64,000 nt of DNA from Hyphomicrobium facile (GTDB taxonomy: Bacteria; Pseudomonadota; Alphaproteobacteria; Rhizobiales; Hyphomicrobiaceae): contig NZ_FPCH01000003.1 of assembly GCF_900116175.1 (NCBI RefSeq), forward strand, positions 372,001-436,000. Direction: 5' to 3'. Below, piece after piece: positions 1-64,000 of the stretch. Position 1 is the stretch's first letter. The number at the start of each line of letters is the position of its first letter. The notes below the pieces were generated by a model. That model was not told the origin of the DNA, made no database searches, and was given only the letters and a program-made list of their open reading frames with translations. Made by a program: the position numbers and the translations under genes.

Positions 1-437
1 CCGATCCGAACCGTCACGTCGGCGCCTTCTTCCAGCGGGTCGATGAACCTGTCGGTCAATATCAGTTCGACCTTGAGATCGCCGTAGCGGATCATGAAGT
101 CGGCGACGGCGTCACCCAGATAGAGCGTGCCGAACGACATCGGAGCGTTGACCTTCAGAGTGCCTTTCGGCTCATCGTGAAGGCGGGATATTTGCGCTTC
201 CGTCTCCTCGACCTGGGCGAGGATTGCGAGGCACCGCTCGTAATAGGCGAGACCGGCCTCGGTCGGCGTCACGCGACGTGTCGTGCGATCCAGAAGGCGC
301 GCACCGAGGGTCTCCTCCAGCTCCATGACGGCCTTGCTGACGGCGGACCTCGTGAGGCCAAGCCGGCGCGCGGCTTCCGCGTAGCTGCCGCTCGCGATCA
401 CCTTCACCAGCGCGTTCATGGCCTCGAGCTTATCCAT
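1..437 (-). CDS. LysR-family transcriptional regulator, N-terminal part (cut by the window edge)
   Basis: The reading frame opens with ATG at 435-437 and stays open for 145 codons to base 1, so only the N-terminal half is present. It begins MDKLEAMNAFVKV-like, with the winged helix-turn-helix typical of LysR proteins: an AARRLGLTRSAVSKAV segment and then LLDRTTRRVTPTEAG. The start of the effector domain follows (GTLKVNAPMSFG). It is divergent from wrbA at 565, with 127 bases between the start codons, the usual arrangement of a LysR activator and its target. A role in controlling the quinone-related genes to the right is inferred from position only. Confidence 0.9.
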   Translation of the reverse strand, partial: MDKLEAMNALVKVIASGSYAEAARRLGLTRSAVSKAVMELEETLGARLLDRTTRRVTPTEAGLAYYERCLAILAQVEETEAQISRLHDEPKGTLKVNAPMSFGTLYLGDAVADFMIRYGDLKVELILTDRFIDPLEEGADVTVRI

Positions 438-564
438 TGCATCCTTTTTGGAAACAGTATGAGTGAATTTTGACGGATTGAGCGAATCCGGTCAACAGAC
501 ATATGGTGTCTTCATCGGGCGGCGACGCGTCGCCCAGCACATTCACAGGTCCCGGAGGCACGCC

Positions 565-1164
565 ATGACTAAGGTTCTCGTTCTCTACTACTCGAGCTAC
601 GGCCACATCGAAACGATGGCCGGGGCCGTGGCTGAGGGGGCCCGGGAAGGCGGTGCCGAGGTGACGATCAAGCGCGTTCCGGAACTCGTGCCGGAAGCGG
701 TCGCGAAGGCCAGCCATTTCAAGCTCGATCAGCCGGCACCGATCGCGACGGTCGACGAACTCGCGGACTATGACGCCATCATCATCGGTGTCCCGACGCG
801 GTTCGGAAACATGCCGGCGCAGATGAAGAACTTCCTCGATCAGACGGGTGGCCTTTGGTTGTCCGGCAAGTTGATCGGCAAAGTCGGGAGCGTCTTCACA
901 TCGACGGCCACTCAGCACGGCGGCCAGGAGAGCACAATTCTCTCGACGCATACCGTGCTGCTGCACCAGGGCATGGTGATCGTCGGGCTCCCTTACTCGT
1001 TCGCGGGTCAGATGGGCCTGACGGAAATCACCGGCGGTTCGCCTTATGGCGCGTCGACGATTGCGGGCGGCGATGGCTCGAGACAGCCTTCGGAAAACGA
1101 ATTGGCAGGCGCGCGCTTCCAGGGCCGTCACGTCGCGCAGATCGCGGGACGCCTGAAGGGCTAA
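565..1164 (+). CDS. wrbA: NAD(P)H:quinone oxidoreductase, WrbA type
   Basis: This 199-residue flavodoxin-fold protein is the usual WrbA length. It starts [19 protein letters not shown], the FMN-phosphate loop, and carries [20 protein letters not shown] and [10 protein letters not shown], which line the flavin and quinone site. WrbA proteins reduce quinones by two electrons in the cytoplasm and so avoid semiquinone radicals. The frame is open further upstream, but ATG 565 follows a GGAGG at 553-557 and matches the family start. Two hairpins after the stop separate it from the dioxygenase gene at 1294, so the two may be transcribed separately. Confidence 0.93.
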
Positions 1165-1180
1165 CCGCACTCCTACGGAT

Positions 1181-1232
1181 CGTCGCCGAATTGGCGACGG
1201 TCTAGTTCCGCCGGCGACGATTGAAGCGCCGG
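1181..1232 (+). terminator. two consecutive hairpins after wrbA
   Basis: A 7-bp perfect stem (CGTCGCC at 1181-1187 with GGCGACG at 1193-1199, loop GAATT) is followed by a 6-bp stem (CCGGCG at 1211-1216 with CGCCGG at 1227-1232). Neither has a clear T tract, so termination may be partial or protein-assisted. Confidence 0.4.
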
Positions 1233-1293
1233 ATCGCCTAACCACATTGGAAAGCAACACAGCAAATCTCGTGCAAACGAGAAAGGAGAAGTC

Positions 1294-2229
1294 ATGTCTG
1301 GAATTCATCACGTGACTGCGATTGCTGGCAATCCGTCCCGCAATCTCGACTTCTACACCAAGGTTCTTGGCCTCAGGCTGGTCAAGAAGACGGTCAACTT
1401 CGACGATCCGGGCACCTACCATTTCTATTTCGGAGATGAGACAGGCAATCCGGGTACGATCCTGACCTTCTTCCCGTGGGATCATGCTCCGCGTGGACGC
1501 AACGGCGTCGGCACAGCGCAGCAGACGATGTTCCGCGTACCGGAAAGCGCGATCGGCTATTGGGCGCATCGCTTCATCGAGAAGGGCGTGCCGCATGAGG
1601 CGATCGAGAAGCGCTTCGGGCGTTCGGTCCTGGCATTCAGCGATCCTGATGGCATGAGCCTCAGTCTCGTCGGCGTGCCCGGTGCCGAAGCGGAACCGGC
1701 TTGGCAGGGCGGCGACGTCCCGGCAGAGCACGCACTGCGCGGCTTCCACGGCGTCAGTCTTCTCCTTGAGGACGCGACACGTACCGGAGCTATCTTGACG
1801 GATGTTTTCGGATTTACCGAAACCGAGAGCGAGGGACCGATCAGACGGTTCGTCGCGAACGGCACGGTGGCCGGCGGCATCGTCGAGATCCGTGAAGCCA
1901 AGGGATTTCTCCCCGGGCACATGGGGCGCGGCTCGGTCCATCACGTGGCGTTCCGCGCCGCGAACGATGAAGTGCAGGCCGAGATGCGGAAGAAGCTGGT
2001 CGAGAACCACGGCATCCGTCCCACGGAGCAGAGAGATCGGGACTACTTCCGGTCAATCTATTTCCGCGAGCCGGGCGGCGTACTCTTCGAGATCGCAACG
2101 GACGAACCGGGATTTGCCATCGATGAGCCTCTGGCTTCTCTCGGCCAATCCTTGAAGCTGCCGCGATTCCTCGAAGACCGCCGCAAAGAGATCGAAGCCG
2201 TCTTGGAGCCTTTGGAGCAAGCAGCATGA
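1294..2229 (+). CDS. Ring-cleaving dioxygenase, VOC/glyoxalase superfamily (MhqO/MhqA-like)
   Basis: A 311-residue protein made of two vicinal-oxygen-chelate modules. The first begins GIHHVTAIAGNPSRNLDFYT and the second HALRGFHGVSLLLEDA. The metal ligands expected of the fold are visible: the early HH, HHVAFRA near residue 215, and a Glu in LFEIATDEPGF. Proteins of this length and pattern are annotated as ring-cleaving dioxygenases and in Bacillus belong to the methylhydroquinone-responsive MhqR regulon. The stop overlaps the next start by 4 bases (ATGA), so it is translationally coupled to the hydrolase. RBS AAAGGAGAAG precedes ATG 1294. The substrate (hydroquinone or catechol) is inferred. 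Confidence 0.88.
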   Translation: MSGIHHVTAIAGNPSRNLDFYTKVLGLRLVKKTVNFDDPGTYHFYFGDETGNPGTILTFFPWDHAPRGRNGVGTAQQTMFRVPESAIGYWAHRFIEKGVPHEAIEKRFGRSVLAFSDPDGMSLSLVGVPGAEAEPAWQGGDVPAEHALRGFHGVSLLLEDATRTGAILTDVFGFTETESEGPIRRFVANGTVAGGIVEIREAKGFLPGHMGRGSVHHVAFRAANDEVQAEMRKKLVENHGIRPTEQRDRDYFRSIYFREPGGVLFEIATDEPGFAIDEPLASLGQSLKLPRFLEDRRKEIEAVLEPLEQAA

Positions 2230-2870
2230 CGACGCTTACGACAGACCTCATCCGCGCGGGCGCACCCATCGGTGCCGCCCGCGCGGCGATGATCATGGTT
2301 CATGGACGCGGCGCGAGCGCTGAGGGCATCCTCGGACTCGCGGACGCCTTCGATGCGCGCGACGTCGCCTACGTTGCGCCGCAAGCGGACGGCGGAAGCT
2401 GGTATCCGTACTCGTTCATGAGCCCCATTTCGCAAAACGAGCCGTACCTCAGCCGCGCGCTTGAGACGCTTGGCGGCGTTGTCGAGGATCTTCACCGGCA
2501 AAGCATGCCTTCCGAGCGCATCGTTCTCTTGGGATTTTCTCAAGGCGCTTGCCTTGCGGTCGAATTCGCGGCCCGCAACGCTCGTCGCTTCGGCGGGGTC
2601 GTCGCACTGAGCGGCGGTCTCATCGGGCCCGAGGGCATGAAGAGAAACGACGCGGGCACGCTTGCGGGCACGCCGGTGTTTCTTGGCTGCAGCGATGTCG
2701 ATTCTCACATTCCGCTGGCGCGGGTGCATGAATCGACGGCGGTGCTGACAAAGCTCGGGGGCGATGTTACCGAGAAAATCTATCGCGGAATGGGTCACAC
2801 CATCATTCAGGACGAAGTCGACCACGTCAAAAAGATCTTGGCTGGCATTGGATCGCCGGAAAGCAGGTAA
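2226..2870 (+). CDS. Alpha/beta hydrolase, phospholipase/carboxylesterase family (MhqD-like)
   Basis: 214 residues with a complete serine-hydrolase triad pattern: the nucleophile elbow GFSQG (Ser105), an Asp in GCSDVDSHIP near residue 157-159, and His191 in GMGHTI. The oxyanion region is VHGRGAS at 25-31. No signal peptide, so it is cytoplasmic. It is coupled by a 4-base overlap to the ring-cleaving dioxygenase, the pairing seen for the mhq genes of Firmicutes. The hydrolysed compound cannot be read from sequence; a ring-cleavage product or thiol conjugate is plausible. Confidence 0.85.
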   Translation: MTTLTTDLIRAGAPIGAARAAMIMVHGRGASAEGILGLADAFDARDVAYVAPQADGGSWYPYSFMSPISQNEPYLSRALETLGGVVEDLHRQSMPSERIVLLGFSQGACLAVEFAARNARRFGGVVALSGGLIGPEGMKRNDAGTLAGTPVFLGCSDVDSHIPLARVHESTAVLTKLGGDVTEKIYRGMGHTIIQDEVDHVKKILAGIGSPESR

Positions 2871-2874
2871 TGGA

Positions 2875-3477
2875 ATGGAATTCGACTTCGAGAAAATGAC
2901 CGCGGACGATCGTTACAAGATTCTGACCAGCACGATCGTACCGCGGCCCATCGCCTGGGTAACCACCACATCCAAGGACGGCGTCCGCAACGCGGCGCCG
3001 TTCAGCTTTTTTACGGCTCTCAGCAAAGATCCGCCGCTGCTCGTGCTCGGCATCTCGCCGGGCGGCGACGGCACCATGAAAGACACGGCGCGGAATATAC
3101 TCGATACGCACGAGTTCGTCGTCAATTTAGTGCCGCGCAGTGCTTCGCACTCCATGAACCTGACGTCCAGCGTGGTGCCGCCGGGTGTCGACGAACTCGA
3201 GATCGCCAATCTCGAAACCCGGCCGTCGCTCAAGGTCAAACCCGAACGTATCGCTATAAGCCCTGTTGCATTCGAATGCCGATTGCATACGCCGGTCGAG
3301 TTTCCAAATCAGCTGATCGCGCTTGGACAAGTCGTGCAAGCGCACGTCGACGACGTGTTCATTCTCGACCCCGAGAAATTTTATGTCGATACCATTGCGA
3401 TGGATCTCATCGGGCGCATGCACGGCCGAGGCTGGTATACATCGGCGGATGGGATGTTTCAGATCGACCGGCCTTGA
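2875..3477 (+). CDS. Flavin reductase-like FMN-binding protein (DIM6/NTAB family)
   Basis: 200 residues with the family signature PRPIAWVTT at about 22-30 and NAAPFSFFTALSKDPPLL, the FMN-binding split-barrel core. ATG 2875 was chosen because it lies 5 bases after the hydrolase stop and gives a family-like start (MEFDFEKM); an earlier in-frame start would lie inside the hydrolase gene. These proteins reduce flavin for partner monooxygenases or act as flavoprotein oxidoreductases. It is the last gene of the dioxygenase-hydrolase-flavin reductase run. Confidence 0.85.
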   Translation: MEFDFEKMTADDRYKILTSTIVPRPIAWVTTTSKDGVRNAAPFSFFTALSKDPPLLVLGISPGGDGTMKDTARNILDTHEFVVNLVPRSASHSMNLTSSVVPPGVDELEIANLETRPSLKVKPERIAISPVAFECRLHTPVEFPNQLIALGQVVQAHVDDVFILDPEKFYVDTIAMDLIGRMHGRGWYTSADGMFQIDRP

Positions 3478-3578
3478 TCGTCTGCCGGCGTCGAAAGTGG
3501 CGCCGAAACGGAATTCCGGCGCCACCACGCGTAAGTATCAGAATGTCTTCATGACCGAAGTTTCTTCGAGTGAAGACC

Positions 3579-4106
3579 TCAGGCCTTATGAGAAATATCT
3601 CGCGTCGCCTCGAACAGGAACCACACGCGCCGCTCCGCTTCGTCGATCCAGTTTTCGAGAAGACTTGCGGTGGCTACATCGCCATGCTCGTCGCATAGAT
3701 CGTGAACCTGCCGCATTTCGTCGACGAGTTGGAGATTGTCGTCTCTCAGCTCGGAGAGCATATCGTTCGGGGTAACGAAGGGAGCATCGTTATCGAGGAT
3801 GCGCTTCTGGCTATTGATCTGGCCAATGGAGCGGAGAGTCGTACCGCCGATCTTGCGAACCCGCTCTGCAATATCATCCGTTGCAGCAAAAATCTGATCG
3901 CCCTGCTCATCCAGCAGCAAGTGATAATCACGGAAATGCGGGCCGGACATGTGCCAATGGAAGTTCTTGGTCTTGATATATACTGCGAAAAAATCTGCTA
4001 GAAGCGCCGTCAGTGCACCAGAAAGATCTTTGATGGCGTTGTCGCTAAAGCGAGAGGGCGTGTCGAGTGGAAGCTTGCGTCGGGCTTTCGCGGATTCCGC
4101 TTTCAT
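3579..4106 (-). CDS. dps: Dps-family DNA-protection ferritin
   Basis: 175 residues, the usual Dps length, with a basic N-terminal tail (MKAESAKARRK) that could contact DNA. The ferroxidase region is intact: KTKNFHWHMSGPHF at about 46-59, then LLLDEQGDQIFAATDDIAERVRKIG. Dps assembles as a dodecamer that oxidises and stores iron and coats DNA under starvation or peroxide stress. It ends convergently with the flavin reductase gene about 100 bases away. Its upstream region shares an ACCAAAGGT-type motif with the DUF302 gene behind it. Confidence 0.93.
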   Translation of the reverse strand: MKAESAKARRKLPLDTPSRFSDNAIKDLSGALTALLADFFAVYIKTKNFHWHMSGPHFRDYHLLLDEQGDQIFAATDDIAERVRKIGGTTLRSIGQINSQKRILDNDAPFVTPNDMLSELRDDNLQLVDEMRQVHDLCDEHGDVATASLLENWIDEAERRVWFLFEATRDISHKA

Positions 4107-4184
4107 GACTGGCAGTTCCTTACCTTTGGTTGCTTCGGTAGAGTTCCTTCAGAGAGCGCGCCGCAAACCTCTCAGCACAGCTCA

Positions 4185-4592
4185 TTATAAATTATGGTCT
4201 CCCGTTGCCTCTTCGAGCACGGCTTTTAACATGGCGGACATTTTGTCTAAAGTCGGTTGAACGGCCGACGCTATTCCATACTGACTTACCAGCCAATCCA
4301 AATCGATATGCGCGACCCACGCGACGCCTTTGTCATCCTCCCAAACGAGAACCTTCAGTGGAAGTTCTAATCCAATTGCCTGCGACTGCTGCATAAGCAG
4401 TGTTCCGACGTTTGGGTTGCCAAAGAACAGCACTTCGGTCGGCCGAAGATCAAGTCCCACCTTTTTTGCTGCGGCTGCATGATCGATGCGGGCCATTAGG
4501 GTTTGTCCCTGTTCGGATACCGCAGCGGCCAACCTATCGGCGGTCTCTCTCGCCCGGTGGTGGCTTCGATGCGTGGCCACTCCATTGACCAT
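4185..4592 (-). CDS. DUF302 domain protein
   Basis: 135 residues. The central part (AAAKKVGLDLRPTEVLFFGNPNVGTLLMQQSQAIGLELPLKVLVWED) is the typical DUF302 pattern. No signal peptide is visible. The biochemical function of DUF302 is not established. It lies upstream of dps on the same strand with 78 bases between them and carries a palindrome just before its start, so co-regulation with dps is possible. Confidence 0.85.
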   Translation of the reverse strand: MVNGVATHRSHHRARETADRLAAAVSEQGQTLMARIDHAAAAKKVGLDLRPTEVLFFGNPNVGTLLMQQSQAIGLELPLKVLVWEDDKGVAWVAHIDLDWLVSQYGIASAVQPTLDKMSAMLKAVLEEATGDHNL

Positions 4593-4599
4593 GACTTGG

Positions 4600-4612
4600 C
4601 AACCTTTGGTTG
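4600..4612. promoter_or_regulatory. palindrome before the DUF302 gene, partly repeated before dps
   Basis: CAACCTTTGGTTG is a perfect inverted repeat (CAACC-TTT-GGTTG) 8-20 bases before the DUF302 start. Eleven of its bases (ACCTTTGGTTG) recur at 4122-4132, 16-26 bases before the dps start. Part of the motif reads AAAGG on the coding strand and may serve as ribosome binding site, so the likeness could be partly trivial. Confidence 0.35.
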
Positions 4613-4857
4613 GACATTTGAGAGCTAGTATAGCTTGTTCCAGACGATCCGTTCCAAATACCTAAGGCGGTTCCAGCTATCGCAAAATTAAATAAAATTT
4701 TCGACAGCGGGAGCGACCCAGAATTTCATCTGCTCACGTCCCTTTTCAGAATAAAACCGGCTTCTCGCTGGAAAGTAAATGGGATCCTCTGGATCCATGT
4801 CTCGGCCGGCGCAATACATCGGCAAATACCGGCCGACCGAGAACGTGTCGGCGAAGA

Positions 4858-5445
4858 CTATTCGTCGATGAGCGCGGATCGGACGGACTGTAAAATCTCA
4901 TCCGAAATGGGGTGACCTTTGGTCGACCGCGCGAGCACCAGTCCGCCGACGAGCATCGAGAGCTGCGCCAGAGTTTCTTCACGTGTCGCGGCTTTCTTTT
5001 TTCCTGACAATACAGGGGCAAGCCTATCGACCAGCGTGTCCATTGCCGTCGCGAACGCGGCGCGCACTGGTCCTCTCGGATTTTTGCGCGCGAGGTCGCC
5101 GCACATCGCAGCTGCGGGACAGCCAAGACCAACGGAGTCGCGGTGATTTTTTGATGCATAGCGCTTGATGAACTCGGCTCGCGCTGCCTTCCGGTCCGAG
5201 CCGTTTCGCTCGATGAACCCTTCGTAAGTGCTACGCCGATCTTCGAAGGCCTTCGCGCATGCTTCCGCTACGAGCGCCTCCTTCGAACTGAAATGTCCGT
5301 AAAAGCCGCCGTGGGTGAGGCCGGCTTCAGCCATCACATCGGGAACGCTGACGCCGTCAATGCCGTGCTCGAGAAAAAGCCGGGACGCAGCGTCGAGAAC
5401 GTCTTTCCGGTGCTGATCCGCCTGCTTGCGCGATACCCGCGGCAT
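4858..5445 (-). CDS. TetR/AcrR-family transcriptional regulator
   Basis: 195 residues. The N-terminal helix-turn-helix is clear: HRKDVLDAASRLFLEHGIDG followed by VPDVMAEAGLTHGGFYGHFSSKEALVAEA at about 33-61. The C-terminal ligand domain (LGCPAAAMCGDLARKNPRGPVRAAF) resembles the subgroup exemplified by YxaF/LmrA-type repressors. RBS AAGGAGG precedes ATG 5445. It is divergent from the thiolase gene with a 250-base intergenic region, so regulation of itself and of that gene is the simplest reading. The ligand is unknown. Confidence 0.92.
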   Translation of the reverse strand: MPRVSRKQADQHRKDVLDAASRLFLEHGIDGVSVPDVMAEAGLTHGGFYGHFSSKEALVAEACAKAFEDRRSTYEGFIERNGSDRKAARAEFIKRYASKNHRDSVGLGCPAAAMCGDLARKNPRGPVRAAFATAMDTLVDRLAPVLSGKKKAATREETLAQLSMLVGGLVLARSTKGHPISDEILQSVRSALIDE

Positions 5446-5695
5446 AATTTTCCTCCTTCGGCCCCGCGCATCCGACTTTCCGGCTGCCGGGGATATATTT
5501 TCATTATTGGCGTGGTTCCACCCGCGCCTTGATTAGCACAAGTCATCGCTGTGTCGAGGCGGCTGCCAACCCGCGCATTCCCGGCAAACCGGGTGCGGCA
5601 ACATCGGCGTTGCGGCGGGCCTCGCCTTATTTAATGACGATCATCATATATTATTCTTCACGGCATGCATAGCCAATCGAGGGAGGATCCAAGAG

Positions 5696-6886
5696 ATGTC
5701 GCAAGACCCAATCGTCATCGTATCTGCGGTCAGGACGCCGTTAGGCCGCTTCTTGGGGGACCTCGCGCCTCTCCGGGCGTCAGAACTCGGCGCGCATGCA
5801 ATCCGCTCGGCGCTCGAACGCGCGAATCTCTCACCTGAGAAAGTCGACGAAGTCGTTTTCGGTAATGTGTTGACCGCCGGCCAGGGCCAAGCTCCGGCGC
5901 GTCAGGCTGCGAGGGCTGCCGGGCTTCCCGATGCGACCGGCGCGACGACGATCAACAAGGTTTGCGGGTCCGGGATGAAGGCAACGTTTCTTGCCCATGA
6001 TCTCCTGGTGGCCGGTTCTGCGGATATCATCGTTTCAGGTGGCATGGAGTCCATGTCGAACGCGCCGTATCTTCTCGAGAAGGCGCGCACCGGTTTCCGC
6101 ATGGGCCATGGGCAGGTCTTGGATCACATGCTGCTCGACGGCCTCGAAGACGCTTATGAAAAAGGCCGGAGCATGGGCGATTTCGGTGAAGCCACCGCGG
6201 AAGCCTACCAGTTCACACGTGCAGACCAGGACGCGTTCGCGGTCGAGACTTTGACGCGAGCGCGAGCGGCGGTGCAAGGCGGGGCGTTCAAAGCTGAGAT
6301 TGCGCCCATTAAAATTGCGGCCAAGGATGGCGAAAAAGTCATTTCGGACGACGAGAACCCGCTGAAGGTTTCGCCGGAGAAGATCGCGAAATTGAAGCCG
6401 GCTTTCCGGCCAAACGGAACGATCACCGCTGCGAGCGCCTCAGCGAATGCCGATGGCGCCGCCGCGCTGGTTCTCACGCGCCGTTCGATCGCCGAGCGTG
6501 AAGGACTTCCCATTCTTGCGGAGATCCGCGCCCACGCGACGCACAGTCAGGAACCGGCGTGGTTCACGACGGCTCCGATACCGGCGATGCGCAAAGTTCT
6601 CGCCAAGGCCGGATGGGCTGCGGGCGATGTCGATCTTTATGAGATCAACGAAGCCTTCGCGGCGGTTGCCATGGCTGCGCAGAAAGAACTTTCGATCCCG
6701 CGCGACAAGCTCAACGTGAACGGTGGCGCATGTGCCCTCGGGCATCCGATTGGCGCGACAGGCGCGCGACTCATCGTGACGCTGCTTCACGCGCTCGAGC
6801 ATCGGGGCGTCACCAAGGGAATCGCGTCCGCCTGCATCGGCGGCGGCGAAGCTACCGCCATCGCCATCGAGCGCGTGCTTCAGTAA
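5696..6886 (+). CDS. Acetyl-CoA C-acyltransferase (thiolase)
   Basis: 396 residues, full thiolase length. The nucleophile is Cys90 in INKVCGSGMKA. The second catalytic block is GGACALGHPIGATGARL (His) and the third is SACIGGGEATA (Cys) near the C terminus. Thiolases condense two acetyl-CoA or cleave beta-ketoacyl-CoA; this sequence resembles the biosynthetic acetoacetyl-CoA type, but chain-length preference cannot be read. RBS GGGAGGATCC precedes ATG 5696. It stands alone, divergent from the TetR gene and convergent with proW, with no phaB/phaC beside it. Confidence 0.93.
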   Translation: MSQDPIVIVSAVRTPLGRFLGDLAPLRASELGAHAIRSALERANLSPEKVDEVVFGNVLTAGQGQAPARQAARAAGLPDATGATTINKVCGSGMKATFLAHDLLVAGSADIIVSGGMESMSNAPYLLEKARTGFRMGHGQVLDHMLLDGLEDAYEKGRSMGDFGEATAEAYQFTRADQDAFAVETLTRARAAVQGGAFKAEIAPIKIAAKDGEKVISDDENPLKVSPEKIAKLKPAFRPNGTITAASASANADGAAALVLTRRSIAEREGLPILAEIRAHATHSQEPAWFTTAPIPAMRKVLAKAGWAAGDVDLYEINEAFAAVAMAAQKELSIPRDKLNVNGGACALGHPIGATGARLIVTLLHALEHRGVTKGIASACIGGGEATAIAIERVLQ

Positions 6887-6909
6887 ACCCGGAGCTGCGG
6901 TTAGGCCTC

Positions 6910-8889
6910 TTAGACGAGGCCCAGCCGCGACTGCAATCGATCGGTCGATGCCCTGAGAAGGCGGTCGGCGACGATGCCGATGAAAGCGATGGCAAAGCCA
7001 GCAGTGAGGCCTCGCCCGGCGTCGGCTTTTGCGAGAGCAATGAACACTTCCTGTCCAAGATCCCGCGTTCCGATCATCGCGCAAATGATGATCATGCTGA
7101 GTGCGAGCAGCACGGTCTGGTTCAATCCCAGCATGATTTCCGGCAGCGCCAGCGGCAGCTGAACCCGCCAAAACATCTGACGGGGCGTGCAGCCCGATAC
7201 GGTCGCCGCTTCGATGAGGCTTTCGGGGATCTGCCGAATGCCGTGGTTCGTATAGCGGATTGCGGGGACAATCGCGAAAAGGACGGTTGCGATCATTGCC
7301 GTCACGTCACCCACGCGGAACAGCATCACCACCGGAATGATGAAGCAGAAGGACGGAAGCGTCTGCAGCGTGTCGCAAATCGGCATGAGGAAGGCGGCAA
7401 AACGATCGCTTCGAGACGCCGCGATGCCGAGCGCTATGCCGAATATCGCGGCTATCACCGCCGATACGCCACACAAATACAGGGTCGCCATCGATTTTTC
7501 CCAAAGCCCGGTCGCGGCGCAGAAAGCCGTCATCAAAACGACGAGCACGGCGAGACGCGGACCGGAAAGGCGATAACCGGCGAGGCCCACCAGAAGGACC
7601 ATTCCGAGCCAAGGGAATTCGACAAGAAAATCCCGGATCGGATTGAGGACATAGAGCAATAGAATTGTCCGGAAGGCTTCGATGGCATCGAAGAAATGGA
7701 TATTCACCCAATCGACGACGGCCTTCCACCACGGCGCGGTCGACATCTTGATAGCGGCCGGGACTGACGCGAACGCAGGCAGGAAAAGGCTCAACAAGGT
7801 TGTGCCAGCAAGAACGGCGACCGCGGCCGTCAGCATTGGATACCGGTGCACGAAATTCTGATCGGCGACGTGGACGGACGGCCGCTGGCGCGCGGCCGCC
7901 TGGCTCAGTCGATCCAGCACGATGGCGAGCGCGACGATCGCGAGGCCTGCTTCCATGCCCTGCCCAATCTTCAAAGCCCGAAGAGCGAGCAAGACGTCGT
8001 AGCCGAGGCCGCCTGCGCCGATCATCGAGGAAATGATGACCATGTTCAGCGCAAGCATAATGACCTGATTGACGCCGACCATCAGCGTCGGGCGGCCGGA
8101 CGGCAGCAGGACCTTCAGCAGCTTCTGGCGCTCAGTGCATCCAACCATCTCGCCGAAATCGTCGATCTCGTGTGGCACCCGCTTCAGCGCCAGCACCGTC
8201 GCGCGCACCATCGGCGGCATGGCGAATATCGCCGTTGCAAGCATGCCGGACACCGGGCTGTTGCCGAACAGGAGCAACATCGGGATGAGATAGGCGAATG
8301 TCGGCATCGTCTGCATCAGATCGAGCATCGGCTGAATGATGGCGCGATCGAACCAAGGCTTACGAAAGGCGACGATGCCGAGCCCGAGCCCGATGACGAC
8401 GCAAAGCGGGACGCTGATTGCAATGAGCGCCAGCGTAAGCATGGCGCTATCCCACTGTCCGAAAAGCGCGATGTAGATCATGCAGCCCGCCGCGAGTGCG
8501 GCGAGCCTGCCGCCACCGAAGGCAAAGCCTGCGAGGGCGAACGCGGCGCAGATACCAATCCACGATAGGCGAGGAAGCACGAGTGCGTCGGGGCCGTAGC
8601 CGAATTTCCAGCCCTTTGCGAGCAGAGAGATGGCCCACTGAAGAGGAACGTTGACGATGTCCGTTATGCCTCGAGTCAACCACGTGAAATTGGCTTTCAC
8701 CCACGCCATGAACGCGGAGATCCAGTCAGAGATCGGGATGACGGCGTCGGAGGGATATTTGACAGCCCAAGGTGCGATGCCGGGCATCATGTAGAGAATT
8801 GCAACGACGGTGACGGCCGCGATCCATATGAGCGTCCAGGAGGATATCTGGGCGGGCCGCGCCGTTATGGACGTATCGGCGACGGTCAT
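6910..8889 (-). CDS. proW: Glycine betaine/proline-type ABC transporter permease, tandem fusion of two ProW domains
   Basis: 659 residues, about twice a normal ProW. Two inner-membrane permease units follow each other, each with the cytoplasmic coupling segment seen in this family: MVGCTERQKLLKVLLPSGRPTLMVG in the first half and VSGCTPRQMFWRVQLPLALPEIMLG in the second, each followed by an NQ...ALNM/ALSM-IIxxMIG block. More than a dozen hydrophobic segments are visible. The polypeptide should by itself supply both membrane halves of the transporter. Its start overlaps the proV stop by 4 bases. The substrate (betaine, choline or a related quaternary amine) is inferred from family. Confidence 0.9.
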   Translation of the reverse strand: MTVADTSITARPAQISSWTLIWIAAVTVVAILYMMPGIAPWAVKYPSDAVIPISDWISAFMAWVKANFTWLTRGITDIVNVPLQWAISLLAKGWKFGYGPDALVLPRLSWIGICAAFALAGFAFGGGRLAALAAGCMIYIALFGQWDSAMLTLALIAISVPLCVVIGLGLGIVAFRKPWFDRAIIQPMLDLMQTMPTFAYLIPMLLLFGNSPVSGMLATAIFAMPPMVRATVLALKRVPHEIDDFGEMVGCTERQKLLKVLLPSGRPTLMVGVNQVIMLALNMVIISSMIGAGGLGYDVLLALRALKIGQGMEAGLAIVALAIVLDRLSQAAARQRPSVHVADQNFVHRYPMLTAAVAVLAGTTLLSLFLPAFASVPAAIKMSTAPWWKAVVDWVNIHFFDAIEAFRTILLLYVLNPIRDFLVEFPWLGMVLLVGLAGYRLSGPRLAVLVVLMTAFCAATGLWEKSMATLYLCGVSAVIAAIFGIALGIAASRSDRFAAFLMPICDTLQTLPSFCFIIPVVMLFRVGDVTAMIATVLFAIVPAIRYTNHGIRQIPESLIEAATVSGCTPRQMFWRVQLPLALPEIMLGLNQTVLLALSMIIICAMIGTRDLGQEVFIALAKADAGRGLTAGFAIAFIGIVADRLLRASTDRLQSRLGLV

Positions 8890-9974
8890 ATGCGTTCCTC
8901 GCGCGTCAGATCACGATCGGCGAGCAAATCGATGACCGCGTCCGGCGTCACTTCTCCCAGTGGCTTGCCGTCGGCTCCGGTCACTAGAAAGTTTTTCCGG
9001 ACGCCGACGATGCGCGCAGAGAACGTCGACACTTTATCTGTTGCCTGCACCGTTCCACCGTAATCCGCAGACGGCGATACGGGCTGCATCAGGCGGGCAG
9101 CCGACATAACCTTGGCGCGCTGCACGTCGCGTGTGAATTCCGCGACATAATCCGTCGCCGGGTGCAGGACGAGTTCTTCGGGGGTGCCGGTTTGAATTAT
9201 CTCGCCGTCCTTCATGATGGCGATGCGATCGGCCAGCCGGATCGCCTCGTCGAAGTCGTGCGTAATGAATACAATCGTTTTCTTCAGCACGCTCTGCAAG
9301 CGAAGAAGTTCCGTTTGCATCTCCCTGCGAATGAGCGGATCGAGCGCCGAGAACGGTTCGTCCAGAAACCAGATCTCCGGTTCGACGCAGAGGCTTCGTG
9401 CGATGCCGACACGTTGCTGCTGGCCGCCTGACAGCTCTCGCGGATAGAACTGCTCACGGCCATTGAGGCCGACAAGTTCGATGACTTTACGGGCTCGGGC
9501 TTCACGCGTTTTGCGGTCCACGCCCTGCACCGACAATGGAAACGCGATATTCTCGAGCACTGTCAGATGCGGCAGCAGCGCGAAGTGCTGAAACACCATA
9601 CCCATGCGGTGGCGGCGAATTTCGATGAGCTCGTCGGGCTTTGCTTTGAGCAGATCCATGCCGTCGAGCTCGACACTTCCCCATGTCGGCTCGATGAGAC
9701 GCGAAAGGCAGCGTACAAGTGTGGACTTCCCCGATCCGGACAGGCCCATGACAATGAAAATTTCACCGCGCCTCACTTCGATCGAGGCATTCCGCACGGC
9801 GCCGACGAGCTTTGCCTCGCTGAGATTTTCCGACGTCACCACGGCCGCGCGATCGGCAAGAAACTTCGCAGCTCCGGCGCCAAATACCTTCCAGACATTC
9901 TTGCAACGCAGCTTCACCGGCCGGTCGTCTTCGGTCAGTTCCGCTTCTTTGCGCATCGGCGCTTGATCGTTCAT
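8886..9974 (-). CDS. proV: Glycine betaine/proline-type ABC transporter ATP-binding protein
   Basis: 362 residues from ATG 9974, chosen because GAGG lies 9 bases upstream; an in-frame ATG at 9989 would add five residues. Walker A is MGLSGSGKST, the signature is LSGGQQQRVGIARS, Walker B is IWFLDEPFSALDP and the H-loop is FITHDFDEA. It energises uptake by the tandem ProW. The C-terminal ~80 residues (FSARIVGVRKNFLVTGADGK) look like a degenerate regulatory tail rather than two full CBS domains. It is separated from proX by a hairpin. Confidence 0.92.
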   Translation of the reverse strand: MNDQAPMRKEAELTEDDRPVKLRCKNVWKVFGAGAAKFLADRAAVVTSENLSEAKLVGAVRNASIEVRRGEIFIVMGLSGSGKSTLVRCLSRLIEPTWGSVELDGMDLLKAKPDELIEIRRHRMGMVFQHFALLPHLTVLENIAFPLSVQGVDRKTREARARKVIELVGLNGREQFYPRELSGGQQQRVGIARSLCVEPEIWFLDEPFSALDPLIRREMQTELLRLQSVLKKTIVFITHDFDEAIRLADRIAIMKDGEIIQTGTPEELVLHPATDYVAEFTRDVQRAKVMSAARLMQPVSPSADYGGTVQATDKVSTFSARIVGVRKNFLVTGADGKPLGEVTPDAVIDLLADRDLTREERI

Positions 9975-10020
9975 TCCAAATTGCCTCATGCGCTCGCTTG
10001 GGATTTGCTTCTAAACAAAG

Positions 10021-10055
10021 AGAACCGGACAGCCTTGGCAAAGGCCGCCGGTTCT
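10021..10055 (-). terminator. double-stem hairpin between proX and proV
   Basis: The outer 8-bp stem pairs AGAACCGG (10021-10028) with CCGGTTCT (10048-10055). The inner 5-bp stem pairs GCCTT (10032-10036) with AAGGC (10041-10045) around a GGCA loop. In the transcribed direction it is followed by CTTTGTTTAG, moderately T-rich. It may cause partial termination or protect the 3' end of proX mRNA, giving more binding protein than transporter. Confidence 0.6.
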
Positions 10056-10093
10056 GGTCGTTTCAGTACGTGCGGCAAAGAAAAATCCGGTTC

Positions 10094-11062
10094 TTACTTC
10101 GCCCATTCCTTCCACTTCGCCTCATTGGCGGCGATCCATTCGGCGGCAACATCGTCAATCGATTTGCCATCGAGATCGACTTGACCCGACATCTTGTTCA
10201 ATTCGTTGACGTCGATCGTGTACGCCTTGGCGACCTTGTATGCGCCGGGCCACTTATCCTTCAGACCCTTCCAGGAGTACTTCCAGATTTCGCCGTGCGG
10301 CTTACCGCAATCGTATTTCTTGTCCGGATTAACGCCCCACTTCGGATCGGTGTAGCAGGCCGCTTCGAACTCGGGGAATTGCACCCATTCGCCTTGATAT
10401 TTCGCAGGCGCCCAGTGTGGCGAGTAAATCCACAGCAGGATCGGCGCTTTGCGTTGATATGCAGAATCAAGCTCCGCGAACATCGCGCCGTCGGTTCCCG
10501 CGTGCACGACGGTGAACGGAAGACCTAGCGCTTCGACACGCTCATCATCGAATCCTTCCCACGTTACGGGTCCACCGAGATACCGACCCTTGGGCGCCGT
10601 ATCAGCGGTTGAAAATGCCGCCGCGCATTTGGGATCTTTCAGCGCCTTCCAATCGGGCAACCCCGGGCACTTTTCCTTCATGTAGAGCGGATACCACCAC
10701 TCTTCCTTTGCCTTGGGGCCAAGCGAGCCGAGACGCTCGGTCTGACCCGTCGCGTCGGAAGCCTTCATGGCCTCGGCCGCCGTCGTATCCCAAAATTCGA
10801 CGCCGATATCGATGTCGCCGTTGGTGAGACCTGTGGTCAGGCTCGAAAGATAGTCAGCCGTCGGATATTCGACGTTGTAGCCGAGCTTGGTGAGAATGCC
10901 GCCGAGGATTTTGGCGTTGAGATTGACGCTCGTCCAATCGAAGAGCGCGATCTTGATCGGGTCATTGGATTCGGGTGCCGCCATGGCTAGAGGCAGGCCC
11001 GTCAAAGACAGCAACGCAGCGCAAGCTCCACCGGTCAAAACACGTTTGACAGAACGGTACAT
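10094..11062 (-). CDS. proX: Glycine betaine-type ABC transporter substrate-binding protein
   Basis: 322 residues with a clear Sec signal peptide (MYRSVKRVLTGGACAALLSLTGLPLAMA). The mature part starts PIKIALFDWTSVNLNAKILGGILTKLGYNVEYP and includes GDIDIGVEFWDTT and WGVNPDKKYDCGKPHGEIWKYSW, as in OpuAC/ProX-type quaternary-amine binding proteins; several Trp residues could form the aromatic cage. RBS GGAGG lies 7 bases before the ATG. It is the first gene of proX-proV-proW. A stem ACTTTG/CAAAGT at 11081-11099 sits directly upstream and may be an operator. Confidence 0.9.
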   Translation of the reverse strand: MYRSVKRVLTGGACAALLSLTGLPLAMAAPESNDPIKIALFDWTSVNLNAKILGGILTKLGYNVEYPTADYLSSLTTGLTNGDIDIGVEFWDTTAAEAMKASDATGQTERLGSLGPKAKEEWWYPLYMKEKCPGLPDWKALKDPKCAAAFSTADTAPKGRYLGGPVTWEGFDDERVEALGLPFTVVHAGTDGAMFAELDSAYQRKAPILLWIYSPHWAPAKYQGEWVQFPEFEAACYTDPKWGVNPDKKYDCGKPHGEIWKYSWKGLKDKWPGAYKVAKAYTIDVNELNKMSGQVDLDGKSIDDVAAEWIAANEAKWKEWAK

Positions 11063-11376
11063 TGGTTAGCCTCCAAGCCAACTTTGTTGACATCAAAGTA
11101 AGGAAATCGGCATCGCCCGGTTTTTCCTGTGAGTGATAATTTTTGAACTATGCTGCTGATGACCTGATCCGTACAAGGCCAAATTCAAGGCAATCGGCGA
11201 TTATTCTGGCAGCACAGTTCGAGCAATTCGCGTTCCCCCTTTCGTTAAAAGAAAACTGTCAGTGTGGAATTCCGCGCGCATCAGCGCATCGCGAATTTCA
11301 TCATTCGCGATGGTGTGAGGGTCTGCCGTTCGACCCCTTCGCAAGACGTGTTGCCGCTAACTCAGCCCGACCTCCG
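11063..11376. promoter_or_regulatory. intergenic region between proX and the APC permease gene
   Basis: These 314 bases hold no convincing gene. They must contain the proX promoter and the 3' end of the APC transcript. Two inverted repeats are visible: ACTTTG-7-CAAAGT at 11081-11099 and a 9-bp perfect stem CATCGCGAA-8-TTCGCGATG at 11287-11312. The second lies 65 bases after the APC stop and may act as its terminator, although no T tract follows. Confidence 0.5.
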
Positions 11377-13086
11377 TCACGATGGCGGCATCTGGAAGTA
11401 CCAATTCGCAACGAGCACGACGGCGAGGCCGCCGAGCAGCGCCAAGTAAGGAAGTATGCCGGCTTTCCGCTCGCCGAGGTCCTGACCGGTCAATCCCAAA
11501 TCTTCGAGCGCGCCTTTCGGGAATTGGCCTTTGTCTTGGACGTAGTGCCGGAAGGCGAAGACTGGGATGATGAGGCCTGCAAAGATGAAGCCGACCAAGA
11601 GCGCGTTCGAATAGCCCCAGACTTTCGCACCGGCGCCCATGAAGAGCGCATTGACGAATGCGAGAACCGTATTCAATCCGATCAGCCACGTCGGCGCGCG
11701 ATAGGGGCGGTCGAGATGGCCGCTATCGACGCGATGCATCCAGCCCGCATTGAGGTTCAGGAAGTTGAAGATGATGTAGCCGACGTTCGATACGGCGAGG
11801 ATGAAGAAGTAGCCGCCCGAGTCGGATGCGATCGCGAGCAGAAAGAGGTTGAAGACAAGGTCAGTCCACATGGCGCGTGTTGGTGCACCATGCTCGTTGG
11901 TATGGCTGAGATAGCGCGGCAGCCACCCGTCGACCGAGCCCTGATAGAGCGTGCGCGATGATCCGGCCATTGCCGTCATGATCGCGAGGACGAGCGCCAG
12001 GATCATAAGTGCAACGAACACTTCTTTGATGAACGCGTTGCCGCTGGCGACCATGTTGGCCATGGCGTCGGCCACACCCGTGCCCGCCACGATGCCCGGG
12101 TCCTTCATTCCATCGACGCCGAGAACGCCCTGAAACGTGAAAGGCACGAGGATGTAGAGCAGAAGGCAAAGGAGCCCGGAATAGAAGATCGCCTTGAACG
12201 TGTCGGTTCGAGGATTGCGGAATTCCCGCGTATAGCAGATCGCCGTTTCGAACGCGTAGGTGGACCACGCGGCGATGAACATAGCGCCGAGAAAGAGCGT
12301 CCATCCGACGTTGTCGCCAACACCCGGGAGATATGGTCCAGCAACATTCGACGCGTGGAACTGGCCGTTGATGAGCGGGACGATTCCGACGATCAACATC
12401 GGGATAATGACGAGGAGGCCGATGTACTTTTGCGCGTTCGCGGTGCCGAGGATGCCACGATGCTGAATGGCGAAGACGATCAACATCAATACGGCGCCGA
12501 TGAAGAACGAAGAGTTGAAGTTCAGCGTTCCAAGCCCCGGCACTGCAACGCTCAGCGCATTGAACGATTGAATAGCTGGCGTGTGGACCGCGGTCACGGC
12601 CGTGATGGCGTCGGCTGCGGCTTTGCCGGTATTCGCGGGATCAGCGAGCCAAGCGATGACTTCCGGCGATTGCTCAGTGAAGGCCGGAATCGGCGCGACG
12701 GCATTCAAGATATAGCCGGCTGCGATTGCGCATCCGAGGGATAGAACCGGCGACCACGCGAACCAGTTACACCACACCGATAAGGGCGCGATCAGTTTGG
12801 AATAGCGGAGCCAGGCCGTCGCGCCATAGACCGAAGCACCGCCGGATTTATTGGGAAAAAGCCCAGCTATCTCTGCGTAGGTGAAGGACTGCAAGAACCC
12901 CATGATCATGGAGACCGTCCAGACAACGAAGGCGAGCTTGCCTGCGGTGCCGGCGATGCCGCCAATCGAGAAGAGGACGAGAGCGGGTACGCCGCTCGCC
13001 ACCCAGAAGGCGCCCCGCCAATCGATGGCTCGATGAAGTGTGTTGCCGGAATCTGCCCCGGTGGCTGGTTCGTAAGTCGCTGCCAT
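11377..13086 (-). CDS. APC-superfamily amino acid permease
   Basis: 569 residues from ATG 13086, chosen because a GGGGG lies 7 bases upstream. About twelve hydrophobic segments are visible, with the APC-typical first-helix region (WVASGVPALVLFSIGGIAG) and SGGASVYGATAWLRYSKLIAPLSVWCNW. It is an inner-membrane secondary transporter for amino acids or related amines. At ~570 residues it is longer than most family members because of an extracytoplasmic insertion around 150-210 (ADPANTGKAAADAIT). The gene is preceded by a three-hairpin leader ending in a terminator-like structure. Confidence 0.88.
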   Translation of the reverse strand: MAATYEPATGADSGNTLHRAIDWRGAFWVASGVPALVLFSIGGIAGTAGKLAFVVWTVSMIMGFLQSFTYAEIAGLFPNKSGGASVYGATAWLRYSKLIAPLSVWCNWFAWSPVLSLGCAIAAGYILNAVAPIPAFTEQSPEVIAWLADPANTGKAAADAITAVTAVHTPAIQSFNALSVAVPGLGTLNFNSSFFIGAVLMLIVFAIQHRGILGTANAQKYIGLLVIIPMLIVGIVPLINGQFHASNVAGPYLPGVGDNVGWTLFLGAMFIAAWSTYAFETAICYTREFRNPRTDTFKAIFYSGLLCLLLYILVPFTFQGVLGVDGMKDPGIVAGTGVADAMANMVASGNAFIKEVFVALMILALVLAIMTAMAGSSRTLYQGSVDGWLPRYLSHTNEHGAPTRAMWTDLVFNLFLLAIASDSGGYFFILAVSNVGYIIFNFLNLNAGWMHRVDSGHLDRPYRAPTWLIGLNTVLAFVNALFMGAGAKVWGYSNALLVGFIFAGLIIPVFAFRHYVQDKGQFPKGALEDLGLTGQDLGERKAGILPYLALLGGLAVVLVANWYFQMPPS

Positions 13087-13123
13087 ACGCATCCCCCGAT
13101 GCTTGAGATTGATCCGCGTGCGA

Positions 13124-13245
13124 TGTGATAAAACGACAAACGCCACGAACCGGGTCTCCGGCGCGTGGCGCTAAACGATCAGCAGAATTCCGAAAAGTGG
13201 ATCGCGCCTGGGACATAGCCAGGCGCTGCAGACATTTCCGTCTGC
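13124..13245 (-). promoter_or_regulatory. structured leader with three consecutive hairpins upstream of the APC permease
   Basis: In transcript order: stem GCAGAC/GTCTGC (13245-13240 with 13233-13228), one unpaired base, stem GCGCCTGG/CCAGGCGC (13226-13219 with 13211-13204), about 30 bases, then stem CGCCACG/CGTGGCG (13170-13164 with 13147-13141) with an inner CCGG/CCGG pair. The last is followed by TTTGTCGTTTTAT, an intrinsic-terminator tail ending about 40 bases before the ATG. It may be a terminator for the upstream gene or a riboswitch/attenuator for the permease. Confidence 0.5.
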
Positions 13246-13440
13246 TGCGGCTCCGGTTAGTTGCGCGGTGCCCGATCCGGACATGCGAACCCCTGTACCA
13301 ATCACAACCAATTAGGCCGCTAAATCAGCGGTATTTCAAGCTATCACAGCAATCAGTGAACGCAACGGATTTGGAGCATTCTGGATAAAATCGATTTCGC
13401 CGGAGGCACCGCGCGGAGCGCTGATAATTTTGGCGAGGCG
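13246..13440. other. remainder of the intergenic region before the APC leader
   Basis: These bases follow the amidotransferase stop and hold no gene I can support. Further left, CCGAAAAGTGG at 13190-13200 resembles the core of dispersed intergenic repeats common in Hyphomicrobiales, from family knowledge and not verified here. Confidence 0.3.
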
Positions 13441-14160
13441 TTAGCGCGAACTGATTTCGCGCATGAAGTTGCGATAGAGTTTTTCTGCGTCGGCGGAGAA
13501 ATTTGCCATGTGAGGTTTCGCGGTCTCGGCCATGCGCGGCAGTGCGCCCGGTCCGTGCGTTCGCTCCAAAGCCGCGGCGTACGCGGGGATATTGCCCCAG
13601 TCCGCGATCGTATTTTCCTCGATCTCGACGTGGTACTGCATGCTCCAGGCATTGCGACCGACGCGCATTGCCTGACACGGGCACACGTCCGATTGCGCGA
13701 GCACGACAGCGCCTTCCGGCGGTTGAGCCACGCGTACTGAATGCCATTGGACCGCTTTGAACCACTTTGGCAGATCACCGAACACCGGATCGCTGCCGGC
13801 CTCGGGCGTCAGCGCGACGTCGAGTACGCCGATTTCAGAAGGACGTTGCGGTCCGCATGTGCCGCCCAGCGCATCGGCGAGGAGCTGGTGCCCGAGGCAC
13901 AGCCCGACAAAAGGACGGCCGAGGTCGCGAACCCAGCGCCGGATCGCACGCTTTTCCTCGATGAGCCACGGGCATTCCTCGATGTCCCACACGTCCATGG
14001 GGCCGCCCATCACCCAAAGCGCATCATAGTTCTCGAGTGCGGGAATGGGCTCGCCCTCGTCGAGTTCGACAGCGTCCCATGAAATGCCATCGGCGGCAAA
14101 GAACTTACGGAAGATGCCAGGATGCTCGCACGCAATGTGCTGAAAAACGAGAAACCGCAC
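13441..14160 (-). CDS. Class I glutamine amidotransferase-like protein
   Basis: 239 residues starting at GTG 14160, preceded by GGGGG. The catalytic cysteine is Cys88 in GRPFVGLCLGHQLLADALGG, and a His/Glu-containing segment MQYHVEIEENTI follows near residue 180. The oxyanion motif is MGGPMDVWD. It is a stand-alone GATase1 domain like the GMP-synthase-related family used in glutamine or gamma-glutamyl hydrolysis. No synthetase partner lies beside it, so its substrate is open. It is divergent from the phosphodiesterase gene and upstream of the APC permease on the same strand. Confidence 0.87.
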   Translation of the reverse strand: MRFLVFQHIACEHPGIFRKFFAADGISWDAVELDEGEPIPALENYDALWVMGGPMDVWDIEECPWLIEEKRAIRRWVRDLGRPFVGLCLGHQLLADALGGTCGPQRPSEIGVLDVALTPEAGSDPVFGDLPKWFKAVQWHSVRVAQPPEGAVVLAQSDVCPCQAMRVGRNAWSMQYHVEIEENTIADWGNIPAYAAALERTHGPGALPRMAETAKPHMANFSADAEKLYRNFMREISSR

Positions 14161-14378
14161 GCGGCCCCCTATGCCTGCTATTGAGGCGCGTCTTGTGGCA
14201 TAATCGAGCGGATATTTCCATCCGTGGGAGAGCGGTGCGGAAGCCTGAACTGTTTGACTGCCCGGTTCCCGCCGTTTCGCGATGACGTGCCCGACATCAG
14301 AGGTTCATTGTCGGGCGTTACGCTCGCGGGCTTATCGATATAAAAAATGCAATTTTCCGTTCGAATGAGTGAGCGAAG

Positions 14379-16213
14379 ATGAAGACAAAATATTTTATCG
14401 CGTTTGCATGTCTGGCCGTACTCGCGAGTACAGTCCCCGCTTTTGCGGACGCGCCCCGGCACAACGTCGTGCTGTTTGTTCCGGACGGCCTGCGCGCAGG
14501 AATCGTGACGCCGGAGACTGCTCCGACGCTTGCCGACATCCGGGACAAGGGCGTCAACTTCGCCAACAGCCATTCACTTTTTCCGACGTTCACGATGCCG
14601 AACTCCAGCGGCATGGCGACCGGACACTATCTCGGCGACACCAGCATTTTCGGAAATGTACTTTACGCGGGCTTCCCGATCCGTACGGCGGCGTCGGCGC
14701 GAATGGCCTTCATCGAGAACGATGGCGTGATTGGCGACATCGACGAGCATTTTGCCGGCAACTTCATCGACGAGGAGACGATCCTTCACGTTGCGCATCG
14801 CGCCGGGTTTAACACCGCTGCGATCGGCAAGATCGGCCCGACACTCGTTTTCGATCACACGTCGCGCGGTGGCGGCGAAAGTGTCATCGTGGATGATGCG
14901 ACGGGGACGCCGGCTGGTATTCCGCTCGCGTCATGGGTAAGCGACGGTCTCAAGGCACAAGGACTGCCAACGGAAGCTCCCAGCCGGCTTACGAACAAAG
15001 AGAGCGGAAATTCCCACGAGCCCGGCACGAAGACGCCAATGTCGTTCAGCAGGGGTATTTCACTGCGGCTCTGACAAGGGTCGTTCTGCCGAAATTCAAA
15101 TCCGACGGAAAGCCGTTCGTCGTCGTCTTCTGGTCGCGCGATCCGGATGGTACGCAGCATAACCAGGGCGACAGCCTGTTGAAGCTCGAGCCCGGTATCA
15201 ACGGACCGACGTCCATGGCGGCAATCCGCAATGCCGACTCGAACCTCGCGGTGATCCGGCGAACGCTCGACGACCTTGGGCTTTCCGACACGACCGATAT
15301 CGTCGTCTCGGCGGACCACGGCTTCTCGACGATCTCGAAACAGAGCGAAACGAGTACTGCCGCTCGCGCCAGCTATGCAGACGTGCCTGCAGGTATGTTG
15401 CCTCCGGGATTTCTGGCGATCGACATTGCGGCGGCGCTCAACCTTCCGCTTTACGATGCCGAAGCCGGGAACGCCAAAGTCGAGAGCGGAACGCATCCGA
15501 AAAACGGAGACGGCTTGATCGGCGAAGATGCGAACGCGCCGAAGGTTGTCATCGCGGCAAACGGCGGGTCAGATCTCATCTATATTCCGAGCGGTGACTC
15601 CGGACTCGTCAAGAAGACAATCGATGCGCTGCTCGCGCAGGACTATGTCAGCGGGCTATTTGTCGACGATAGCCTCGGCACTTTTGCCGGGACGTTGCCG
15701 TTAAGCGCGATCAACCTCCAGGGCTCGTCGCTGATGCCGCGACCATCGATCGTCGTCAATTTCAAAAGCTTCTCGACGGGATGCGCACAACCGGTTCTTT
15801 GCACCGCCGAGGTCGCCGACACCGGTCTGCAGCAAGGCCAAGGAATGCACGGCAGCTTCAGCCGTGCCGATACCGCCAATTTCATGGCGGCGTTCGGTCC
15901 AAGCTTCAAGAAGGGCTTCGTCAGCGAGGCACCTGCGAGCAATGCCGACATCGGGCAGACGGTCGCTCAGATCCTCGGGATGAAGCCGGAAAGTCAAGGC
16001 AAGCTCGTCGGCAGAGCGCTGACGGAAGCGTTGCCGGAGGGTGCCGTGCCGACATGGGAGCGCAAGACGATCGCTTCTGGGCCGTCGCCTTCTGGCCTGC
16101 GGACGATCCTCAATTATCAGGTAGTGGGCGAGACCAAATATTTCGACGCGGCTGGCTTTGAAGGAGGCACGGTCGGCCTCTCACCGGATCCGGCCTTGGC
16201 GCTCACGAAGTAG
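14379..16213 (+). pseudogene. Alkaline phosphatase/nucleotide pyrophosphatase-type phosphodiesterase, frameshifted
   Basis: The product would be a ~610-residue exported phosphodiesterase: signal peptide (LACLAVLASTVPAFA-like), metal site HNVVLFVPDGLRAGIV, MPNSSGMATGHYLGDTS, FWSRDPDGTQHN and SADHGFST. The first frame runs from ATG 14379 to a stop at 15074. Family-like sequence continues in another frame (ANVVQQGYFTAAL) from about 15035 to 16213. Inserting one base near 15033-15036, in AAGACGCCAATG, restores one continuous protein. It is either a genuine 1-base deletion or a sequencing error; the rest of both halves looks well conserved. Confidence 0.85.
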
Positions 16214-16231
16214 GACTTCGCGGCTGTCGCC

Positions 16232-17401
16232 CTACATGCTTTTCGTCGTGACGGCGAGTTCGCGGCTCGAATTCGCTGCGTCCGCTTTGGCGACGCTCAT
16301 GTCGTTGCCGCGCCAAACGAACGTATCTCCCGCCCAACCTTCGACCCAAAGGAGCGGGAGCAATGCATCGCGCAGCATCCACGCGAGGGGGGACGGCCAT
16401 TTCAAGTGCCAGCCTGCCACGCGCGCCAAAAGCGCTTCGGCTCCGTACCAGACAACAAGCAGGCCGGCGAGCACCGTCAGCGGATCAAGGCCGACGCTCG
16501 AAGCAGCCGCGAAGCCCGATGCGATCGGAAGCATGCTGCCAGAAAGAATTTCCGGCGCGTAGAAAACCGGGAAGGTTACGCGGCGCAATCTCGCCCAGCG
16601 CACTTGTCGCGCCCATACCTGCTTTACGGATCGCGGACCCAGCGGCTGCTCGAACGGGCGATCAACAAGGCGCACGCGAAGGCCATGCGCGCGGACGATC
16701 TTCGTCGCGGCGGCATCTTCGGCGATCTCGGCGCCCAGCGCTTCGACGCCACCCGCCTCATCTAGAATATCGCGGCGCCAAAGCATCGACTTGCCTTGCG
16801 CGAAACCCAAGCCGATCGTGTCGGCGGCGCTTTGCCAGCGGGCTTGATACGTATTGAGGAACGCGCATTCGAGTTCGGCCCAAAATCCTATTGGATGGCT
16901 GCCGACGGGCGGCGAGCAAACCAGACCGACGCCCGGCTCGAAGCTGCGGAAGAGATCACCCAGATAGTTCTCGGGCATCAAAACGTTGTTGTCGGCGAGC
17001 ACAATCCAAGGGAAGCGCGCCGCGGCCCAACCCTTGACGATATTGTTCAGCTTCGGATTGCTTGTCGGCCGGTCATCACCGATGAGCAGCCGCGCTTCGA
17101 CATGCGGGTATTTCGCGATCAGTTTCCTGACGAATGGCACCGCCGGGTCGTCTTCGCGGGCGGCGCAGAAAATGACCTCATAGCCGCTGTCGGGGAGCTC
17201 AAAGGTCGAGCGCAATGTCATTTCGTCAAAATGATCTAGACCGCATACCGGCCGGATGATGCTGACGGGCTCGACGTTCAGGCCGCGCTGGCGGCTCCGA
17301 GACGACGTAACGCGCGATAACGCGAGTGCAATCGATACGAGATGTGTGGCCGTAGCCGCTGCGCAGAAGATTAGAGCCGCCGCCGTGACGAAATCGGCCA
17401 T
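16232..17401 (-). CDS. Family 21 glycosyltransferase (ceramide glucosyltransferase/HpnI-like)
   Basis: 389 residues with an N-terminal membrane anchor, then the GT-A core: VSIIRPVCGLD at ~46, a D-x-D-like block PWIVLADNNVLM near 135, a late acid (EIAEDAAATK) and the processivity-type motif RQVRW near 270. Two or three hydrophobic segments close the C terminus. This is the GT21 pattern shared by ceramide glucosyltransferase and the hopanoid enzyme HpnI. No hpnJ/hpnK or sphingolipid genes are adjacent, so whether the acceptor is a hopanoid, a ceramide or a glycerolipid is open. RBS AGGTGAG touches the ATG. Confidence 0.85.
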   Translation of the reverse strand: MADFVTAAALIFCAAATATHLVSIALALSRVTSSRSRQRGLNVEPVSIIRPVCGLDHFDEMTLRSTFELPDSGYEVIFCAAREDDPAVPFVRKLIAKYPHVEARLLIGDDRPTSNPKLNNIVKGWAAARFPWIVLADNNVLMPENYLGDLFRSFEPGVGLVCSPPVGSHPIGFWAELECAFLNTYQARWQSAADTIGLGFAQGKSMLWRRDILDEAGGVEALGAEIAEDAAATKIVRAHGLRVRLVDRPFEQPLGPRSVKQVWARQVRWARLRRVTFPVFYAPEILSGSMLPIASGFAAASSVGLDPLTVLAGLLVVWYGAEALLARVAGWHLKWPSPLAWMLRDALLPLLWVEGWAGDTFVWRGNDMSVAKADAANSSRELAVTTKSM

Positions 17402-17560
17402 CTCACCTACCCGGTTAAAAATCCAACCGCTGCATTCCAGGATTCAGTGAAATTTCGACGACAGTTGCGCGACGCATTTATGACATAGAGGAAAACTACC
17501 GCGCGGCAACGCAAGCCGACGCGGAAGCGGTGCATTTCGCGCGGGCTTGTTCAGCGACGC

Positions 17561-17824
17561 TCAGGATTTCACGCCGGGGCCGCGCACCCTTTGCGCGGCG
17601 CTCGTCAAAAGGTATGCGCCGGCGAAGGCGGCAACAACCAAACTAATTACCGATGGCAGGCCGTCGTTAAGGTCGACTGCGAGCAAGCCCGCATAGGCAA
17701 TAGCCGCGCCCACCAGACCGCCGAGCGCGGAGACGACCGTATTGAATACTCCACGCAGTGATAAGCCGTAGAGGATTCCGACTATCAGGCCCGGATACAT
17801 TGCCGGCCAAAAGTGATCACCCAT
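17561..17824 (-). CDS. small membrane protein, unknown function
   Basis: 87 residues with three hydrophobic segments (about 8-25, 30-50 and 58-75) separated by short loops. A good RBS (GGGGAGAGG) lies before ATG 17824. Nothing identifies a family. It sits alone between the glycosyltransferase and the sulfate-binding protein gene, on the same strand as both. Confidence 0.65.
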   Translation of the reverse strand: MGDHFWPAMYPGLIVGILYGLSLRGVFNTVVSALGGLVGAAIAYAGLLAVDLNDGLPSVISLVVAAFAGAYLLTSAAQRVRGPGVKS

Positions 17825-17993
17825 CGGAACCTCTCCCCATTTCCCTTGTCCCGGCGACGCTAATACGAACGGCTGCGTCCCGTAGCGCTTCTATCAGTCA
17901 ATTGAAGCTTCGACGAGGGATTGAATGGGAGGAAGCAAGCCGCGCAGGTTGTCGCGGCTTGCCAATTGTGTGCGTGGGCGCGTGCAGCCTCGA

Positions 17994-18998
17994 TCAATTC
18001 TGCTTGGTCGTAATCTGATCGTAGACGCCGCCATCGGCAAAGTGTGTTTTCTGGACGGTCGCCCAAGGACCAAGCTTGTCTTCGACCGAGAAGGTCTTGA
18101 TGGCCGGAAGGTTCGCTTCCTTCAGCACGGCTTCGTTACGCGGGCGAAAATGGTGCTTGGCTATGATTTTCTGCGCGTCGTCAGAATAAAGGAAATCGAG
18201 ATAGGCCTTGGCGACGTCCGCTGTCTTGCGTTTTGCGACGACGGTATCGACGATTGCGATAGGGGGCGCCGCCTCGACGCTGAGCGAGGGATAAACGACG
18301 TCGAAGTTCTGCCCATCGACCTCTGCCTTGATGAGAGCGGCTTCGTTCTCAAACGTCACCAGAACGTCGCCGATGGCGCGCTGCGTAAAGCTTGTCGTGG
18401 CGCCGCGTCCGCCACCATCGAACACCGGTACGTTGGCGAAAAGCTTGGCGACGAATTCTCGTGCCTTTTCGTCTGAACCGAGCTTGTCAACCGCATAGCC
18501 CCAAGCCGCAAGATACGTATAGCGTCCGTTCCCTGAGGTTTTCGGGTTGGGAATGACAACAGAAGTGCCGGACTTTACCAGATCATCCCAGTCGGCGATG
18601 CCCTTTGGATTGCCTTTGCGGACGAGAAAGACCGTGGTGGTCGTATAGGGTGCCGCGCCGTTGGGGAATTTCGTCCGCCAGTCGCTCGCGACGGCGCCTT
18701 TGCTCACGAGAAAATCGAGGTCCGTCGGCTGATTGAGCGTGACGACATCGGCCTCGAGGCCTTCAGCGACGGCTTGCGCCTGCTTTGTCGATCCGCCGTG
18801 CGCTTGCTTGACTTCAATGTCGCCTCCCGACGACTTCTTCCAGCTCGCAACGAACGCCGGGTTGATTTCTTTGTAAAGCTCACGCGAGACGTCATACGAA
18901 GCATTGAGAATGCTCGATTGTGCGAACGCTCCGGGCGATACCGCCACGAGAAGAGCTGTCGCCAAACCAAGCCGCGATATCGTCCGCCCGATCGTCAT
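17994..18998 (-). CDS. sbp: Sulfate/thiosulfate ABC transporter substrate-binding protein
   Basis: 334 residues from ATG 18998 (AAGGA 8 bases upstream). A signal peptide (TISRLGLATALLVAVSPGAFA) precedes the family pattern ILNASYDVSRELYKEINPAF, QAHGGSTKQAQAVAEGLEADVVTLNQPTD and NPKTSGNGRYTYLAAWGYA, which form the sulfate-binding loops of Sbp/CysP. It delivers sulfate to a CysTWA-type transporter, but no permease or ATPase gene is adjacent, so it must work with one encoded elsewhere. A hairpin with a T-rich tail and two tiny genes lie upstream on the same strand. Confidence 0.92.
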   Translation of the reverse strand: MTIGRTISRLGLATALLVAVSPGAFAQSSILNASYDVSRELYKEINPAFVASWKKSSGGDIEVKQAHGGSTKQAQAVAEGLEADVVTLNQPTDLDFLVSKGAVASDWRTKFPNGAAPYTTTTVFLVRKGNPKGIADWDDLVKSGTSVVIPNPKTSGNGRYTYLAAWGYAVDKLGSDEKAREFVAKLFANVPVFDGGGRGATTSFTQRAIGDVLVTFENEAALIKAEVDGQNFDVVYPSLSVEAAPPIAIVDTVVAKRKTADVAKAYLDFLYSDDAQKIIAKHHFRPRNEAVLKEANLPAIKTFSVEDKLGPWATVQKTHFADGGVYDQITTKQN

Positions 18999-19103
18999 AT
19001 GCAGATCCTTTTTATGTAGCGAATTCTTTGACTGGGTGTTGTTCAGCACGAAGAACTGAAGAAGACATCGCGTGCTTTTTCAGCATCGCGACGCCGTCTC
19101 GGT

Positions 19104-19143
19104 AATGAAAGAGAGACCGGCAGCCGATGGAGCCACCGGTCTC
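19104..19143 (-). terminator. terminator-like hairpin between the two tiny genes and sbp
   Basis: An 8-bp perfect stem pairs GAGACCGG (19113-19120) with CCGGTCTC (19136-19143) around a 15-base loop. In the direction of transcription it is followed by TCTTTCATT. It would end transcripts coming from the tiny genes, or modulate read-through into sbp, whose start lies about 115 bases further on. Confidence 0.6.
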
Positions 19144-19219
19144 AAGTAACCCGATCGCAGAGTGTGAGCGAGCAGGTCCAGGGAGGAAGGAAGCGCCGGC
19201 AAGCGTGCTAGCCTGCGCC

Positions 19220-19396
19220 TTAGAAGTCTGTCGACGGTCCGATCGCCGCGAGCGCGGGAACGGGGTCGAGGTCCCAGTCGCGGTTCACCACTAACGTCAA
19301 GTGCCGCCGCGGGGCCGATGTGGCGGGTCGCGGCAAATCGGTAACCTGCTGTGCCTCGACCGCCGGCTGGCCGGATGTGCTGTTGCTTCGGCTCAT
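19220..19396 (-). CDS. 58-residue protein of unknown function, coupled to the gene upstream
   Basis: The frame runs from ATG 19396 to TAA 19220. Its ATG overlaps the TGA of the preceding gene as ATGA, strong evidence that both are translated. The N-terminal 30 residues are polar and proline-rich, followed by the ordered-looking stretch RHLTLVVNRDWDLDPVPAL. No membrane segment, signal or cysteine is present. I do not recognise a family. Confidence 0.55.
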   Translation of the reverse strand: MSRSNSTSGQPAVEAQQVTDLPRPATSAPRRHLTLVVNRDWDLDPVPALAAIGPSTDF

Positions 19397-19620
19397 AGAG
19401 CGAACGCCTCCGCAACGCGGCCCGAAGCGCGGCGACGACGCCGGCTTACCGAATGAGCGATCGCTGCGCGTTCCGCGAGAAGCGGATTTGCGAAGCGGCG
19501 CCCTTCGAGTGCGCTGTATTCGTTAAGTGCCGCATGGAAGAGATACTCATGTTCTCCTTCTTCACGGATAATAAGTCCTGCCTGGTCGTCGCCGACCTCG
19601 ATGACGTAAGATTTAGACAT
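19393..19620 (-). CDS. 75-residue protein of unknown function downstream of the Met/Cys-rich peptide gene
   Basis: ATG 19620 gives a compact protein beginning MSKSYVIEVGDDQAGLIIREEG, with EYLFHAALNEYSALEGRRF in the middle and a basic RRRRR run before the C terminus. A TTG at 19671 would extend it by 17 less convincing residues. It overlaps the following 58-codon gene by ATGA. The stop of the 25-codon peptide gene is 81 bases upstream, so all three may form one transcript. No family recognised. Confidence 0.6.
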   Translation of the reverse strand: MSKSYVIEVGDDQAGLIIREEGEHEYLFHAALNEYSALEGRRFANPLLAERAAIAHSVSRRRRRASGRVAEAFAL

Positions 19621-19686
19621 GTCTTTGCTCTGCCGGCGGTCGCCAGCGTCCTCTTGAGTGCGATTGTTCAATTGAAATGGCTCAGT

Positions 19687-19715
19687 CCGGGCTGCGTGAT
19701 CTCAACAGCAGCCGG
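19687..19715 (-). promoter_or_regulatory. hairpin over the last codons of the Met/Cys-rich peptide gene
   Basis: GCAGCCGG at 19708-19715 pairs with CCGGGCTGC at 19687-19695, an 8-bp stem with one bulged G and a 12-base loop. The Gly-Cys codons are in the stem; the last Cys codon and the stop are in the loop. A ribosome paused at these codons would keep the stem open. Confidence 0.45.
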
Positions 19716-19779
19716 GCATACACATGCAGCCCATCATCATCGCGCGAGAGGCATTAGAGCGGGGGTCTAAGTTTTTCAT
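19702..19779 (-). CDS. 25-residue Met/Cys-rich peptide, candidate leader peptide
   Basis: ATG 19779 to TGA 19702, with a good ribosome binding site (GGAG 8 bases upstream). The N-terminal half is ordinary (MKNLDPRSNASRA); the C-terminal half is MMMGCMCMPGCC followed at once by the stop. Nine of the last twelve residues are Met or Cys. The two final Cys codons and the stop lie in a hairpin (19687-19715). It precedes two tiny genes and then a sulfate-binding protein gene on the same strand. That position suits an attenuator sensing sulfur amino acid supply; a metal-binding or modified peptide is the alternative. Confidence 0.6.
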   Translation of the reverse strand: MKNLDPRSNASRAMMMGCMCMPGCC

Positions 19780-20231
19780 AGCGGTCTCCATTGCGGAGCC
19801 TACGAGCATTTCGTAGGGCTTAGCGTTTGATGACGCGGCGCAAGTCGCTTTCGAAATCACCGCGGCCAGCACAGCAGCGTGCCGACAGACGCATGAAAGC
19901 CTTGATCGAGGTGTCGGGTCAAATAACAAGAACTTCGATGCTTATGAGGTCAGGGATAAAGTCGGGGCGGACGGCGAAATCTCGACGAAGGGGACGCCTG
20001 GATTCTCTGGATCGCCGACCGGTGCGCCGACCGGAGAGGCCGATTCAAGGTGAGAAATCACGCCGTTCAATTGAACGCGGTTAAGGATTGCAGTCTTTTC
20101 CTGATGCTCAGTGGCTTGCTCACAGGTATGGGGAGTGCCCGATCCGCCGTGGCAATTTCCCACATACCGCTCCGGTGCTACACCTCGTCAGGTTCGGCGA
20201 CGAATTCAGCAGGGGAAGGGGGACCTCAAGT
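19780..20231. promoter_or_regulatory. 452-base divergent intergenic region
   Basis: It lies between the Met/Cys-rich peptide gene (minus) and the UDP-glucose dehydrogenase gene (plus) and should hold both promoters. A hairpin CCTACGA-GCATT-TCGTAGG (19799-19817, extendable by two pairs past one bulge) ends about 18 bases before the peptide gene's start and would be in its 5' leader. I see no other gene in this stretch. Confidence 0.45.
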
Positions 20232-21611
20232 ATGAAGATTTGTATGGTCGGCGCGGGGTATGTCGGGCTCGTCTCTGCCGCCTGCTTTTCGGACTTCGGC
20301 TGGACCGTTACCTGTGTCGACAAGGACCCGAACCGGCTTGCCGACCTGAAGGCAGGCCGCTCCCCCATCTATGAGCCCGGGCTTGACGATTTGTTGGAGC
20401 GAAACATCAAGGCCGGTCGCTTGGTGTTTACGGAGAAGCTCGGACCGGCCGTTGCGGACGCCGACGTTGTCTTCCTGGCGGTCGGAACGCCGATGCGGCG
20501 TGGCGACGGGTATGCCGACCTTTCCTATGTGTTCTCAGCCGTCGAAGAGGCTGCTCCCCATTTCAACGGATTCACGGTCGTCACGACGAAATCCACCGTG
20601 CCGGTCGGGACCAGCCGCGAGATCGAGCGCCGTCTCAAGGCAAAGCGCCCCGATGCCGACGTTGCCATCTGCTCCAACCCCGAGTTTCTGCGCGAAGGAT
20701 CGGCGATCCAGGACTTCACCCATCCCGACCGGGTTCTCGTCGGCACCGACGACGATCGTGCGCGCGACGTGATGGAGCGGCTTTACAAGCCCCTGGCGCT
20801 GCGCGGCTCACCGGTGATGTTCGTCGAGCGCGAATCGGCGGAACTCGCGAAGTACGCGGCAAACGCCTTCCTGGCCCTCAAGATCAGCTTCATCAACGAG
20901 ATCGCGGATCTCTGCGAGAGCGTAGGCGCCGACGTTCAGCAGGTTGCCTCTGCAATCGGCAAGGACCGGCGTATCGGCGACAAGTTTCTTCATCCGGGTC
21001 CGGGTTACGGCGGCTCCTGCTTTCCCAAAGACGTTTCGGCGCTTATCCGGACCGCACGGGAGGCGAGAGCGCCGGTGTCGATCATCGAGCAGGTCGAACG
21101 CGTCAACCACGAGCGCAAGCTCGCCATGGCAATCCGCGTCGTAGAAGCCGCGGGGGGTTCGGTTCGCAACAAGACGATCGCGGTCCTGGGACTGACCTTC
21201 AAGCCGAACACCGACGACATGCGCGACGCGCCGAGCCTCGTCATCGTGCCCATGCTGCAGGAACGCGGCGCGACGATTCGGGCCTGCGATCCGCAGGGCC
21301 GGCGTCATGCCGAGCCTTTGCTGCCCGGCATCGTCTGGTGCGATAGTGCCGACCAGGCCGCGGAAGGCGCCGACGTCCTCGTCGTCGTTACGGAGTGGAA
21401 CGAGTACCGGGCGCTCAATCTCGAAGCGCTCAAGGCGCGCATGACCGGCAATACCATTGTCGACCTGCGGAACGTCTTCGATGCCGATGCCGTTCGCGAA
21501 CTCGGACTCAGTTATTCCGGCATTGGCCGCGGCCGGCTCGACGCTGCGAAGGGCGAAGCAAATGCTGCACCCGTTCAAACGGCGCTGCATTCCGTCGAAG
21601 CCGCAAAATAG
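20232..21611 (+). CDS. ugd: UDP-glucose 6-dehydrogenase
   Basis: 459 residues from ATG 20232, chosen because the N-terminal Rossmann motif MKICMVGAGYVGLVSA starts there and GGGGAAGGGGG precedes it. The catalytic cysteine is Cys263 in GPGYGGSCFPKDVSAL; FLAVGTPM and STVPVGTS are the NAD/substrate loops, and LTFKPNTDDMRDAPS opens the C-terminal UDP-binding domain. It oxidises UDP-glucose twice to UDP-glucuronate for exopolysaccharide, LPS or glucuronosyl lipids. A terminator follows the stop, so it is not co-transcribed with flhA by default. Confidence 0.96.
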   Translation: MKICMVGAGYVGLVSAACFSDFGWTVTCVDKDPNRLADLKAGRSPIYEPGLDDLLERNIKAGRLVFTEKLGPAVADADVVFLAVGTPMRRGDGYADLSYVFSAVEEAAPHFNGFTVVTTKSTVPVGTSREIERRLKAKRPDADVAICSNPEFLREGSAIQDFTHPDRVLVGTDDDRARDVMERLYKPLALRGSPVMFVERESAELAKYAANAFLALKISFINEIADLCESVGADVQQVASAIGKDRRIGDKFLHPGPGYGGSCFPKDVSALIRTAREARAPVSIIEQVERVNHERKLAMAIRVVEAAGGSVRNKTIAVLGLTFKPNTDDMRDAPSLVIVPMLQERGATIRACDPQGRRHAEPLLPGIVWCDSADQAAEGADVLVVVTEWNEYRALNLEALKARMTGNTIVDLRNVFDADAVRELGLSYSGIGRGRLDAAKGEANAAPVQTALHSVEAAK

Positions 21612-21647
21612 ATCCGTCCAGGCGCGGAGAGACCTGACACCATCACG

Positions 21648-21680
21648 GGTTGGCGATGCAATGGCGCCAACCATCCTTTT
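21648..21680 (+). terminator. intrinsic terminator of ugd
   Basis: An 8-bp perfect stem pairs GGTTGGCG (21648-21655) with CGCCAACC (21665-21672), followed by ATCCTTTT. It lies 37 bases after the ugd stop. Confidence 0.75.
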
Positions 21681-21749
21681 GAATTCCGTGTAAATTTCTT
21701 ATTTTCGCATTTTTCTCCGCTGTTTGGCGGTCGATGACGACCTCGCGCA

Positions 21750-21793
21750 AGCTTCGGATAGGAAGCTCGCCCCCAAAGTTTGGGGGATTTTTT
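21750..21793 (+). promoter_or_regulatory. tandem hairpins with an intrinsic-terminator form directly before flhA
   Basis: A stem AGCTTC/GAAGCT (21750-21755 with 21762-21767) is followed two bases later by CCCCCAAA-G-TTTGGGGG (21770-21786), then A and six T (21788-21793). The last T is 5 bases before the flhA ATG, and the right arm GGGGG is also the only Shine-Dalgarno candidate. The structure could stop transcription and hide the ribosome binding site at once. Confidence 0.65.
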
Positions 21794-21798
21794 CGATC

Positions 21799-23892
21799 AT
21801 GGCAGCCACGAAAACCGCTGAGGGCGGCGTCGACCTAAATTTGGGTCAGCGCGACGCCGGTTTGGCCGTGGGCATGATCGCCATCCTGATGATCCTGTTC
21901 CTGCCGCTTCCGGCGTTCATGATCGATCTTGGGCTGGCTTTGTCCATCGCGCTGTCGATCGTGATCCTGATGGTCGCGTTGTGGATACGCCGGCCGCTCG
22001 AATTTTCCGCCTTTCCGACTATCTTGCTGATCGCGACGCTGCTCCGGCTGTCTCTCAACGTCGCGACGACGCGCCTTATTCTCTCGCAAGGCGCCGAGGG
22101 ACCAAACGCCGCCGGCCACGTCATCGCCGGTTTCGCCCAATTCGTCATGGGCGGCAATTTCGTCATCGGCATCATCGTCTTCATCATTCTCATCACCGTG
22201 AACTTCGTGGTCATCACGAAGGGCGCGACGCGTATCGCCGAGGTCGGTGCGCGCTTCACGCTCGATTCGCTGCCGGGCAAGCAGATGGCCGTCGACGCCG
22301 ATCTCGCGGCCGGGTCGATAGACGAGAAGGAAGCCATCCGGCGCCGCAGGGAACTTGAAGAAGAAAGCCAATTCTTCGGCGCCATGGACGGCGCCTCGAA
22401 GTTCGTTCGCGGCGACGCCATCGCTGGGTTGATCATCACTGCGGTCAATATCTTCGGCGGAATCATCATCGGCGTTACGCAGCACGATCTGGCATTCGAT
22501 ACCGCAGCCAAGACTTTTACGTTGCTGTCGGTGGGCGACGGCCTCGTCACCCAGATGCCCGCGCTCATCGTCGCGCTCGCGGCGGGCCTTCTCGTGTCGA
22601 AGGGCGGCACCCAGGGCTCGACGGAAGGCATCATCGTCAGCCAGCTCGGCAATTATCCCCGCGCGTTGATGGTGACAGGCGGCGTGATGTTGCTGCTGGC
22701 TCTGGCACCGGGTCTGCCCTGGTATGTATTCGCCCCTATCGGCGGCATGCTTTCGTTCATCAGCATGCGCATCGTTCGACAGAGAGGCGAAAGCGCGCAA
22801 GCTGCATCCAAAGCGCAATCCGCGAGCGAAATTCCGTCTGCCGAAGAGCAATCGCGTCAGTCCATCCGCGAACAGCTCAAGACGACGGAAATCGAGATCT
22901 GCTTCGGCAAGCAAATTTCGACCGTCCTGATGCGCACGACCGGCGATCTGCCTCTGCGCGTCGCCAAGATGCGGCGAAAGTTCGCCAAGCAGTACGGTTT
23001 CGTCGTTCCGGACATCAAGCTCGTCGAAGATCTTTCTGTTCCGCCGAAGAGTTATCAGATCAAGGTCCATGGGACGGTGATCGCGACTGCCGAGCTTCGG
23101 CTCGGGGACGTGCTCGTCGTTGTCGGCGACGGCCCGAAGCCCGAGGCGCCGGGAGACGAGACACGCGAACCTGCATTCGGCATGAAGGCCTTGTGGATAC
23201 CGGACATTTTCACGAACGCGCTGAAGCGCGACGGTTTCGTTCCGGTCGAAAACACATCCGTGCTGCTGACGCATGTTGCCGAAGTCATCCGCAACAGCTT
23301 GGCGCAGCTCTTTTCATATCGCGATCTTCGCGCGCTTCTCGAGCGGCTCGACCCCGAGTATCGCAAGCTGCTGGAAGAAATCTGCCCGGCGCAGATCTCG
23401 TACTCCGGCCTGCAGAGCGTCCTCAAATTGTTGCTCGCCGAGCGCATTTCGATCCGGAACCTGCACCTCATTCTCGAAGCCGTTGCGGAGATCGCACCGT
23501 TCTCGCGCAAGGCCGAGCAGATCTCAGAACACGTGCGCATGCGCCTCGCGTCGCAGATTTGCGGCGATCTCAGCGAAGGCAACTATCTCAAGGTCGTGCG
23601 GCTTGGAAATCGCTGGGAGCTCGCCTTCCATCAGGCGCTCAAGCGCGATGCCAAGGGCGAAGTCGTCGAGTTCGACATCGAACCGCGTCTCATCGAGCAG
23701 TTCGGGGGCGATCTCAGCCGAATGGTTCAGCCGCTCATGGACGCGGGCCATCAATTCGTTCTCGTCACTGCCGCCGAGACGCGCCCCTACGTTCACACGG
23801 TTACGGAGCGCCTCTACGGAACGCTGCCTGTCCTCTCTCATCTCGAGATCAGCCGCGGCGTCCAGATTCAATCTCTCGGCTCGGTTTCATGA
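21799..23892 (+). CDS. flhA: Flagellar export gate protein FlhA
   Basis: 697 residues from ATG 21799, the usual FlhA length; an upstream TTG at 21724 would add 25 non-conserved residues and place the terminator-like hairpin in the coding region. Eight N-terminal membrane segments come first ([20 protein letters not shown] onward). The conserved cytoplasmic loop [29 protein letters not shown] (FHIPEP region) follows, and from ~360 the cytosolic domain that docks export chaperones. It forms the nonameric ring of the export gate. Its stop overlaps fliR by ATGA. Confidence 0.97.
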
Positions 23893-24653
23893 CCGAATTC
23901 ACTCACGAAACCATTCTGGTTCCGTTCCTTGTCTTCTGTCGCGTGGGCGCTTGCTTCATGCTGCTGCCCGGACTTTCGAGCGAGCGCATTCCGGTTCAGC
24001 TTCGACTTTTCGTTGCCGTGGCCGTTTCTCTCGCGATTACGCCGCTCGTGTACGATTCCGTTCGTCCGTCGGCGGGGGAAACACCGAGCAACTTGCTCGG
24101 AATGATCATGATCGAAACCTCGACCGGAATCCTTTTGGGATTTCTGGTGCGCGTTCTATTCATGGCACTCGAGTTCGTCGCCACGGCCATGGCGAACTTG
24201 GCCGGATACGGATCGGTCTTCTCTCGTGCAATCGACAACAACGACCCTTCTTCGCCGTTTGCGTCTCTCGTAACGATGCCCGCCGTCGTGCTTTTCTTCA
24301 TCACCAACCAGCACATCAACATCATTCGTATGCTGGAACGGTCATACGACGCCTTCAAAGTCGGGGTGGCGATTGCGGCGCCGCCAAATCTGCAGATGAT
24401 CGTCGGGCAGGTCGGGCTCGCCTTCAAGTTGACGCTGCAGCTAAGCGCTGCGCTCATCGTCTATTCGCTGACGGTCAATCTCGCGTTCGGCTTCCTGAAC
24501 AAGATGGTGCCGCAGATACCGATTTATTTTGTATCGACACCGTTCGTCGTGCTCGGCGGTCTCTTTCTGTTGCTGCAGATCGACAAATCGGCCATGGAGA
24601 TTTTTTCCTCCCTGGTGACACAGGCGATCCAGAACCTTGGCCAAAATGGCTAG
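23889..24653 (+). CDS. fliR: Flagellar export gate protein FliR
   Basis: 254 residues, begun by ATG overlapping the flhA stop. Six or more hydrophobic segments, with the family pattern [21 protein letters not shown] near the N terminus and [21 protein letters not shown] near the C terminus. FliR assembles with FliP and FliQ into the export pore; fliQ lies 18 kb away and fliP 34 kb away in this window. Confidence 0.96.
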
Positions 24654-25062
24654 ATCATCGAAAAAAGTCAGTCGGCTCGTCGAAGTCTTTCGTGATCTCG
24701 AGACCACCGAGAGAGCCAGGGTCGGCGAATTGACCCGCCAAATCAGTGAACTTCGGAGCTCGCAGGAAGAGATCATCGCCACCCTCGCCAATCCATCCGC
24801 GGTCCACGAGCCCTTTCTGGCGCTGATGTCGCGGAGCCTTGGGAACATTCAGCGGCGCCTTCAGCGTCTCTCGAACGAACATGCGGCGGTGCTCGCTCGC
24901 TATGCCGCGGCTGCAGCCCGTACGCGCGCTGCGAATTCCTTGCTGGCTGACGTTCGAGCCGAGGAATCCCGCAAATCCGAGCAGCGGGAACTCGAGGCTT
25001 TGCTCGAATTTCAGCAAGCTACGGCGGCGCAAGGCCGGGGTAAGTCTACTCGTTCATCGTGA
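24646..25062 (+). CDS. fliJ: FliJ-like flagellar coiled-coil protein
   Basis: 138 residues, almost entirely heptad-rich helix (LVEVFRDLETTERARVGELTRQISEL, then RRLQRLSNEHAAVLARYAAAAARTRAA). Length, composition and position after fliR fit FliJ, the export-ATPase stalk protein that links FliI to FlhA. ATG 24646 overlaps the end of fliR by 8 bases. The family match rests on shape and context, since FliJ is poorly conserved. Confidence 0.65.
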   Translation: MARSSKKVSRLVEVFRDLETTERARVGELTRQISELRSSQEEIIATLANPSAVHEPFLALMSRSLGNIQRRLQRLSNEHAAVLARYAAAAARTRAANSLLADVRAEESRKSEQRELEALLEFQQATAAQGRGKSTRSS

Positions 25063-25091
25063 GGCTTCATCCTCCGCAACCGAAACGAGCT

Positions 25092-25454
25092 ATGCCTATC
25101 ATTTCGCCCACAGCTGCCGCCGATCAGGCCATGTGGACCGCCCGACAGACAGTCCGGCCGGCGCCATCCGCCGACGTTCGCTCCGTTGACGCCGCAGCGC
25201 AGGAACAGACCGGCCAGACGCAGAAGAGCAAGGCCAAGGAAGCCGGCCAACAGTTCGAGGCAATGTATCTCCGGCAGATGCTGGAAGAGTGGATGCCGAA
25301 GGATTCGGAATCTCTCTTCGGCGATGGCACCGCGGGAACGGTATGGCGGGGAATGATGGTCGATACCTTAGCGACCACTCTGTCGAAATCGGGAACGATC
25401 GGCATCGCGCAAATGATCATCAAACCGGAACCCGACGGTTCCAGAGGACAGTAA
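25092..25454 (+). CDS. FlgJ N-terminal-type rod-binding protein (CheL-like)
   Basis: 120 residues from ATG 25092; a GTG at 25059 overlapping the fliJ-like stop would add 11 residues and cannot be excluded. The diagnostic stretch is AKEAGQQFEAMYLRQMLEEWMPKDS, then LFGDGTAGTVWRGMMVDTLATTLSKSGTIGIAQMI, the rod-scaffold domain of FlgJ without the peptidoglycan hydrolase. Such short versions (CheL) are usual in alphaproteobacteria. It caps the growing rod in the periplasm. Confidence 0.85.
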   Translation: MPIISPTAAADQAMWTARQTVRPAPSADVRSVDAAAQEQTGQTQKSKAKEAGQQFEAMYLRQMLEEWMPKDSESLFGDGTAGTVWRGMMVDTLATTLSKSGTIGIAQMIIKPEPDGSRGQ

Positions 25455-25455
25455 A

Positions 25456-25947
25456 ATGAGCAGTGCGGCGGCGGAAGCAAAAGCCGGATCTCACCAACCT
25501 TCGCCCGCAGCCGTCACGCGCGCCGGCGCTGTTGTTCAAAGCGGCCTTCGGTCTGTGCTGCCTAGCCGCGCCGTTACGCGCGACATCGAAGCCGCGCGCG
25601 CACTTGTGATCCAGGTCATCCAGCGTATCGACAGTTGCCTCGACGAGGAAATCGCAGCTTTGGACAAAGTGCCAAACTTCGATCTCAAGGCTTCAAACGA
25701 TCGCAAGAGCCAGGGTCTCGTTGATCTCAGCCAGGCCATGCGGCGGTTGAAACCGGCCGACGTCGATGACGAACTCAACATGCAGCTTCAGGCATTCCGC
25801 GCCAAGCTCGCCATCAATCTTCGCAAGATCTGCCTTCACCTCGATGCGGTCAAGGAGATCACGGCGATGCTGTCCCTCGCCATCCAGAGCGCGGAATCGG
25901 ACGGCACTTATACTCGTCACATCGGACCGCAGCGGAGCCCGACGTGA
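25456..25947 (+). CDS. FlgN-like flagellar protein (probable export chaperone)
   Basis: 163 residues, largely helical, with no membrane segment or signal. The core is ARALVIQVIQRIDSCLDEEIAALDKV and LVDLSQAMRRL, resembling FlgN-type chaperones for the hook-junction proteins FlgK and FlgL. It starts one base after the rod-binding gene and overlaps the next gene by 4 bases. Assignment rests on length, helix pattern and context. Confidence 0.5.
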   Translation: MSSAAAEAKAGSHQPSPAAVTRAGAVVQSGLRSVLPSRAVTRDIEAARALVIQVIQRIDSCLDEEIAALDKVPNFDLKASNDRKSQGLVDLSQAMRRLKPADVDDELNMQLQAFRAKLAINLRKICLHLDAVKEITAMLSLAIQSAESDGTYTRHIGPQRSPT

Positions 25948-26411
25948 TCCGACTACTCGTCTTATCGCTCATCGCCTGTCTCTCCACGATCGGCGGCGTC
26001 TATGGCGCTGTTTCCTGGAAATCCAATGCGAAGACGGATACGGCGAAGGAAACGGGCCCCAAGCTGCAGATGATGAAAACTCATATGGTCAGCGTGCCGA
26101 TCCTGACGAACGGTGAAGTCATGGGTTATGTCGTGACGCGCATGCAGTTCACGGCGGACTCCGAACTTGTTAAACTCAGCACGATCCAACCGGAAGTGTT
26201 CGTGGCCGACGAAGCGTTTCGGCAGATCTACGAGACCACGCCGAACGATATCAGGACCGGACGCAAACAGGCCATCAAAGATCTCGCAGCCAACATCGCG
26301 GCCGGAGCCAATAAGCGACTCGGCCGGGACGTGATCAAGGACATCGTGATCGACAGTTGGACCTATCTCTCAAAAGCGGACATGATGAAAAACAATGAGC
26401 GCAATCGATAG
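25944..26411 (+). CDS. membrane-anchored periplasmic protein of the flagellar cluster (FliL-like shape)
   Basis: 155 residues with one N-terminal membrane segment or uncleaved signal (IRLLVLSLIACLSTIGGVYGAVSW) and a periplasmic remainder. VPILTNGEVMGYVVTRMQFTADSELV and LGRDVIKDIVIDSWTYLSK recall the stomatin-like fold of FliL, but the true fliL lies at 58317. It is coupled to both neighbours by overlaps. The function is unknown; a second FliL-type stator or basal-body accessory is possible. Confidence 0.5.
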   Translation: MIRLLVLSLIACLSTIGGVYGAVSWKSNAKTDTAKETGPKLQMMKTHMVSVPILTNGEVMGYVVTRMQFTADSELVKLSTIQPEVFVADEAFRQIYETTPNDIRTGRKQAIKDLAANIAAGANKRLGRDVIKDIVIDSWTYLSKADMMKNNERNR

Positions 26412-26958
26412 TAACTTCGGCTTCGATGCCGTCTTCCGCCAAACAGCCGCCGAGCTCAAGCTTCGGCTAGCGCGCGATGCAGGGCTTTCCCGCAAGCCCG
26501 TGACTCCACGGCAGCGCGGCGGCATGGCAGCCTTCGCGATATTCGCCGGTCTTGGATTCTTATCGGTGCTGATCTTCGCGATCGGCTATTCGGCGCTGCT
26601 GTCCGATGAGCCCGAGATCTGGATTCATCGACTGATGGCGCTCGCGGTCATGCAAAGCATCCTGATTGCAGCGGTGACGATGAAGCTCGCTCCCATCATC
26701 GAGCGCCGCGGGTCAATGATCCGCATTGGGGAGCAACTCAATTTCTGGCAAGCGCCTGCCGACGACGCACGCAAGCCTGCGCTGCCTGCCGCAACGGTTC
26801 CACCGCCGCTGCCAGAGCCCAGAAAGCCCGTCATTGGCGGAAAGCTCGCCGGCCGCGAATATCTTGAATATGACGATGGATCCATCGAGATCGATACGCT
26901 TATCGGGCGACGTCGCTTCGCGTCGCTTGCGGCCGCACGCGAATTCGTCGGATCCTAA
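26395..26958 (+). CDS. two-helix membrane protein of unknown function
   Basis: 187 residues. Two hydrophobic segments (about 44-67 and 78-100) are followed by a proline-rich linker (ATVPPPLPEPRKP) and a small C-terminal domain GREYLEYDDGSIEIDTLIGRRRFASLAAAREFVG, probably cytoplasmic. It overlaps the preceding gene by 17 bases and ends 7 bases from the convergent che operon. It is the last gene of the flhA-led run. I do not recognise the family. Confidence 0.55.
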   Translation: MSAIDSNFGFDAVFRQTAAELKLRLARDAGLSRKPVTPRQRGGMAAFAIFAGLGFLSVLIFAIGYSALLSDEPEIWIHRLMALAVMQSILIAAVTMKLAPIIERRGSMIRIGEQLNFWQAPADDARKPALPAATVPPPLPEPRKPVIGGKLAGREYLEYDDGSIEIDTLIGRRRFASLAAAREFVGS

Positions 26959-26965
26959 GCGCCGG

Positions 26966-27373
26966 TCAGCCCGTCATAGGCCAATTGCCGAAATCATCGA
27001 ACTCGCCCGTCTCTTCATTGGGCGGATCACTTGGCGTCTGCCGCCCGGTCAGCCGATCAGAAAGATCGGCGAGTTTTACTGCTTGAGCGGCATCGGCAAT
27101 GTCGACCTTCCAATCGAGCGACGAGCTTTTTGAGACGCCAGCGAGAAAGTCGGCGACTGCACCGAGATTCTGGCAGAGCCGATCGAGGCTTTGCAGCTCG
27201 TACAGGGATTGCGAGCCGCCGAACGCTCCGGCCACGACGAGGTTGCTGATCAGATCCTGAAGATCGCTGGCGGTATCCGACATCATCCGCATCTCTTCAG
27301 AGACCGTCGTCAAGATCTCCTGTACGGGCACGCCTGTGCGCCGCGATCCATCGTGTCGATTGCCGTCGTTCAT
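26966..27373 (-). CDS. cheT: CheT-like protein at the end of the che operon
   Basis: 135 residues from ATG 27373, chosen for GGGAAGAG directly upstream and because earlier starts run into cheD. It is helical, with EEMRMMSDTASDLQDLIS and ELQSLDRLCQNLGAVADFL, and contains a D-x-x-x-Q motif at 64-68 (DRLCQ), the type CheZ uses to attack CheY-phosphate. S. meliloti has cheT in exactly this place after cheD; the family assignment is from position and shape. It lies 25 bases after cheD. Confidence 0.6.
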   Translation of the reverse strand: MNDGNRHDGSRRTGVPVQEILTTVSEEMRMMSDTASDLQDLISNLVVAGAFGGSQSLYELQSLDRLCQNLGAVADFLAGVSKSSSLDWKVDIADAAQAVKLADLSDRLTGRQTPSDPPNEETGEFDDFGNWPMTG

Positions 27374-27398
27374 CTCTTCCCAGTCCCCAAAAAAGCGA

Positions 27399-27944
27399 TC
27401 AGAAAAGTTCGAGTTCGCCGGCATTGACATCGACCGTTGCGACGGGCATCTGCACGGGCTTTTCGATTTTCGCGGGGCCCGCGAGCAAAATTTGCCGCGC
27501 ACGTCCTGAAACCGGCCAATACTGGATACGCCGCCCCTGCAAACCGCCGGTGCTGCCACCGACATAGGAAATACCTTCGGCCTTGAGAAAGCGTTGCGCG
27601 AATTCAGCGTTGTGCTTTCCGATGTCGGAGTGAGAGCGAACCGTGCGGGCGCCTCCGAACAATTTCGCCTCCAGCCGATCACGCCGGCCACCAGCCTTCA
27701 GCAGGCCGTTGACGAGCATTTCCATCAGATGGACGCCCATGCGTTCGTCCTCTGCTGCGGTCGCACCGAGGTTACCGGGCAGAAGAAAGTGGTTGATGCC
27801 GCCCACTCCCGCAAGCGGATCGCGAATGCATGCGGCAATGCAAGACCCGAGAATCGTCGTCACCATGACATCCCGGTCGCTAGTGACGAAGAACTCGCCT
27901 TGAATTATGTGGACGCGATTTTCCGTCTTTACGGCGGACGTCAT
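27399..27944 (-). CDS. cheD: Chemoreceptor glutamine deamidase CheD
   Basis: 181 residues with the catalytic cysteine in [14 protein letters not shown], the histidine in [10 protein letters not shown], and [10 protein letters not shown], the complete CheD pattern. It deamidates glutamines on chemoreceptors and so tunes adaptation. Its start overlaps the cheY2 stop by 4 bases. The C-terminal tail is about 15 residues longer than the shortest homologues and ends [13 protein letters not shown]. Confidence 0.95.
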
Positions 27945-28330
27945 GTCAACTTACCGACAACAGCTTCGATGCACGTTTTGAGTTGTGGCACAGCGAACGG
28001 CTTCGCGAGGAAGTTATTGAGCCCCCACTTCTTGCCTTCGTCGATCAGAGCTTTGTCGCCCTTACCCGTCACGAGGATGAAGCCGACTTTGCTTGTGGGC
28101 GCATGCTGGCGCAGCGCACGCAAAAGCTGAATGCCGTCGATCTTGGGCATGTTGTAGTCCGAAATGACGAGATGGCAGGGCGCCGTCATCATCATTTTCA
28201 GCCCCTCTTCGCCGTCTTTGGCGACTTTGAAGTTCTTCAACCCAATCTGATCAAGACCGTCGGTTAGAAGCGCCCGGCTGACGGACGTGTCATCAACGAC
28301 CAGAATCTGCAATTGCTGCATTGAGGGCAT
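27941..28330 (-). CDS. cheY2: Chemotaxis response regulator CheY (second copy)
   Basis: 129 residues, a lone receiver domain: acidic pair Asp13-Asp14, phospho-acceptor Asp58 in [10 protein letters not shown], Thr88 and Lys110 (LAKPFAVP). In the S. meliloti-type operon the second CheY is the one that acts on the motor. RBS GGAGG lies 10 bases before ATG 28330; a second ATG three codons in is possible. Confidence 0.92.
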
Positions 28331-28342
28331 GGTATTCGCCTC

Positions 28343-29386
28343 CTAGTTTTTCTTCTTCATTGACGTTTCTGCGATGATCGCTGCCGCAAGGCGGTCGAGG
28401 GGCAGCTGACTTTCAACGGCACCGACTTCGAATGCCGCTTTCGGCATTCCATAGACGATGCAGCTGGATTCATTTTGGCCGAACGTTTTGGCGCCAGCCT
28501 GACGCATGGCGAGCAGGCCCGCCGCGCCGTCCTTTCCCATGCCGGTCAGAATGACGCCGACTGCGTTCCCCTTGCAAGAGCGCGCTACGGAGTTGAAGAG
28601 CACGTCCACCGACGGACAATGCCCGCTGACGCGTTCGCCGGCCTTCAAACGGCAACGAAGATCCGGCGTGATTTCGAGGTGACGCGTTCCTCCCGGCGCG
28701 AGAAAGACGTTCCCCGGCAAGAGCTTTGCATGGTCGGTCGCTTCCTGAACCTTCGGCGCGCAGAGCCTATCGAGACGGTCGGCAAAGCTGTGCGTGAATG
28801 CAGGCGGCATATGCTGAGTTATGACGGTCGGCGGACAATTCTCTGGAAATCCGGACAGCAGTTCCAGAAGAGCTTCAACGCCGCCTGTCGATGCGCCGAT
28901 GGCAACCACGCGGCCGTCGGAAACATACGACTCATGTGCCGATCGGATGCCTCTTGCCTGCCGATGGCTGTCTTCCGTTCTGATCAGAGGCTTCACGCGG
29001 GCCGACGCTGCGATCTTGACCTTGTATGGCAGCTCTTCGAAGCTGTGCTCATTTCCCGGCCGCGGTTTTTCTATGCAGTCGATCGCGCCCATCTCCAGCG
29101 CCTGAAGCGTTTCCTCGGCACCGCGTTTCGTCAGGGTCGAAACCATGATGACCGGCATCGGACGCAGCCGCATGATCTTTTCGAGAAATTCCAAGCCGCT
29201 CATATTCGGCATCTCGACGTCGAGCGTGACAACATCGGGGTTGAGCGTCTTGATGGCCTGACGCGCCTGAAGCGGATCCTCGGCCTCGCCCACAACGACG
29301 ATATCGGGATCCTTTGTCAGCGCCGTGGCGATCAGCCCGCGCATGGTGGGCGAATCGTCGACCACGAGAACTTTGACTTTTCTCAT
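28343..29386 (-). CDS. cheB: Protein-glutamate methylesterase/deamidase CheB
   Basis: 347 residues from ATG 29386, which overlaps the cheR stop as ATGA. The receiver domain (Asp56 in [13 protein letters not shown]) is joined by a ~30-residue linker to the methylesterase domain with Ser166 in [13 protein letters not shown], then [16 protein letters not shown] and [15 protein letters not shown] (Asp). It demethylates chemoreceptors when phosphorylated by CheA. Confidence 0.96.
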
Positions 29387-30276
29387 GATGGCTTGCCGCC
29401 CTTCTTGCGATAGCTCGTGATGCCATCGCTGGACAACGATGCTGATGCGGGTCCGGACATACGTTCGGAATGTCCGATGTAGAGCGCGCCGTCGTCGCGC
29501 AGCAGACGCGCCAAGCGGCTCCAAATCATGCTTTGTGTATCGCGGTCGAAATAAATGACGACGTTCCTGCAGAATATCGCGTCAAACGGGCCGTTGAACG
29601 GCCAGGTCCCCATCAAATTCAGCTCACGAAACGAAACGAGAGAGCGTACCTCGTCAGAGATTTTCAGCATCGCGCCGCGGCTGTCACCAGGCACGGGCTC
29701 GAACCATTTGGAGCGCAGATCGGCCGGCACATCACGCACCTCTTCCTTCTGATACTGCCCCTTCTTTCCATGCGCGACGACGTGGGGATTGAGATCAGTT
29801 GCCAGGATGCGGACGTCGAGCGAGGCGGCATTTGGAATGGCCGAGAGCACCGTAAGCGCCATGGAATATGGCTCCTGTCCGGTTGAGCACGCGGCCGACC
29901 AAAGTCGGACGCGATCGCCCCGACGGGCACGCTCCGCAAGCGGCTCGACGATCTTGGTGCGCAAATGCTCGAAGTGATGGGGCTCGCGGAAGAAGCGCGT
30001 CACATTCGTGGTCAGCGCAGCGATCATGCTGCCGCGCTCGTCTGCATCGGCGCGTACCGTCGCGCAGTAATCGGTAAACGTCGCGATCCCTCGCGCCCGC
30101 AAACGCTTCGCAAGCCGCGAATATACGAGGGTCGCCTTCGACTGCGGCAAGTCAATGCCGGCCTCCGCCTTCGCGATGTCTGCGATCTCGCGGAAATTTG
30201 CGGCCGAAAACGCGAACTCGCCTGTTACGAGAGCTCCGGAATCGCGCGACGAGGAACTCCCCAATGCGGATGTCAT
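29383..30276 (-). CDS. cheR: Chemoreceptor methyltransferase CheR
   Basis: 297 residues: an N-terminal helical domain ([34 protein letters not shown]) and an S-adenosylmethionine-binding domain with [18 protein letters not shown] and [16 protein letters not shown]. It methylates receptor glutamates. Start and stop overlap cheW and cheB by 4 bases each. The receptor at the head of the operon ends in a W-x-x-F tether suited to CheR docking. Confidence 0.96.
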
Positions 30277-30740
30277 GCGGCCGCCTTGGCGCTTATCGGC
30301 AGCACGCTTTCCAGCGTGACGATGCTGATCATGCGGCCTTCAACGGCATAGACGCCTTTGACAAAAGTTTTCGCGAGATCCGACGCAACGTCGGGCGTCG
30401 GCTGCATCGAGGCTTCGGACGTCGTCAGGATGTCGGAAACTGCATCCACGAGCAGGCCCACGACCTGCTGATAGACCTGCACGACGATGATGACACTTCG
30501 CGCTGTCGGCTCAGTGAGACCTATGCCGAACCGCATGGCGAGATCGACGATCGGAAGAACCGCGCCGCGGAGGTTGATTACGCCACGCACGTAAGCGGGG
30601 GCGTGCGGCAACGGCGTTGCGGGCGTCCAACCGCGGATTTCGCGAACACCCATAATGTCGATGCAGAATTCTTGCGCTCCCACGCGGAAAGCGACGAACT
30701 CGCGGTTTGCGGAGTTGGCAGACGAACCGACTTCCTGCAT
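30273..30740 (-). CDS. cheW: Chemotaxis coupling protein CheW
   Basis: 155 residues with the single CheW fold: [57 protein letters not shown] and [13 protein letters not shown]. It bridges CheA and chemoreceptors. It lies 5 bases after cheA and overlaps cheR. Confidence 0.96.
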
Positions 30741-30745
30741 GATCG

Positions 30746-32914
30746 TTATCCTCCAGTTCCATAGTGTACGTCGCCGCCGATCTGCTCTTCGAGCGAGCCC
30801 GAGACCAAAGCGTCGACGTCGAGAATGAGTGCTACGCGGCCATCGCCGAGAATCGTGGCGGCGGCTATACCGGCAACTGTGCCGTAGTTCGCTTCAAGAC
30901 TTTTGATGACGACCTGGCGCTGATCCTGGATCGAGTCGACCAAGAGCGCGTTGCGCGCGCCGCCGCCGGTCTCGACCAGTATCGCCACGCTGCGTTCCGG
31001 ATCCGCCGGCGTGTCGCGGAAGCCCATCTGGGTGCCGACGTCAATGAGCGGTACGAAGGTATTGCGGATGGCCATGACCCGGCTGTCGGCGCCGATGCCG
31101 TGAATCTCGCCCTTCTTCGGCTTCAACGTCTCGACAATCGCCGTCAACGGCACGACGAGCGTCTGACCTGCGACCGACACGGCCATACCGTCGAGGACGG
31201 CAAGCGTCAGCGGCAGACTCATCGAGAACGTCGAGCCCTGTCCCGGTCGCGACGAGATCGATATACGGCCGCCGAGGGCCAAGATCGAGCGCTTGACGAC
31301 GTCCATGCCGACGCCGCGGCCGGAGATGTTCGAGATCGTGGCGGCCGTCGAGAAGCCGGGCAGGAAGAGAAGATTATCGATGTCGCTATCGGAGAGCTGC
31401 GCGTCGGGCGAGATAAGACCCTTCTTGATCGCGGATGCGCGGACCTTCGGCCGATTGATGCCGGCGCCATCATCCGAAATCTCGATGACGATACGCCCCG
31501 ATCGGTGAGCCGCGCTCAAACGAACGTTGCCTTCGGGGGACTTCCCGGCCGCAATACGCTCCTCGGGTGATTCGATACCGTGATCGACCGCGTTACGGAT
31601 CATGTGCGTCAGCGGCTCTGCCAGACGCTCCACGACGGTTTTGTCGACCTCTGTCGCTTCGCCGTCGGTTTTGAGGCGAACCTGTTTGCCCGTTGTATCC
31701 GCCAGCTCGCGCACGATGCGCGACATGCGCTGAAAGAGAGGCTTAACAGGCTGCGCGCGGATCGCCATCACGCTTTCCTGAATCTCGCGCGTCAGCTGCT
31801 CGAGTTCTTCGAGGCCGATAATAACCGATGATGAACCGGCGAAATTCGCTTCGATCACACGTTGAGACAGCATCGCCTGATTGATCACAAGCTCGCCGAC
31901 GAGATTGATCAGCCGGTCGACACGATCGAACTCGACGCGGATGGTCGTCTGCGTTTGCACAGCGACGGCCTTCGCCTCGGTCGCTTGCGGTGACACCGCC
32001 GCGGTTTCGCTCGCGATCACTTCCGTCGGCGCGGGGGCAGATTGTGGATGGTCTTCAGAATTCGTTTCAGTCACTGCCGTTTCAGGTTCGCCCGCGGACG
32101 CGTTGCCAAGCGCCTGCGCCAACAGAGCGGCAATCGCTGCATCCGAAACTTCGGATTGACCATCTGCTTCGATGGAGATTTCCGCTTCTCCGTCGACGAA
32201 TTCGAACACCTCGCGAACGGCCTCGATCGGTGCTTCCGATGAAAGCTTGATGTTCCAAGAGAGATATGCGCCGTTGGGATCGATCGTATCGAGACCCGGC
32301 ACTGCGGACGCATCGCAGCTGACTTCCGCATTGCCCAATCGAGAAAGCTCTCGGACGATCAACACCGTCTCGTTGCCATTGAGGTAGAGTTCCGGCCTGG
32401 GCGTAAAGCCGACGCGATATTCATGTACTGGCGCCGCGGTGGGCTCCGGCGCCATATCGGGAAGACCGAAATCTATGACCGTCGGCTGGAACTCGATGAC
32501 TTCCTCGACTTCTTCCTCGCCTTCGACGGTCGTCAGCGCCTTGACGTCTGCAGCGACGCCCGCGTAGCTCGACTCGTCGATTTCCTTGCCGTCACGAGAT
32601 GCTGCCACGAGATCGGCCAGCACGTCGGCGGCGCGGAGCATCGCTTTCATCACGTCGGCGGACGGGTGAAGTTTGCCGCTCCGCACGTAATCCAGTGCCG
32701 TTTCGAACGTATGCGCGAATTGCACGAGCGCCGTCAGCTTGAAAGCGCCTGCGCCTCCCTTGATCGAGTGCACTGCGCGGAAGACGGCATTCACCGTTTC
32801 GGAATCGGTGTTGCCTTCGTCCATTGAAAGTAAGCCGAGTTCCATTTCCGAGAGCTGCTCTTCGCACTCCTGGAAGAACGTCTGGCGGATTGCGGCCATC
32901 GTATCGACGGTCAT
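30746..32914 (-). CDS. cheA: Chemotaxis histidine kinase CheA
   Basis: 722 residues. The HPt domain carries the phosphorylated His49 in [13 protein letters not shown] CheY-binding-like middle region follows, then an alanine/glutamate-rich linker (about 270-325), the dimerisation helices ([19 protein letters not shown]), and the ATPase with N box [22 protein letters not shown] and G1 box [12 protein letters not shown]-terminal CheW-like domain closes it. All kinase motifs are intact. Confidence 0.97.
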
Positions 32915-32937
32915 CGTTGATGCTCTTTTATTTCGAT

Positions 32938-33303
32938 TTAGGCGGCGACACGGCGGATAGCGGCGATGAGCTTCGTCGGTTCGAACGGCTTTACGATCCA
33001 GCCCGTCGCACCAGCTTCCTTCGCGCGCGCTTTCTTCGCGGCATCGCTCTCGGTGGTGAGAACAAGTATCGGCACTCTGCGGTAGCGGCTGTCTTTCCGC
33101 ACAGCCTCGATAAGTCCGAAGCCATCCATCTTCGGCATGTTGATGTCGGTTACGATAACGTCCGGCATGGATGTCTGAAGCACCTCCAGGCCATGAACGC
33201 CGTCAACCGCTTGCACAACATTGAAGCCCGCTTCTGCGAGTGCCATTTTCAGCATGTCGCGCATCGTGCGCGAATCGTCGACGGTAAGTATCGTTTGCAT
33301 CAT
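32938..33303 (-). CDS. cheY1: Chemotaxis response regulator CheY (first copy)
   Basis: 121 residues, receiver only: Asp9-Asp10, Asp53 in IVTDINMPKMDG, Thr83/Thr84 and Lys105 in IVKPFEP. In S. meliloti the CheY upstream of cheA works as a phosphate sink, and the same role is likely here by position. The ATG overlaps the stop of the STAS gene; a second ATG follows directly. Confidence 0.93.
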   Translation of the reverse strand: MMQTILTVDDSRTMRDMLKMALAEAGFNVVQAVDGVHGLEVLQTSMPDVIVTDINMPKMDGFGLIEAVRKDSRYRRVPILVLTTESDAAKKARAKEAGATGWIVKPFEPTKLIAAIRRVAA

Positions 33304-33719
33304 GGGGAAAATCCTTCGAGAAGAAATTGGTCGCCTGACAATCCGACGAGCGCGATCGTGTCGAGAAGGGCTGCGCTCGGATTTGTCACCGCATAGCTCT
33401 GGCCATCGTTGCGCCAGGTGTTGGCCGCGGCCATCAAAACCTGCAACGTCTGCACGCCGACCCGGTTCACTTGACCCGCGTCAACGACCAGCGGAGCGCC
33501 ACGACGGGCGACCAGCAGATCCTTGATGGAGGCAGCCGACGAAGAATCGCACGAATCCGGAAGGACGAGTTTGGCGTCTTCAACCGGACTTGGCATTTCG
33601 GCGGCCCCTTCCATCAGTTGCGCCCCACCATCATCCTTGCGGCGCGACTTTGCGGGCTTGCGCGGCACGCTCTTCGTGCGGGGACCGTTGGCCCCCGCTT
33701 TCGCTTTAGCGCGCGCCAT
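33300..33719 (-). CDS. STAS-domain protein of the che operon (orf2/CheS-CheX position)
   Basis: 139 residues: a basic Lys/Arg-rich tail for the first ~30 residues, then a STAS-type domain (KLVLPDSCDSSSAASIKDLLVARRGAPLVVDAGQVNRVGVQTLQVLMAAA). It overlaps mcp by one base (TAATG) and cheY1 by 4 bases. The gene at this place in S. meliloti-type operons is called orf2, cheS or cheX; that CheS speeds loss of phosphate from CheY1 is family knowledge, not read from this sequence. Confidence 0.75.
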   Translation of the reverse strand: MARAKAKAGANGPRTKSVPRKPAKSRRKDDGGAQLMEGAAEMPSPVEDAKLVLPDSCDSSSAASIKDLLVARRGAPLVVDAGQVNRVGVQTLQVLMAAANTWRNDGQSYAVTNPSAALLDTIALVGLSGDQFLLEGFSP

Positions 33720-36049
33720 TAAAATTCCTCCCAGCCGGCGTCAGAGGAGGCCACATTGCGCCGGCCCATGCCTCCGGCAGCGGCAACCTTCGACTTTGCC
33801 GGCGCGCGCTGCGGGCGGGCAATCGACTTCGGCGGTTCACGCCGGGTCGACATTTCAATGACCGTGTCGTCGCCGGTGTTGAAGCGGCTGACGAGGCGGA
33901 CGAGTTCTTCGGTCTGTTGAGCAAGCGTTTGCGTTGCAGCCGTCGCTTCCTCGACCATCGCAGCGTTCTGCTGCGTGACCTGATCCATCTCGTTGACGGC
34001 CGTGTTGACTTGCTCAAGTCCATGCGCCTGCTCGTTGGCGCTGGTCGCGATGTCCGTGACGATGGTGTTGATTTCCGCGACCTGGGTCACGATACGAGTC
34101 AACGCCAAGCCTGTCTCACCAACGAGTTGCACACCCTGTGCGACCTGTCCGGTCGAAGCAGAAATGAGGCCTTTGATCTCCTTTGCCGCCTCGGCAGAAC
34201 GCTGCGCCAGGGCTCGCACTTCCGATGCGACGACCGCGAAGCCTCGGCCCGCATCGCCAGCACGTGCTGCTTCGACGCCAGCGTTCAAAGCAAGCAGGTT
34301 CGTCTGGAACGCGATCTCGTCGATGACGCCGATGATCTGACTGATCTGCTTCGACGAACTTTCGATACCGTTCATCGCTGAAATCGCTTTGCGAACGATT
34401 TCTCCGCTCTTCTCGGCGTCTGCCTTGGCAGTCGACACCGTTTCCCGGGCATGGGTGGCGCCGCGGGCCGTCTTGTTGACGGTATCGGTAATCTCCTTAA
34501 CGGCAGCTGCCGTTTGCTCAAGACTTGCTGCCTGGTTTTCCGTGCGCCGCGAAAGATCGTCGGACGCTTGCGAAATTTCCTCAGTGCCGAGCTTGATGCT
34601 GGCGGCACCTTTTTTCACAAGCTCGATCGTGCTTCTCAGCTGCGAAGCCGCAGAATTGAAGTCTGTCTTGAGCTTCGCGAACTCCGGAGCGATGTCGGCG
34701 TATACGGAGGTCTCGAGGTTTCCTTGCGCGAGTTCCGACAGAGAGGTTCCGAGCGATTGGACGACGACATTGATCTGGCCCTCGGCCTCGATCTTCGCGG
34801 CTTGCGCGGCATCGAGCTGACCCATCATCAGGTTCATTTGGTTGATGATGGCCTCGTACTCCGGAATGACCTTTTCGGTAATCCGATGCGTGAAGTCGCC
34901 GCTCGCTATACGCTCGGCCGCGCTTGTGAACGCGTCCATGAAGCGCTCGTGCTCCTTCGCATAGTGCTCGCTCTGCTCCTGCTGCTGTTTTGCAGCATCG
35001 ACGGCGGCGTCGGTCATCGCCTTATTTTCGACGACGGCTTCCTTGAAGCGCGCGAGCGCACTCGCGATCATGCCGTTTTCGTTGCTGTCGGCGAGATACG
35101 GGACTTCGACACTCAAATCCTTATGGCTGATTTGATCCATCGCGCGGACGAGGCTCGAGAGCCGCACCGAAATGCCCTTTGCGATGAGACCGACCATGAC
35201 AACAGCAGCGACCGTTGCAGCAATCAACAGCGCAAGCGTCCGGTATAGAGAGGATCGTGCAGCATCCGCATGGTCTTTTGCGAGACGGTCAAAAAGATCG
35301 CTGATTTGGCCAGCCGACGTTGCGACGAGGCTATTGGCGTCGCTCACCGATGCAATAACGTCGCTGCCGATCGCTGCTCGCCGATAGTCAGCCGCTTTGA
35401 TTTTCGCAGCAATCTGATCGAGCGTCGTGAGAAGCCTGACGTTCGTGTCGCCGAGCGCGCTCTTCGATTCACCGGATAGATCGGCGCTCATAAGCTTATT
35501 CAGCGAGCCGCGGAATTTCTCCGTGGTTCGCCTTAATACGGCGTAATTGATTGCGAGCTTGGCTTGGTCGTCTACGGCGCTCACGGTATCAAGCGTGGAT
35601 TTGAGATCGATCAGCGCCTGCTTCACTCCAGACAAGCGCTGCACAATCAAGTCCTGCGCGTGGAAAGTAGCAGCCGAAGCATCGGCGGCCAGACCCGACG
35701 AACTCGCAATCTGATCCAAAAGCTCGACGCCGAGACGGACTCGCTCGTCCGTCGACCGGGCATTCTCGAAGGCGTTTACGCTCGGCTGAACCCCGAGGCT
35801 TTGTGAAATGTTGGAGAGCTTGGCGAGCTCGCCGTCGCCCGACCTTGTCGTTTCATCGGCGGCCATCTTCGTCCAGACGGCGGATGCCAATCGGCCTCCA
35901 TCGATTTCGCGATCAAGGGTGCTGATCTGCTGGAGCTGATGATCTGCATAGATATACAGCTGGATCAGCGATGGAATTAAAAACACCGCAGATATCAGGG
36001 CAAGCCGGCGCGGCATCGACCATTTGCTATTGATATATCCTATGACCAT
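33719..36049 (-). CDS. mcp: Methyl-accepting chemotaxis protein with CheR-tether pentapeptide
   Basis: 776 residues. A first membrane helix (about 15-33) precedes a ~230-residue helical sensor region, and a second helix ([25 protein letters not shown]) lies near 270-290. A HAMP domain and a long coiled signalling domain follow, with the hairpin tip [50 protein letters not shown]. The protein ends GWEEF, the W-x-x-F tether for CheR/CheB. It heads the che operon, where S. meliloti has icpA. The ligand is unknown. Confidence 0.95.
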
Positions 36050-36557
36050 AGCTGAACCTGTTTCCTCGGAACGTTGCTCTTGTTTCTAGCGATTATTGTG
36101 CGGTGCGATTCGGCATCGACCCAGGCGCCCGCAATGCCATTCATGAATTCGGGTTGTAGGGACTCAAAGAGGGGGGGAGCTGACGCGAGCAATCGCCCCC
36201 AAAGCAGCGAAGGCTGCGTCGGTGGAAATGATCGGCGATCGTTAGATCTTTCGGGACTGACGAAAGAAGCGGCCGCGAATTGTCGTGCCCCATCGGTAGT
36301 TCCTGCTTTTTTCTAAAAGCCTGGAACATGTCGGATCTTGCCGACTCAGCTGCGCGGCGTCATGCCTATGATTTACTAATCAAGCAGCCGTGCACAAGAA
36401 TTAGTCTGAAAAACTATCGAATTCGTTTACGAAACTAGCGCCGATGCGTTTTTATTTGAAACAATCCGGCATTGCCTATTAAATGACTTACGCTGCTTAT
36501 TTCTCGCGCGATTCAGACGTTAATTTCTATTTATTATTGGGCAGCGATGGATTCAGC
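36050..36557. promoter_or_regulatory. 508-base leader/promoter region of the che operon
   Basis: No gene is supported here. The left part should hold the che promoter. Hairpins seen: GCAGC-GAAG-GCTGC (36204-36217), CTTTCG-7-CGAAAG (36248-36266) and a nested stem GTTCC..GCTTTT-TTCT-AAAAGC..GGAAC at 36299-36327 that could terminate the PilZ transcript. The part from about 36370 to 36550 is clearly AT-richer than the surroundings. Confidence 0.5.
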
Positions 36558-36902
36558 CTATTTCCTCACCCACGAAAGGCGCCGCGGCGGCCTGACATAG
36601 CTGAGACCAGCTATCGCATCATCAATGCGGATGAGCCTGCATTTCACAATTAAATCGTCTCCCGGGATCTCCAAATAGAATTCGCCATTCAGGCGCTCGG
36701 GCTCGGGGAGCTTAATTCGCGCTCCTCCCTCCGATAAATCCAGGACCGTTCCGGAAAGCCGTTGCCCATCGTGAAGCTCGATAACGGCGGCTTTGAAGAC
36801 CGGCCGCCGGCCAAATTTGCGCAGATCTCGGGGACGTTCTATCGCCAAAGTTCTTCTCGGTATTTCTATTCTATTAAGGACCCTGCTCCGACAGCCGTAC
36901 AT
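36558..36902 (-). CDS. PilZ-domain protein
   Basis: 114 residues consisting mostly of one PilZ domain. The c-di-GMP-binding residues are present: an R-x-x-x-R motif in RKFGRRP near 27-31 and D-x-S-x-x-G in VLDLSEGGARI near 58-63. The conserved beta-barrel end IDDAIAGLSYVRPP follows. It is a candidate c-di-GMP receptor upstream of the che operon on the same strand. Confidence 0.85.
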   Translation of the reverse strand: MYGCRSRVLNRIEIPRRTLAIERPRDLRKFGRRPVFKAAVIELHDGQRLSGTVLDLSEGGARIKLPEPERLNGEFYLEIPGDDLIVKCRLIRIDDAIAGLSYVRPPRRLSWVRK

Positions 36903-37241
36903 CAGCGTGGAAAAACAAACCCATAATAAGGTGGGTATAATTGTGCGGTTCTTGATCGCGGCTAGGGATTCGGCTTCTGTTCCACAAACGATTCCTCCGC
37001 TTACGGAACATGTTAGCTCTACACGATTCGCCGTCTGATCGAGCTAATCTCGCCTTAAGACATTACGTTTAATTGTTGGAGTTATGGGCTGTCACCGACT
37101 CCTGTCGGGGGCGGAGGCATAATGCCAACCTAGATTGCCAAAGAAGGTTTAGAATACGGAATTGCCGTCAAGGGCTGCCTCTCGGTCGAGGGCTATCCGA
37201 AGGGATCAACTACGACCGGTAGAAAAGAGCGGGGCGGAACA
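36903..37241. promoter_or_regulatory. 339-base divergent region between the PilZ and PAS-GGDEF-EAL genes
   Basis: It holds no gene I can support and should contain both promoters. A small stem CCGAC-TCCT-GTCGG lies near 37099-37112. Nothing else stands out. Confidence 0.4.
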
Positions 37242-39389
37242 ATGCGAGGCTCATCGGTTAAAGGCGTCATGGCTTTCAATCTCGACGGACTTGCCTATAA
37301 CGCTCCTGTTGCAAAGCGGGGTCGCAAGAGAGATGCGACCAGTCCGTATTTCACCACCAGTTCGGATGCGAAGGCCTTCGTGTCCGCACTTGATCAGGTG
37401 GGCATCGTTTCGATCACGGATATTGAGGGCCGCATCGTTCATGCGAACAGCGAATTCTCGCGCATCAGCGGCTACAGCATTGGCGAAGTCGTCGGCAAAG
37501 ACCACTCGATTCTAAATTCCGGGTACCACCCGAAGAAGTTCTGGGCTGATGCCTATGGAAAGCTTCGCAAAGGCGAGACCTGGCGCGCGCCCGTGAAAAA
37601 TCGGGCGAAGGACGGTTCGTTCTATTGGGTCGATTCAATCATCGTTCCGCTCAAGGGCAGAGATCGCCAGAGCAAGGGCTTCCTGTCGTTTCAGATCGAC
37701 ATCACGACTGCCGTCACGCTTCACATGGCACTCCAGGACCGCAACGCCCTGCTGCAAGCCGTGGTCGACAGCTTCCCCGGCGGCCTCACAGTCTTCGACC
37801 GCGACCTTCGCCTAATCCTCTGCAACAGCAAGCAGCGGGAGCTGCTCGAATATCCGGATTCACTTTTCGAGAACGCTCCCCCAACGCTGGAAGAGCTTTA
37901 CCGCTTCAACGCCAATCGCGGAGAATACGGGCCGGGGGATGCCGAGGAACAGGTGCTCACTCGTCTCGAACTCGCGCGCAAGGGCGAGACACATATCTTC
38001 GAGCGGCAACGACCCAACGGAACCTACCTTGAGATTCGCGGCACGGCATTGCCCGGCGGCGGGTTCGTGACTGCCCACCTCGATGTGACTGAGCGGAAGC
38101 GGTATCAGGAGACCATCGGGCGGCTTGCGCACCAGGATGTTCTGACGGGCCTGCCGAACCGCGCCCTTTTTCAAGAACGCATCCGGGTCGGTCTAAAGCA
38201 GGTCCAGAACGGCTCGTCCTTGGCGCTTCATTGTCTGGACCTCGACCGGTTCAAGTCCGTCAACGACACGCTCGGTCACCCCATCGGAGATTCTCTATTG
38301 GTCGCCGTGGCCGAAAGGCTACGGGCCGAGATCAGGGAAACCGATACGGTCGCGCGACTCGGCGGCGATGAATTCGCAATCATTCAAATGGCCCCCCGAT
38401 CAATCGAAGAAATCGAGGCTCTTGCAAAGCGGATCATTGCCGCCTTCGCCGAGCCGTTCGTTCTCGAAGAGAATACGGTCTCGATCGGAACGAGCATCGG
38501 AATTGCCGTCGCACCGTCCGACGGCATCGAAGTCGGCCAGCTGATGATGAACGCGGACATGGCTCTTTACCGGACCAAATCGCTCGGTAGAGGCACATTT
38601 GGTTTCTTCGAACACTCGATGCATGAACGATTGCAGACGCGGCACCAAATCATCATGGGGCTGCGCGAGGCGATCGCGAACAGCAAATTCGAGCTTCACT
38701 ATCAGCCGATCGTGAACGTCAAAACGCGCAGGATTGTGGGCTGCGAAGCATTGATACGCTGGTCGCATCCGGTGAGGGGGCTCATTCCGGCCTCCGAATT
38801 CATTCCAATCGCCGAAGAATGCGGGTTGATTGGGCAGATCGGTGATTGGGTGCTGAAAACGGCATGCGCCGAGGCGAGCCTCTGGCCCGACGACATCTGG
38901 GTCGCGGTCAATATTTCCCCTGCCCAGTTCCGCGGCCAGGATCTCGTAGATAAGGTTACGAACGCTTGCAGAGGGCTTCCCCTCTCGCGTCTCATCCTCG
39001 AGATTACAGAGACGCTCCTCATGAAGGATCGGGACGTTGCATCGGACACGCTCGAGCGTTTGCGCAAAATGGGCGTCCGATTTGCGATCGATGACTTCGG
39101 GACGGGCTTCTCTTCGCTCAGCTATCTACAGAGCTTTCCGTTCGATAAAATCAAAATCGATCGCTCGTTCGTCTCCGCGGTCGCGAACGTCAAGCGGTCT
39201 GCGACCCTGCGGCGATCCATTATCCAGCTCGGCTACAATCTCGGCATGACGAGCGTCGGCGAAGGCGTCGAAACCGAACAACAGCTCGATCGTTTGCGGG
39301 CCGAAGGGTGCGTAGAGGCGCAAGGCTTTCTCTTTTCCCGGGCCGTGCCTGCCGCAAAGCTTCGCACGCTGTTCTCGAAGCCTCTTTGA
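37242..39389 (+). CDS. PAS-GGDEF-EAL cyclic-di-GMP turnover protein
   Basis: 715 residues, no membrane segment. The order is PAS (IVSITDIEGRIVHANSEFSRISGYS, then a PAC segment NRAKDGSFYWVDSIIVPLK), a second PAS-like region (LLQAVVDSFPGGLTVFDRD), GGDEF and EAL. The cyclase signature is an intact GGDEF in ARLGGDEFAII, preceded five residues earlier by an R-x-x-D inhibitory site (RETD). The phosphodiesterase has EALIRW, DDFGTGFSSL and the KIDRSFV loop. Both activities look possible; which dominates cannot be read. RBS GGGGCGG precedes ATG 37242. Confidence 0.93.
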   Translation: MRGSSVKGVMAFNLDGLAYNAPVAKRGRKRDATSPYFTTSSDAKAFVSALDQVGIVSITDIEGRIVHANSEFSRISGYSIGEVVGKDHSILNSGYHPKKFWADAYGKLRKGETWRAPVKNRAKDGSFYWVDSIIVPLKGRDRQSKGFLSFQIDITTAVTLHMALQDRNALLQAVVDSFPGGLTVFDRDLRLILCNSKQRELLEYPDSLFENAPPTLEELYRFNANRGEYGPGDAEEQVLTRLELARKGETHIFERQRPNGTYLEIRGTALPGGGFVTAHLDVTERKRYQETIGRLAHQDVLTGLPNRALFQERIRVGLKQVQNGSSLALHCLDLDRFKSVNDTLGHPIGDSLLVAVAERLRAEIRETDTVARLGGDEFAIIQMAPRSIEEIEALAKRIIAAFAEPFVLEENTVSIGTSIGIAVAPSDGIEVGQLMMNADMALYRTKSLGRGTFGFFEHSMHERLQTRHQIIMGLREAIANSKFELHYQPIVNVKTRRIVGCEALIRWSHPVRGLIPASEFIPIAEECGLIGQIGDWVLKTACAEASLWPDDIWVAVNISPAQFRGQDLVDKVTNACRGLPLSRLILEITETLLMKDRDVASDTLERLRKMGVRFAIDDFGTGFSSLSYLQSFPFDKIKIDRSFVSAVANVKRSATLRRSIIQLGYNLGMTSVGEGVETEQQLDRLRAEGCVEAQGFLFSRAVPAAKLRTLFSKPL

Positions 39390-39445
39390 AGACTTATGTG
39401 CTCCGTGCGTCCCACCACTTCGATATCATCCGAGAGAACTGACCT

Positions 39446-40312
39446 GTGTTTAGGGCGCTGCTAAAGATTTCGGAACCACGGCGGTCGTCGGTACCGCGAA
39501 CGCGGATTTCCAACGAACCGGACGAAGGCAACGCGCTTTTCGAAGCGCTCATCTGTGAATTTCATTGGACGGCACTACAGATCGGGGGCATCGCGGCTTG
39601 CATGAATGCAGCGCTTGCTCTTGGACGCACCTGGACTCTTCGATCGTGCAGCAACTTGGTCCCCGTCGAGCCGCCAATTATCAACGTCGCGCTACGGGCG
39701 TGGCAGGAGATCGGGATTTCCGGCGAACTCGCCGCATCGATCAGCAAGATCTATTTCGATTTGTTGGACGCCAAGAAGCTCGCGATACCGCTGATAGACC
39801 AGGCCGGCGCCTTTTCCGGATCAGGCGTATCGCTCGCGAAGCTCGAGCAAATTACAGCGCTGTGGCGGAAGCTGGCGGAGGACTGCAAAATTGCGGTGCG
39901 CCGACTTGAACCTGAGACACGCTGGCGCTTCAACGGCGTCTACACCGGCAACGCGCTCATTCTCAGCAAATTCTTGCAGGAAGCGCAGTCAGGCTCGTAC
40001 GGTTGCGTCAATCAATTCGGGGAAGCCGCCATCCCTGTTTTGCCGCAACGCCGCAAGACACCGAGATATGTCCTGCTGCAACCATGCAAGATCAGCGACA
40101 AAGTTGGCAGCTCCATTGCCTTTGCACGCGATATCTCGAAGAGCGGCATCGGCCTGGATTGCGAGCGGGATCTCGCATTGAAGGAGCGGGTTCTCGTCGA
40201 ACTTCGCAGCGGTCAAAAACTGAAGGGGACTGTCGTCTGGTCTCGTAACAAGCGGGTCAGCGTACAATTCGACGAGCCGTTGACCGACGGCGACCCATTG
40301 ATAGCGCGTTGA
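39446..40312 (+). CDS. protein with a ~190-residue unknown N-terminal region and a C-terminal PilZ domain
   Basis: 288 residues from GTG 39446. The C-terminal ~90 residues are PilZ: R-x-x-x-R in RRKTPRY and D-x-S-x-x-G in ARDISKSGIGLD, then GTVVWSRNKRVSVQF. The first ~190 residues are mostly helical (ISGELAASISKIYFDLLDAKKLAIPLIDQAG, LEQITALWRKLAEDCKIAVRRL) and I recognise no family. It follows the GGDEF-EAL gene by 56 bases and is probably transcribed with it, which suggests a dedicated effector. Confidence 0.75.
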   Translation: MFRALLKISEPRRSSVPRTRISNEPDEGNALFEALICEFHWTALQIGGIAACMNAALALGRTWTLRSCSNLVPVEPPIINVALRAWQEIGISGELAASISKIYFDLLDAKKLAIPLIDQAGAFSGSGVSLAKLEQITALWRKLAEDCKIAVRRLEPETRWRFNGVYTGNALILSKFLQEAQSGSYGCVNQFGEAAIPVLPQRRKTPRYVLLQPCKISDKVGSSIAFARDISKSGIGLDCERDLALKERVLVELRSGQKLKGTVVWSRNKRVSVQFDEPLTDGDPLIAR

Positions 40313-40344
40313 GCGTTCTTCTTTAGAGATTTGGGCCGGGGGCT

Positions 40345-41457
40345 CTATTCGTCGGCGACAATACGATTGCGGCCGCCGGCCTTTGCTTCGTAAAGCTTGG
40401 AGTCGGCGCGATCCAAGAGAGCATAGCAATCCTCGCCAGGGCGTAATTCTGCGACGCCGAATGACGCGGTGACCTTGCCGATCGGCTGGCCCGTTCTGTG
40501 GTGCATCCATTTCTTGTTTTCAAGCTCTCCCCGGATCTGTTCACCGAGGTTCTTCGCACCTTCAAGCCTGGTTTGCGGCAATAGTATAATGAACTCTTCA
40601 CCGCCATAGCGAGCTGCCGTATCGCGGCCCTTGATATTTTTCGAGAGAAGCTCGGCGAACCGTCTCAATATCTCGTCACCCACGGCATGCCCGAACGAGT
40701 CGTTGATCCGCTTGAAATGATCGACGTCGGCCATGATCAATGAGAGTGAGCCCTTCGTTTCATTCGCGGTGCCGACCTCTTTCGGAAGGTGGATCTCCAA
40801 CCAATGCCGGTTTTTCAGCGACGTGACGGCATCAAGCATTCCCAATTTATGGCTATCGCTAAGGCTAACCCTTAGCTTTTCGATTTGCTGTTGCGATTGC
40901 TGTAAGCGCGTATTGAGGTCACGCACTTCATTCTGAACTTTCTTGTTCTCGCTGATCAGCATCTGGATTATCGACCGGACGCGTTCGGGCGACGTCGACG
41001 ATACGAGCGTGTTGCTGACCTTCGTCAGGGAGTCTGAATGCGTTCCGCTCAGCTCGAGATGCTCCTTCAGCAGGCGCATTACTGAAAAGACTTCGTCGTC
41101 CAGTTCCTGTCCGACTTTCTCGAGACGCTCCGACAGCCGCTCGTCAACTTCCTTATCTGCAGCAAATCCGCCGCGGAAAAACTGAACAGCCCCCCAAGCG
41201 AAAGACATGCATCCCGCCGTGACAGCTCCAAACAAGATAGCAAGGGCAAACGGATGAGAACCTAGCCGCACGATGCGGCCTCGCGAATCCACTTCAGCAA
41301 TTTGCCAAGAAACGTCCGACCAGCTCGATATCGCGGTAACGTCGATCTGCGTGTGCATCAGCAGATGCCACAGCAGAAAGGTTGAACAGATTGCTGCGAT
41401 ACTGCCCAACATGATGATGGCGGACGAAGGCAATTGTTTAAGTGCAGATGCGCTCAT
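40345..41457 (-). CDS. membrane-bound diguanylate cyclase (GGEEF)
   Basis: 370 residues from ATG 41457; an upstream ATG at 41532 would add 25 residues. Two membrane helices (about 12-33 and 72-92) enclose a short extracytoplasmic loop. A coiled coil (VQNEVRDLNTRLQQSQQQIEKL) then leads to the cyclase domain with DVDHFKRINDSFGHAVGDEILRRF and active-site GGEEF. The inhibitory site position reads KGRD, so the canonical R-x-x-D is absent and product inhibition at that site may be weak. It makes c-di-GMP at the inner membrane. Confidence 0.9.
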   Translation of the reverse strand: MSASALKQLPSSAIIMLGSIAAICSTFLLWHLLMHTQIDVTAISSWSDVSWQIAEVDSRGRIVRLGSHPFALAILFGAVTAGCMSFAWGAVQFFRGGFAADKEVDERLSERLEKVGQELDDEVFSVMRLLKEHLELSGTHSDSLTKVSNTLVSSTSPERVRSIIQMLISENKKVQNEVRDLNTRLQQSQQQIEKLRVSLSDSHKLGMLDAVTSLKNRHWLEIHLPKEVGTANETKGSLSLIMADVDHFKRINDSFGHAVGDEILRRFAELLSKNIKGRDTAARYGGEEFIILLPQTRLEGAKNLGEQIRGELENKKWMHHRTGQPIGKVTASFGVAELRPGEDCYALLDRADSKLYEAKAGGRNRIVADE

Positions 41458-41768
41458 AATCTTGCTCAGCTCTAAAGTGGCGAGGGGATTAGTCTCGCTG
41501 AAAAGAACATCTGCCTGAGATTTATTGCACATCCGGTTTCCAAGCGGAAACCTTGGGCAGATTTAGTGACGATCCGCCTGGCGACGGAATTTTTCCCGAT
41601 ATCACCAAGCGAGGAATGACTAACGACGCTCCACGCAATGGAACGCATGGCGCAGCCTACGGACCATGAGTCGCCCGCAGGCGCAATACTCTTATTGATT
41701 ATTTATGTGATTACACAAAGAGCTACGGCTTGCAAAACGCAATTAATGGTCTTTGGACGCACGCTAGT
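41458..41768. other. 311-base gap between fliQ and the diguanylate cyclase gene
   Basis: Except for the possible 25-codon extension of the cyclase, no gene is supported. The part next to fliQ (about 41690-41760) is AT-rich and may hold the fliQ transcript end and the cyclase promoter. Confidence 0.4.
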
Positions 41769-42038
41769 TCACTTAAAGCCAAGCGCGATTCTCAGATAAA
41801 GCTGCTCAGTGAACACCTTTAACAAGTTGCCACTGTAGCTACCGGTCAGCAGGAGGATCAGAAAGCCCGCGATGATTTTCGGGACGAATGTCAGCGTCAT
41901 TTCTTGAATTTGGGTCAGCGCCTGAATGAACGCGACGCCTACGCCAATTACCATGGCAGAGCCGACGACGGGCCCTGCCAATACAATGGTCAGCCAGATC
42001 GCTTGCTGGACGATTTGAAGCGCATCACCTTCCGTCAT
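41769..42038 (-). CDS. fliQ: Flagellar export gate protein FliQ
   Basis: 89 residues with two hydrophobic helices and the family pattern MTEGDALQIVQQAIWLTIVLAGPVVGSAMVIGVGVAFIQALTQIQEMTLTFVPK-like order (key residues GVxVAxxQALTQIQEMTLTFVPK). It overlaps flgD by 4 bases and is the last gene of the rem-led run. FliQ joins FliP and FliR in the export pore. Confidence 0.96.
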   Translation of the reverse strand: MTEGDALQIVQQAIWLTIVLAGPVVGSAMVIGVGVAFIQALTQIQEMTLTFVPKIIAGFLILLLTGSYSGNLLKVFTEQLYLRIALGFK

Positions 42039-42442
42039 GTCATCGGGAAGCCTATCGTTACTCCGGCCGCGATCGGCACTTCCTTGCCGGTGGTCAGAAT
42101 AGCTGTGGAGCCGGAAGAATCGATCCGAACAGATTGGATCACACCCGTTGTGCCATCCGGGGCCTTCAACGTCAGCCCAATCATGGTGCTGGCTTGAGAG
42201 ATATTCGAGTTTACGAGGAGCTGATCGAGCTTGGAGTTCGTGTTGATGGCTTGCTCGACGCTCGAAAACTGAGCGATCTGCGTCATGTACTGTGTCGAGT
42301 CCGTTGGATTCAGGGGGTCCTGATTCTTCAACTGGGCGATCATCAGCTTCAAGAAATCATTGTAATTGAGCGTGTTTGACTTTCCTGCCGCCTGGGTGGC
42401 GGTTTGAGCGGTCGTGCCGCTGGTCGACGAAACGGCTGTCAT
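42035..42442 (-). CDS. flgD: Flagellar hook cap protein FlgD (short form)
   Basis: 135 residues with the N-terminal FlgD core NYNDFLKLMIAQLKNQDPLNPTD followed by QYMTQIAQFSSVEQAINTN. The C-terminal domains of the enterobacterial ~230-residue protein are missing, as in rhizobial FlgD. It caps the growing hook. Overlaps of 4 bases couple it to flbT and fliQ. Confidence 0.94.
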   Translation of the reverse strand: MTAVSSTSGTTAQTATQAAGKSNTLNYNDFLKLMIAQLKNQDPLNPTDSTQYMTQIAQFSSVEQAINTNSKLDQLLVNSNISQASTMIGLTLKAPDGTTGVIQSVRIDSSGSTAILTTGKEVPIAAGVTIGFPMT

Positions 42443-42855
42443 GCGACCTCCTTGCTCTGTTCCTCAGTGTTCAATAGCGCCGCCTCTTGCGGAAGCAGCG
42501 ATCTGACTTTCTTCAAAGCTTCGAACGGGCGATCGTTATCGAGCAAATCCGCGGTGTCGAGCAGACCCTGCCTTAGAATCCTATCGCTGATACTGCCGAG
42601 CAGATTGGCTACGGATTCCCGCGCCATCGTTTGCGCCTTCATGTGCAATGAGGGGTCGATCAGCATCATCTGGATCATGAAGTACAATTGCTTGAACGGC
42701 GTTGTCGTATCCTCGGGCTTCATCACATGCTGCTCGAGAAGGAAAATGACGTCGTTCATGAGCTCGATGCTGACCTTCCGGTCGACGCGCAGGACTCCGC
42801 CGTTGACGAAGAGCCGCTCACCGGCACGCAGGGTAATTTTCAAGCCGCCGGCCAT
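42439..42855 (-). CDS. flbT: Flagellin synthesis regulator FlbT
   Basis: 138 residues from ATG 42855, which overlaps the flaF stop as TGATG. The pattern ITLRAGERLFVNGGVLRVDRKVSIELMNDVIFLLEQHVM and FKQLYFMIQMMLIDP is diagnostic. In Caulobacter FlbT binds the flagellin mRNA leader and blocks its translation or stability; alphaproteobacterial homologues vary in sign. The flagellin gene here has a stem-loop leader. Confidence 0.95.
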   Translation of the reverse strand: MAGGLKITLRAGERLFVNGGVLRVDRKVSIELMNDVIFLLEQHVMKPEDTTTPFKQLYFMIQMMLIDPSLHMKAQTMARESVANLLGSISDRILRQGLLDTADLLDNDRPFEALKKVRSLLPQEAALLNTEEQSKEVA

Positions 42856-43199
42856 CACAACCCTTCCGCGATGACATTCGAGACGTCGATCAGCCCCGCA
42901 AAATTCCGCGAGTTGCCTTTGCTGATCGCATCGGCTTCCTTGAGCATCCAAATGCCGATCGAGATCAGACCCGCCCGGACTTCATCCGGCAACCCATTTT
43001 CGGGCTTCGCGAGATCATCGAGGAAAAAGCTCCAAAGCCGATTGAGAAAGAAAATGGCATCGATCGCTTCACGCGACTGCGGTCCTGCCTTTTCTGCCGT
43101 CCTTAGGAGTGCAACCGACTGCTCGATGGCCAGCCGCTCGTTCTCGCGTTGCCGGCTGCCGGATTCACTCAACGTCTCTTCGTATGAGAACTTGTACAT
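42855..43199 (-). CDS. flaF: Flagellin synthesis regulator FlaF
   Basis: 114 residues: SGSRQRENERLAIEQSVALLRTAEKAGP and DAIFFLNRLWSFFLDDLAKPENGLP are the FlaF signature. FlaF promotes flagellin secretion or translation and counteracts FlbT. It lies 41 bases after flgL and is coupled to flbT. Confidence 0.95.
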   Translation of the reverse strand: MYKFSYEETLSESGSRQRENERLAIEQSVALLRTAEKAGPQSREAIDAIFFLNRLWSFFLDDLAKPENGLPDEVRAGLISIGIWMLKEADAISKGNSRNFAGLIDVSNVIAEGL

Positions 43200-43240
43200 C
43201 TTCTGCCTTCCGGAAGCCTGATATTAGATGCTGCCTAAGC

Positions 43241-44296
43241 TCACGTGAGATAGTCCATGATGGTGAGATTGTTCAGCTTGTTGGTGATCGAGTACGCCGC
43301 TTGAAGCGCCGTCGAAATTTCTGAAAGCTTCGTCGAGATGGCGGCCGGATCGACTTGCTCGAGGTTGTCGATAGATTTCGTGAGGAAATCGATCTGCGAG
43401 CCGATCTGGTCGTTCGAGTCGGAAACGCGCTTCTGCGTTACGCCAAGATACGATTGGACCTGAGTAAGTCCGCCCGTTGCGTTGGCGACGAGATCTCGCG
43501 CCTTCGATACGATGACTTGCTGAGTTCCGCTTCCGAGATTGCCGAAGCCGAGGCCCGCAAACATCACAAAAGCTTGGGTCAACGAGCGGAAATTGGCGTC
43601 GTTTGCGGTTACCGAAGTATTGGCGATTTCGGTTCGCGAAATCCTGCTGCTTACTGCTTTGTCGGACGCACCCGACCACGTGCTCGACCAGCTCGAAGCG
43701 GTGAACAGGGCAGCGAACTCGTTATCGAGAAAATCCTGCATGTCCGAGGGCGAGATATTGGCCGCTGCGGGATCACTCGGATTAAAGCCAAACTTCGTGA
43801 CGAACGCATTCGTAACTGCCTGTTGCGCAGCTGACGGAGGCGATCCGAAGAAATCGTCCATCGGTTTGACGTCAGAGTTGATGCCAGCAAAAAGATACTG
43901 CCCGTCAAGCGACGAATTGAGCTGGTCCTGAAGTGTTTGCATGCCGGCCTGGGCCGCTTGAAGGAGGGTCTCGGGCGACGTCGATGCCGAGCCACCGCTG
44001 ACCAAGGCCGACAGGAACGACGATGTGCTTTTCGCTACGGTCTGCAATGCGGATTGCGAAGCTTCCATCCGACTCAGAACGAGGTTGTTCGAATTCTTGA
44101 TAGCCTCGATCTGTTCGAGATCCTGCCGCATGGAAACACTGACGCCTGTGGTCGCGCCAAGAGTTACTCCGACGTCGGCATGCCTTCCGGTCGCCAACTC
44201 CTTTTGAACATCGACGAGTTGCGACTGCAGGCGAGCCATCGAACGACGAGTCTCATCCGTTAGGCCAGCCGACGATATGAATGATGCTGTGATCAT
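43241..44296 (-). CDS. flgL: Hook-filament junction protein FlgL
   Basis: 351 residues from ATG 44296, four bases after the flgK stop. It begins ITASFISSAGLTDETRRSMARLQSQLVDVQKELATGRHADVG and ends with a flagellin-like C-terminal helix (TKLSEISTALQAAYSITNKLNNLTIMDYL). It joins FlgK to the filament. The variable centre is about 200 residues. Confidence 0.94.
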   Translation of the reverse strand: MITASFISSAGLTDETRRSMARLQSQLVDVQKELATGRHADVGVTLGATTGVSVSMRQDLEQIEAIKNSNNLVLSRMEASQSALQTVAKSTSSFLSALVSGGSASTSPETLLQAAQAGMQTLQDQLNSSLDGQYLFAGINSDVKPMDDFFGSPPSAAQQAVTNAFVTKFGFNPSDPAAANISPSDMQDFLDNEFAALFTASSWSSTWSGASDKAVSSRISRTEIANTSVTANDANFRSLTQAFVMFAGLGFGNLGSGTQQVIVSKARDLVANATGGLTQVQSYLGVTQKRVSDSNDQIGSQIDFLTKSIDNLEQVDPAAISTKLSEISTALQAAYSITNKLNNLTIMDYLT

Positions 44297-44300
44297 GATG

Positions 44301-45773
44301 TTAGTTGATCGACTGTAGGAGGGTTGCAAGCATGTTATCGACCGTATTTATCAGCCGCGAAGAGGCCTGGAAGGTGCGTTCCAGGTCGAGAAGGTTGGTC
44401 ATCTCTTCGTCCAAGCTCACGCCTGTTTCCCTCGAGAGCGCGGAACTCGCCCGGTCGGCCAGGGTTTGCCGGGACTCGGCTTCGGAGCTTGCCGATTGTC
44501 TCAGCGCTTCGAGCCATGCCACGGAAGATTTTGCGTAATCGGAGACGGATACCGTTTGCGGCAGCTGGGACGAAGCGTCGAACGAGCGTGACGCGGTGAG
44601 ACTCGCAATCAACTGCTGAATTCGATCCGTGTAGGATGCAGCTCCCGTAGAGTTGTACGTATAAGCTGCGTTTCCAGCGATGCCACCGTCTCGCACAAGC
44701 TGCGCGTTTCCGCCTTGCGAAGGGTCGACAGCCGAATTGATTTTGATCGAGCCCGCGAGGCCTGCGATGACCGTTCCCGATGCCGGAATTGCCGGCCCAC
44801 CACCGTACGTAAATAGACCTGCTGCGGCCGGAAGCGTCGGCGTTGCGGATTGATCGGTCTCGGCGGTCGCTTCGATCAAGCCGCGAGCGATCTCATCGAG
44901 CTGGCTCTGATAGGTCCGCGTAATGTTGTCCCTGACGTCGACAAGGCCCGCGAGCTTGCCGGAACTGATCGACATCGTGTGCGGCGTGCCCGCGATCGGA
45001 ACCCCGTCCGCGTATATCGGAGACCCGACAGAACTCGGCGAAAGATTGGACGTTGGAGCGAACGTGACCTGGCGCGCGGTTTTATCAAATAGCGTGACGC
45101 CGCTGTCGGTATAGATCGCCATATCGCCGCCGGCGCGCGAAACGGTGCGTATGCCGACTTCCGTCGACAACTGCTTCAGGACGGCATCGCGCTGATCGAG
45201 GACGTCCGTGATGTCTGCGCCGCTGCTCGTTCCTTTCACGATGCTCTGATTGAGCTTCTCGAATTGAGCGAGCAGATTGTTGACGTTGGAGACCGACGTC
45301 GCAATGTCGGAATCGGCCTGATTTCGGATATTCGTTACGGTCTGGGTGGCGGAATTGAGAGCCGTTGCCAACGACTGGGCCGCCGAGACGACTGTCGCTG
45401 CAACGGCACCATTCTGAGGCGCAGCCGAATAGTTTTGTAGCGCCGAATTCAGTTTGGAGATGAGAGCCGCGGGCGAGCTCTCAGAGTCTGTGTCTCCGAC
45501 CGTGTTCTCAAGCCGGTCGAGCGCCGAGTTGACCACGGTTTGTGTCTGATTACTGGCATTCGCGCTCAAATAAGTATCAAGCAGAAGCTTGTTTGCAGTC
45601 CGCGATATGCCAGCAACGCTGACGCCGCCGCCCCCTACCGTGACGACGTTTGCGATCTTACGCGTCGCGTCGGAATCGTTTACGCGCGCAATATTCTGCG
45701 AGACTACCGAGATTTGCTCAGAAACCGTCGACAGACTTGAACGCGCGTTGCCGATACTCTGTGTAAGCGTCAT
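44301..45773 (-). CDS. flgK: Hook-associated protein FlgK
   Basis: 490 residues from ATG 45773; a TTG directly before it gives no advantage. N-terminal rod-type motif QSIGNARSSLSTVSEQISVVSQNIARVND, and a C-terminal EEMTNLLDLERTFQASSRLINTVDNMLATLLQSIN, the paired helices of the axial-protein family. It starts 30 bases after flgE. Confidence 0.95.
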   Translation of the reverse strand: MTLTQSIGNARSSLSTVSEQISVVSQNIARVNDSDATRKIANVVTVGGGGVSVAGISRTANKLLLDTYLSANASNQTQTVVNSALDRLENTVGDTDSESSPAALISKLNSALQNYSAAPQNGAVAATVVSAAQSLATALNSATQTVTNIRNQADSDIATSVSNVNNLLAQFEKLNQSIVKGTSSGADITDVLDQRDAVLKQLSTEVGIRTVSRAGGDMAIYTDSGVTLFDKTARQVTFAPTSNLSPSSVGSPIYADGVPIAGTPHTMSISSGKLAGLVDVRDNITRTYQSQLDEIARGLIEATAETDQSATPTLPAAAGLFTYGGGPAIPASGTVIAGLAGSIKINSAVDPSQGGNAQLVRDGGIAGNAAYTYNSTGAASYTDRIQQLIASLTASRSFDASSQLPQTVSVSDYAKSSVAWLEALRQSASSEAESRQTLADRASSALSRETGVSLDEEMTNLLDLERTFQASSRLINTVDNMLATLLQSIN

Positions 45774-45803
45774 CAATAGGACCTTTGGCTATTTCACTTC
45801 ACG

Positions 45804-47066
45804 TCAGCGGACGAGATTCACGAGCACGTCCAATAGTTCGGTACCCGTCTGGAACACTTTCGAATTTGCGGTGTAGTTGCGTTGCGCCTGGACCATGGTG
45901 GTCAACTCGGACGCAAGATCGACTGTCGAATTTTCCAACGCCCCGGAAACGACCGAGCCAAACCCGCCCGAGTTGGCCAAACCGAGCTGTAGATCGCCCG
46001 AGCTCTTATTCGTCGCGAAAACGTTGCCGGAGATTGCCGTCAGGTTGTCGGGACTTGCGACCTTTGCGAGCGGGATACTGAACGCGTCAACGCGCGATCC
46101 ATCGGCGTAGACGGCCGTGACGGTGCCGTCGGGGCTGATTTCAAGACGGTCGACAGCGGTTGGAGGACTGCCGTTCGCGCTTGCATTTTGCGGCGTATAG
46201 GCAGCCGCAAGCTGGGTGGTCTTGCTTATGTCAAGCGTCAGCGTGGCTCCGTTCGGAATGTTGACGCTGAGCACGCCCGAAGTCGGCGACGTAAGCTGTC
46301 CTGTCGAGGGGTCGAACGTCAAAGCCGTCGTCGTCAGCTGCGAACCTGTAGCATAGGGAAAGCCGCCGGATGCCGATGCGCCACTTGCGTTATAAACGCT
46401 GAATTCCCACGTATTATTTGCGGTTTTCGCCGAATAGACGTCGAGCGTGACCTGATGCCCGAGGTTGTCGTACGTCACGATTGACGTTTTGCCGGCGAAT
46501 TGTGCGGTAGCCGCGTTTGCGGAGGGGAGGTTACCTGCGGCCGTGATGGCGGCGTCGGCCGGAAGGTTGACGTCAAACTTTCCGGATGTCGAAGGTGTCG
46601 CCTTCATGCCCAGGCCGGCGGTGCTGACGACCTGAAGCCCTGCTGCGCTATTGATAACCGAACTCGAGCTACCGTCCAAAAGGTTGTAGCCCAGCAACTT
46701 GAAACCTGCGGCGTTGATAAGGTCGCCGTTGGCATCAGGAATGAAACTGCCGGCGCGCGTGAGAAATGGCGTGCCCGCCGAACTCTGGACCATGAAGAAG
46801 CCATCTCCACTGATCGCAAGGTCCGTCGGTGATTTGGTATATGTGAAGTCACCCTGCGCCGAGATGGCGCGACGCGCGATCGTCGAAACGGAGCCCGGAA
46901 CGTATGCCGCGACGCTACCCTGCGCGATGAGCGTCGCGAACTCTGTCGATGCCGTTTTATAGCCAGTCGTGTTGACGTTCGCGATGTTGTCCGCAACCGT
47001 ACCCATTCGGTCAGACTGGACAGACATCCCCGAGACGCTGGTAGTCATTACTCCGTAGAGACCCAT
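45804..47066 (-). CDS. flgE: Flagellar hook protein FlgE
   Basis: 420 residues from ATG 47066, chosen because GAGGAG lies 8 bases upstream; ATG 47072 is too close to that site. N terminus MTTSVSGMSVQSDRMGTVADNIANVNTTGYK, hook D1/D2 region with GDFTYTKSPTDLAISGDGFF, and C terminus ELTTMVQAQRNYTANSKVFQTGTELLDVLVNLVR. Its first 56 bases overlap the end of rem. Confidence 0.95.
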   Translation of the reverse strand: MGLYGVMTTSVSGMSVQSDRMGTVADNIANVNTTGYKTASTEFATLIAQGSVAAYVPGSVSTIARRAISAQGDFTYTKSPTDLAISGDGFFMVQSSAGTPFLTRAGSFIPDANGDLINAAGFKLLGYNLLDGSSSSVINSAAGLQVVSTAGLGMKATPSTSGKFDVNLPADAAITAAGNLPSANAATAQFAGKTSIVTYDNLGHQVTLDVYSAKTANNTWEFSVYNASGASASGGFPYATGSQLTTTALTFDPSTGQLTSPTSGVLSVNIPNGATLTLDISKTTQLAAAYTPQNASANGSPPTAVDRLEISPDGTVTAVYADGSRVDAFSIPLAKVASPDNLTAISGNVFATNKSSGDLQLGLANSGGFGSVVSGALENSTVDLASELTTMVQAQRNYTANSKVFQTGTELLDVLVNLVR

Positions 47067-47844
47067 CGACATTCTCCTCGTCGCGCATGATGCTCGGAGC
47101 AAGCAAAGCATCTGTGCCTTGCGTGAGACTGGTTGCTGCCGACCCTTGAACCGGGTGCGAAGCGTCTTCGAGGGCGAAGTCTTTCAGACGGTAACCGAGG
47201 AAACGCTGAGAATCGATCGGGTCATATCCGAGCTTCTGCTTCAGCCTTTTGCGAAGCCGGCTGATGTGACTTTCAATTACGTTCTCGTGAATCTCATCAT
47301 TAAAGATTCCATATACACGGTTGAATATCTGCGTTTTGGTGATCCGCGTATTGCGGCTTAGGACCAGGCATTCCAAAATCCGGCGTTCTCGCCGCGGCAA
47401 TGGAAGGACCTCGCCATTCACAATGGGATCGCGGCCATCAAAGAATATCCGTATGCCGCCGACATCCACGCACTCATCGGTAATTTGCATTCGACGGCGA
47501 ATTGCACCGCTACGGGCCAATATCTCCCGGACGTGAAATGGCTTCGCGAGCACATCATCGAAACCCAGCGAGAAGAGCTCGAGCGTTTCGCTAAGCGCCC
47601 TCGCTTCGATCAAGCCGATAAGCGGCGCCCTGCAACGTGACCGAACACGCGCCGAAATCTGCCGGCGACTTGAAACCGTGCCGAGCAAAAATCCCTCGAT
47701 AACGGCGACATCCTGATCGTTGATGAGTTCAAACCACTCGAAGAACTCGGATGGCTCTACAGCTGTAGCTGCAATCCCCTCGCGTTCGAAACACGCAACA
47801 TACCCTCCCGCGACCGTCGAACGGTCGTCAAGCACTACGAACAT
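47011..47844 (-). CDS. rem: Rem-type OmpR-family motility regulator
   Basis: 277 residues from ATG 47844 (GGGGGG upstream). An N-terminal receiver-like domain (MFVVLDDRSTVAGG) is followed by a winged-helix DNA-binding domain with GGIRIFFDGRDPIVNGE, LPRRERRILECL, TKTQIFNRVYGIFNDE and ESHISRLRKRLKQKLGYDPIDSQRFLGYRL. This closely follows the S. meliloti motility activator Rem as I know it. The phospho-acceptor position carries Glu50 instead of Asp, so it is probably phosphorylation-independent. Residues ~226-277 are an extension whose codons overlap flgE. Confidence 0.9.
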   Translation of the reverse strand: MFVVLDDRSTVAGGYVACFEREGIAATAVEPSEFFEWFELINDQDVAVIEGFLLGTVSSRRQISARVRSRCRAPLIGLIEARALSETLELFSLGFDDVLAKPFHVREILARSGAIRRRMQITDECVDVGGIRIFFDGRDPIVNGEVLPLPRRERRILECLVLSRNTRITKTQIFNRVYGIFNDEIHENVIESHISRLRKRLKQKLGYDPIDSQRFLGYRLKDFALEDASHPVQGSAATSLTQGTDALLAPSIMRDEENVDGSLRSNDYQRLGDVCPV

Positions 47845-48193
47845 GTTGCCCCCCAAGCCCCGCAAATCATTGGCATAAAAGGAAATACAGTGATTCACGC
47901 TCATTATTAACAACTATTTCATTATTGCATGGGGCGCAAAAGACACGCCAAATCACACGGAGGTTACACTCGGTGCAGATACATGCGAGATGAGCATTCG
48001 ACGTCGAGGCGCGCTCCCTACCCAATTCAAAATGCATATAATTTTATGAGTTTTTCTCTCAGCTCCGTAAGCTTATTGCGGTTGAATAGATATTCCACCG
48101 CACGGCGAAGAGCCGAATACGAGGAATCGGAAAAGCGGCGGGGAATACGTTTTAATTGCAGAGAGCAGAGCGGGTCTTGTTCAGGTGCGTAAT
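47845..48193. promoter_or_regulatory. divergent promoter region between rem and a PilZ gene
   Basis: 349 bases, AT-richer than the coding surroundings, especially 47890-47940 and 48030-48110. It should hold the rem and PilZ promoters. In-frame sequence upstream of rem (to 47913) is not conserved-looking and I leave it out. No other gene is supported. Confidence 0.45.
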
Positions 48194-48610
48194 ATGAGGC
48201 AGACGAAAATTCGAAAGCTCTTCCGCAGCATGACCGCTCCTGGAGTTATCGCAGAAGAAGTTCTGTCGTCAGATGAGCGCCGGACTAGCGAGAGGCATTC
48301 TTCGCGTCAGCACGTCGCCATGCGCTTTCGCAATTCGCATTTGATCTGTGATCTGACTGATCTTTCGGAGACGGGAGCGAAGATCGCCGTGCTCGACGGT
48401 GTTGTGCCGAATGTCGATGAGACGGTAACGCTGACGCTATTCGACGGAACGGTCATTGCCGGCACCGTGTCGTGGTTACGGGAAAAGCATATCGGCGTTG
48501 AATTCGCTGCTCCTGTCAGCGACGTGGACGAGCGATTGGATTTCGAAAATCTCGGCAGAGATTATTTCGGCAAAGCCGTCAAACTTCAGAAATCTGCGCG
48601 CCGGACCTAG
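48194..48610 (+). CDS. PilZ-domain protein
   Basis: 138 residues from ATG 48194 (AGGTG upstream). The PilZ domain spans about 30-115: R-x-x-x-R in RHSSRQ, D-x-S-x-x-G in LTDLSETGAKIAV, and GTVSWLREKHIGVEF. N- and C-terminal tails are basic. It is divergent from the motility regulator rem, a good place for c-di-GMP input to flagella. Confidence 0.82.
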   Translation: MRQTKIRKLFRSMTAPGVIAEEVLSSDERRTSERHSSRQHVAMRFRNSHLICDLTDLSETGAKIAVLDGVVPNVDETVTLTLFDGTVIAGTVSWLREKHIGVEFAAPVSDVDERLDFENLGRDYFGKAVKLQKSARRT

Positions 48611-48698
48611 TTTCATCGCAAACCTGTCAGCGCTCCGCAAGCCGAGTCAAATATAAGGTAGGCCTATCTTTGTGCCTTCCTTTTTACCCGGCTAAGCA

Positions 48699-49139
48699 AT
48701 GCGATCGCGGGCGCCGCTTCCATCAAACTTCGACATTCTCATCGACGATCTGGTCCGTCGAGAGGATGAGGTGCTCAGCGCGCCGAGTTCGTCGCGCCGA
48801 TTTTCGATGAGCGGCCTCGAGGCCGCGTGGGACTTCGCTGCTGCGCGGGGCGGAACCGCTTCTCGCATAAGTCAACCGCGCCCCAAACATTACGGCGACG
48901 ACAGCGGCAGTGACATTGAGCCCGAAGCTTCGTTAGATCCTAACAAAATATTACTCGAGCTGGGTCTCGGCTCAGGTGTCCCGGAGGCCGACGTCGCAAG
49001 TCTTCGACGAGAATTTGCCTTGCGCAATCATCCCGACCGGGTTCCGGCTGAACTCAGGGCACTTGCGACGCAACGTATGATGATCGCGAACGATCTCATT
49101 GACAGATATGTCGCCGGGCTACGCAAATCTCGCAGCTAG
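48699..49139 (+). CDS. J-domain-like protein of unknown function
   Basis: 146 residues. The last ~65 residues resemble a DnaJ J-domain: LGLGSGVPEADVASLRREFALRNHPDRVP, with the His-Pro-Asp triplet that stimulates Hsp70, then a final helix RMMIANDLIDRYVAGLRK. The N-terminal ~80 residues are polar and unrecognised. It sits between flagellar genes, 89 bases after the PilZ gene, and could be a chaperone partner for flagellar assembly; that is inference. Confidence 0.6.
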   Translation: MRSRAPLPSNFDILIDDLVRREDEVLSAPSSSRRFSMSGLEAAWDFAAARGGTASRISQPRPKHYGDDSGSDIEPEASLDPNKILLELGLGSGVPEADVASLRREFALRNHPDRVPAELRALATQRMMIANDLIDRYVAGLRKSRS

Positions 49140-49250
49140 AAACGCGCGAAATTTGCTAAAATGCAAATAGCTTTGTTGGCGATGTTCCCATCAATGCCGT
49201 GTATTTTCACAATCAGTGGAATGGCCGGCGAAGTGCGGTGAGGAACGAAT

Positions 49251-49496
49251 ATGAAAGACGTGGGTGCGGATCTCGGTGCGTTGCAAGCTCGTATGGCGGG
49301 CATCGGCTCTCGCCTCGGCGGTGACTGGGCAGAGAAACTGCAACACCAATTGCATCTCGATCTCGACACAGCGGAATGCGCTTATTGGCATTCGGGCTAT
49401 TATCAAGCCCTCGCAGACGTTCTCGATCTCATCGCGAAGCCGTCGACTAACGTCGACACCTCGGACATGACCAATCGGTACCGTGCGGCCGGCTAG
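49251..49496 (+). CDS. 81-residue protein of unknown function
   Basis: ATG 49251 follows a GAGGAACGA ribosome binding site. The protein is helical and acidic-to-neutral (LGALQARMAGIGSRLGGDWAEKLQHQLHLDLDTAECAYWHSGYYQALADVLDLIA), with no membrane segment. Its last 50 bases overlap the end of the convergent GIY-YIG-like gene. No family recognised. Confidence 0.55.
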   Translation: MKDVGADLGALQARMAGIGSRLGGDWAEKLQHQLHLDLDTAECAYWHSGYYQALADVLDLIAKPSTNVDTSDMTNRYRAAG

Positions 49497-49800
49497 GATG
49501 TAAGAAGTTTCCGCGGGGCAGAAATTGATGAAACATTTCGCACTCTTTTTCAAAGGCTAGCCGCTCTTCCGCGAAGTGGCGGAATTTGAACTGCGATGCC
49601 GTGCCGATGTGCGCTTTCAGTTTCGATTTCAAATTTTCGCCGGCGCTGCCGACATACGTAATCGAAAAGCGGCCAAGGTAATCGATAAAGCCGAGCGCGT
49701 AGGCGCCAGGACAATTTTCGACGAGCTCTTCATCGATGGCGTCGGCCGCGAGCGAGAAGGGGCCATGCAGCCCTGTGCCTGTCAGTTCCTGCTGCGTCAT
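49447..49800 (-). CDS. GIY-YIG-like protein
   Basis: 117 residues beginning 11 bases after the fliK stop on the same strand. The centre GAYALGFIDYLGRFSITYVGSAGENLKSKLKAHIG followed by ERLAFEKECEMFHQF has the order of a GIY-YIG nuclease fold: the first strand pair, YVG, a conserved Leu-Lys helix, and a late Glu. It ends in a Cys pair (WSCPRCRR) that may bind metal. The true GIY and YIG triplets are degenerate, so catalytic activity is uncertain. A nuclease-type gene behind fliK is unexpected. Confidence 0.55.
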   Translation of the reverse strand: MTQQELTGTGLHGPFSLAADAIDEELVENCPGAYALGFIDYLGRFSITYVGSAGENLKSKLKAHIGTASQFKFRHFAEERLAFEKECEMFHQFLPRGNFLHPSRPHGTDWSCPRCRR

Positions 49801-49811
49801 CTAAACGATAC

Positions 49812-51341
49812 CTAGATATAGACTGCGTTGCCTTGCCGGCTATTCGGTAAGTCGCCGGCAGATGTCTGCTGCGAGTTATCCTTCTGACGACGCTGCGCTT
49901 GATCCGACGTTGAGCCATCGCGCCGTTGCGCATCCCCATCTTGTCGTCCCGCGAAGTTGGAGCGCGCCTGGTCACCGTCGCGGAACGGCGATCCGCTCGT
50001 TTGCCCGTTGGAGCTTGCCGAGTTGCTCGAAGATGTTTCGGTGATCTTCAAACTGGAGACGTCGTAGCCCGCGTCTTTCAATCCTCGCTCTAGCGATGTG
50101 CGATCATCGTTGAGAATTTTTGCTGTCGCTGCCTTTGAAGCTTCAGCTTCGATCGCGAGCGAATTCGACTTGAGGCTGAGACGCAATCTCACGGAGCCGA
50201 GGTCTGGCGGAGAAAGCGTCAGATCGAGCGAACGCAATACCGGTGTCGGTGCCGGAGCGCGATCCTGAAGGTCCATTGCGGTGGTGTTCGGGGCCAATGC
50301 CCCGGCTTTTCCGGCGAGTGCATCGATGACACCGTTGCGAATTTGCGCGCTTACGCTCGGTTGTCCCTGCTGCGCGGGTTTGGACTCGATCGAAAAGATC
50401 CGTTCGTTGGAATCGGATGCATCCGCTTTCGCGACCTTGCTGTTCATCACGTCGCCGGTCGCCTGCTGCTGAAAGCGTGCGCCGGTCTGATCCTTATCGG
50501 CGAGGAAGGAATTGTCCGGCGTGTCCGTCGCGGCTGCCGAGACGGCTTGCGGCTGGAGCTGATGCAGCGACTCATTCGATGTCTTGGCTGACGGGTCGGC
50601 ATTCCTTTGCTCCACCGTCGGCGGACGAGGCAACGAGAAGGGGGCGGACGCGAGTGGATGCGGCGCGATGCGCTCCTCGGGTGTCAGCCTGGAGACCTGC
50701 GAAGCCGCGGCTGCGACCGTTGTCTCGGCGAAATTCCAATGCGTCTCTTGGCTGTTGACGACCGCGGTCGTTGCATCGCCGATCTCATCGCTATGCTCCG
50801 GCGGCATCGCATTCGGCACGGTGGCCTGGGCGAGATTCGTATTGTCGTCACTCGGAACCAGACGCGATTTCGCGTCGAGCAATGCGGCGATGCTATCCTG
50901 CAGCAGCAGATTTCCAGGCCGCGCCGCGCGCTGCATATTGTCGACAGGCGTCTCGACGCTATCCGGCGCCTGCTCAACAGGGCCATTGCCGTTCACGAGA
51001 GCCGCAATCGTAATCGACGGCCCATTATCACTTCGCTCGGCACTTGCGTTGGCTTTCGGTTCCTGCTGACCAATGCTGTCGAACGTTTCCTCGAACGACG
51101 GATCACCATCGTCCGTTTTGGAATTGCCCTGCTTTCGCGTCGATATGTTATCGCTGCGTCTAACGGAGTTGTCGGCCGAAGGCGCTTTGGCCTTAGTGGT
51201 ATCCTTCGTCGCGTCTTCAGACTTGTCGTCGCCGTCCCGAGACTGCTTGGCTGCGTCTCGATGCGAACCGACACGCATGCGAACGGATTGCAGAAGTTGA
51301 TCGACAGTGTTTGGCGCGGCGCCTCTGACCGGGGCTGTCAT
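49812..51341 (-). CDS. fliK: Flagellar hook-length control protein FliK (MotD-type)
   Basis: 509 residues. The first ~350 are disordered, rich in Asp, Ser, Asn and Gln, as expected of the molecular ruler. The conserved C-terminal switch domain is SLDLTLSPPDLGSVRLRLSLKSNSLAIEAEASKAATAKILNDDRTSLERGLKDAGYDV. It is coupled by ATGA to motC, the same order as S. meliloti motB-motC-motD, where MotD was later recognised as FliK. Confidence 0.92.
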   Translation of the reverse strand: MTAPVRGAAPNTVDQLLQSVRMRVGSHRDAAKQSRDGDDKSEDATKDTTKAKAPSADNSVRRSDNISTRKQGNSKTDDGDPSFEETFDSIGQQEPKANASAERSDNGPSITIAALVNGNGPVEQAPDSVETPVDNMQRAARPGNLLLQDSIAALLDAKSRLVPSDDNTNLAQATVPNAMPPEHSDEIGDATTAVVNSQETHWNFAETTVAAAASQVSRLTPEERIAPHPLASAPFSLPRPPTVEQRNADPSAKTSNESLHQLQPQAVSAAATDTPDNSFLADKDQTGARFQQQATGDVMNSKVAKADASDSNERIFSIESKPAQQGQPSVSAQIRNGVIDALAGKAGALAPNTTAMDLQDRAPAPTPVLRSLDLTLSPPDLGSVRLRLSLKSNSLAIEAEASKAATAKILNDDRTSLERGLKDAGYDVSSLKITETSSSNSASSNGQTSGSPFRDGDQARSNFAGRQDGDAQRRDGSTSDQAQRRQKDNSQQTSAGDLPNSRQGNAVYI

Positions 51342-52621
51342 TTTTCACTCCGTGCAATGATCTGATCGGCTTCTTTCAAGAGGGCATCCGCCTCGCCGAT
51401 GGCCGCGGCAGCTTTCGGCAGAACCGGATTTTCGGCGGTCGTTCCAGCCGCCCGCACTTTGATGCCATCGCGACCAGCGGCAATTTCGTCGCCAACTACG
51501 CTCTTTGCGATAAAGCCCGCCACTTCGCGAATTTCCGTATCCTCGTCGGAAAGCCGATCTGCCGTGATCTGATTCAGTGCCCTCAAAGCATCTCCCGCAT
51601 CTGCTGAAGGCGCTTCTGCCGCTGCCCGATAGAGGCGGGCTTTATCCAATGTTTCGGGTGCTGCGCTTTCGATCTTCAGAATTCTGTCGGCCGCGGCCCG
51701 AGCCAGCTTCAACCTGCCTTGCAGAAGCGCTTCGCCGGCGACATCGATAAAGAGTTCCGACGCAACCTGCATGTTCCGATCATCGAAGGAATCGGCCAAC
51801 TTATCGACGATCGTTGGATCATCCATATCGCTGCGCTTTGCCGTTGCTTCCGCGAATTCGCGAAAGAGCTTCCATGCATAAATAGACTTCCCGAACTCGC
51901 GGACGTAGCTCGTCGTCAGCATGAGCGCACGGTTCCGCTCTCCCATGCCAATGAGAATCGGGATTTGCCTTCGCGTTGCGGCTTCGTCGATTGCGGTATG
52001 CGGGCAAGCAAGCCGGGCATCATCAAGCAGCTCAATTGCTTTCGCGTGGTTGTCGTCGAGATAGAGCGAGGCGCGAGCCAGCGCGAATGGTCCTACTAAG
52101 CTGACGTCGAGGGACCTCGGATCGATCTCCATGAATAACTTCCGAGCGGCCCTCGGCTGGCCTTGGGCAAAACTCACGATTCCTGCCGCCAATTTCTGAT
52201 CGGCCGTTCCAAGCGTGTTGCTGTCGATCAGGGGCGTGAGAACATGCGCATCGCCGCCGCTCAATACATAGAGCAAGCTCGTCCGCACGTTGATGTAGTC
52301 TTTCCAATCTTCCGGACCGAAGTGGCGGACTTCACTGGCGATCTCCCTCAACAGTCGCGCCTGGTCGGCAAGCGCTTCACGGTCGCCATGTATAATTTTG
52401 TCCTGGATTGCGCCCAATTGCTCGACGAGGCGAAGCGTGGCCTCCCTCGCCTGCATCTCGCTCGCAGCCTTTGCGTCATACGAGGGGACGGCATGAGCGA
52501 GTGGCGCATCCGATTTCGGCTCGCCGAATATGAATGCCGGCTGGAAGTAAAACGCCGCGCCGGCCGCGGCGCCGGCCAGCGCAACGAACAAAGCAGCAGA
52601 AATCAGCGCAAGGCGCTTCAT
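51338..52621 (-). CDS. motC: Periplasmic motility protein MotC
   Basis: 427 residues with an N-terminal signal or anchor ([26 protein letters not shown]). The helical periplasmic body includes [18 protein letters not shown] and [24 protein letters not shown], as in rhizobial MotC, which interacts with the periplasmic part of MotB. Start and stop overlap motB and fliK by 4 bases. The dedicated chaperone gene motE is also in this window. Confidence 0.92.
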
Positions 52622-53928
52622 TTCTGATCCTCTTTGACGAGGATGTCGATCCTGCGGTTTGGCGCCGCCAACGTATCGGACGGAATTTTCGGGTCGCGGT
52701 CGGCACGCCCTTCGATGGCGGTAACGCGCGTTTCGGGAACGCCGCCTCGGACAAGCATGTAATAGGCCATTTGCGCGCGCGCCGCAGAGAGCCGCCAGTT
52801 ATCGTAGTTTCCGCTCTTGTAGGCGCGACTATCGGTGTGACCGCGGACGACTATCGTTCCCGGCTGGGCTTGAAGAACATTTCCGATCTTATCCATCACG
52901 AGCACGAGCTCGGGGCGCGGCTTGGCCGAGCCCACTTCGAACATGCCGAAATGCGCGTCGTCCGTCAGGCTGATGAGCACTCCTTCTGGAGTTGCCTTTA
53001 CCTCGACCTGCGGCAGGTCTTTCGAGATGTTCGAAATCGCGCTCGTGATTTGGTCTTCGAGCTTTTTCGCCTGTTCGTCCTTATCCTTATCGTGCTTCTT
53101 TTCTTCCTTCTTCTCTTCTTGCTTCTCTTCGGTCTTCGTCTGATCCAATGCAGCAGGCGTCTGCTTCGCTACGACGTCCTGTTGCTTCGGCTTGTCGAGT
53201 TGGTTCGCCGCCTGCGGAACCGGCGGCGTCTGCTTGGCGGTCTCTTGAGACGGCGGTTTTGAATTGTTGGCTGTAACGGCCTTCGCCCCACTGGGTGGGG
53301 GAGCTGCGGTCGCCGGCTGCTGCGCTGGCTTCAACGTGTCCTGAGATTTGCCGGCTCGCCGATTGGTGCGGTCGAACGGATCGCTGATGTTGCCATCCGC
53401 CGGGCTCGAGGCCGTCGTCGGGGAATTGGCGCGTGCCTCGTCCGCAAGCTTCTCGAGAAGATCGCCCGGATTATCGAAAAGCGCCTGTTCCTTTTGAGCT
53501 TCGGTGCTTTTTCCACCGGCGGCCGCGCTCGATTTCTGCGCCGCTTCGTCCATCGCGTCGCCGGTACGTTCTTTGCTCTCTTGCTCTGCTTCCTGCTTCT
53601 GCTGGCTGTTGATGACCTGCTTTTCGAAGCCCTTTTTGCCTCGCTCTTCGGTTGGCTTCGTCGCCGTTTCCGTCAAGTCCTCAAGGCCCTTCGGCGCAGC
53701 GTAGCGGTCCGTCAGCCGCATCGGATTGAAATATGCGGCCACCTGGACGATCGTCTTTTTGTCCGCCGCATTGATCAGCCACATCACCAGGAAGAAGGCC
53801 ATCATCGCGGTCATGAAATCCGCGTAGGCGATTTTCCAAACTCCGCCGTGGTGCGGCTCGTCGGTGTTGCGCCGCCGCCGAATGATGACGAGCGGTTGGG
53901 ATGAAACGTCTTCCTGGCCGTTGCTCAT
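52618..53928 (-). CDS. motB: Flagellar stator protein MotB
   Basis: 436 residues. The single membrane helix with the proton-binding aspartate (Asp37 in [21 protein letters not shown]) follows a basic tail. A long low-complexity linker (~60-310) contains a charged stretch [19 protein letters not shown]. The C-terminal OmpA-like peptidoglycan-binding domain includes [29 protein letters not shown]. The linker makes it longer than enteric MotB. motA is not in the window. Coupled to fliH and motC by ATGA overlaps. Confidence 0.96.
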
Positions 53929-54512
53929 GGTGCTATCGCCTCAAGCGCCGCAATCCACGCAGAAACATTGAGTTCGATCTTGGTGTCCTCAATGTGAGCG
54001 CGAATATCGCTGTTCGGACTTTCGGAGTATCCGATTTGAAAGCCTTCCGTCGGCAATCGCTCACGAAGGCGTTCGACAATTTCGGCCGGCGCCTCGACAT
54101 GAACTTTCGCGCCTTCGACAAGTGCACGTGAAATCGCGTTCTCCAGTTCCTGCAAGGCGCGTTCACGCAATCGATCCATGAGCCACGGGCGCAACAGCGC
54201 CGCTACACGCTCCTCGATGCTCAACTCGATAAGTTTCGTGACGTTTTCCAAACGCTGGGCCAGGACGTCGGCGCAGTCGCGCTGCCAGTTCTGCTTTTCC
54301 TCGGCGAGCTGTTCGGAATGAAGGTTCGTTGCCTCCGTCAGGCGAAGCTCCGCATCGGCGTCTGCTTCCGTTCTTCCATCGGCGTGACCTCGCCGATACC
54401 CATCCTCGAACGCCAACTTTATTTCGGCTTCAAAATCAAGTTTGGCTTCGCCATTCTCGCGATCGAAGTCAGACAGGAGCGAAAACGCCGAACTGTGAAG
54501 TCTCGCCGTCAT
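53925..54512 (-). CDS. fliH: FliH-like flagellar export regulator
   Basis: 195 residues, helical and acidic, with [25 protein letters not shown] near 33-57, a G-x-x-x-G-x-x-x-G-like pattern often seen in FliH, then a C-terminal globular part [25 protein letters not shown]. FliH holds the export ATPase FliI and tethers it to the motor C ring. The gene sits between fliF and motB with 4-base overlaps on both sides. Conservation is low, so the call leans on context. Confidence 0.7.
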
Positions 54513-56209
54513 CCGTTCTTGACCCAGTGCTTCAGGATGGCTGTCGCCTGCTCCTCGTCACTATCGATGATGGCTCCGAGCTTTTCGACCGGCCCCAGCG
54601 TGAGCGACCGGCCGAACGATAGGCCGGTTCCAAAGCCGGACCCCATTCCCATTCCCATCCCCATGCCCATTCCGCCTTCGGCCTCGAATGGATTGGCCCC
54701 CGGCTCCAACAACGGCGATGCCATCTCAGGCATATCTATGGGAGCAGCCCCCGATCCGCTGATCGACGCGAGCGGAGACCCAAGTGCCGCGACGTTGCCC
54801 GGTCCCTCGACGGCTACTCCGTTCGACAGCAGCGTACGCATGACGGGTCTGAAGCCAGCCATCACCACAATGGCGGCGACGAGAAGTATCGTCAGCGATT
54901 TTATTCCCGTTCCCGCAAGACCCAACAGCAACGGCGCCCACCCAGAGGCGGACGATGCTTCGTCGAATGGCGACGGAGCGAAGTCGACTGCTGCGACGCT
55001 GATAAGATCGCCGCGCTTCTTATCGATGCCGGCGGCCGAAAGCGCCAGCTTTTCGATTTCGGCGACCTGCTTGTCGAAGTCTTCCGCCTTCGCGTCCTTG
55101 CCGATGACGTCGGCGAGGCGCTTCTTATTGATGACCACCGCGACCGAGAGATTATCGACCTTATATCCCTCGCTCGAGGTGGAAGCGGACTTCGAGCTGA
55201 TTTCGTAGTTCGTCGTTTCTTCCTTGCGATCCTGGGCCTTCTTAGTCTGGTCTTTGGCCGGAGGCGTCTCGCCGGGAATATTCTGCTCAACGCTGACGTT
55301 CGTCTTTCCGGAAGAGTCCTGCGAGCTCTGCGCCTCTTTGACGAACCTAGTCGAACGCTCGACCTTGCTTTCCGGATCGAAGTTCGTTTCGGTCGTTTGA
55401 TGCTTGTCCATGTTCAGGCGTGCGATCGCGCTGACCTCGAAATTATCGAGACCCAAATAGGGCGCCAGCGTGCGGCGGACGCTGTCCTGTACTTGTTGGG
55501 CGACGGTGCGTTCCAGGTCGAGCATCTGGACGGGCGCATCGCCCGCTACACCGCGGCCGCCTCCGAGAATCGTTCCGTCGGTGCCGATCACCTGCACCTG
55601 GTCCGGCGTCATCTCGGGAATCGCGGAAGCCACAAGGTGCTTGATCGCGGGGGCGGCAGCGGCATCGCCAGAAATGTCGGTTCTAATCACGACGGATGCA
55701 GACGGCGGCTGCTTCTTGACGCGCAACGCGTTCTGATCGGGAAGGAAGATGTGCACGCGAGCGGCGCGGATGCCCTTCAGGTACTGAATGGTGCGCGAAA
55801 GCTCTCCTTCGAGAGCGCGGACGCGGGTGACCTCTTGCATGAACGAGGTGAGACCCAATGCGCCAAGTTTGTCGAACAGCTCATATCCGGCGGTCTGACT
55901 TCCCGGCAGACCCTTTTCGGCGAGAAGTGCGCGCGCTTGCGCTGTCTCACCAACGGGAACGCTCAGCTTGGTGCCGTCGATGCTGGTTTCAAAGGCGATC
56001 CCCGCCTCGCTCAGCACCGAGCCCATGCGGCTTATGTCCGACGGCGTCAGGCCGACGTACAGGGTGTCGTAGCTCGAGCGGGAGGCAAAAAAGCTGCCGA
56101 TCGTTATCAGTGCGAATACGAACGCGCCGGCGGCTCCGAGGGCCATAAGGCGCTGGCGGCCCAGGCCTTTCAAGCTCTGATACAGATTTTCGAATTGACG
56201 CCAATCCAT
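54509..56209 (-). CDS. fliF: Flagellar MS-ring protein FliF
   Basis: 566 residues from ATG 56209 (AAGG 7 bases upstream). Two membrane helices (LMALGAAGAFVFALITIGSFF near 20-40 and a second near 440-460) flank the ring-building motifs: YVGLTPSDISRMGSVLSEAGI, GELSRTIQYLKGIRAARVHIFLP and TVAQQVQDSVRRTLAPYLG. The cytoplasmic tail ends [18 protein letters not shown], the FliG-binding segment, preceded by a Met-Gly repeat. It is the first gene of fliF-fliH-motB-motC-fliK. Confidence 0.96.
   Translation of the reverse strand: MDWRQFENLYQSLKGLGRQRLMALGAAGAFVFALITIGSFFASRSSYDTLYVGLTPSDISRMGSVLSEAGIAFETSIDGTKLSVPVGETAQARALLAEKGLPGSQTAGYELFDKLGALGLTSFMQEVTRVRALEGELSRTIQYLKGIRAARVHIFLPDQNALRVKKQPPSASVVIRTDISGDAAAAPAIKHLVASAIPEMTPDQVQVIGTDGTILGGGRGVAGDAPVQMLDLERTVAQQVQDSVRRTLAPYLGLDNFEVSAIARLNMDKHQTTETNFDPESKVERSTRFVKEAQSSQDSSGKTNVSVEQNIPGETPPAKDQTKKAQDRKEETTNYEISSKSASTSSEGYKVDNLSVAVVINKKRLADVIGKDAKAEDFDKQVAEIEKLALSAAGIDKKRGDLISVAAVDFAPSPFDEASSASGWAPLLLGLAGTGIKSLTILLVAAIVVMAGFRPVMRTLLSNGVAVEGPGNVAALGSPLASISGSGAAPIDMPEMASPLLEPGANPFEAEGGMGMGMGMGMGSGFGTGLSFGRSLTLGPVEKLGAIIDSDEEQATAILKHWVKNG
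54642..54674 (-). repeat. hexanucleotide repeat in fliF coding Met-Gly
   Basis: On the coding strand about five copies of a GGNATG unit follow each other, giving alternating Gly and Met just before the FliG-binding tail. Unit changes would be in frame (two residues per copy). Confidence 0.7.
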
Positions 56210-56368
56210 CTTCAACCTTACCGGCAAAGTGAGATGCCGACGGTAGAGAGGGAACCTTGTGCAAAGGTGACGGGCCGCCCCCGCGAGGCATTCCGCGTTT
56301 GCGGAGCGTTGCCTCGGGGATGCGGCCCGTCTGATGCGTCAGTTAGGCTAGACTGAGCTTTGTGAAGG

Positions 56369-56392
56369 GCTCGGCGCTGGTAGGCGCCGAGC
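56369..56392 (-). terminator. terminator-like hairpin after the flagellin gene
   Basis: A 9-bp perfect stem pairs GCTCGGCGC (56369-56377) with GCGCCGAGC (56384-56392) around a 6-base loop, 9 bases after the flagellin stop. The T tract is weak (CCTTCAC). It separates flagellin from fliF transcription and may stabilise the flagellin mRNA. Confidence 0.7.
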
Positions 56393-56400
56393 TTCAGTCA

Positions 56401-57351
56401 TTAGCGGAAGAGCGAGAGGATGTTCTGGCTCGACTGGTTCGCAATGCTGAGTGCCTGTACACCCAGCTGCTGCTTAACCTGAAGTGCCTGCAATCTTGTC
56501 GACTCTTGGTTCATGTCGGCATCGACCAACTGGGAGACGCCCGTGGTGATCGAATCCCGCAAGGACGAGATGAAGCTCGTCTGAAGGTCGATACGCTTCT
56601 GGGCTGCGCCGAGGTTCGTAGCTGCCGTGGTCATTTCCTGGAACGCGGTATCGACGCCAGAGATGTACGCGACCAGCGTCTGCTGGTCGGTCGAGCTGTC
56701 CGTGAGCTTGCTGATGTCGATCTTCATGACCGACGTACCGCCAGTCGTCACGATGGCGCCCGTCGTACCGCGCTGCGAGTCGAGGATGCCGCCGGAGGTA
56801 CCGGTTGTAGCGGTCGAGGCGTCGAAGAGAACCGACTTCGACGTATCAACCGAGATCGTGCCGATCGAAACGGCGCCCGTCGTTGTACGAGCAAACGAGG
56901 CAACGATCGACTTCGTCGAGCTGTAGCCGGTGACCGACGAGTCAACCGAAACCCAGTTCTGGCCGGAGAAGTTCGCCGAAGCAGCGATGCCCTTGAGCTG
57001 CTCCTGGAGCTGCGTGATTTCCGACTGAACCTTGGCGCGATCAACGCCCGGAGCAGCGGCTGCCGTCAGCTTTTCCTTGATCTGGCCGACGAGCGTGATG
57101 GACTGGTTCAGCGCGTTGTATGCAACGTCGACTGTGCCCTTGCCCAGGCCGAGCGCGTCTTGAACCGTCGAGAGCGCGTCGTTGTCAGATTTCATCGTCG
57201 TCGCGATCGACCAGTAAGCGGCGTTGTCCGAAGCGCTAGCAACTTTCAAGCCGGTCGAGATGCGATTCTGCGTCGTCAGGAGGTCTTTAGAGGTCTGCTG
57301 CAACGACTGAAGTGCGGTCATTGCGGAAAGATTGGTATTGATACTGCTCAT
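56401..57351 (-). CDS. fla: Flagellin
   Basis: 316 residues from ATG 57351 (AAGGGAC 7 bases upstream; ATG 57357 is the alternative). N-terminal D0/D1 helices MSSINTNLSAMTALQSLQQT and TQNRISTGLKVASASDNAAYWSIATTMKSD, and C-terminal QKRIDLQTSFISSLRDSITTGVSQLVDADMNQESTRLQALQVKQQLGVQALSIANQSSQNILSLFR pattern (QxLGxQALSIANQSSQNILSLF) are complete. The variable centre is short. Only one flagellin gene is in the window. Confidence 0.97.
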   Translation of the reverse strand: MSSINTNLSAMTALQSLQQTSKDLLTTQNRISTGLKVASASDNAAYWSIATTMKSDNDALSTVQDALGLGKGTVDVAYNALNQSITLVGQIKEKLTAAAAPGVDRAKVQSEITQLQEQLKGIAASANFSGQNWVSVDSSVTGYSSTKSIVASFARTTTGAVSIGTISVDTSKSVLFDASTATTGTSGGILDSQRGTTGAIVTTGGTSVMKIDISKLTDSSTDQQTLVAYISGVDTAFQEMTTAATNLGAAQKRIDLQTSFISSLRDSITTGVSQLVDADMNQESTRLQALQVKQQLGVQALSIANQSSQNILSLFR

Positions 57352-57409
57352 GCCCATGTCCCTTGTCCTTCTACTCGGCACTAAAAAAGCGCACGCACAC
57401 TGGGGACAT

Positions 57410-57424
57410 GCCGGGTCTTCCGGC
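57410..57424 (-). promoter_or_regulatory. stem-loop in the flagellin leader
   Basis: GCCGG-5-CCGGC (57410-57424) lies 59-73 bases before the flagellin start in the 225-base region between fliP and flagellin. It is a candidate mRNA-stability element or target for FlbT; the evidence is only the stem and the known role of FlbT elsewhere. Confidence 0.35.
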
Positions 57425-57576
57425 TTGACAGATCGGCATCATGCCTGTGGCGCGGATGTCGGCGACCACTCTGTCATCAAACTTGAAATAACTGAGACTT
57501 GTTTCCCAATAGTTACTTTTTGGCGACCAAACGTTAATCACCGGCTCAGGCGATTAACTTCACAGCGTTCACCGTC

Positions 57577-58320
57577 CTAGACGAACGATTTAACGAGTGC
57601 ACCGACGAGTAGAGTCCACCCGTCGACAAGCACAAAAAACAGAACCTTCAACGGCAGCGACACCACTGTGGGTGGCATCATCATCATGCCCATCGCTGTC
57701 ATAATCGTTGCAACGACAAGATCGATGACGAGAAACGGAAGGGCTACGAGAAAACCGATTTCGAAGCCTCTCCGAATTTCGGAAATCATGAAAGCCGGGA
57801 TCAGGACGCGTAAGTCGTCTGATTCGGCTTTGTTTTGCTCGCCGAAACGTTCTGAAGACATTTCCTGAAAAAGAGCAAGATCTTTGTCGCGAACGTTGGC
57901 TTGCATAAATGCACGGAAGGGAGCGGTGGTGCGGATATATCCCTCCTGCTGACTGATTTTGTTCTCGACCATCGGTTTGACGCCATTGTCCCAAGCCTGC
58001 TGGAACGTCGGCGCCATAACGAACAGCGTCATGAATAACGCCAAGCTTATGATGATCAGGTTGTTCGGCGTCGTCTGGAGGCCGAGGCCTGCCCGCAAAA
58101 ACGAAAACGCGATCACAAATCGCGCGAACGACGTCACCATCATCAGCAGACCGGGGGCGACCGATAAAACGGTCATCACCACCAGAAGCTGAACGATACG
58201 GCCCGAGACGCTTGCATCTCCTGCTGGAAACAACGTCTGGAGGTCAATCGTCTGGGCCAGCGCTGCATCGGAATACAGAGCCAAAACGGCCGTTGCGGCG
58301 AGAATTCTGCGTACTGTCAT
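57577..58320 (-). CDS. fliP: Flagellar export gate protein FliP
   Basis: 247 residues with a cleavable signal peptide (RRILAATAVLALYSDAALA), as usual for FliP, and four membrane helices. Conserved stretches are VMTVLSVAPGLLMMVTSFARFVIAFSFLR, GLQTTPNNLIIISLALFMTLFVM and LIPAFMISEIRRGFEIGFLVALPFLVIDLVVATIMTAMGMMMMPP (key residues FEIGFxxxLPFLVIDxVVA). It is the last gene of the flgB-led operon and overlaps fliL by 4 bases. Confidence 0.97.
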   Translation of the reverse strand: MTVRRILAATAVLALYSDAALAQTIDLQTLFPAGDASVSGRIVQLLVVMTVLSVAPGLLMMVTSFARFVIAFSFLRAGLGLQTTPNNLIIISLALFMTLFVMAPTFQQAWDNGVKPMVENKISQQEGYIRTTAPFRAFMQANVRDKDLALFQEMSSERFGEQNKAESDDLRVLIPAFMISEIRRGFEIGFLVALPFLVIDLVVATIMTAMGMMMMPPTVVSLPLKVLFFVLVDGWTLLVGALVKSFV

Positions 58321-58799
58321 TCGAGCACCAAGCCGCCGATCAAAAGACCAAGGATCGCGCCGCGGCCGCGTACTCTCGCACGGTCGTCGAGTTGCTCGCG
58401 CAGGTTTTGGAATCCTCTTACGCCCTGAAAGTCGGAGATAGTGAGCCCCTTCAGATAGGCGATCACATCCTCCTTCACTTCATTTTTCAGTGTCGTGGTT
58501 TCCGGCGTTCCATACGCGACGATGATCGAGACATCGAGTCGGACCCGCATTTTCGGTGCAGTTTCGAGATCGGCGATGATGGAAGAAATTTCGACCGCCA
58601 GCGCGTCCTTCGGAAACCGGCCGGCCGCGGGCGTCTTCTCTTCTATTGTTTCGGCGGGCGGCGGAGCCAGCGCGCTTGCGGCGTCCGGCAACGCGAAATA
58701 GCCGAATGCTCCACCACCGACGGCGCCGATGATAGCCGCGGCAATAGCCGACTTCACCAAGTCCGCGGCGCCACCTGGATCGCCTTTTTCTTCCGCCAT
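58317..58799 (-). CDS. fliL: Flagellar basal-body protein FliL
   Basis: 160 residues with one membrane helix (VKSAIAAAIIGAVGGGAFGYFAL) and a periplasmic domain with VRLDVSIIVAYGTPETTTLKNEVKEDVIAYLKGLTISDFQGVRGFQNLREQLDDRARVRGRG. FliL encloses the stator. It follows flgH by 24 bases and is coupled to fliP. It lacks the usual closing TDFVVQ-type end and instead finishes LGLLIGGLVLE. Confidence 0.9.
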   Translation of the reverse strand: MAEEKGDPGGAADLVKSAIAAAIIGAVGGGAFGYFALPDAASALAPPPAETIEEKTPAAGRFPKDALAVEISSIIADLETAPKMRVRLDVSIIVAYGTPETTTLKNEVKEDVIAYLKGLTISDFQGVRGFQNLREQLDDRARVRGRGAILGLLIGGLVLE

Positions 58800-58823
58800 G
58801 TGCCTGCGCCCTCCGATCCTTGC

Positions 58824-59555
58824 CTAGAACGGAGACACGATGTCGAGAATCTGCTGGCCATACGGTGGCTTCTGGATTTCCATCACAGTCCCCCGGCCGC
58901 CGTAGGAAATGCGGGCCTCGGCAATCTTCTCGTAGGAGATCGTATTGTCGGTCGCGATATCGCGCGGACGAACCACACCCTGGACGTTCAAGACGCGAAG
59001 TTCATAATTGACGCGCACTTCCTGCGACCCGCTCACGACAAGGTTTCCGTTTGGAAGCACCTGGCTGACGACGGCGCCGACAAGCAAATTGATGCTTTCA
59101 GATCTTGCGATCGCGCCTTTCGAACCCGTGGACGTCGTTCGATCGAGACTGCCATCGAGCTTACCGGAGCCGGACGGCCCGGTGCCGCCGAAGCCGAAAT
59201 CGAAGTCGGCGGAAGACTTGAGCCCGACGCTCGCATCGCGCGACCGGTTCAGGTTGTTATCCAGCGAGGCCTTGTCGTTGATTTGAATTTTTACCGTAAC
59301 GACGTCTCCAACGTGCAAGGCGCGCGCGTCACGAAAGAGATCGGCTCCGGAATCCTGCCACGTTGAATTCCCCGAGTGGTAAGCGACCGGCGTAACGGGA
59401 AGATCGACATGCGCGGTGCGATCCGGCGCCAAGCCACTTCCGACCGGCGACAACGTCGGTTCGCGGCCGATTTCGCGCAATTGATCGGCGCAGGCCGTCA
59501 GCAGCAAAGTGAGCAATGCGACTGCCGGCGCTGCCCAACGTATTTTACTGGACAT
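58824..59555 (-). CDS. flgH: Flagellar L-ring lipoprotein FlgH
   Basis: 243 residues from ATG 59555. The lipobox is LTAC with the lipidated Cys22. Conserved stretches are SLFRDARALHVGDVVTVKI-like (ADLFRDARALHVGDVVTVKIQIND), LPNGNLVVSGSQEVRVNYELRVLNVQGVVRPRDI and SYGGRGTVMEIQKPPYGQQILDIVSPF. It forms the outer-membrane ring. It overlaps the end of motE by 11 bases. Confidence 0.95.
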   Translation of the reverse strand: MSSKIRWAAPAVALLTLLLTACADQLREIGREPTLSPVGSGLAPDRTAHVDLPVTPVAYHSGNSTWQDSGADLFRDARALHVGDVVTVKIQINDKASLDNNLNRSRDASVGLKSSADFDFGFGGTGPSGSGKLDGSLDRTTSTGSKGAIARSESINLLVGAVVSQVLPNGNLVVSGSQEVRVNYELRVLNVQGVVRPRDIATDNTISYEKIAEARISYGGRGTVMEIQKPPYGQQILDIVSPF

Positions 59556-60096
59556 TGGGCTTGCGCTCCGGATGAACCGCAATTTCTCCAGCTCCCGCAA
59601 TGACGGCCGACAGTCGCGCCGCCTTGGCAGCTTCCATCTCGGTCATGATGAGACTCGACACTTTCGGGGTGAGCTTCGAGACGACGGCAGCGGCGACCAT
59701 CTCGTCCATTACCGCTAGTTGTGCGGCTGCGGCGTCGGGCTTCATCTTGCTATAAATTTGGACCAGAGACTCGGTCGCGCGCACGGTGAAATCCTCGCGC
59801 ATCTTGATCCAGCTCTTTAGAACTTCCGCCTTTTCAGAGAGCAGACCGATCCGATCATCGAGCTGCTTCTGCGCCTTTTCCAGGTTACGGGTCTGCTGCG
59901 CGATTTGTGCGGCGGTCGCTTCGTCCAGAACGTTTGAACAGTACTGCTGAGCCGGACTCAACTCGGGGGCGGTCGGCGCCGGCATCTGCAGAACTTCCAT
60001 TTCCTTGTCGTCCGACTTTGCGTCTTCGGCGCCGGCGACCGGCGCAAACAACATCAGAGCGAGCGAGGCCGAGATCAGGCGAGCGAACAATCTCAT
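59545..60096 (-). CDS. motE: Periplasmic motility chaperone MotE
   Basis: 183 residues with a signal peptide (ARLISASLALMLFAPVAGA) and a helical MgtE-N-like body: QQYCSNVLDEATAAQIAQQTRNLEKAQKQLDDRIGLLSEKAEVLKSWIKMRED and VQIYSKMKPDAAAAQLAVMDEMVAAAVVSKLTPKVSSLIMTEM. The gene lies between flgI and flgH exactly as S. meliloti motE, whose product is a chaperone and scaffold for MotC. motC is 8 kb away in this window. Confidence 0.9.
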   Translation of the reverse strand: MRLFARLISASLALMLFAPVAGAEDAKSDDKEMEVLQMPAPTAPELSPAQQYCSNVLDEATAAQIAQQTRNLEKAQKQLDDRIGLLSEKAEVLKSWIKMREDFTVRATESLVQIYSKMKPDAAAAQLAVMDEMVAAAVVSKLTPKVSSLIMTEMEAAKAARLSAVIAGAGEIAVHPERKPNVQ

Positions 60097-61202
60097 TGAA
60101 CCACCAGCTCGGCTTGCAGCGCACCGGCCGTTTTCATGGCCTGCAGGATTGCGATAATTCCAAGGGGCTTCAGGCCCATTCTGTTGAGGGCAGCGACGAG
60201 TTCTCGCAGATTGGCTCCGCGCGTGATCTGCACGGCTCCGCCTGCTTCGTGCACATCGACCTCTGTATCGGGAACGACGACCGTCTCTCCTCCCCTGGAG
60301 AATGGTGCCGGTTGAGAGACCTTGGGCGTTTCCGTAACACGGACCGTGATGTTGCCATGAGCAACTGCAACGGTCGAAATGCGCACTTCGCTCCCGATCA
60401 CGATCGTGCCCGTACGCTCGTCTATGACGACGCGTGCGGACTGATCCGGGTCGACCTCAAGCTCGCCTATTTCCGCGAGCAGCCGCGAAGACAGCATACG
60501 CGGCGGCTTACGAATCATTACCGATTGCTGATCTTTCGCGCGTGCTATCGGCATGCCGTAGCGGTCTTTTGCGAATTCGTTGATGACGTCCATGATGCGG
60601 ACGGCGGTGGTGAAATCGGGATTGCGGAGTTCGAATTCGAGCGGCATGTCCTCGCTGAAGGCGCCCGGAGCGTCCTGCTCGACGATGGCACCGTTCGGAA
60701 TTCTGCCGCGTGTCGGAATTCCCGACGTTATGGACTCGGCCGCTCCCTTCGCGAGGTATCCTGAAATCGTGACCTGGCCTTGGGCTGCCGCGTAGATCTT
60801 CTGGTCGGCGCCGGCGAGCGGCGTCAACACGAGCGAGCCGCCGGCCAACGACTTGGCGTCGCCAATCGATGAAACGGTTACGTCGAAACGCGAGCCTTTG
60901 GAAGCAAACGGCGGGAGTTCCGCCGTGACCATGACGGCGGCAACGTTTCGCGTCCGCGGCTCGTTCTGCGATCCGCGAATGTTGATGCCCATGCGATCCA
61001 GCATTGCCTGAACCGACTGCTGCGTAAACGGCGAATTTCGCAACGTGTCGCCCGTTCCGTTCAGACCGACGACAAGGCCGTAGCCGACGATCTGGTTAAC
61101 CCGAACGCCTTTGAGGTCGGTTATGTCCTTGATGCGCGTGCCGGCCTCGGCAACGTGCGCCAGGCTGAGAAAAAAAAAGAATAGTGCCGCGGCCAATCTC
61201 AT
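60093..61202 (-). CDS. flgI: Flagellar P-ring protein FlgI
   Basis: 369 residues with a signal peptide LAAALFFFFLSLAHVAEA and the family start TRIKDITDLKGVRVNQIVGYGLVVGLNGTGD, then RNVAAVMVTAELPPFASKGSRFDVTVSSIGDAKSLAGG, through to GANLRELVAALNRMGLKPLGIIAILQAMKTAGALQAELVV. It forms the periplasmic ring around the rod. The Phe codons of the signal peptide form a homopolymer run (about 61170-61178). Overlaps of 4 bases couple it to flgA and motE. Confidence 0.96.
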   Translation of the reverse strand: MRLAAALFFFFLSLAHVAEAGTRIKDITDLKGVRVNQIVGYGLVVGLNGTGDTLRNSPFTQQSVQAMLDRMGINIRGSQNEPRTRNVAAVMVTAELPPFASKGSRFDVTVSSIGDAKSLAGGSLVLTPLAGADQKIYAAAQGQVTISGYLAKGAAESITSGIPTRGRIPNGAIVEQDAPGAFSEDMPLEFELRNPDFTTAVRIMDVINEFAKDRYGMPIARAKDQQSVMIRKPPRMLSSRLLAEIGELEVDPDQSARVVIDERTGTIVIGSEVRISTVAVAHGNITVRVTETPKVSQPAPFSRGGETVVVPDTEVDVHEAGGAVQITRGANLRELVAALNRMGLKPLGIIAILQAMKTAGALQAELVVQ

Positions 61203-61687
61203 TGATCGTCCACCGTGAGTGTTTGATCGGCCTTGATGCGCGCCTTGATGATGAGCCCAGTGTCTGGATTCCGAACGTTTATGATTTCGCCGGCGGATCC
61301 GGACTGCAGCGGCACGCCGACACCAACGATCGATACGAACGGGGACTCATAGGTGAGCTTGTAGGTTTTGCCCTGCTTTATGAGTTCCTGCGTTTTGACG
61401 GCCGTACCCGGGATCAGCTCTCCCGGCAGCAACGTGCGGCGAGCGACCTTGCCCAGCAGCTCTTCCGAACGTTCGCCAAAAACCGGCGGGTTGTTTGGGT
61501 TGACCAGCAGTTTGCGCTCTACGAGTGTTTCCGTCGTGATGACGTCGCCCGGATAAATGACGGCGCGCGGAACGAAAACCGTGCGGCCGCCTTCCGTCGC
61601 GTGCGCAACAGCAGAGGCGGCGAAAATCGCCAGCAGCGTCGCTGCCGCGAAGCCGCGCGTGTTCCGCATGCTGCGCACCCGTATCAT
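61199..61687 (-). CDS. flgA: Flagellar P-ring assembly chaperone FlgA
   Basis: 162 residues, exported (GFAAATLLAIFAASAVAHA). The C-terminal SAF-like chaperone domain is seen in GKVARRTLLPGELIPGTAVKTQELIKQGKTYKLTYESPFVSI and GSAGEIINVRNPDTG. It is the short form without the long N-terminal domain. ATG 61687 overlaps the flgG stop by one base; an ATG six codons in is possible. Confidence 0.92.
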   Translation of the reverse strand: MIRVRSMRNTRGFAAATLLAIFAASAVAHATEGGRTVFVPRAVIYPGDVITTETLVERKLLVNPNNPPVFGERSEELLGKVARRTLLPGELIPGTAVKTQELIKQGKTYKLTYESPFVSIVGVGVPLQSGSAGEIINVRNPDTGLIIKARIKADQTLTVDDQ

Positions 61688-62475
61688 CAGCGAATATCCT
61701 TGGTGATGACGTTGTACATGTCGTCGGCGGCGGAAATGACCTTGGAATTCATTTCATAGGCACGCTGTGCGGAAATCAGCTCGGTGATTTCCTTTACGGG
61801 GTCGACGTTGGAGCTTTCGAGATAGCCTTGTTGGATCGTCGCAAAGCCTTCGTCGCCGGGGCTTCCGATCACGGGGCTTCCGGATGCCAGCGTTTCCTGG
61901 AGGAGGTTGCCGCCGAGTGGCGCGAGGCCCGTCTCGTTTGCAAAATTCGCGAGAGACAATTGCCCGAGAAGCTGCTGCGTTCCGGTTGCGCCGATGACCG
62001 CATAAACCTGGCCCGCCGCGTTGACCACTACGTCCGTCGCGGTGTTCGGGATGGTGATATTCGGGATGACGAGGTTGCCCTCGAGGGTGACGAGCTGCCC
62101 CGACCCATTCTTATTGAAAGCACCAGCGCGCGTGTACAGGATCTCGTTGTTCTCGCCCTGGACCTGGAAGTAGCCGCGCCCGTTCAAGGCGAGATCCAGC
62201 TTGTTGCTCGTCGATGCCAGCGCACCCTGCATGGAAAGATTGCGGATGGCGACGGTACGAACGCCGAGGCCGATCGTATTGCCTTCAGGAATGATGGTGT
62301 CGTCATCGCGCGCGGCCGTTCCCGCTGCGCGGTCCGTTTGATACAGCAGATCAGCGAATTCGGCGCGCGAGCGCTTGAAGCCGGTCGTATTGATGTTCGC
62401 AACGTTGTTGGCGATCACTTCGACGTTGGTCTGCTGTGCCGACATGCCGGTCGCAGCGATTGAAAGCGCTCTCAT
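61687..62475 (-). CDS. flgG: Flagellar distal rod protein FlgG
   Basis: 262 residues, the normal FlgG length. N-terminal [90 protein letters not shown], and C-terminal [38 protein letters not shown] patterns (key residues [22 protein letters not shown]) are all present. Confidence 0.96.
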
Positions 62476-62486
62476 GAATTACGACC

Positions 62487-62813
62487 TCAAATTTGCATAC
62501 GGCTGATTTCTTGGTAGGCGCCCACGACCTTGTCGCGGACGGCGACAACGGTGCGAAGCGCCTGATCGGCCTGCATGACAGCTTGAACGACCTGCTGCAG
62601 CGGCGCCTTACCTTGCATGCCGGCGATGGCGGTCGTTTCGCCTGCCTTCACCGTTCCGATGGCGTCGGCCGCCATGCTCGCCAAGGTTTGTGCAAAATCG
62701 GTTTGCGGCGCGGCTCCTGAAGAAACGTTCGGCGCCCCGCCGATGCCCTTCGACGCCGCAGCGCCTCCGATGCGGTCGATATCGGGCGATAGCATTGCGA
62801 TGCTCAGGCTCAT
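62487..62813 (-). CDS. fliE: Flagellar MS ring-rod junction protein FliE
   Basis: 108 residues with DFAQTLASMAADAIGTVKAGETTAIAGMQGKAPLQQVVQAVMQADQALRTVVAVRDKVVGAYQEISRMQI pattern (key residues QVVxAVMxAxxxLxxxVAVRDKVVxAYQEISRMxI). It joins the MS ring to the rod. Its start overlaps flgC by 4 bases. Confidence 0.95.
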   Translation of the reverse strand: MSLSIAMLSPDIDRIGGAAASKGIGGAPNVSSGAAPQTDFAQTLASMAADAIGTVKAGETTAIAGMQGKAPLQQVVQAVMQADQALRTVVAVRDKVVGAYQEISRMQI

Positions 62814-63232
62814 GAATTCGGCCTCAATAGATCGAGGGTCATCGAGACAATCTCGCGGACCTGCTTGATGACTTGCGTGTTGGCGGTATACGAGCGCGAC
62901 GCTTCGCGCATGTCGGCCAGCTCGACGAGCATGTCGACGTTGGGCAACTTGACGAAGCCTTTGCCGTCGGCGGCCGGATGCCCGGGCATGTATTCCGTGC
63001 GAAACGGCGCGTTATCCCGGTCGACATTGTCGACCTGCACCATATCGATGCCGTCCATATCGTCGGTGATTGACTGGAAACTGATCGTCTTGCGCTGATA
63101 GGGGTCGGACCCGGCGGTCTTTCCGGTCGTTTCGGCGTTGGCGATGTTTTCCGACAGGACCCGCATGCGGGTCGACTGAGCGAAAAGACCGTTCGCTGCC
63201 GCCCTGCTGGCGGCGATAAGCGGATCACTCAT
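62810..63232 (-). CDS. flgC: Flagellar proximal rod protein FlgC
   Basis: 140 residues with AASRAAANGLFAQSTRMRVLSENIANAETTGKTAGSDPYQRK and VKLPNVDMLVELADMREASRSYTANTQVIKQVREIVSMTLDLL, the FlgC pattern. It starts 3 bases after flgB. Confidence 0.96.
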   Translation of the reverse strand: MSDPLIAASRAAANGLFAQSTRMRVLSENIANAETTGKTAGSDPYQRKTISFQSITDDMDGIDMVQVDNVDRDNAPFRTEYMPGHPAADGKGFVKLPNVDMLVELADMREASRSYTANTQVIKQVREIVSMTLDLLRPNS

Positions 63233-63235
63233 GGA

Positions 63236-63613
63236 TTAGCCTTTCGTAACGGATTGCAGCATCCGATCGAACGTCTTCATGATCTGCGTGTTCATCGTGT
63301 AACTGCGCACGACTTCGCTGGACTTGAGGAATTCCTGTTCGAGATTGACGTCGTTGCCGGAAACGAGAACCTCGGCCTCACCGAAACCGCTTTCCTGCTG
63401 GCGCAAATTCCCGATATCGGCCGGGGCCATGTGCTGACCGTCGGTCACCGTCATCCGAACGGATTTGCTCATCACGTCTTCGAAACTTTCGACGTCTTTC
63501 GCTTTGTAACCGGGCGTATTGGCGTTCGCGATGTTCGACGAAATCACCGACTGGCGCTGCGCGAGCCACTCATTTTGGCGAAACGCCAGATTGAAAAGTT
63601 GCATGGGCTGCAT
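63236..63613 (-). CDS. flgB: Flagellar proximal rod protein FlgB
   Basis: 125 residues with LAFRQNEWLAQRQSVISSNIANANTPGYKAKDVESFEDVM and NDVNLEQEFLKSSEVVRSYTMNTQIMKTFDRMLQSVTKG. AAGGA lies 9 bases before ATG 63613. It is the first recognisable gene of the long flgB-to-fliP operon, with 110 bases before it. Confidence 0.95.
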   Translation of the reverse strand: MQPMQLFNLAFRQNEWLAQRQSVISSNIANANTPGYKAKDVESFEDVMSKSVRMTVTDGQHMAPADIGNLRQQESGFGEAEVLVSGNDVNLEQEFLKSSEVVRSYTMNTQIMKTFDRMLQSVTKG

Positions 63614-63723
63614 GAAAAGCGATCCTTGGGTGGCCCTGCTTTCCTATGTGCACCCGCTCCCTTGCGTCGGCCTGAACAGTTAACTCAGCGGCCGCATCTT
63701 CTCGCGCGGCGCCTTAGACGTCC

Positions 63724-64000
63724 TCAATTGAGGCGTGCTTCTCCGAGCGCCTCGTGCAACCTCGTCGTGTTGCGGCCCGGGCTGACGGATTCGCCTTCGA
63801 ACGAGATGTAGGTGATTTCGACGCCCGCTTCCTCGGCCTCGAGAATCAGCCTGAAATAAACGTGGACGGACTGATGATGAAATTCCATGTCGAGTAATAC
63901 GCGGGGCAGCGATCCCCACTCCAGGTAGACGTCGCCCGCGTGGCCGAAGGTCAACGTTTCCGGCTTGAACGACAGCTCGATCGAGGACTGCACAAGCGAG
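63724..64000 (-). CDS. hypothetical protein next to flgB, probably cut by the window edge
   Basis: The frame ends at TGA 63724 and is open to the right edge; a GTG at 63991-63993 would give 89 residues, but the start may lie beyond the window. The protein is acidic with beta-like stretches (IELSFKPETLTFGHAGDVYLEWGSLPRVLLDMEFHHQSVHVYFRLILEAEEAGVEITYISFEG; key residues LEWGSLPxVxLDMEF). No family recognised. A perfect palindrome CCTCAATTGAGG (63722-63733) spans its stop codon. Confidence 0.55.
   Translation of the reverse strand, partial: SLVQSSIELSFKPETLTFGHAGDVYLEWGSLPRVLLDMEFHHQSVHVYFRLILEAEEAGVEITYISFEGESVSPGRNTTRLHEALGEARLN

Follow-up and report, generated by a model that had tools for sequence, protein, structure and literature searches.

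The SAM-II riboswitch (the metA motif, RF00521) is a known regulatory RNA (PMC1273637, PMC3764141), and the excerpts of the published accounts on which we draw describe three further systems related to the one considered here. The S. meliloti metA riboswitch (PMC9373788) is, like the candidate element at our locus, of the SAM-II type, with a ribosome site that acts on a start further downstream, but the excerpted text of that report describes no cysteine leader peptide. In mycobacteria, polycysteine leader ORFs precede sulfur-related genes, and cysteine-responsive attenuation has been proposed for them (Canestrari 2020, via PMC9094748 and PMC13236596). A short ORF with cysteine codons before sulfur-related genes is common to both cases; however, the excerpts describe the mycobacterial ORFs as leaderless, whereas ours has a Shine-Dalgarno sequence and lies behind a riboswitch-type aptamer. 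In the CruR copper uORF of Bordetella, stalling on a short upstream ORF decides Rho-dependent termination (PMC9426467). The short upstream ORF is again shared, but CruR, as excerpted, reads copper through the nascent protein and has no aptamer. SAM-II riboswitches and cysteine leader ORFs are each already known, and it is their predicted combination that we did not find described: among the matches listed, the open-licence literature gave no prior description of a SAM-II riboswitch before a cysteine leader.

The locus lies in a 64,000-nucleotide stretch of Hyphomicrobium facile DNA, referred to here as the window. An earlier note on this DNA had proposed a sulfur-amino-acid attenuator; its cysteine ORF stands, but it had overlooked a conserved SAM-II-type block just upstream. 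We think it probable that the two form a composite sulfur-control leader with SAM and cysteine as its inputs, on only when both are low. The features are as follows.

19820..19872, minus strand: putative SAM-II-type aptamer, with a full-length RF00521 match (19802-19873, 11.5 bits) and a match to our covariance model R1
19864-19860 with 19838-19834, minus strand: aptamer stem P1, CGCGG paired with CCGCG
19844-19839 with 19825-19819, minus strand: aptamer pseudoknot P2, CTTGCG paired with CGC(T)AAG
19797..19820, minus strand: hairpin P3, identified by covariation, its base sharing A19820 and G19819 with pseudoknot P2
19786..19798, minus strand: stem P4, CUCC (19798-19795) paired with GGAG (19789-19786), the leader Shine-Dalgarno
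19779-19702, minus strand: leader ORF of 25 codons, MKNLDPRSNASRAMMMGCMCMPGCC, identified by conservation and a frame test
19632..19654, minus strand: AGAGGA (19654-19649) and, behind it, a hairpin (19647-19632), both ahead of the 75-aa gene's ATG, identified by conservation in the genus
19620-19393, minus strand: 75-aa gene, the likely direct target, judged from homologues and composition
19396-19220, minus strand: 58-aa gene, sharing 4 nt with the 75-aa gene
19143-19113, minus strand: terminator-like hairpin, after the small genes and ahead of sbp
17994..18998, minus strand: sbp, sulfate ABC transporter substrate-binding protein (TIGR00971, 399 bits, cut-off 155.5)

The 25-codon ORF is real. 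As the earlier note had claimed, it has an ATG (at 19779), a GGAG 7 nt before it and the C-terminal end MMMGCMCMPGCC, with the stop at 19702; about 90 nt of conserved sequence lie upstream of it in the window. What relatives keep of it is the cysteine-rich end, not the methionine run. These relatives were sought via the downstream 75-aa gene, and so independently of the peptide. Of the 30 loci fetched, 27 have a short ORF that carries at least three cysteines in its last 12 codons and stops 73-104 nt ahead of the matched 75-aa gene start. The three loci without such an ORF are L019, L020 and L024, of which L019 ends in QACRRS and L020 in QTCRHC.

Cysteine enrichment is also seen when leaders are chosen blindly, by ribosome-site strength and start codon only. 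This procedure yielded 100 leaders from 106 distinct loci; the six excluded rows had no short ORF led by a ribosome site, and L125 (Pseudoalteromonas), L157 (Clostridiales), L176 (Chloroflexota) and duplicate sequences had been removed beforehand. At least one cysteine falls within the last eight residues in 87 of the 100 leaders and at least two in 59, compared with 449 and 46 of 2077 control ORFs from the same loci and 43 and 3 of 210 ORFs at random places, although the loci are related and these counts are not independent events. Over the last nine codons (27 nt), TGY triplets occupy 225 of 900 positions in frame, compared with 41/800 and 2/800 in the other frames. Of the 225 in-frame cysteine codons 141 are TGT, a codon used for 3 of the 24 cysteines in seven genes of the window. 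These comparisons leave the cysteine-reading leader peptide well supported as a prediction. They bear out the cysteine half of the attenuator proposal and not its methionine half: we rejected methionine as the amino acid read by the leader, because MMM occurs in only 5 of 100 leaders (L002-L004, L015 and L117). Methionine is mildly frequent near the leader end, at 5.3% of the last eight residues. Arginine beside cysteine is also frequent, with leaders ending CRCRRNS-like in L112-L118 and L140, and RCRR or CCRR in Methylobacterium leaders.

The cysteine-rich end would also suit a metal-binding or post-translationally modified product, the alternative named in the earlier note, and the leader of one relative gives a TIGR03602 match of 15.1 bits, far under the cut-off of 35 and best read as composition. 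We consider such a product highly improbable, since leader length (11-48 aa), the N-terminal half and cysteine spacing all vary, leaving cysteine near the stop as the sole kept feature, whereas the position of the leader between the aptamer and another gene is fixed. Five leader peptides tried against NCBIfam gave no match above cut-off. A stem over the cysteine codons and stop, also proposed earlier, does appear on folding, but across 27 relatives this region folds only slightly better than it does with its post-stop part shuffled (mean z -0.63), and the hairpin was rejected for this reason.

Upstream of the leader, the conserved block at 19820-19872 is, from sequence comparison, a divergent SAM-II-type riboswitch aptamer. 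About 50 nt long and nearly invariant within the genus, it shares with SAM-II, as excerpted, the P1 stem and pseudoknot and the GAUUU, UUGC and GCUAA elements (PMC1273637, PMC3764141). It differs in that P2 is shorter, no GGCC extension follows, the first gene behind it is a cysteine leader ORF, and the score is below cut-off: 11.5 bits in the window, far under the family cut-off of 36 bits. Our own covariance model R1 gives the window 69 bits, with a training set that contains the window sequence. At the leaders of related loci, RF00521 matches 12 of 20 from the order (18.8-32.3 bits) and 18 of 20 from other orders (20.4-36.8 bits); in an earlier 11-locus search one locus passed E 1, and among 38 scored relatives L242 alone, at 36.8 bits, reaches the cut-off. 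A relaxed aptamer pattern, which contains the conserved SAM-II positions U10-U12, U20, U21, G22, C23, G42, C43, U44, A45 and A46, is present in 28 of the 30 protein-found loci (absent from L022 and L024), whereas pattern-found loci carry these positions by construction. None of the other RNA families searched at the leader was convincing. The term 'sul1 RNA' appeared in none of the papers among the matches listed.

The position corresponding to A47 is G in Hyphomicrobium: in the window and in all 28 of the 28 protein-found rows; among the 78 pattern-found rows the base is A 63 times, G 12 times and U 3 times. According to the excerpted structural description, A47 of SAM-II is in contact with the methionine moiety of SAM (PMC3764141), and because this contact is changed we call the element a SAM-II-type variant, not a proven SAM-II member. 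The substitution may alter ligand or affinity. It is the argument for supposing that the Hyphomicrobium aptamer is a variant for a ligand other than SAM, placed ahead of a cysteine leader that works as proposed. We think this quite unlikely, given that the remaining pocket positions are kept and that the same aptamer type precedes MetN- and MetQ-like genes, which are typical of SAM control. With SAM as its ligand, the upstream aptamer would report the methionine branch.

How the aptamer might act on the leader is suggested by the RNA between them. The 5' hairpin that the earlier note had placed at 19799-19817 proves to be conserved and corresponds to P3, in which 96.5% of cells are paired and covariation is 0.299 compared with 0.156 in shuffled alignments, a value reached in 0 of 500 shuffles. 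P4, which would mask the leader Shine-Dalgarno, is invariant inside the genus and so offers no covariation there. Across 93 loci, with leader starts chosen partly by cysteine, the masking stem scores 12.2 compared with 8.3 for shuffled upstream segments (the top of 200 null means is 9.35), and it is significant singly in 17 of the 93. In five distinct loci (L027, L109, L110, L130 and L151) the leader GGAG, or GGAA in L130, directly follows GCUAA, and in one clade the leader ribosome site lies at or overlaps the aptamer pseudoknot strand. We count the ribosome site placed after GCUAA in the five loci, the masking stem elsewhere and the covarying P3 in favour of a link between aptamer and leader. 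In folding models the leader ribosome site of most Hyphomicrobium loci is masked by default. When the pseudoknot is modelled as formed, exposure of the site falls clearly only in L011 and L012. For this reason we grade aptamer-leader coupling as plausible.

The same default fold, which most Hyphomicrobium loci show whether or not the pseudoknot forms, speaks for a reading in which the two elements are independent: SAM would act on transcription or on the stability of the RNA, while the leader would read cysteine regardless of SAM. The excerpted S. meliloti work offers a precedent, as the SAM-II riboswitch there also alters mRNA stability (PMC9373788). Independence sits poorly, however, with the five loci in which the leader ribosome site is directly at the pseudoknot strand and with the wide occurrence of a masking stem before the leader, and we regard it as unlikely.

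Returning to two-input control, we propose that when SAM is high the pseudoknot would form and the leader would stay untranslated. When SAM is low, the leader would be translated and its ribosome would read charged Cys-tRNA. If cysteine is also low, the ribosome would stall on the cysteine codons close to the stop, with expression of the downstream gene as the outcome. Expression would require shortage in the SAM branch and in the cysteine branch alike. In favour of this reading we counted that, where other genes stand behind the element, they are sulfur genes. Against it we counted the aptamers without a cysteine leader, the G at the A47 position, the RF00521 score of 11.5 out of 36, the default masking of the leader ribosome site on folding and the negative findings on the final step given below.

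For the final step, Rho or translational control are the candidates. There is no intrinsic terminator between leader and target (19621-19701), and a trp-type intrinsic attenuator after the leader was rejected on that ground. The excess of C over G after the leader is mild (C/G 1.21; mean percentile 0.77 over 27 loci, with L020 left out and leader starts chosen partly by cysteine). Pairing of the cysteine end of the leader with the downstream ribosome site was no better for a locus's own pairs than for swapped ones. A second test gave it a mean rank of 0.32, with 3 of the 27 loci reaching 0.05, and such pairing was set aside as not above chance. With no terminator, a mild C excess and no pairing above chance, the final regulatory step is unsupported. 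The hairpin before the 75-aa gene is conserved in the genus, with 92.6% of cells paired and two pairs changed on both sides, and the hairpin of 19654-19618 may bring the Shine-Dalgarno-like AGAGGA and the ATG together.

The 75-aa gene is the likely direct target, and the usual target of aptamer plus leader appears to be an unnamed family of 60-75-aa proteins. A homologue of the 75-aa gene occurs in 45 of 103 genomes of the family, and the protein family is found downstream at E 1 in 89 of 110 order-level loci, a count that includes duplicates and off-targets. The 50-residue cores of 55 family proteins (2750 residues) contain no cysteine and one methionine, compared with the 24 cysteines and 50 methionines that seven window genes predict for them. 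A core nearly free of both amino acids is as expected for a protein made when sulfur is short. The family has no known-family match above cut-off and no significant PDB match, and DUF3071 matched weakly in 2 of 32 members; the predicted structure has three strands and a long helix, at a mean pLDDT of 89.

The earlier note had followed the same strand through two small genes to sbp and placed the downstream genes under leader control. The gene order is as it described, but the terminator-like hairpin at 19143-19113 separates sbp from the small genes. Of 30 relatives, only 10 were found to have sbp after these genes, and in the other 20 it was not found there. Terminator-like sites in the region number 2, compared with a shuffle mean of 1.2, and are not significant by number; a like hairpin, counted without a chance control, is present in 10 of 10 loci where sbp follows, weakly in L018. 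Because this hairpin precedes it, sbp is probably not the main target, and its membership in the regulated unit is uncertain. In L021 the terminator-like hairpin that follows the 75-aa gene and precedes sbp is overlapped by a weak match to mmgR/suhB at 1362-1435 on the minus strand (25.0 bits against a cut-off of 41).

Elsewhere, the genes behind the element include MetQ, MsuE with NtaA/DmoA, and sbp above cut-off, and SsuA-family and MetN-like proteins under cut-off. Of 397 genomes in the order, 32 match a pattern of the conserved aptamer block, and the reversed control has none among the matches listed. A scan of named genomes gave at least 80 loci, mostly in Hyphomicrobium, Methylobacterium and Microvirga, and also in Methylorubrum, Kaistia, Chelatococcus, Rhodomicrobium and three off-target species. 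The pairing of aptamer with cysteine leader recurs in Hyphomicrobium, Methylobacterium, Microvirga, Kaistia and Chelatococcus, and also outside the order. In 18 of 28 loci there a blind-chosen short ORF is present, 14 of these 18 having cysteine in the last eight residues, and the 75-aa family is present in 9 of the 28. Across the class, the covariance model finds matches at E 0.01 in 135 of 385 genomes, the weak ones among them possibly being canonical SAM-II. Canonical SAM-II loci from the window's family served as a negative control, and 27 of them gave four short ORFs and no cysteine; 3 of 30 loci without the canonical core were left out, and GCUAAA was demanded, which makes this control uninformative on A47.

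Some aptamers, those of L119, L245, L246 and others, have no cysteine leader. In L245 and L246 the aptamer stands before sbp, and further examples precede genes read from sequence alone as OAH sulfhydrylase-like and CysG-like. In L119 it lies directly before a MetN-like ABC ATPase gene. We put at about even the chances of the broader proposition, that this is a widespread alphaproteobacterial two-input RNA control in which a SAM-II-type riboswitch decides translation of the cysteine leader, a nearly sulfur-free protein, or elsewhere sulfur-uptake genes, would be made only when SAM and cysteine are short, and the A47 change may alter ligand or affinity in Hyphomicrobium.

If true, one leader would unite two sensors already known, a riboswitch for a metabolite and a leader peptide for an amino acid, giving AND logic over two branches of sulfur metabolism that is simple to test. 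The unnamed, nearly sulfur-free family also becomes a candidate for a part in sulfur starvation in many soil and plant-associated bacteria. The scores show as well that many SAM-II-type aptamers fall under the library cut-off. In the window, a second conserved block, TTCTTGTTATTTGAC-like, lies at about 19930-19890 on the minus strand; much of the genus has it ahead of the aptamer, and a sigma-70 promoter scan around it found nothing. Two SAM-II aptamers stand in tandem in 4 of 20 loci of other orders (L251, L257, L264 and L269).
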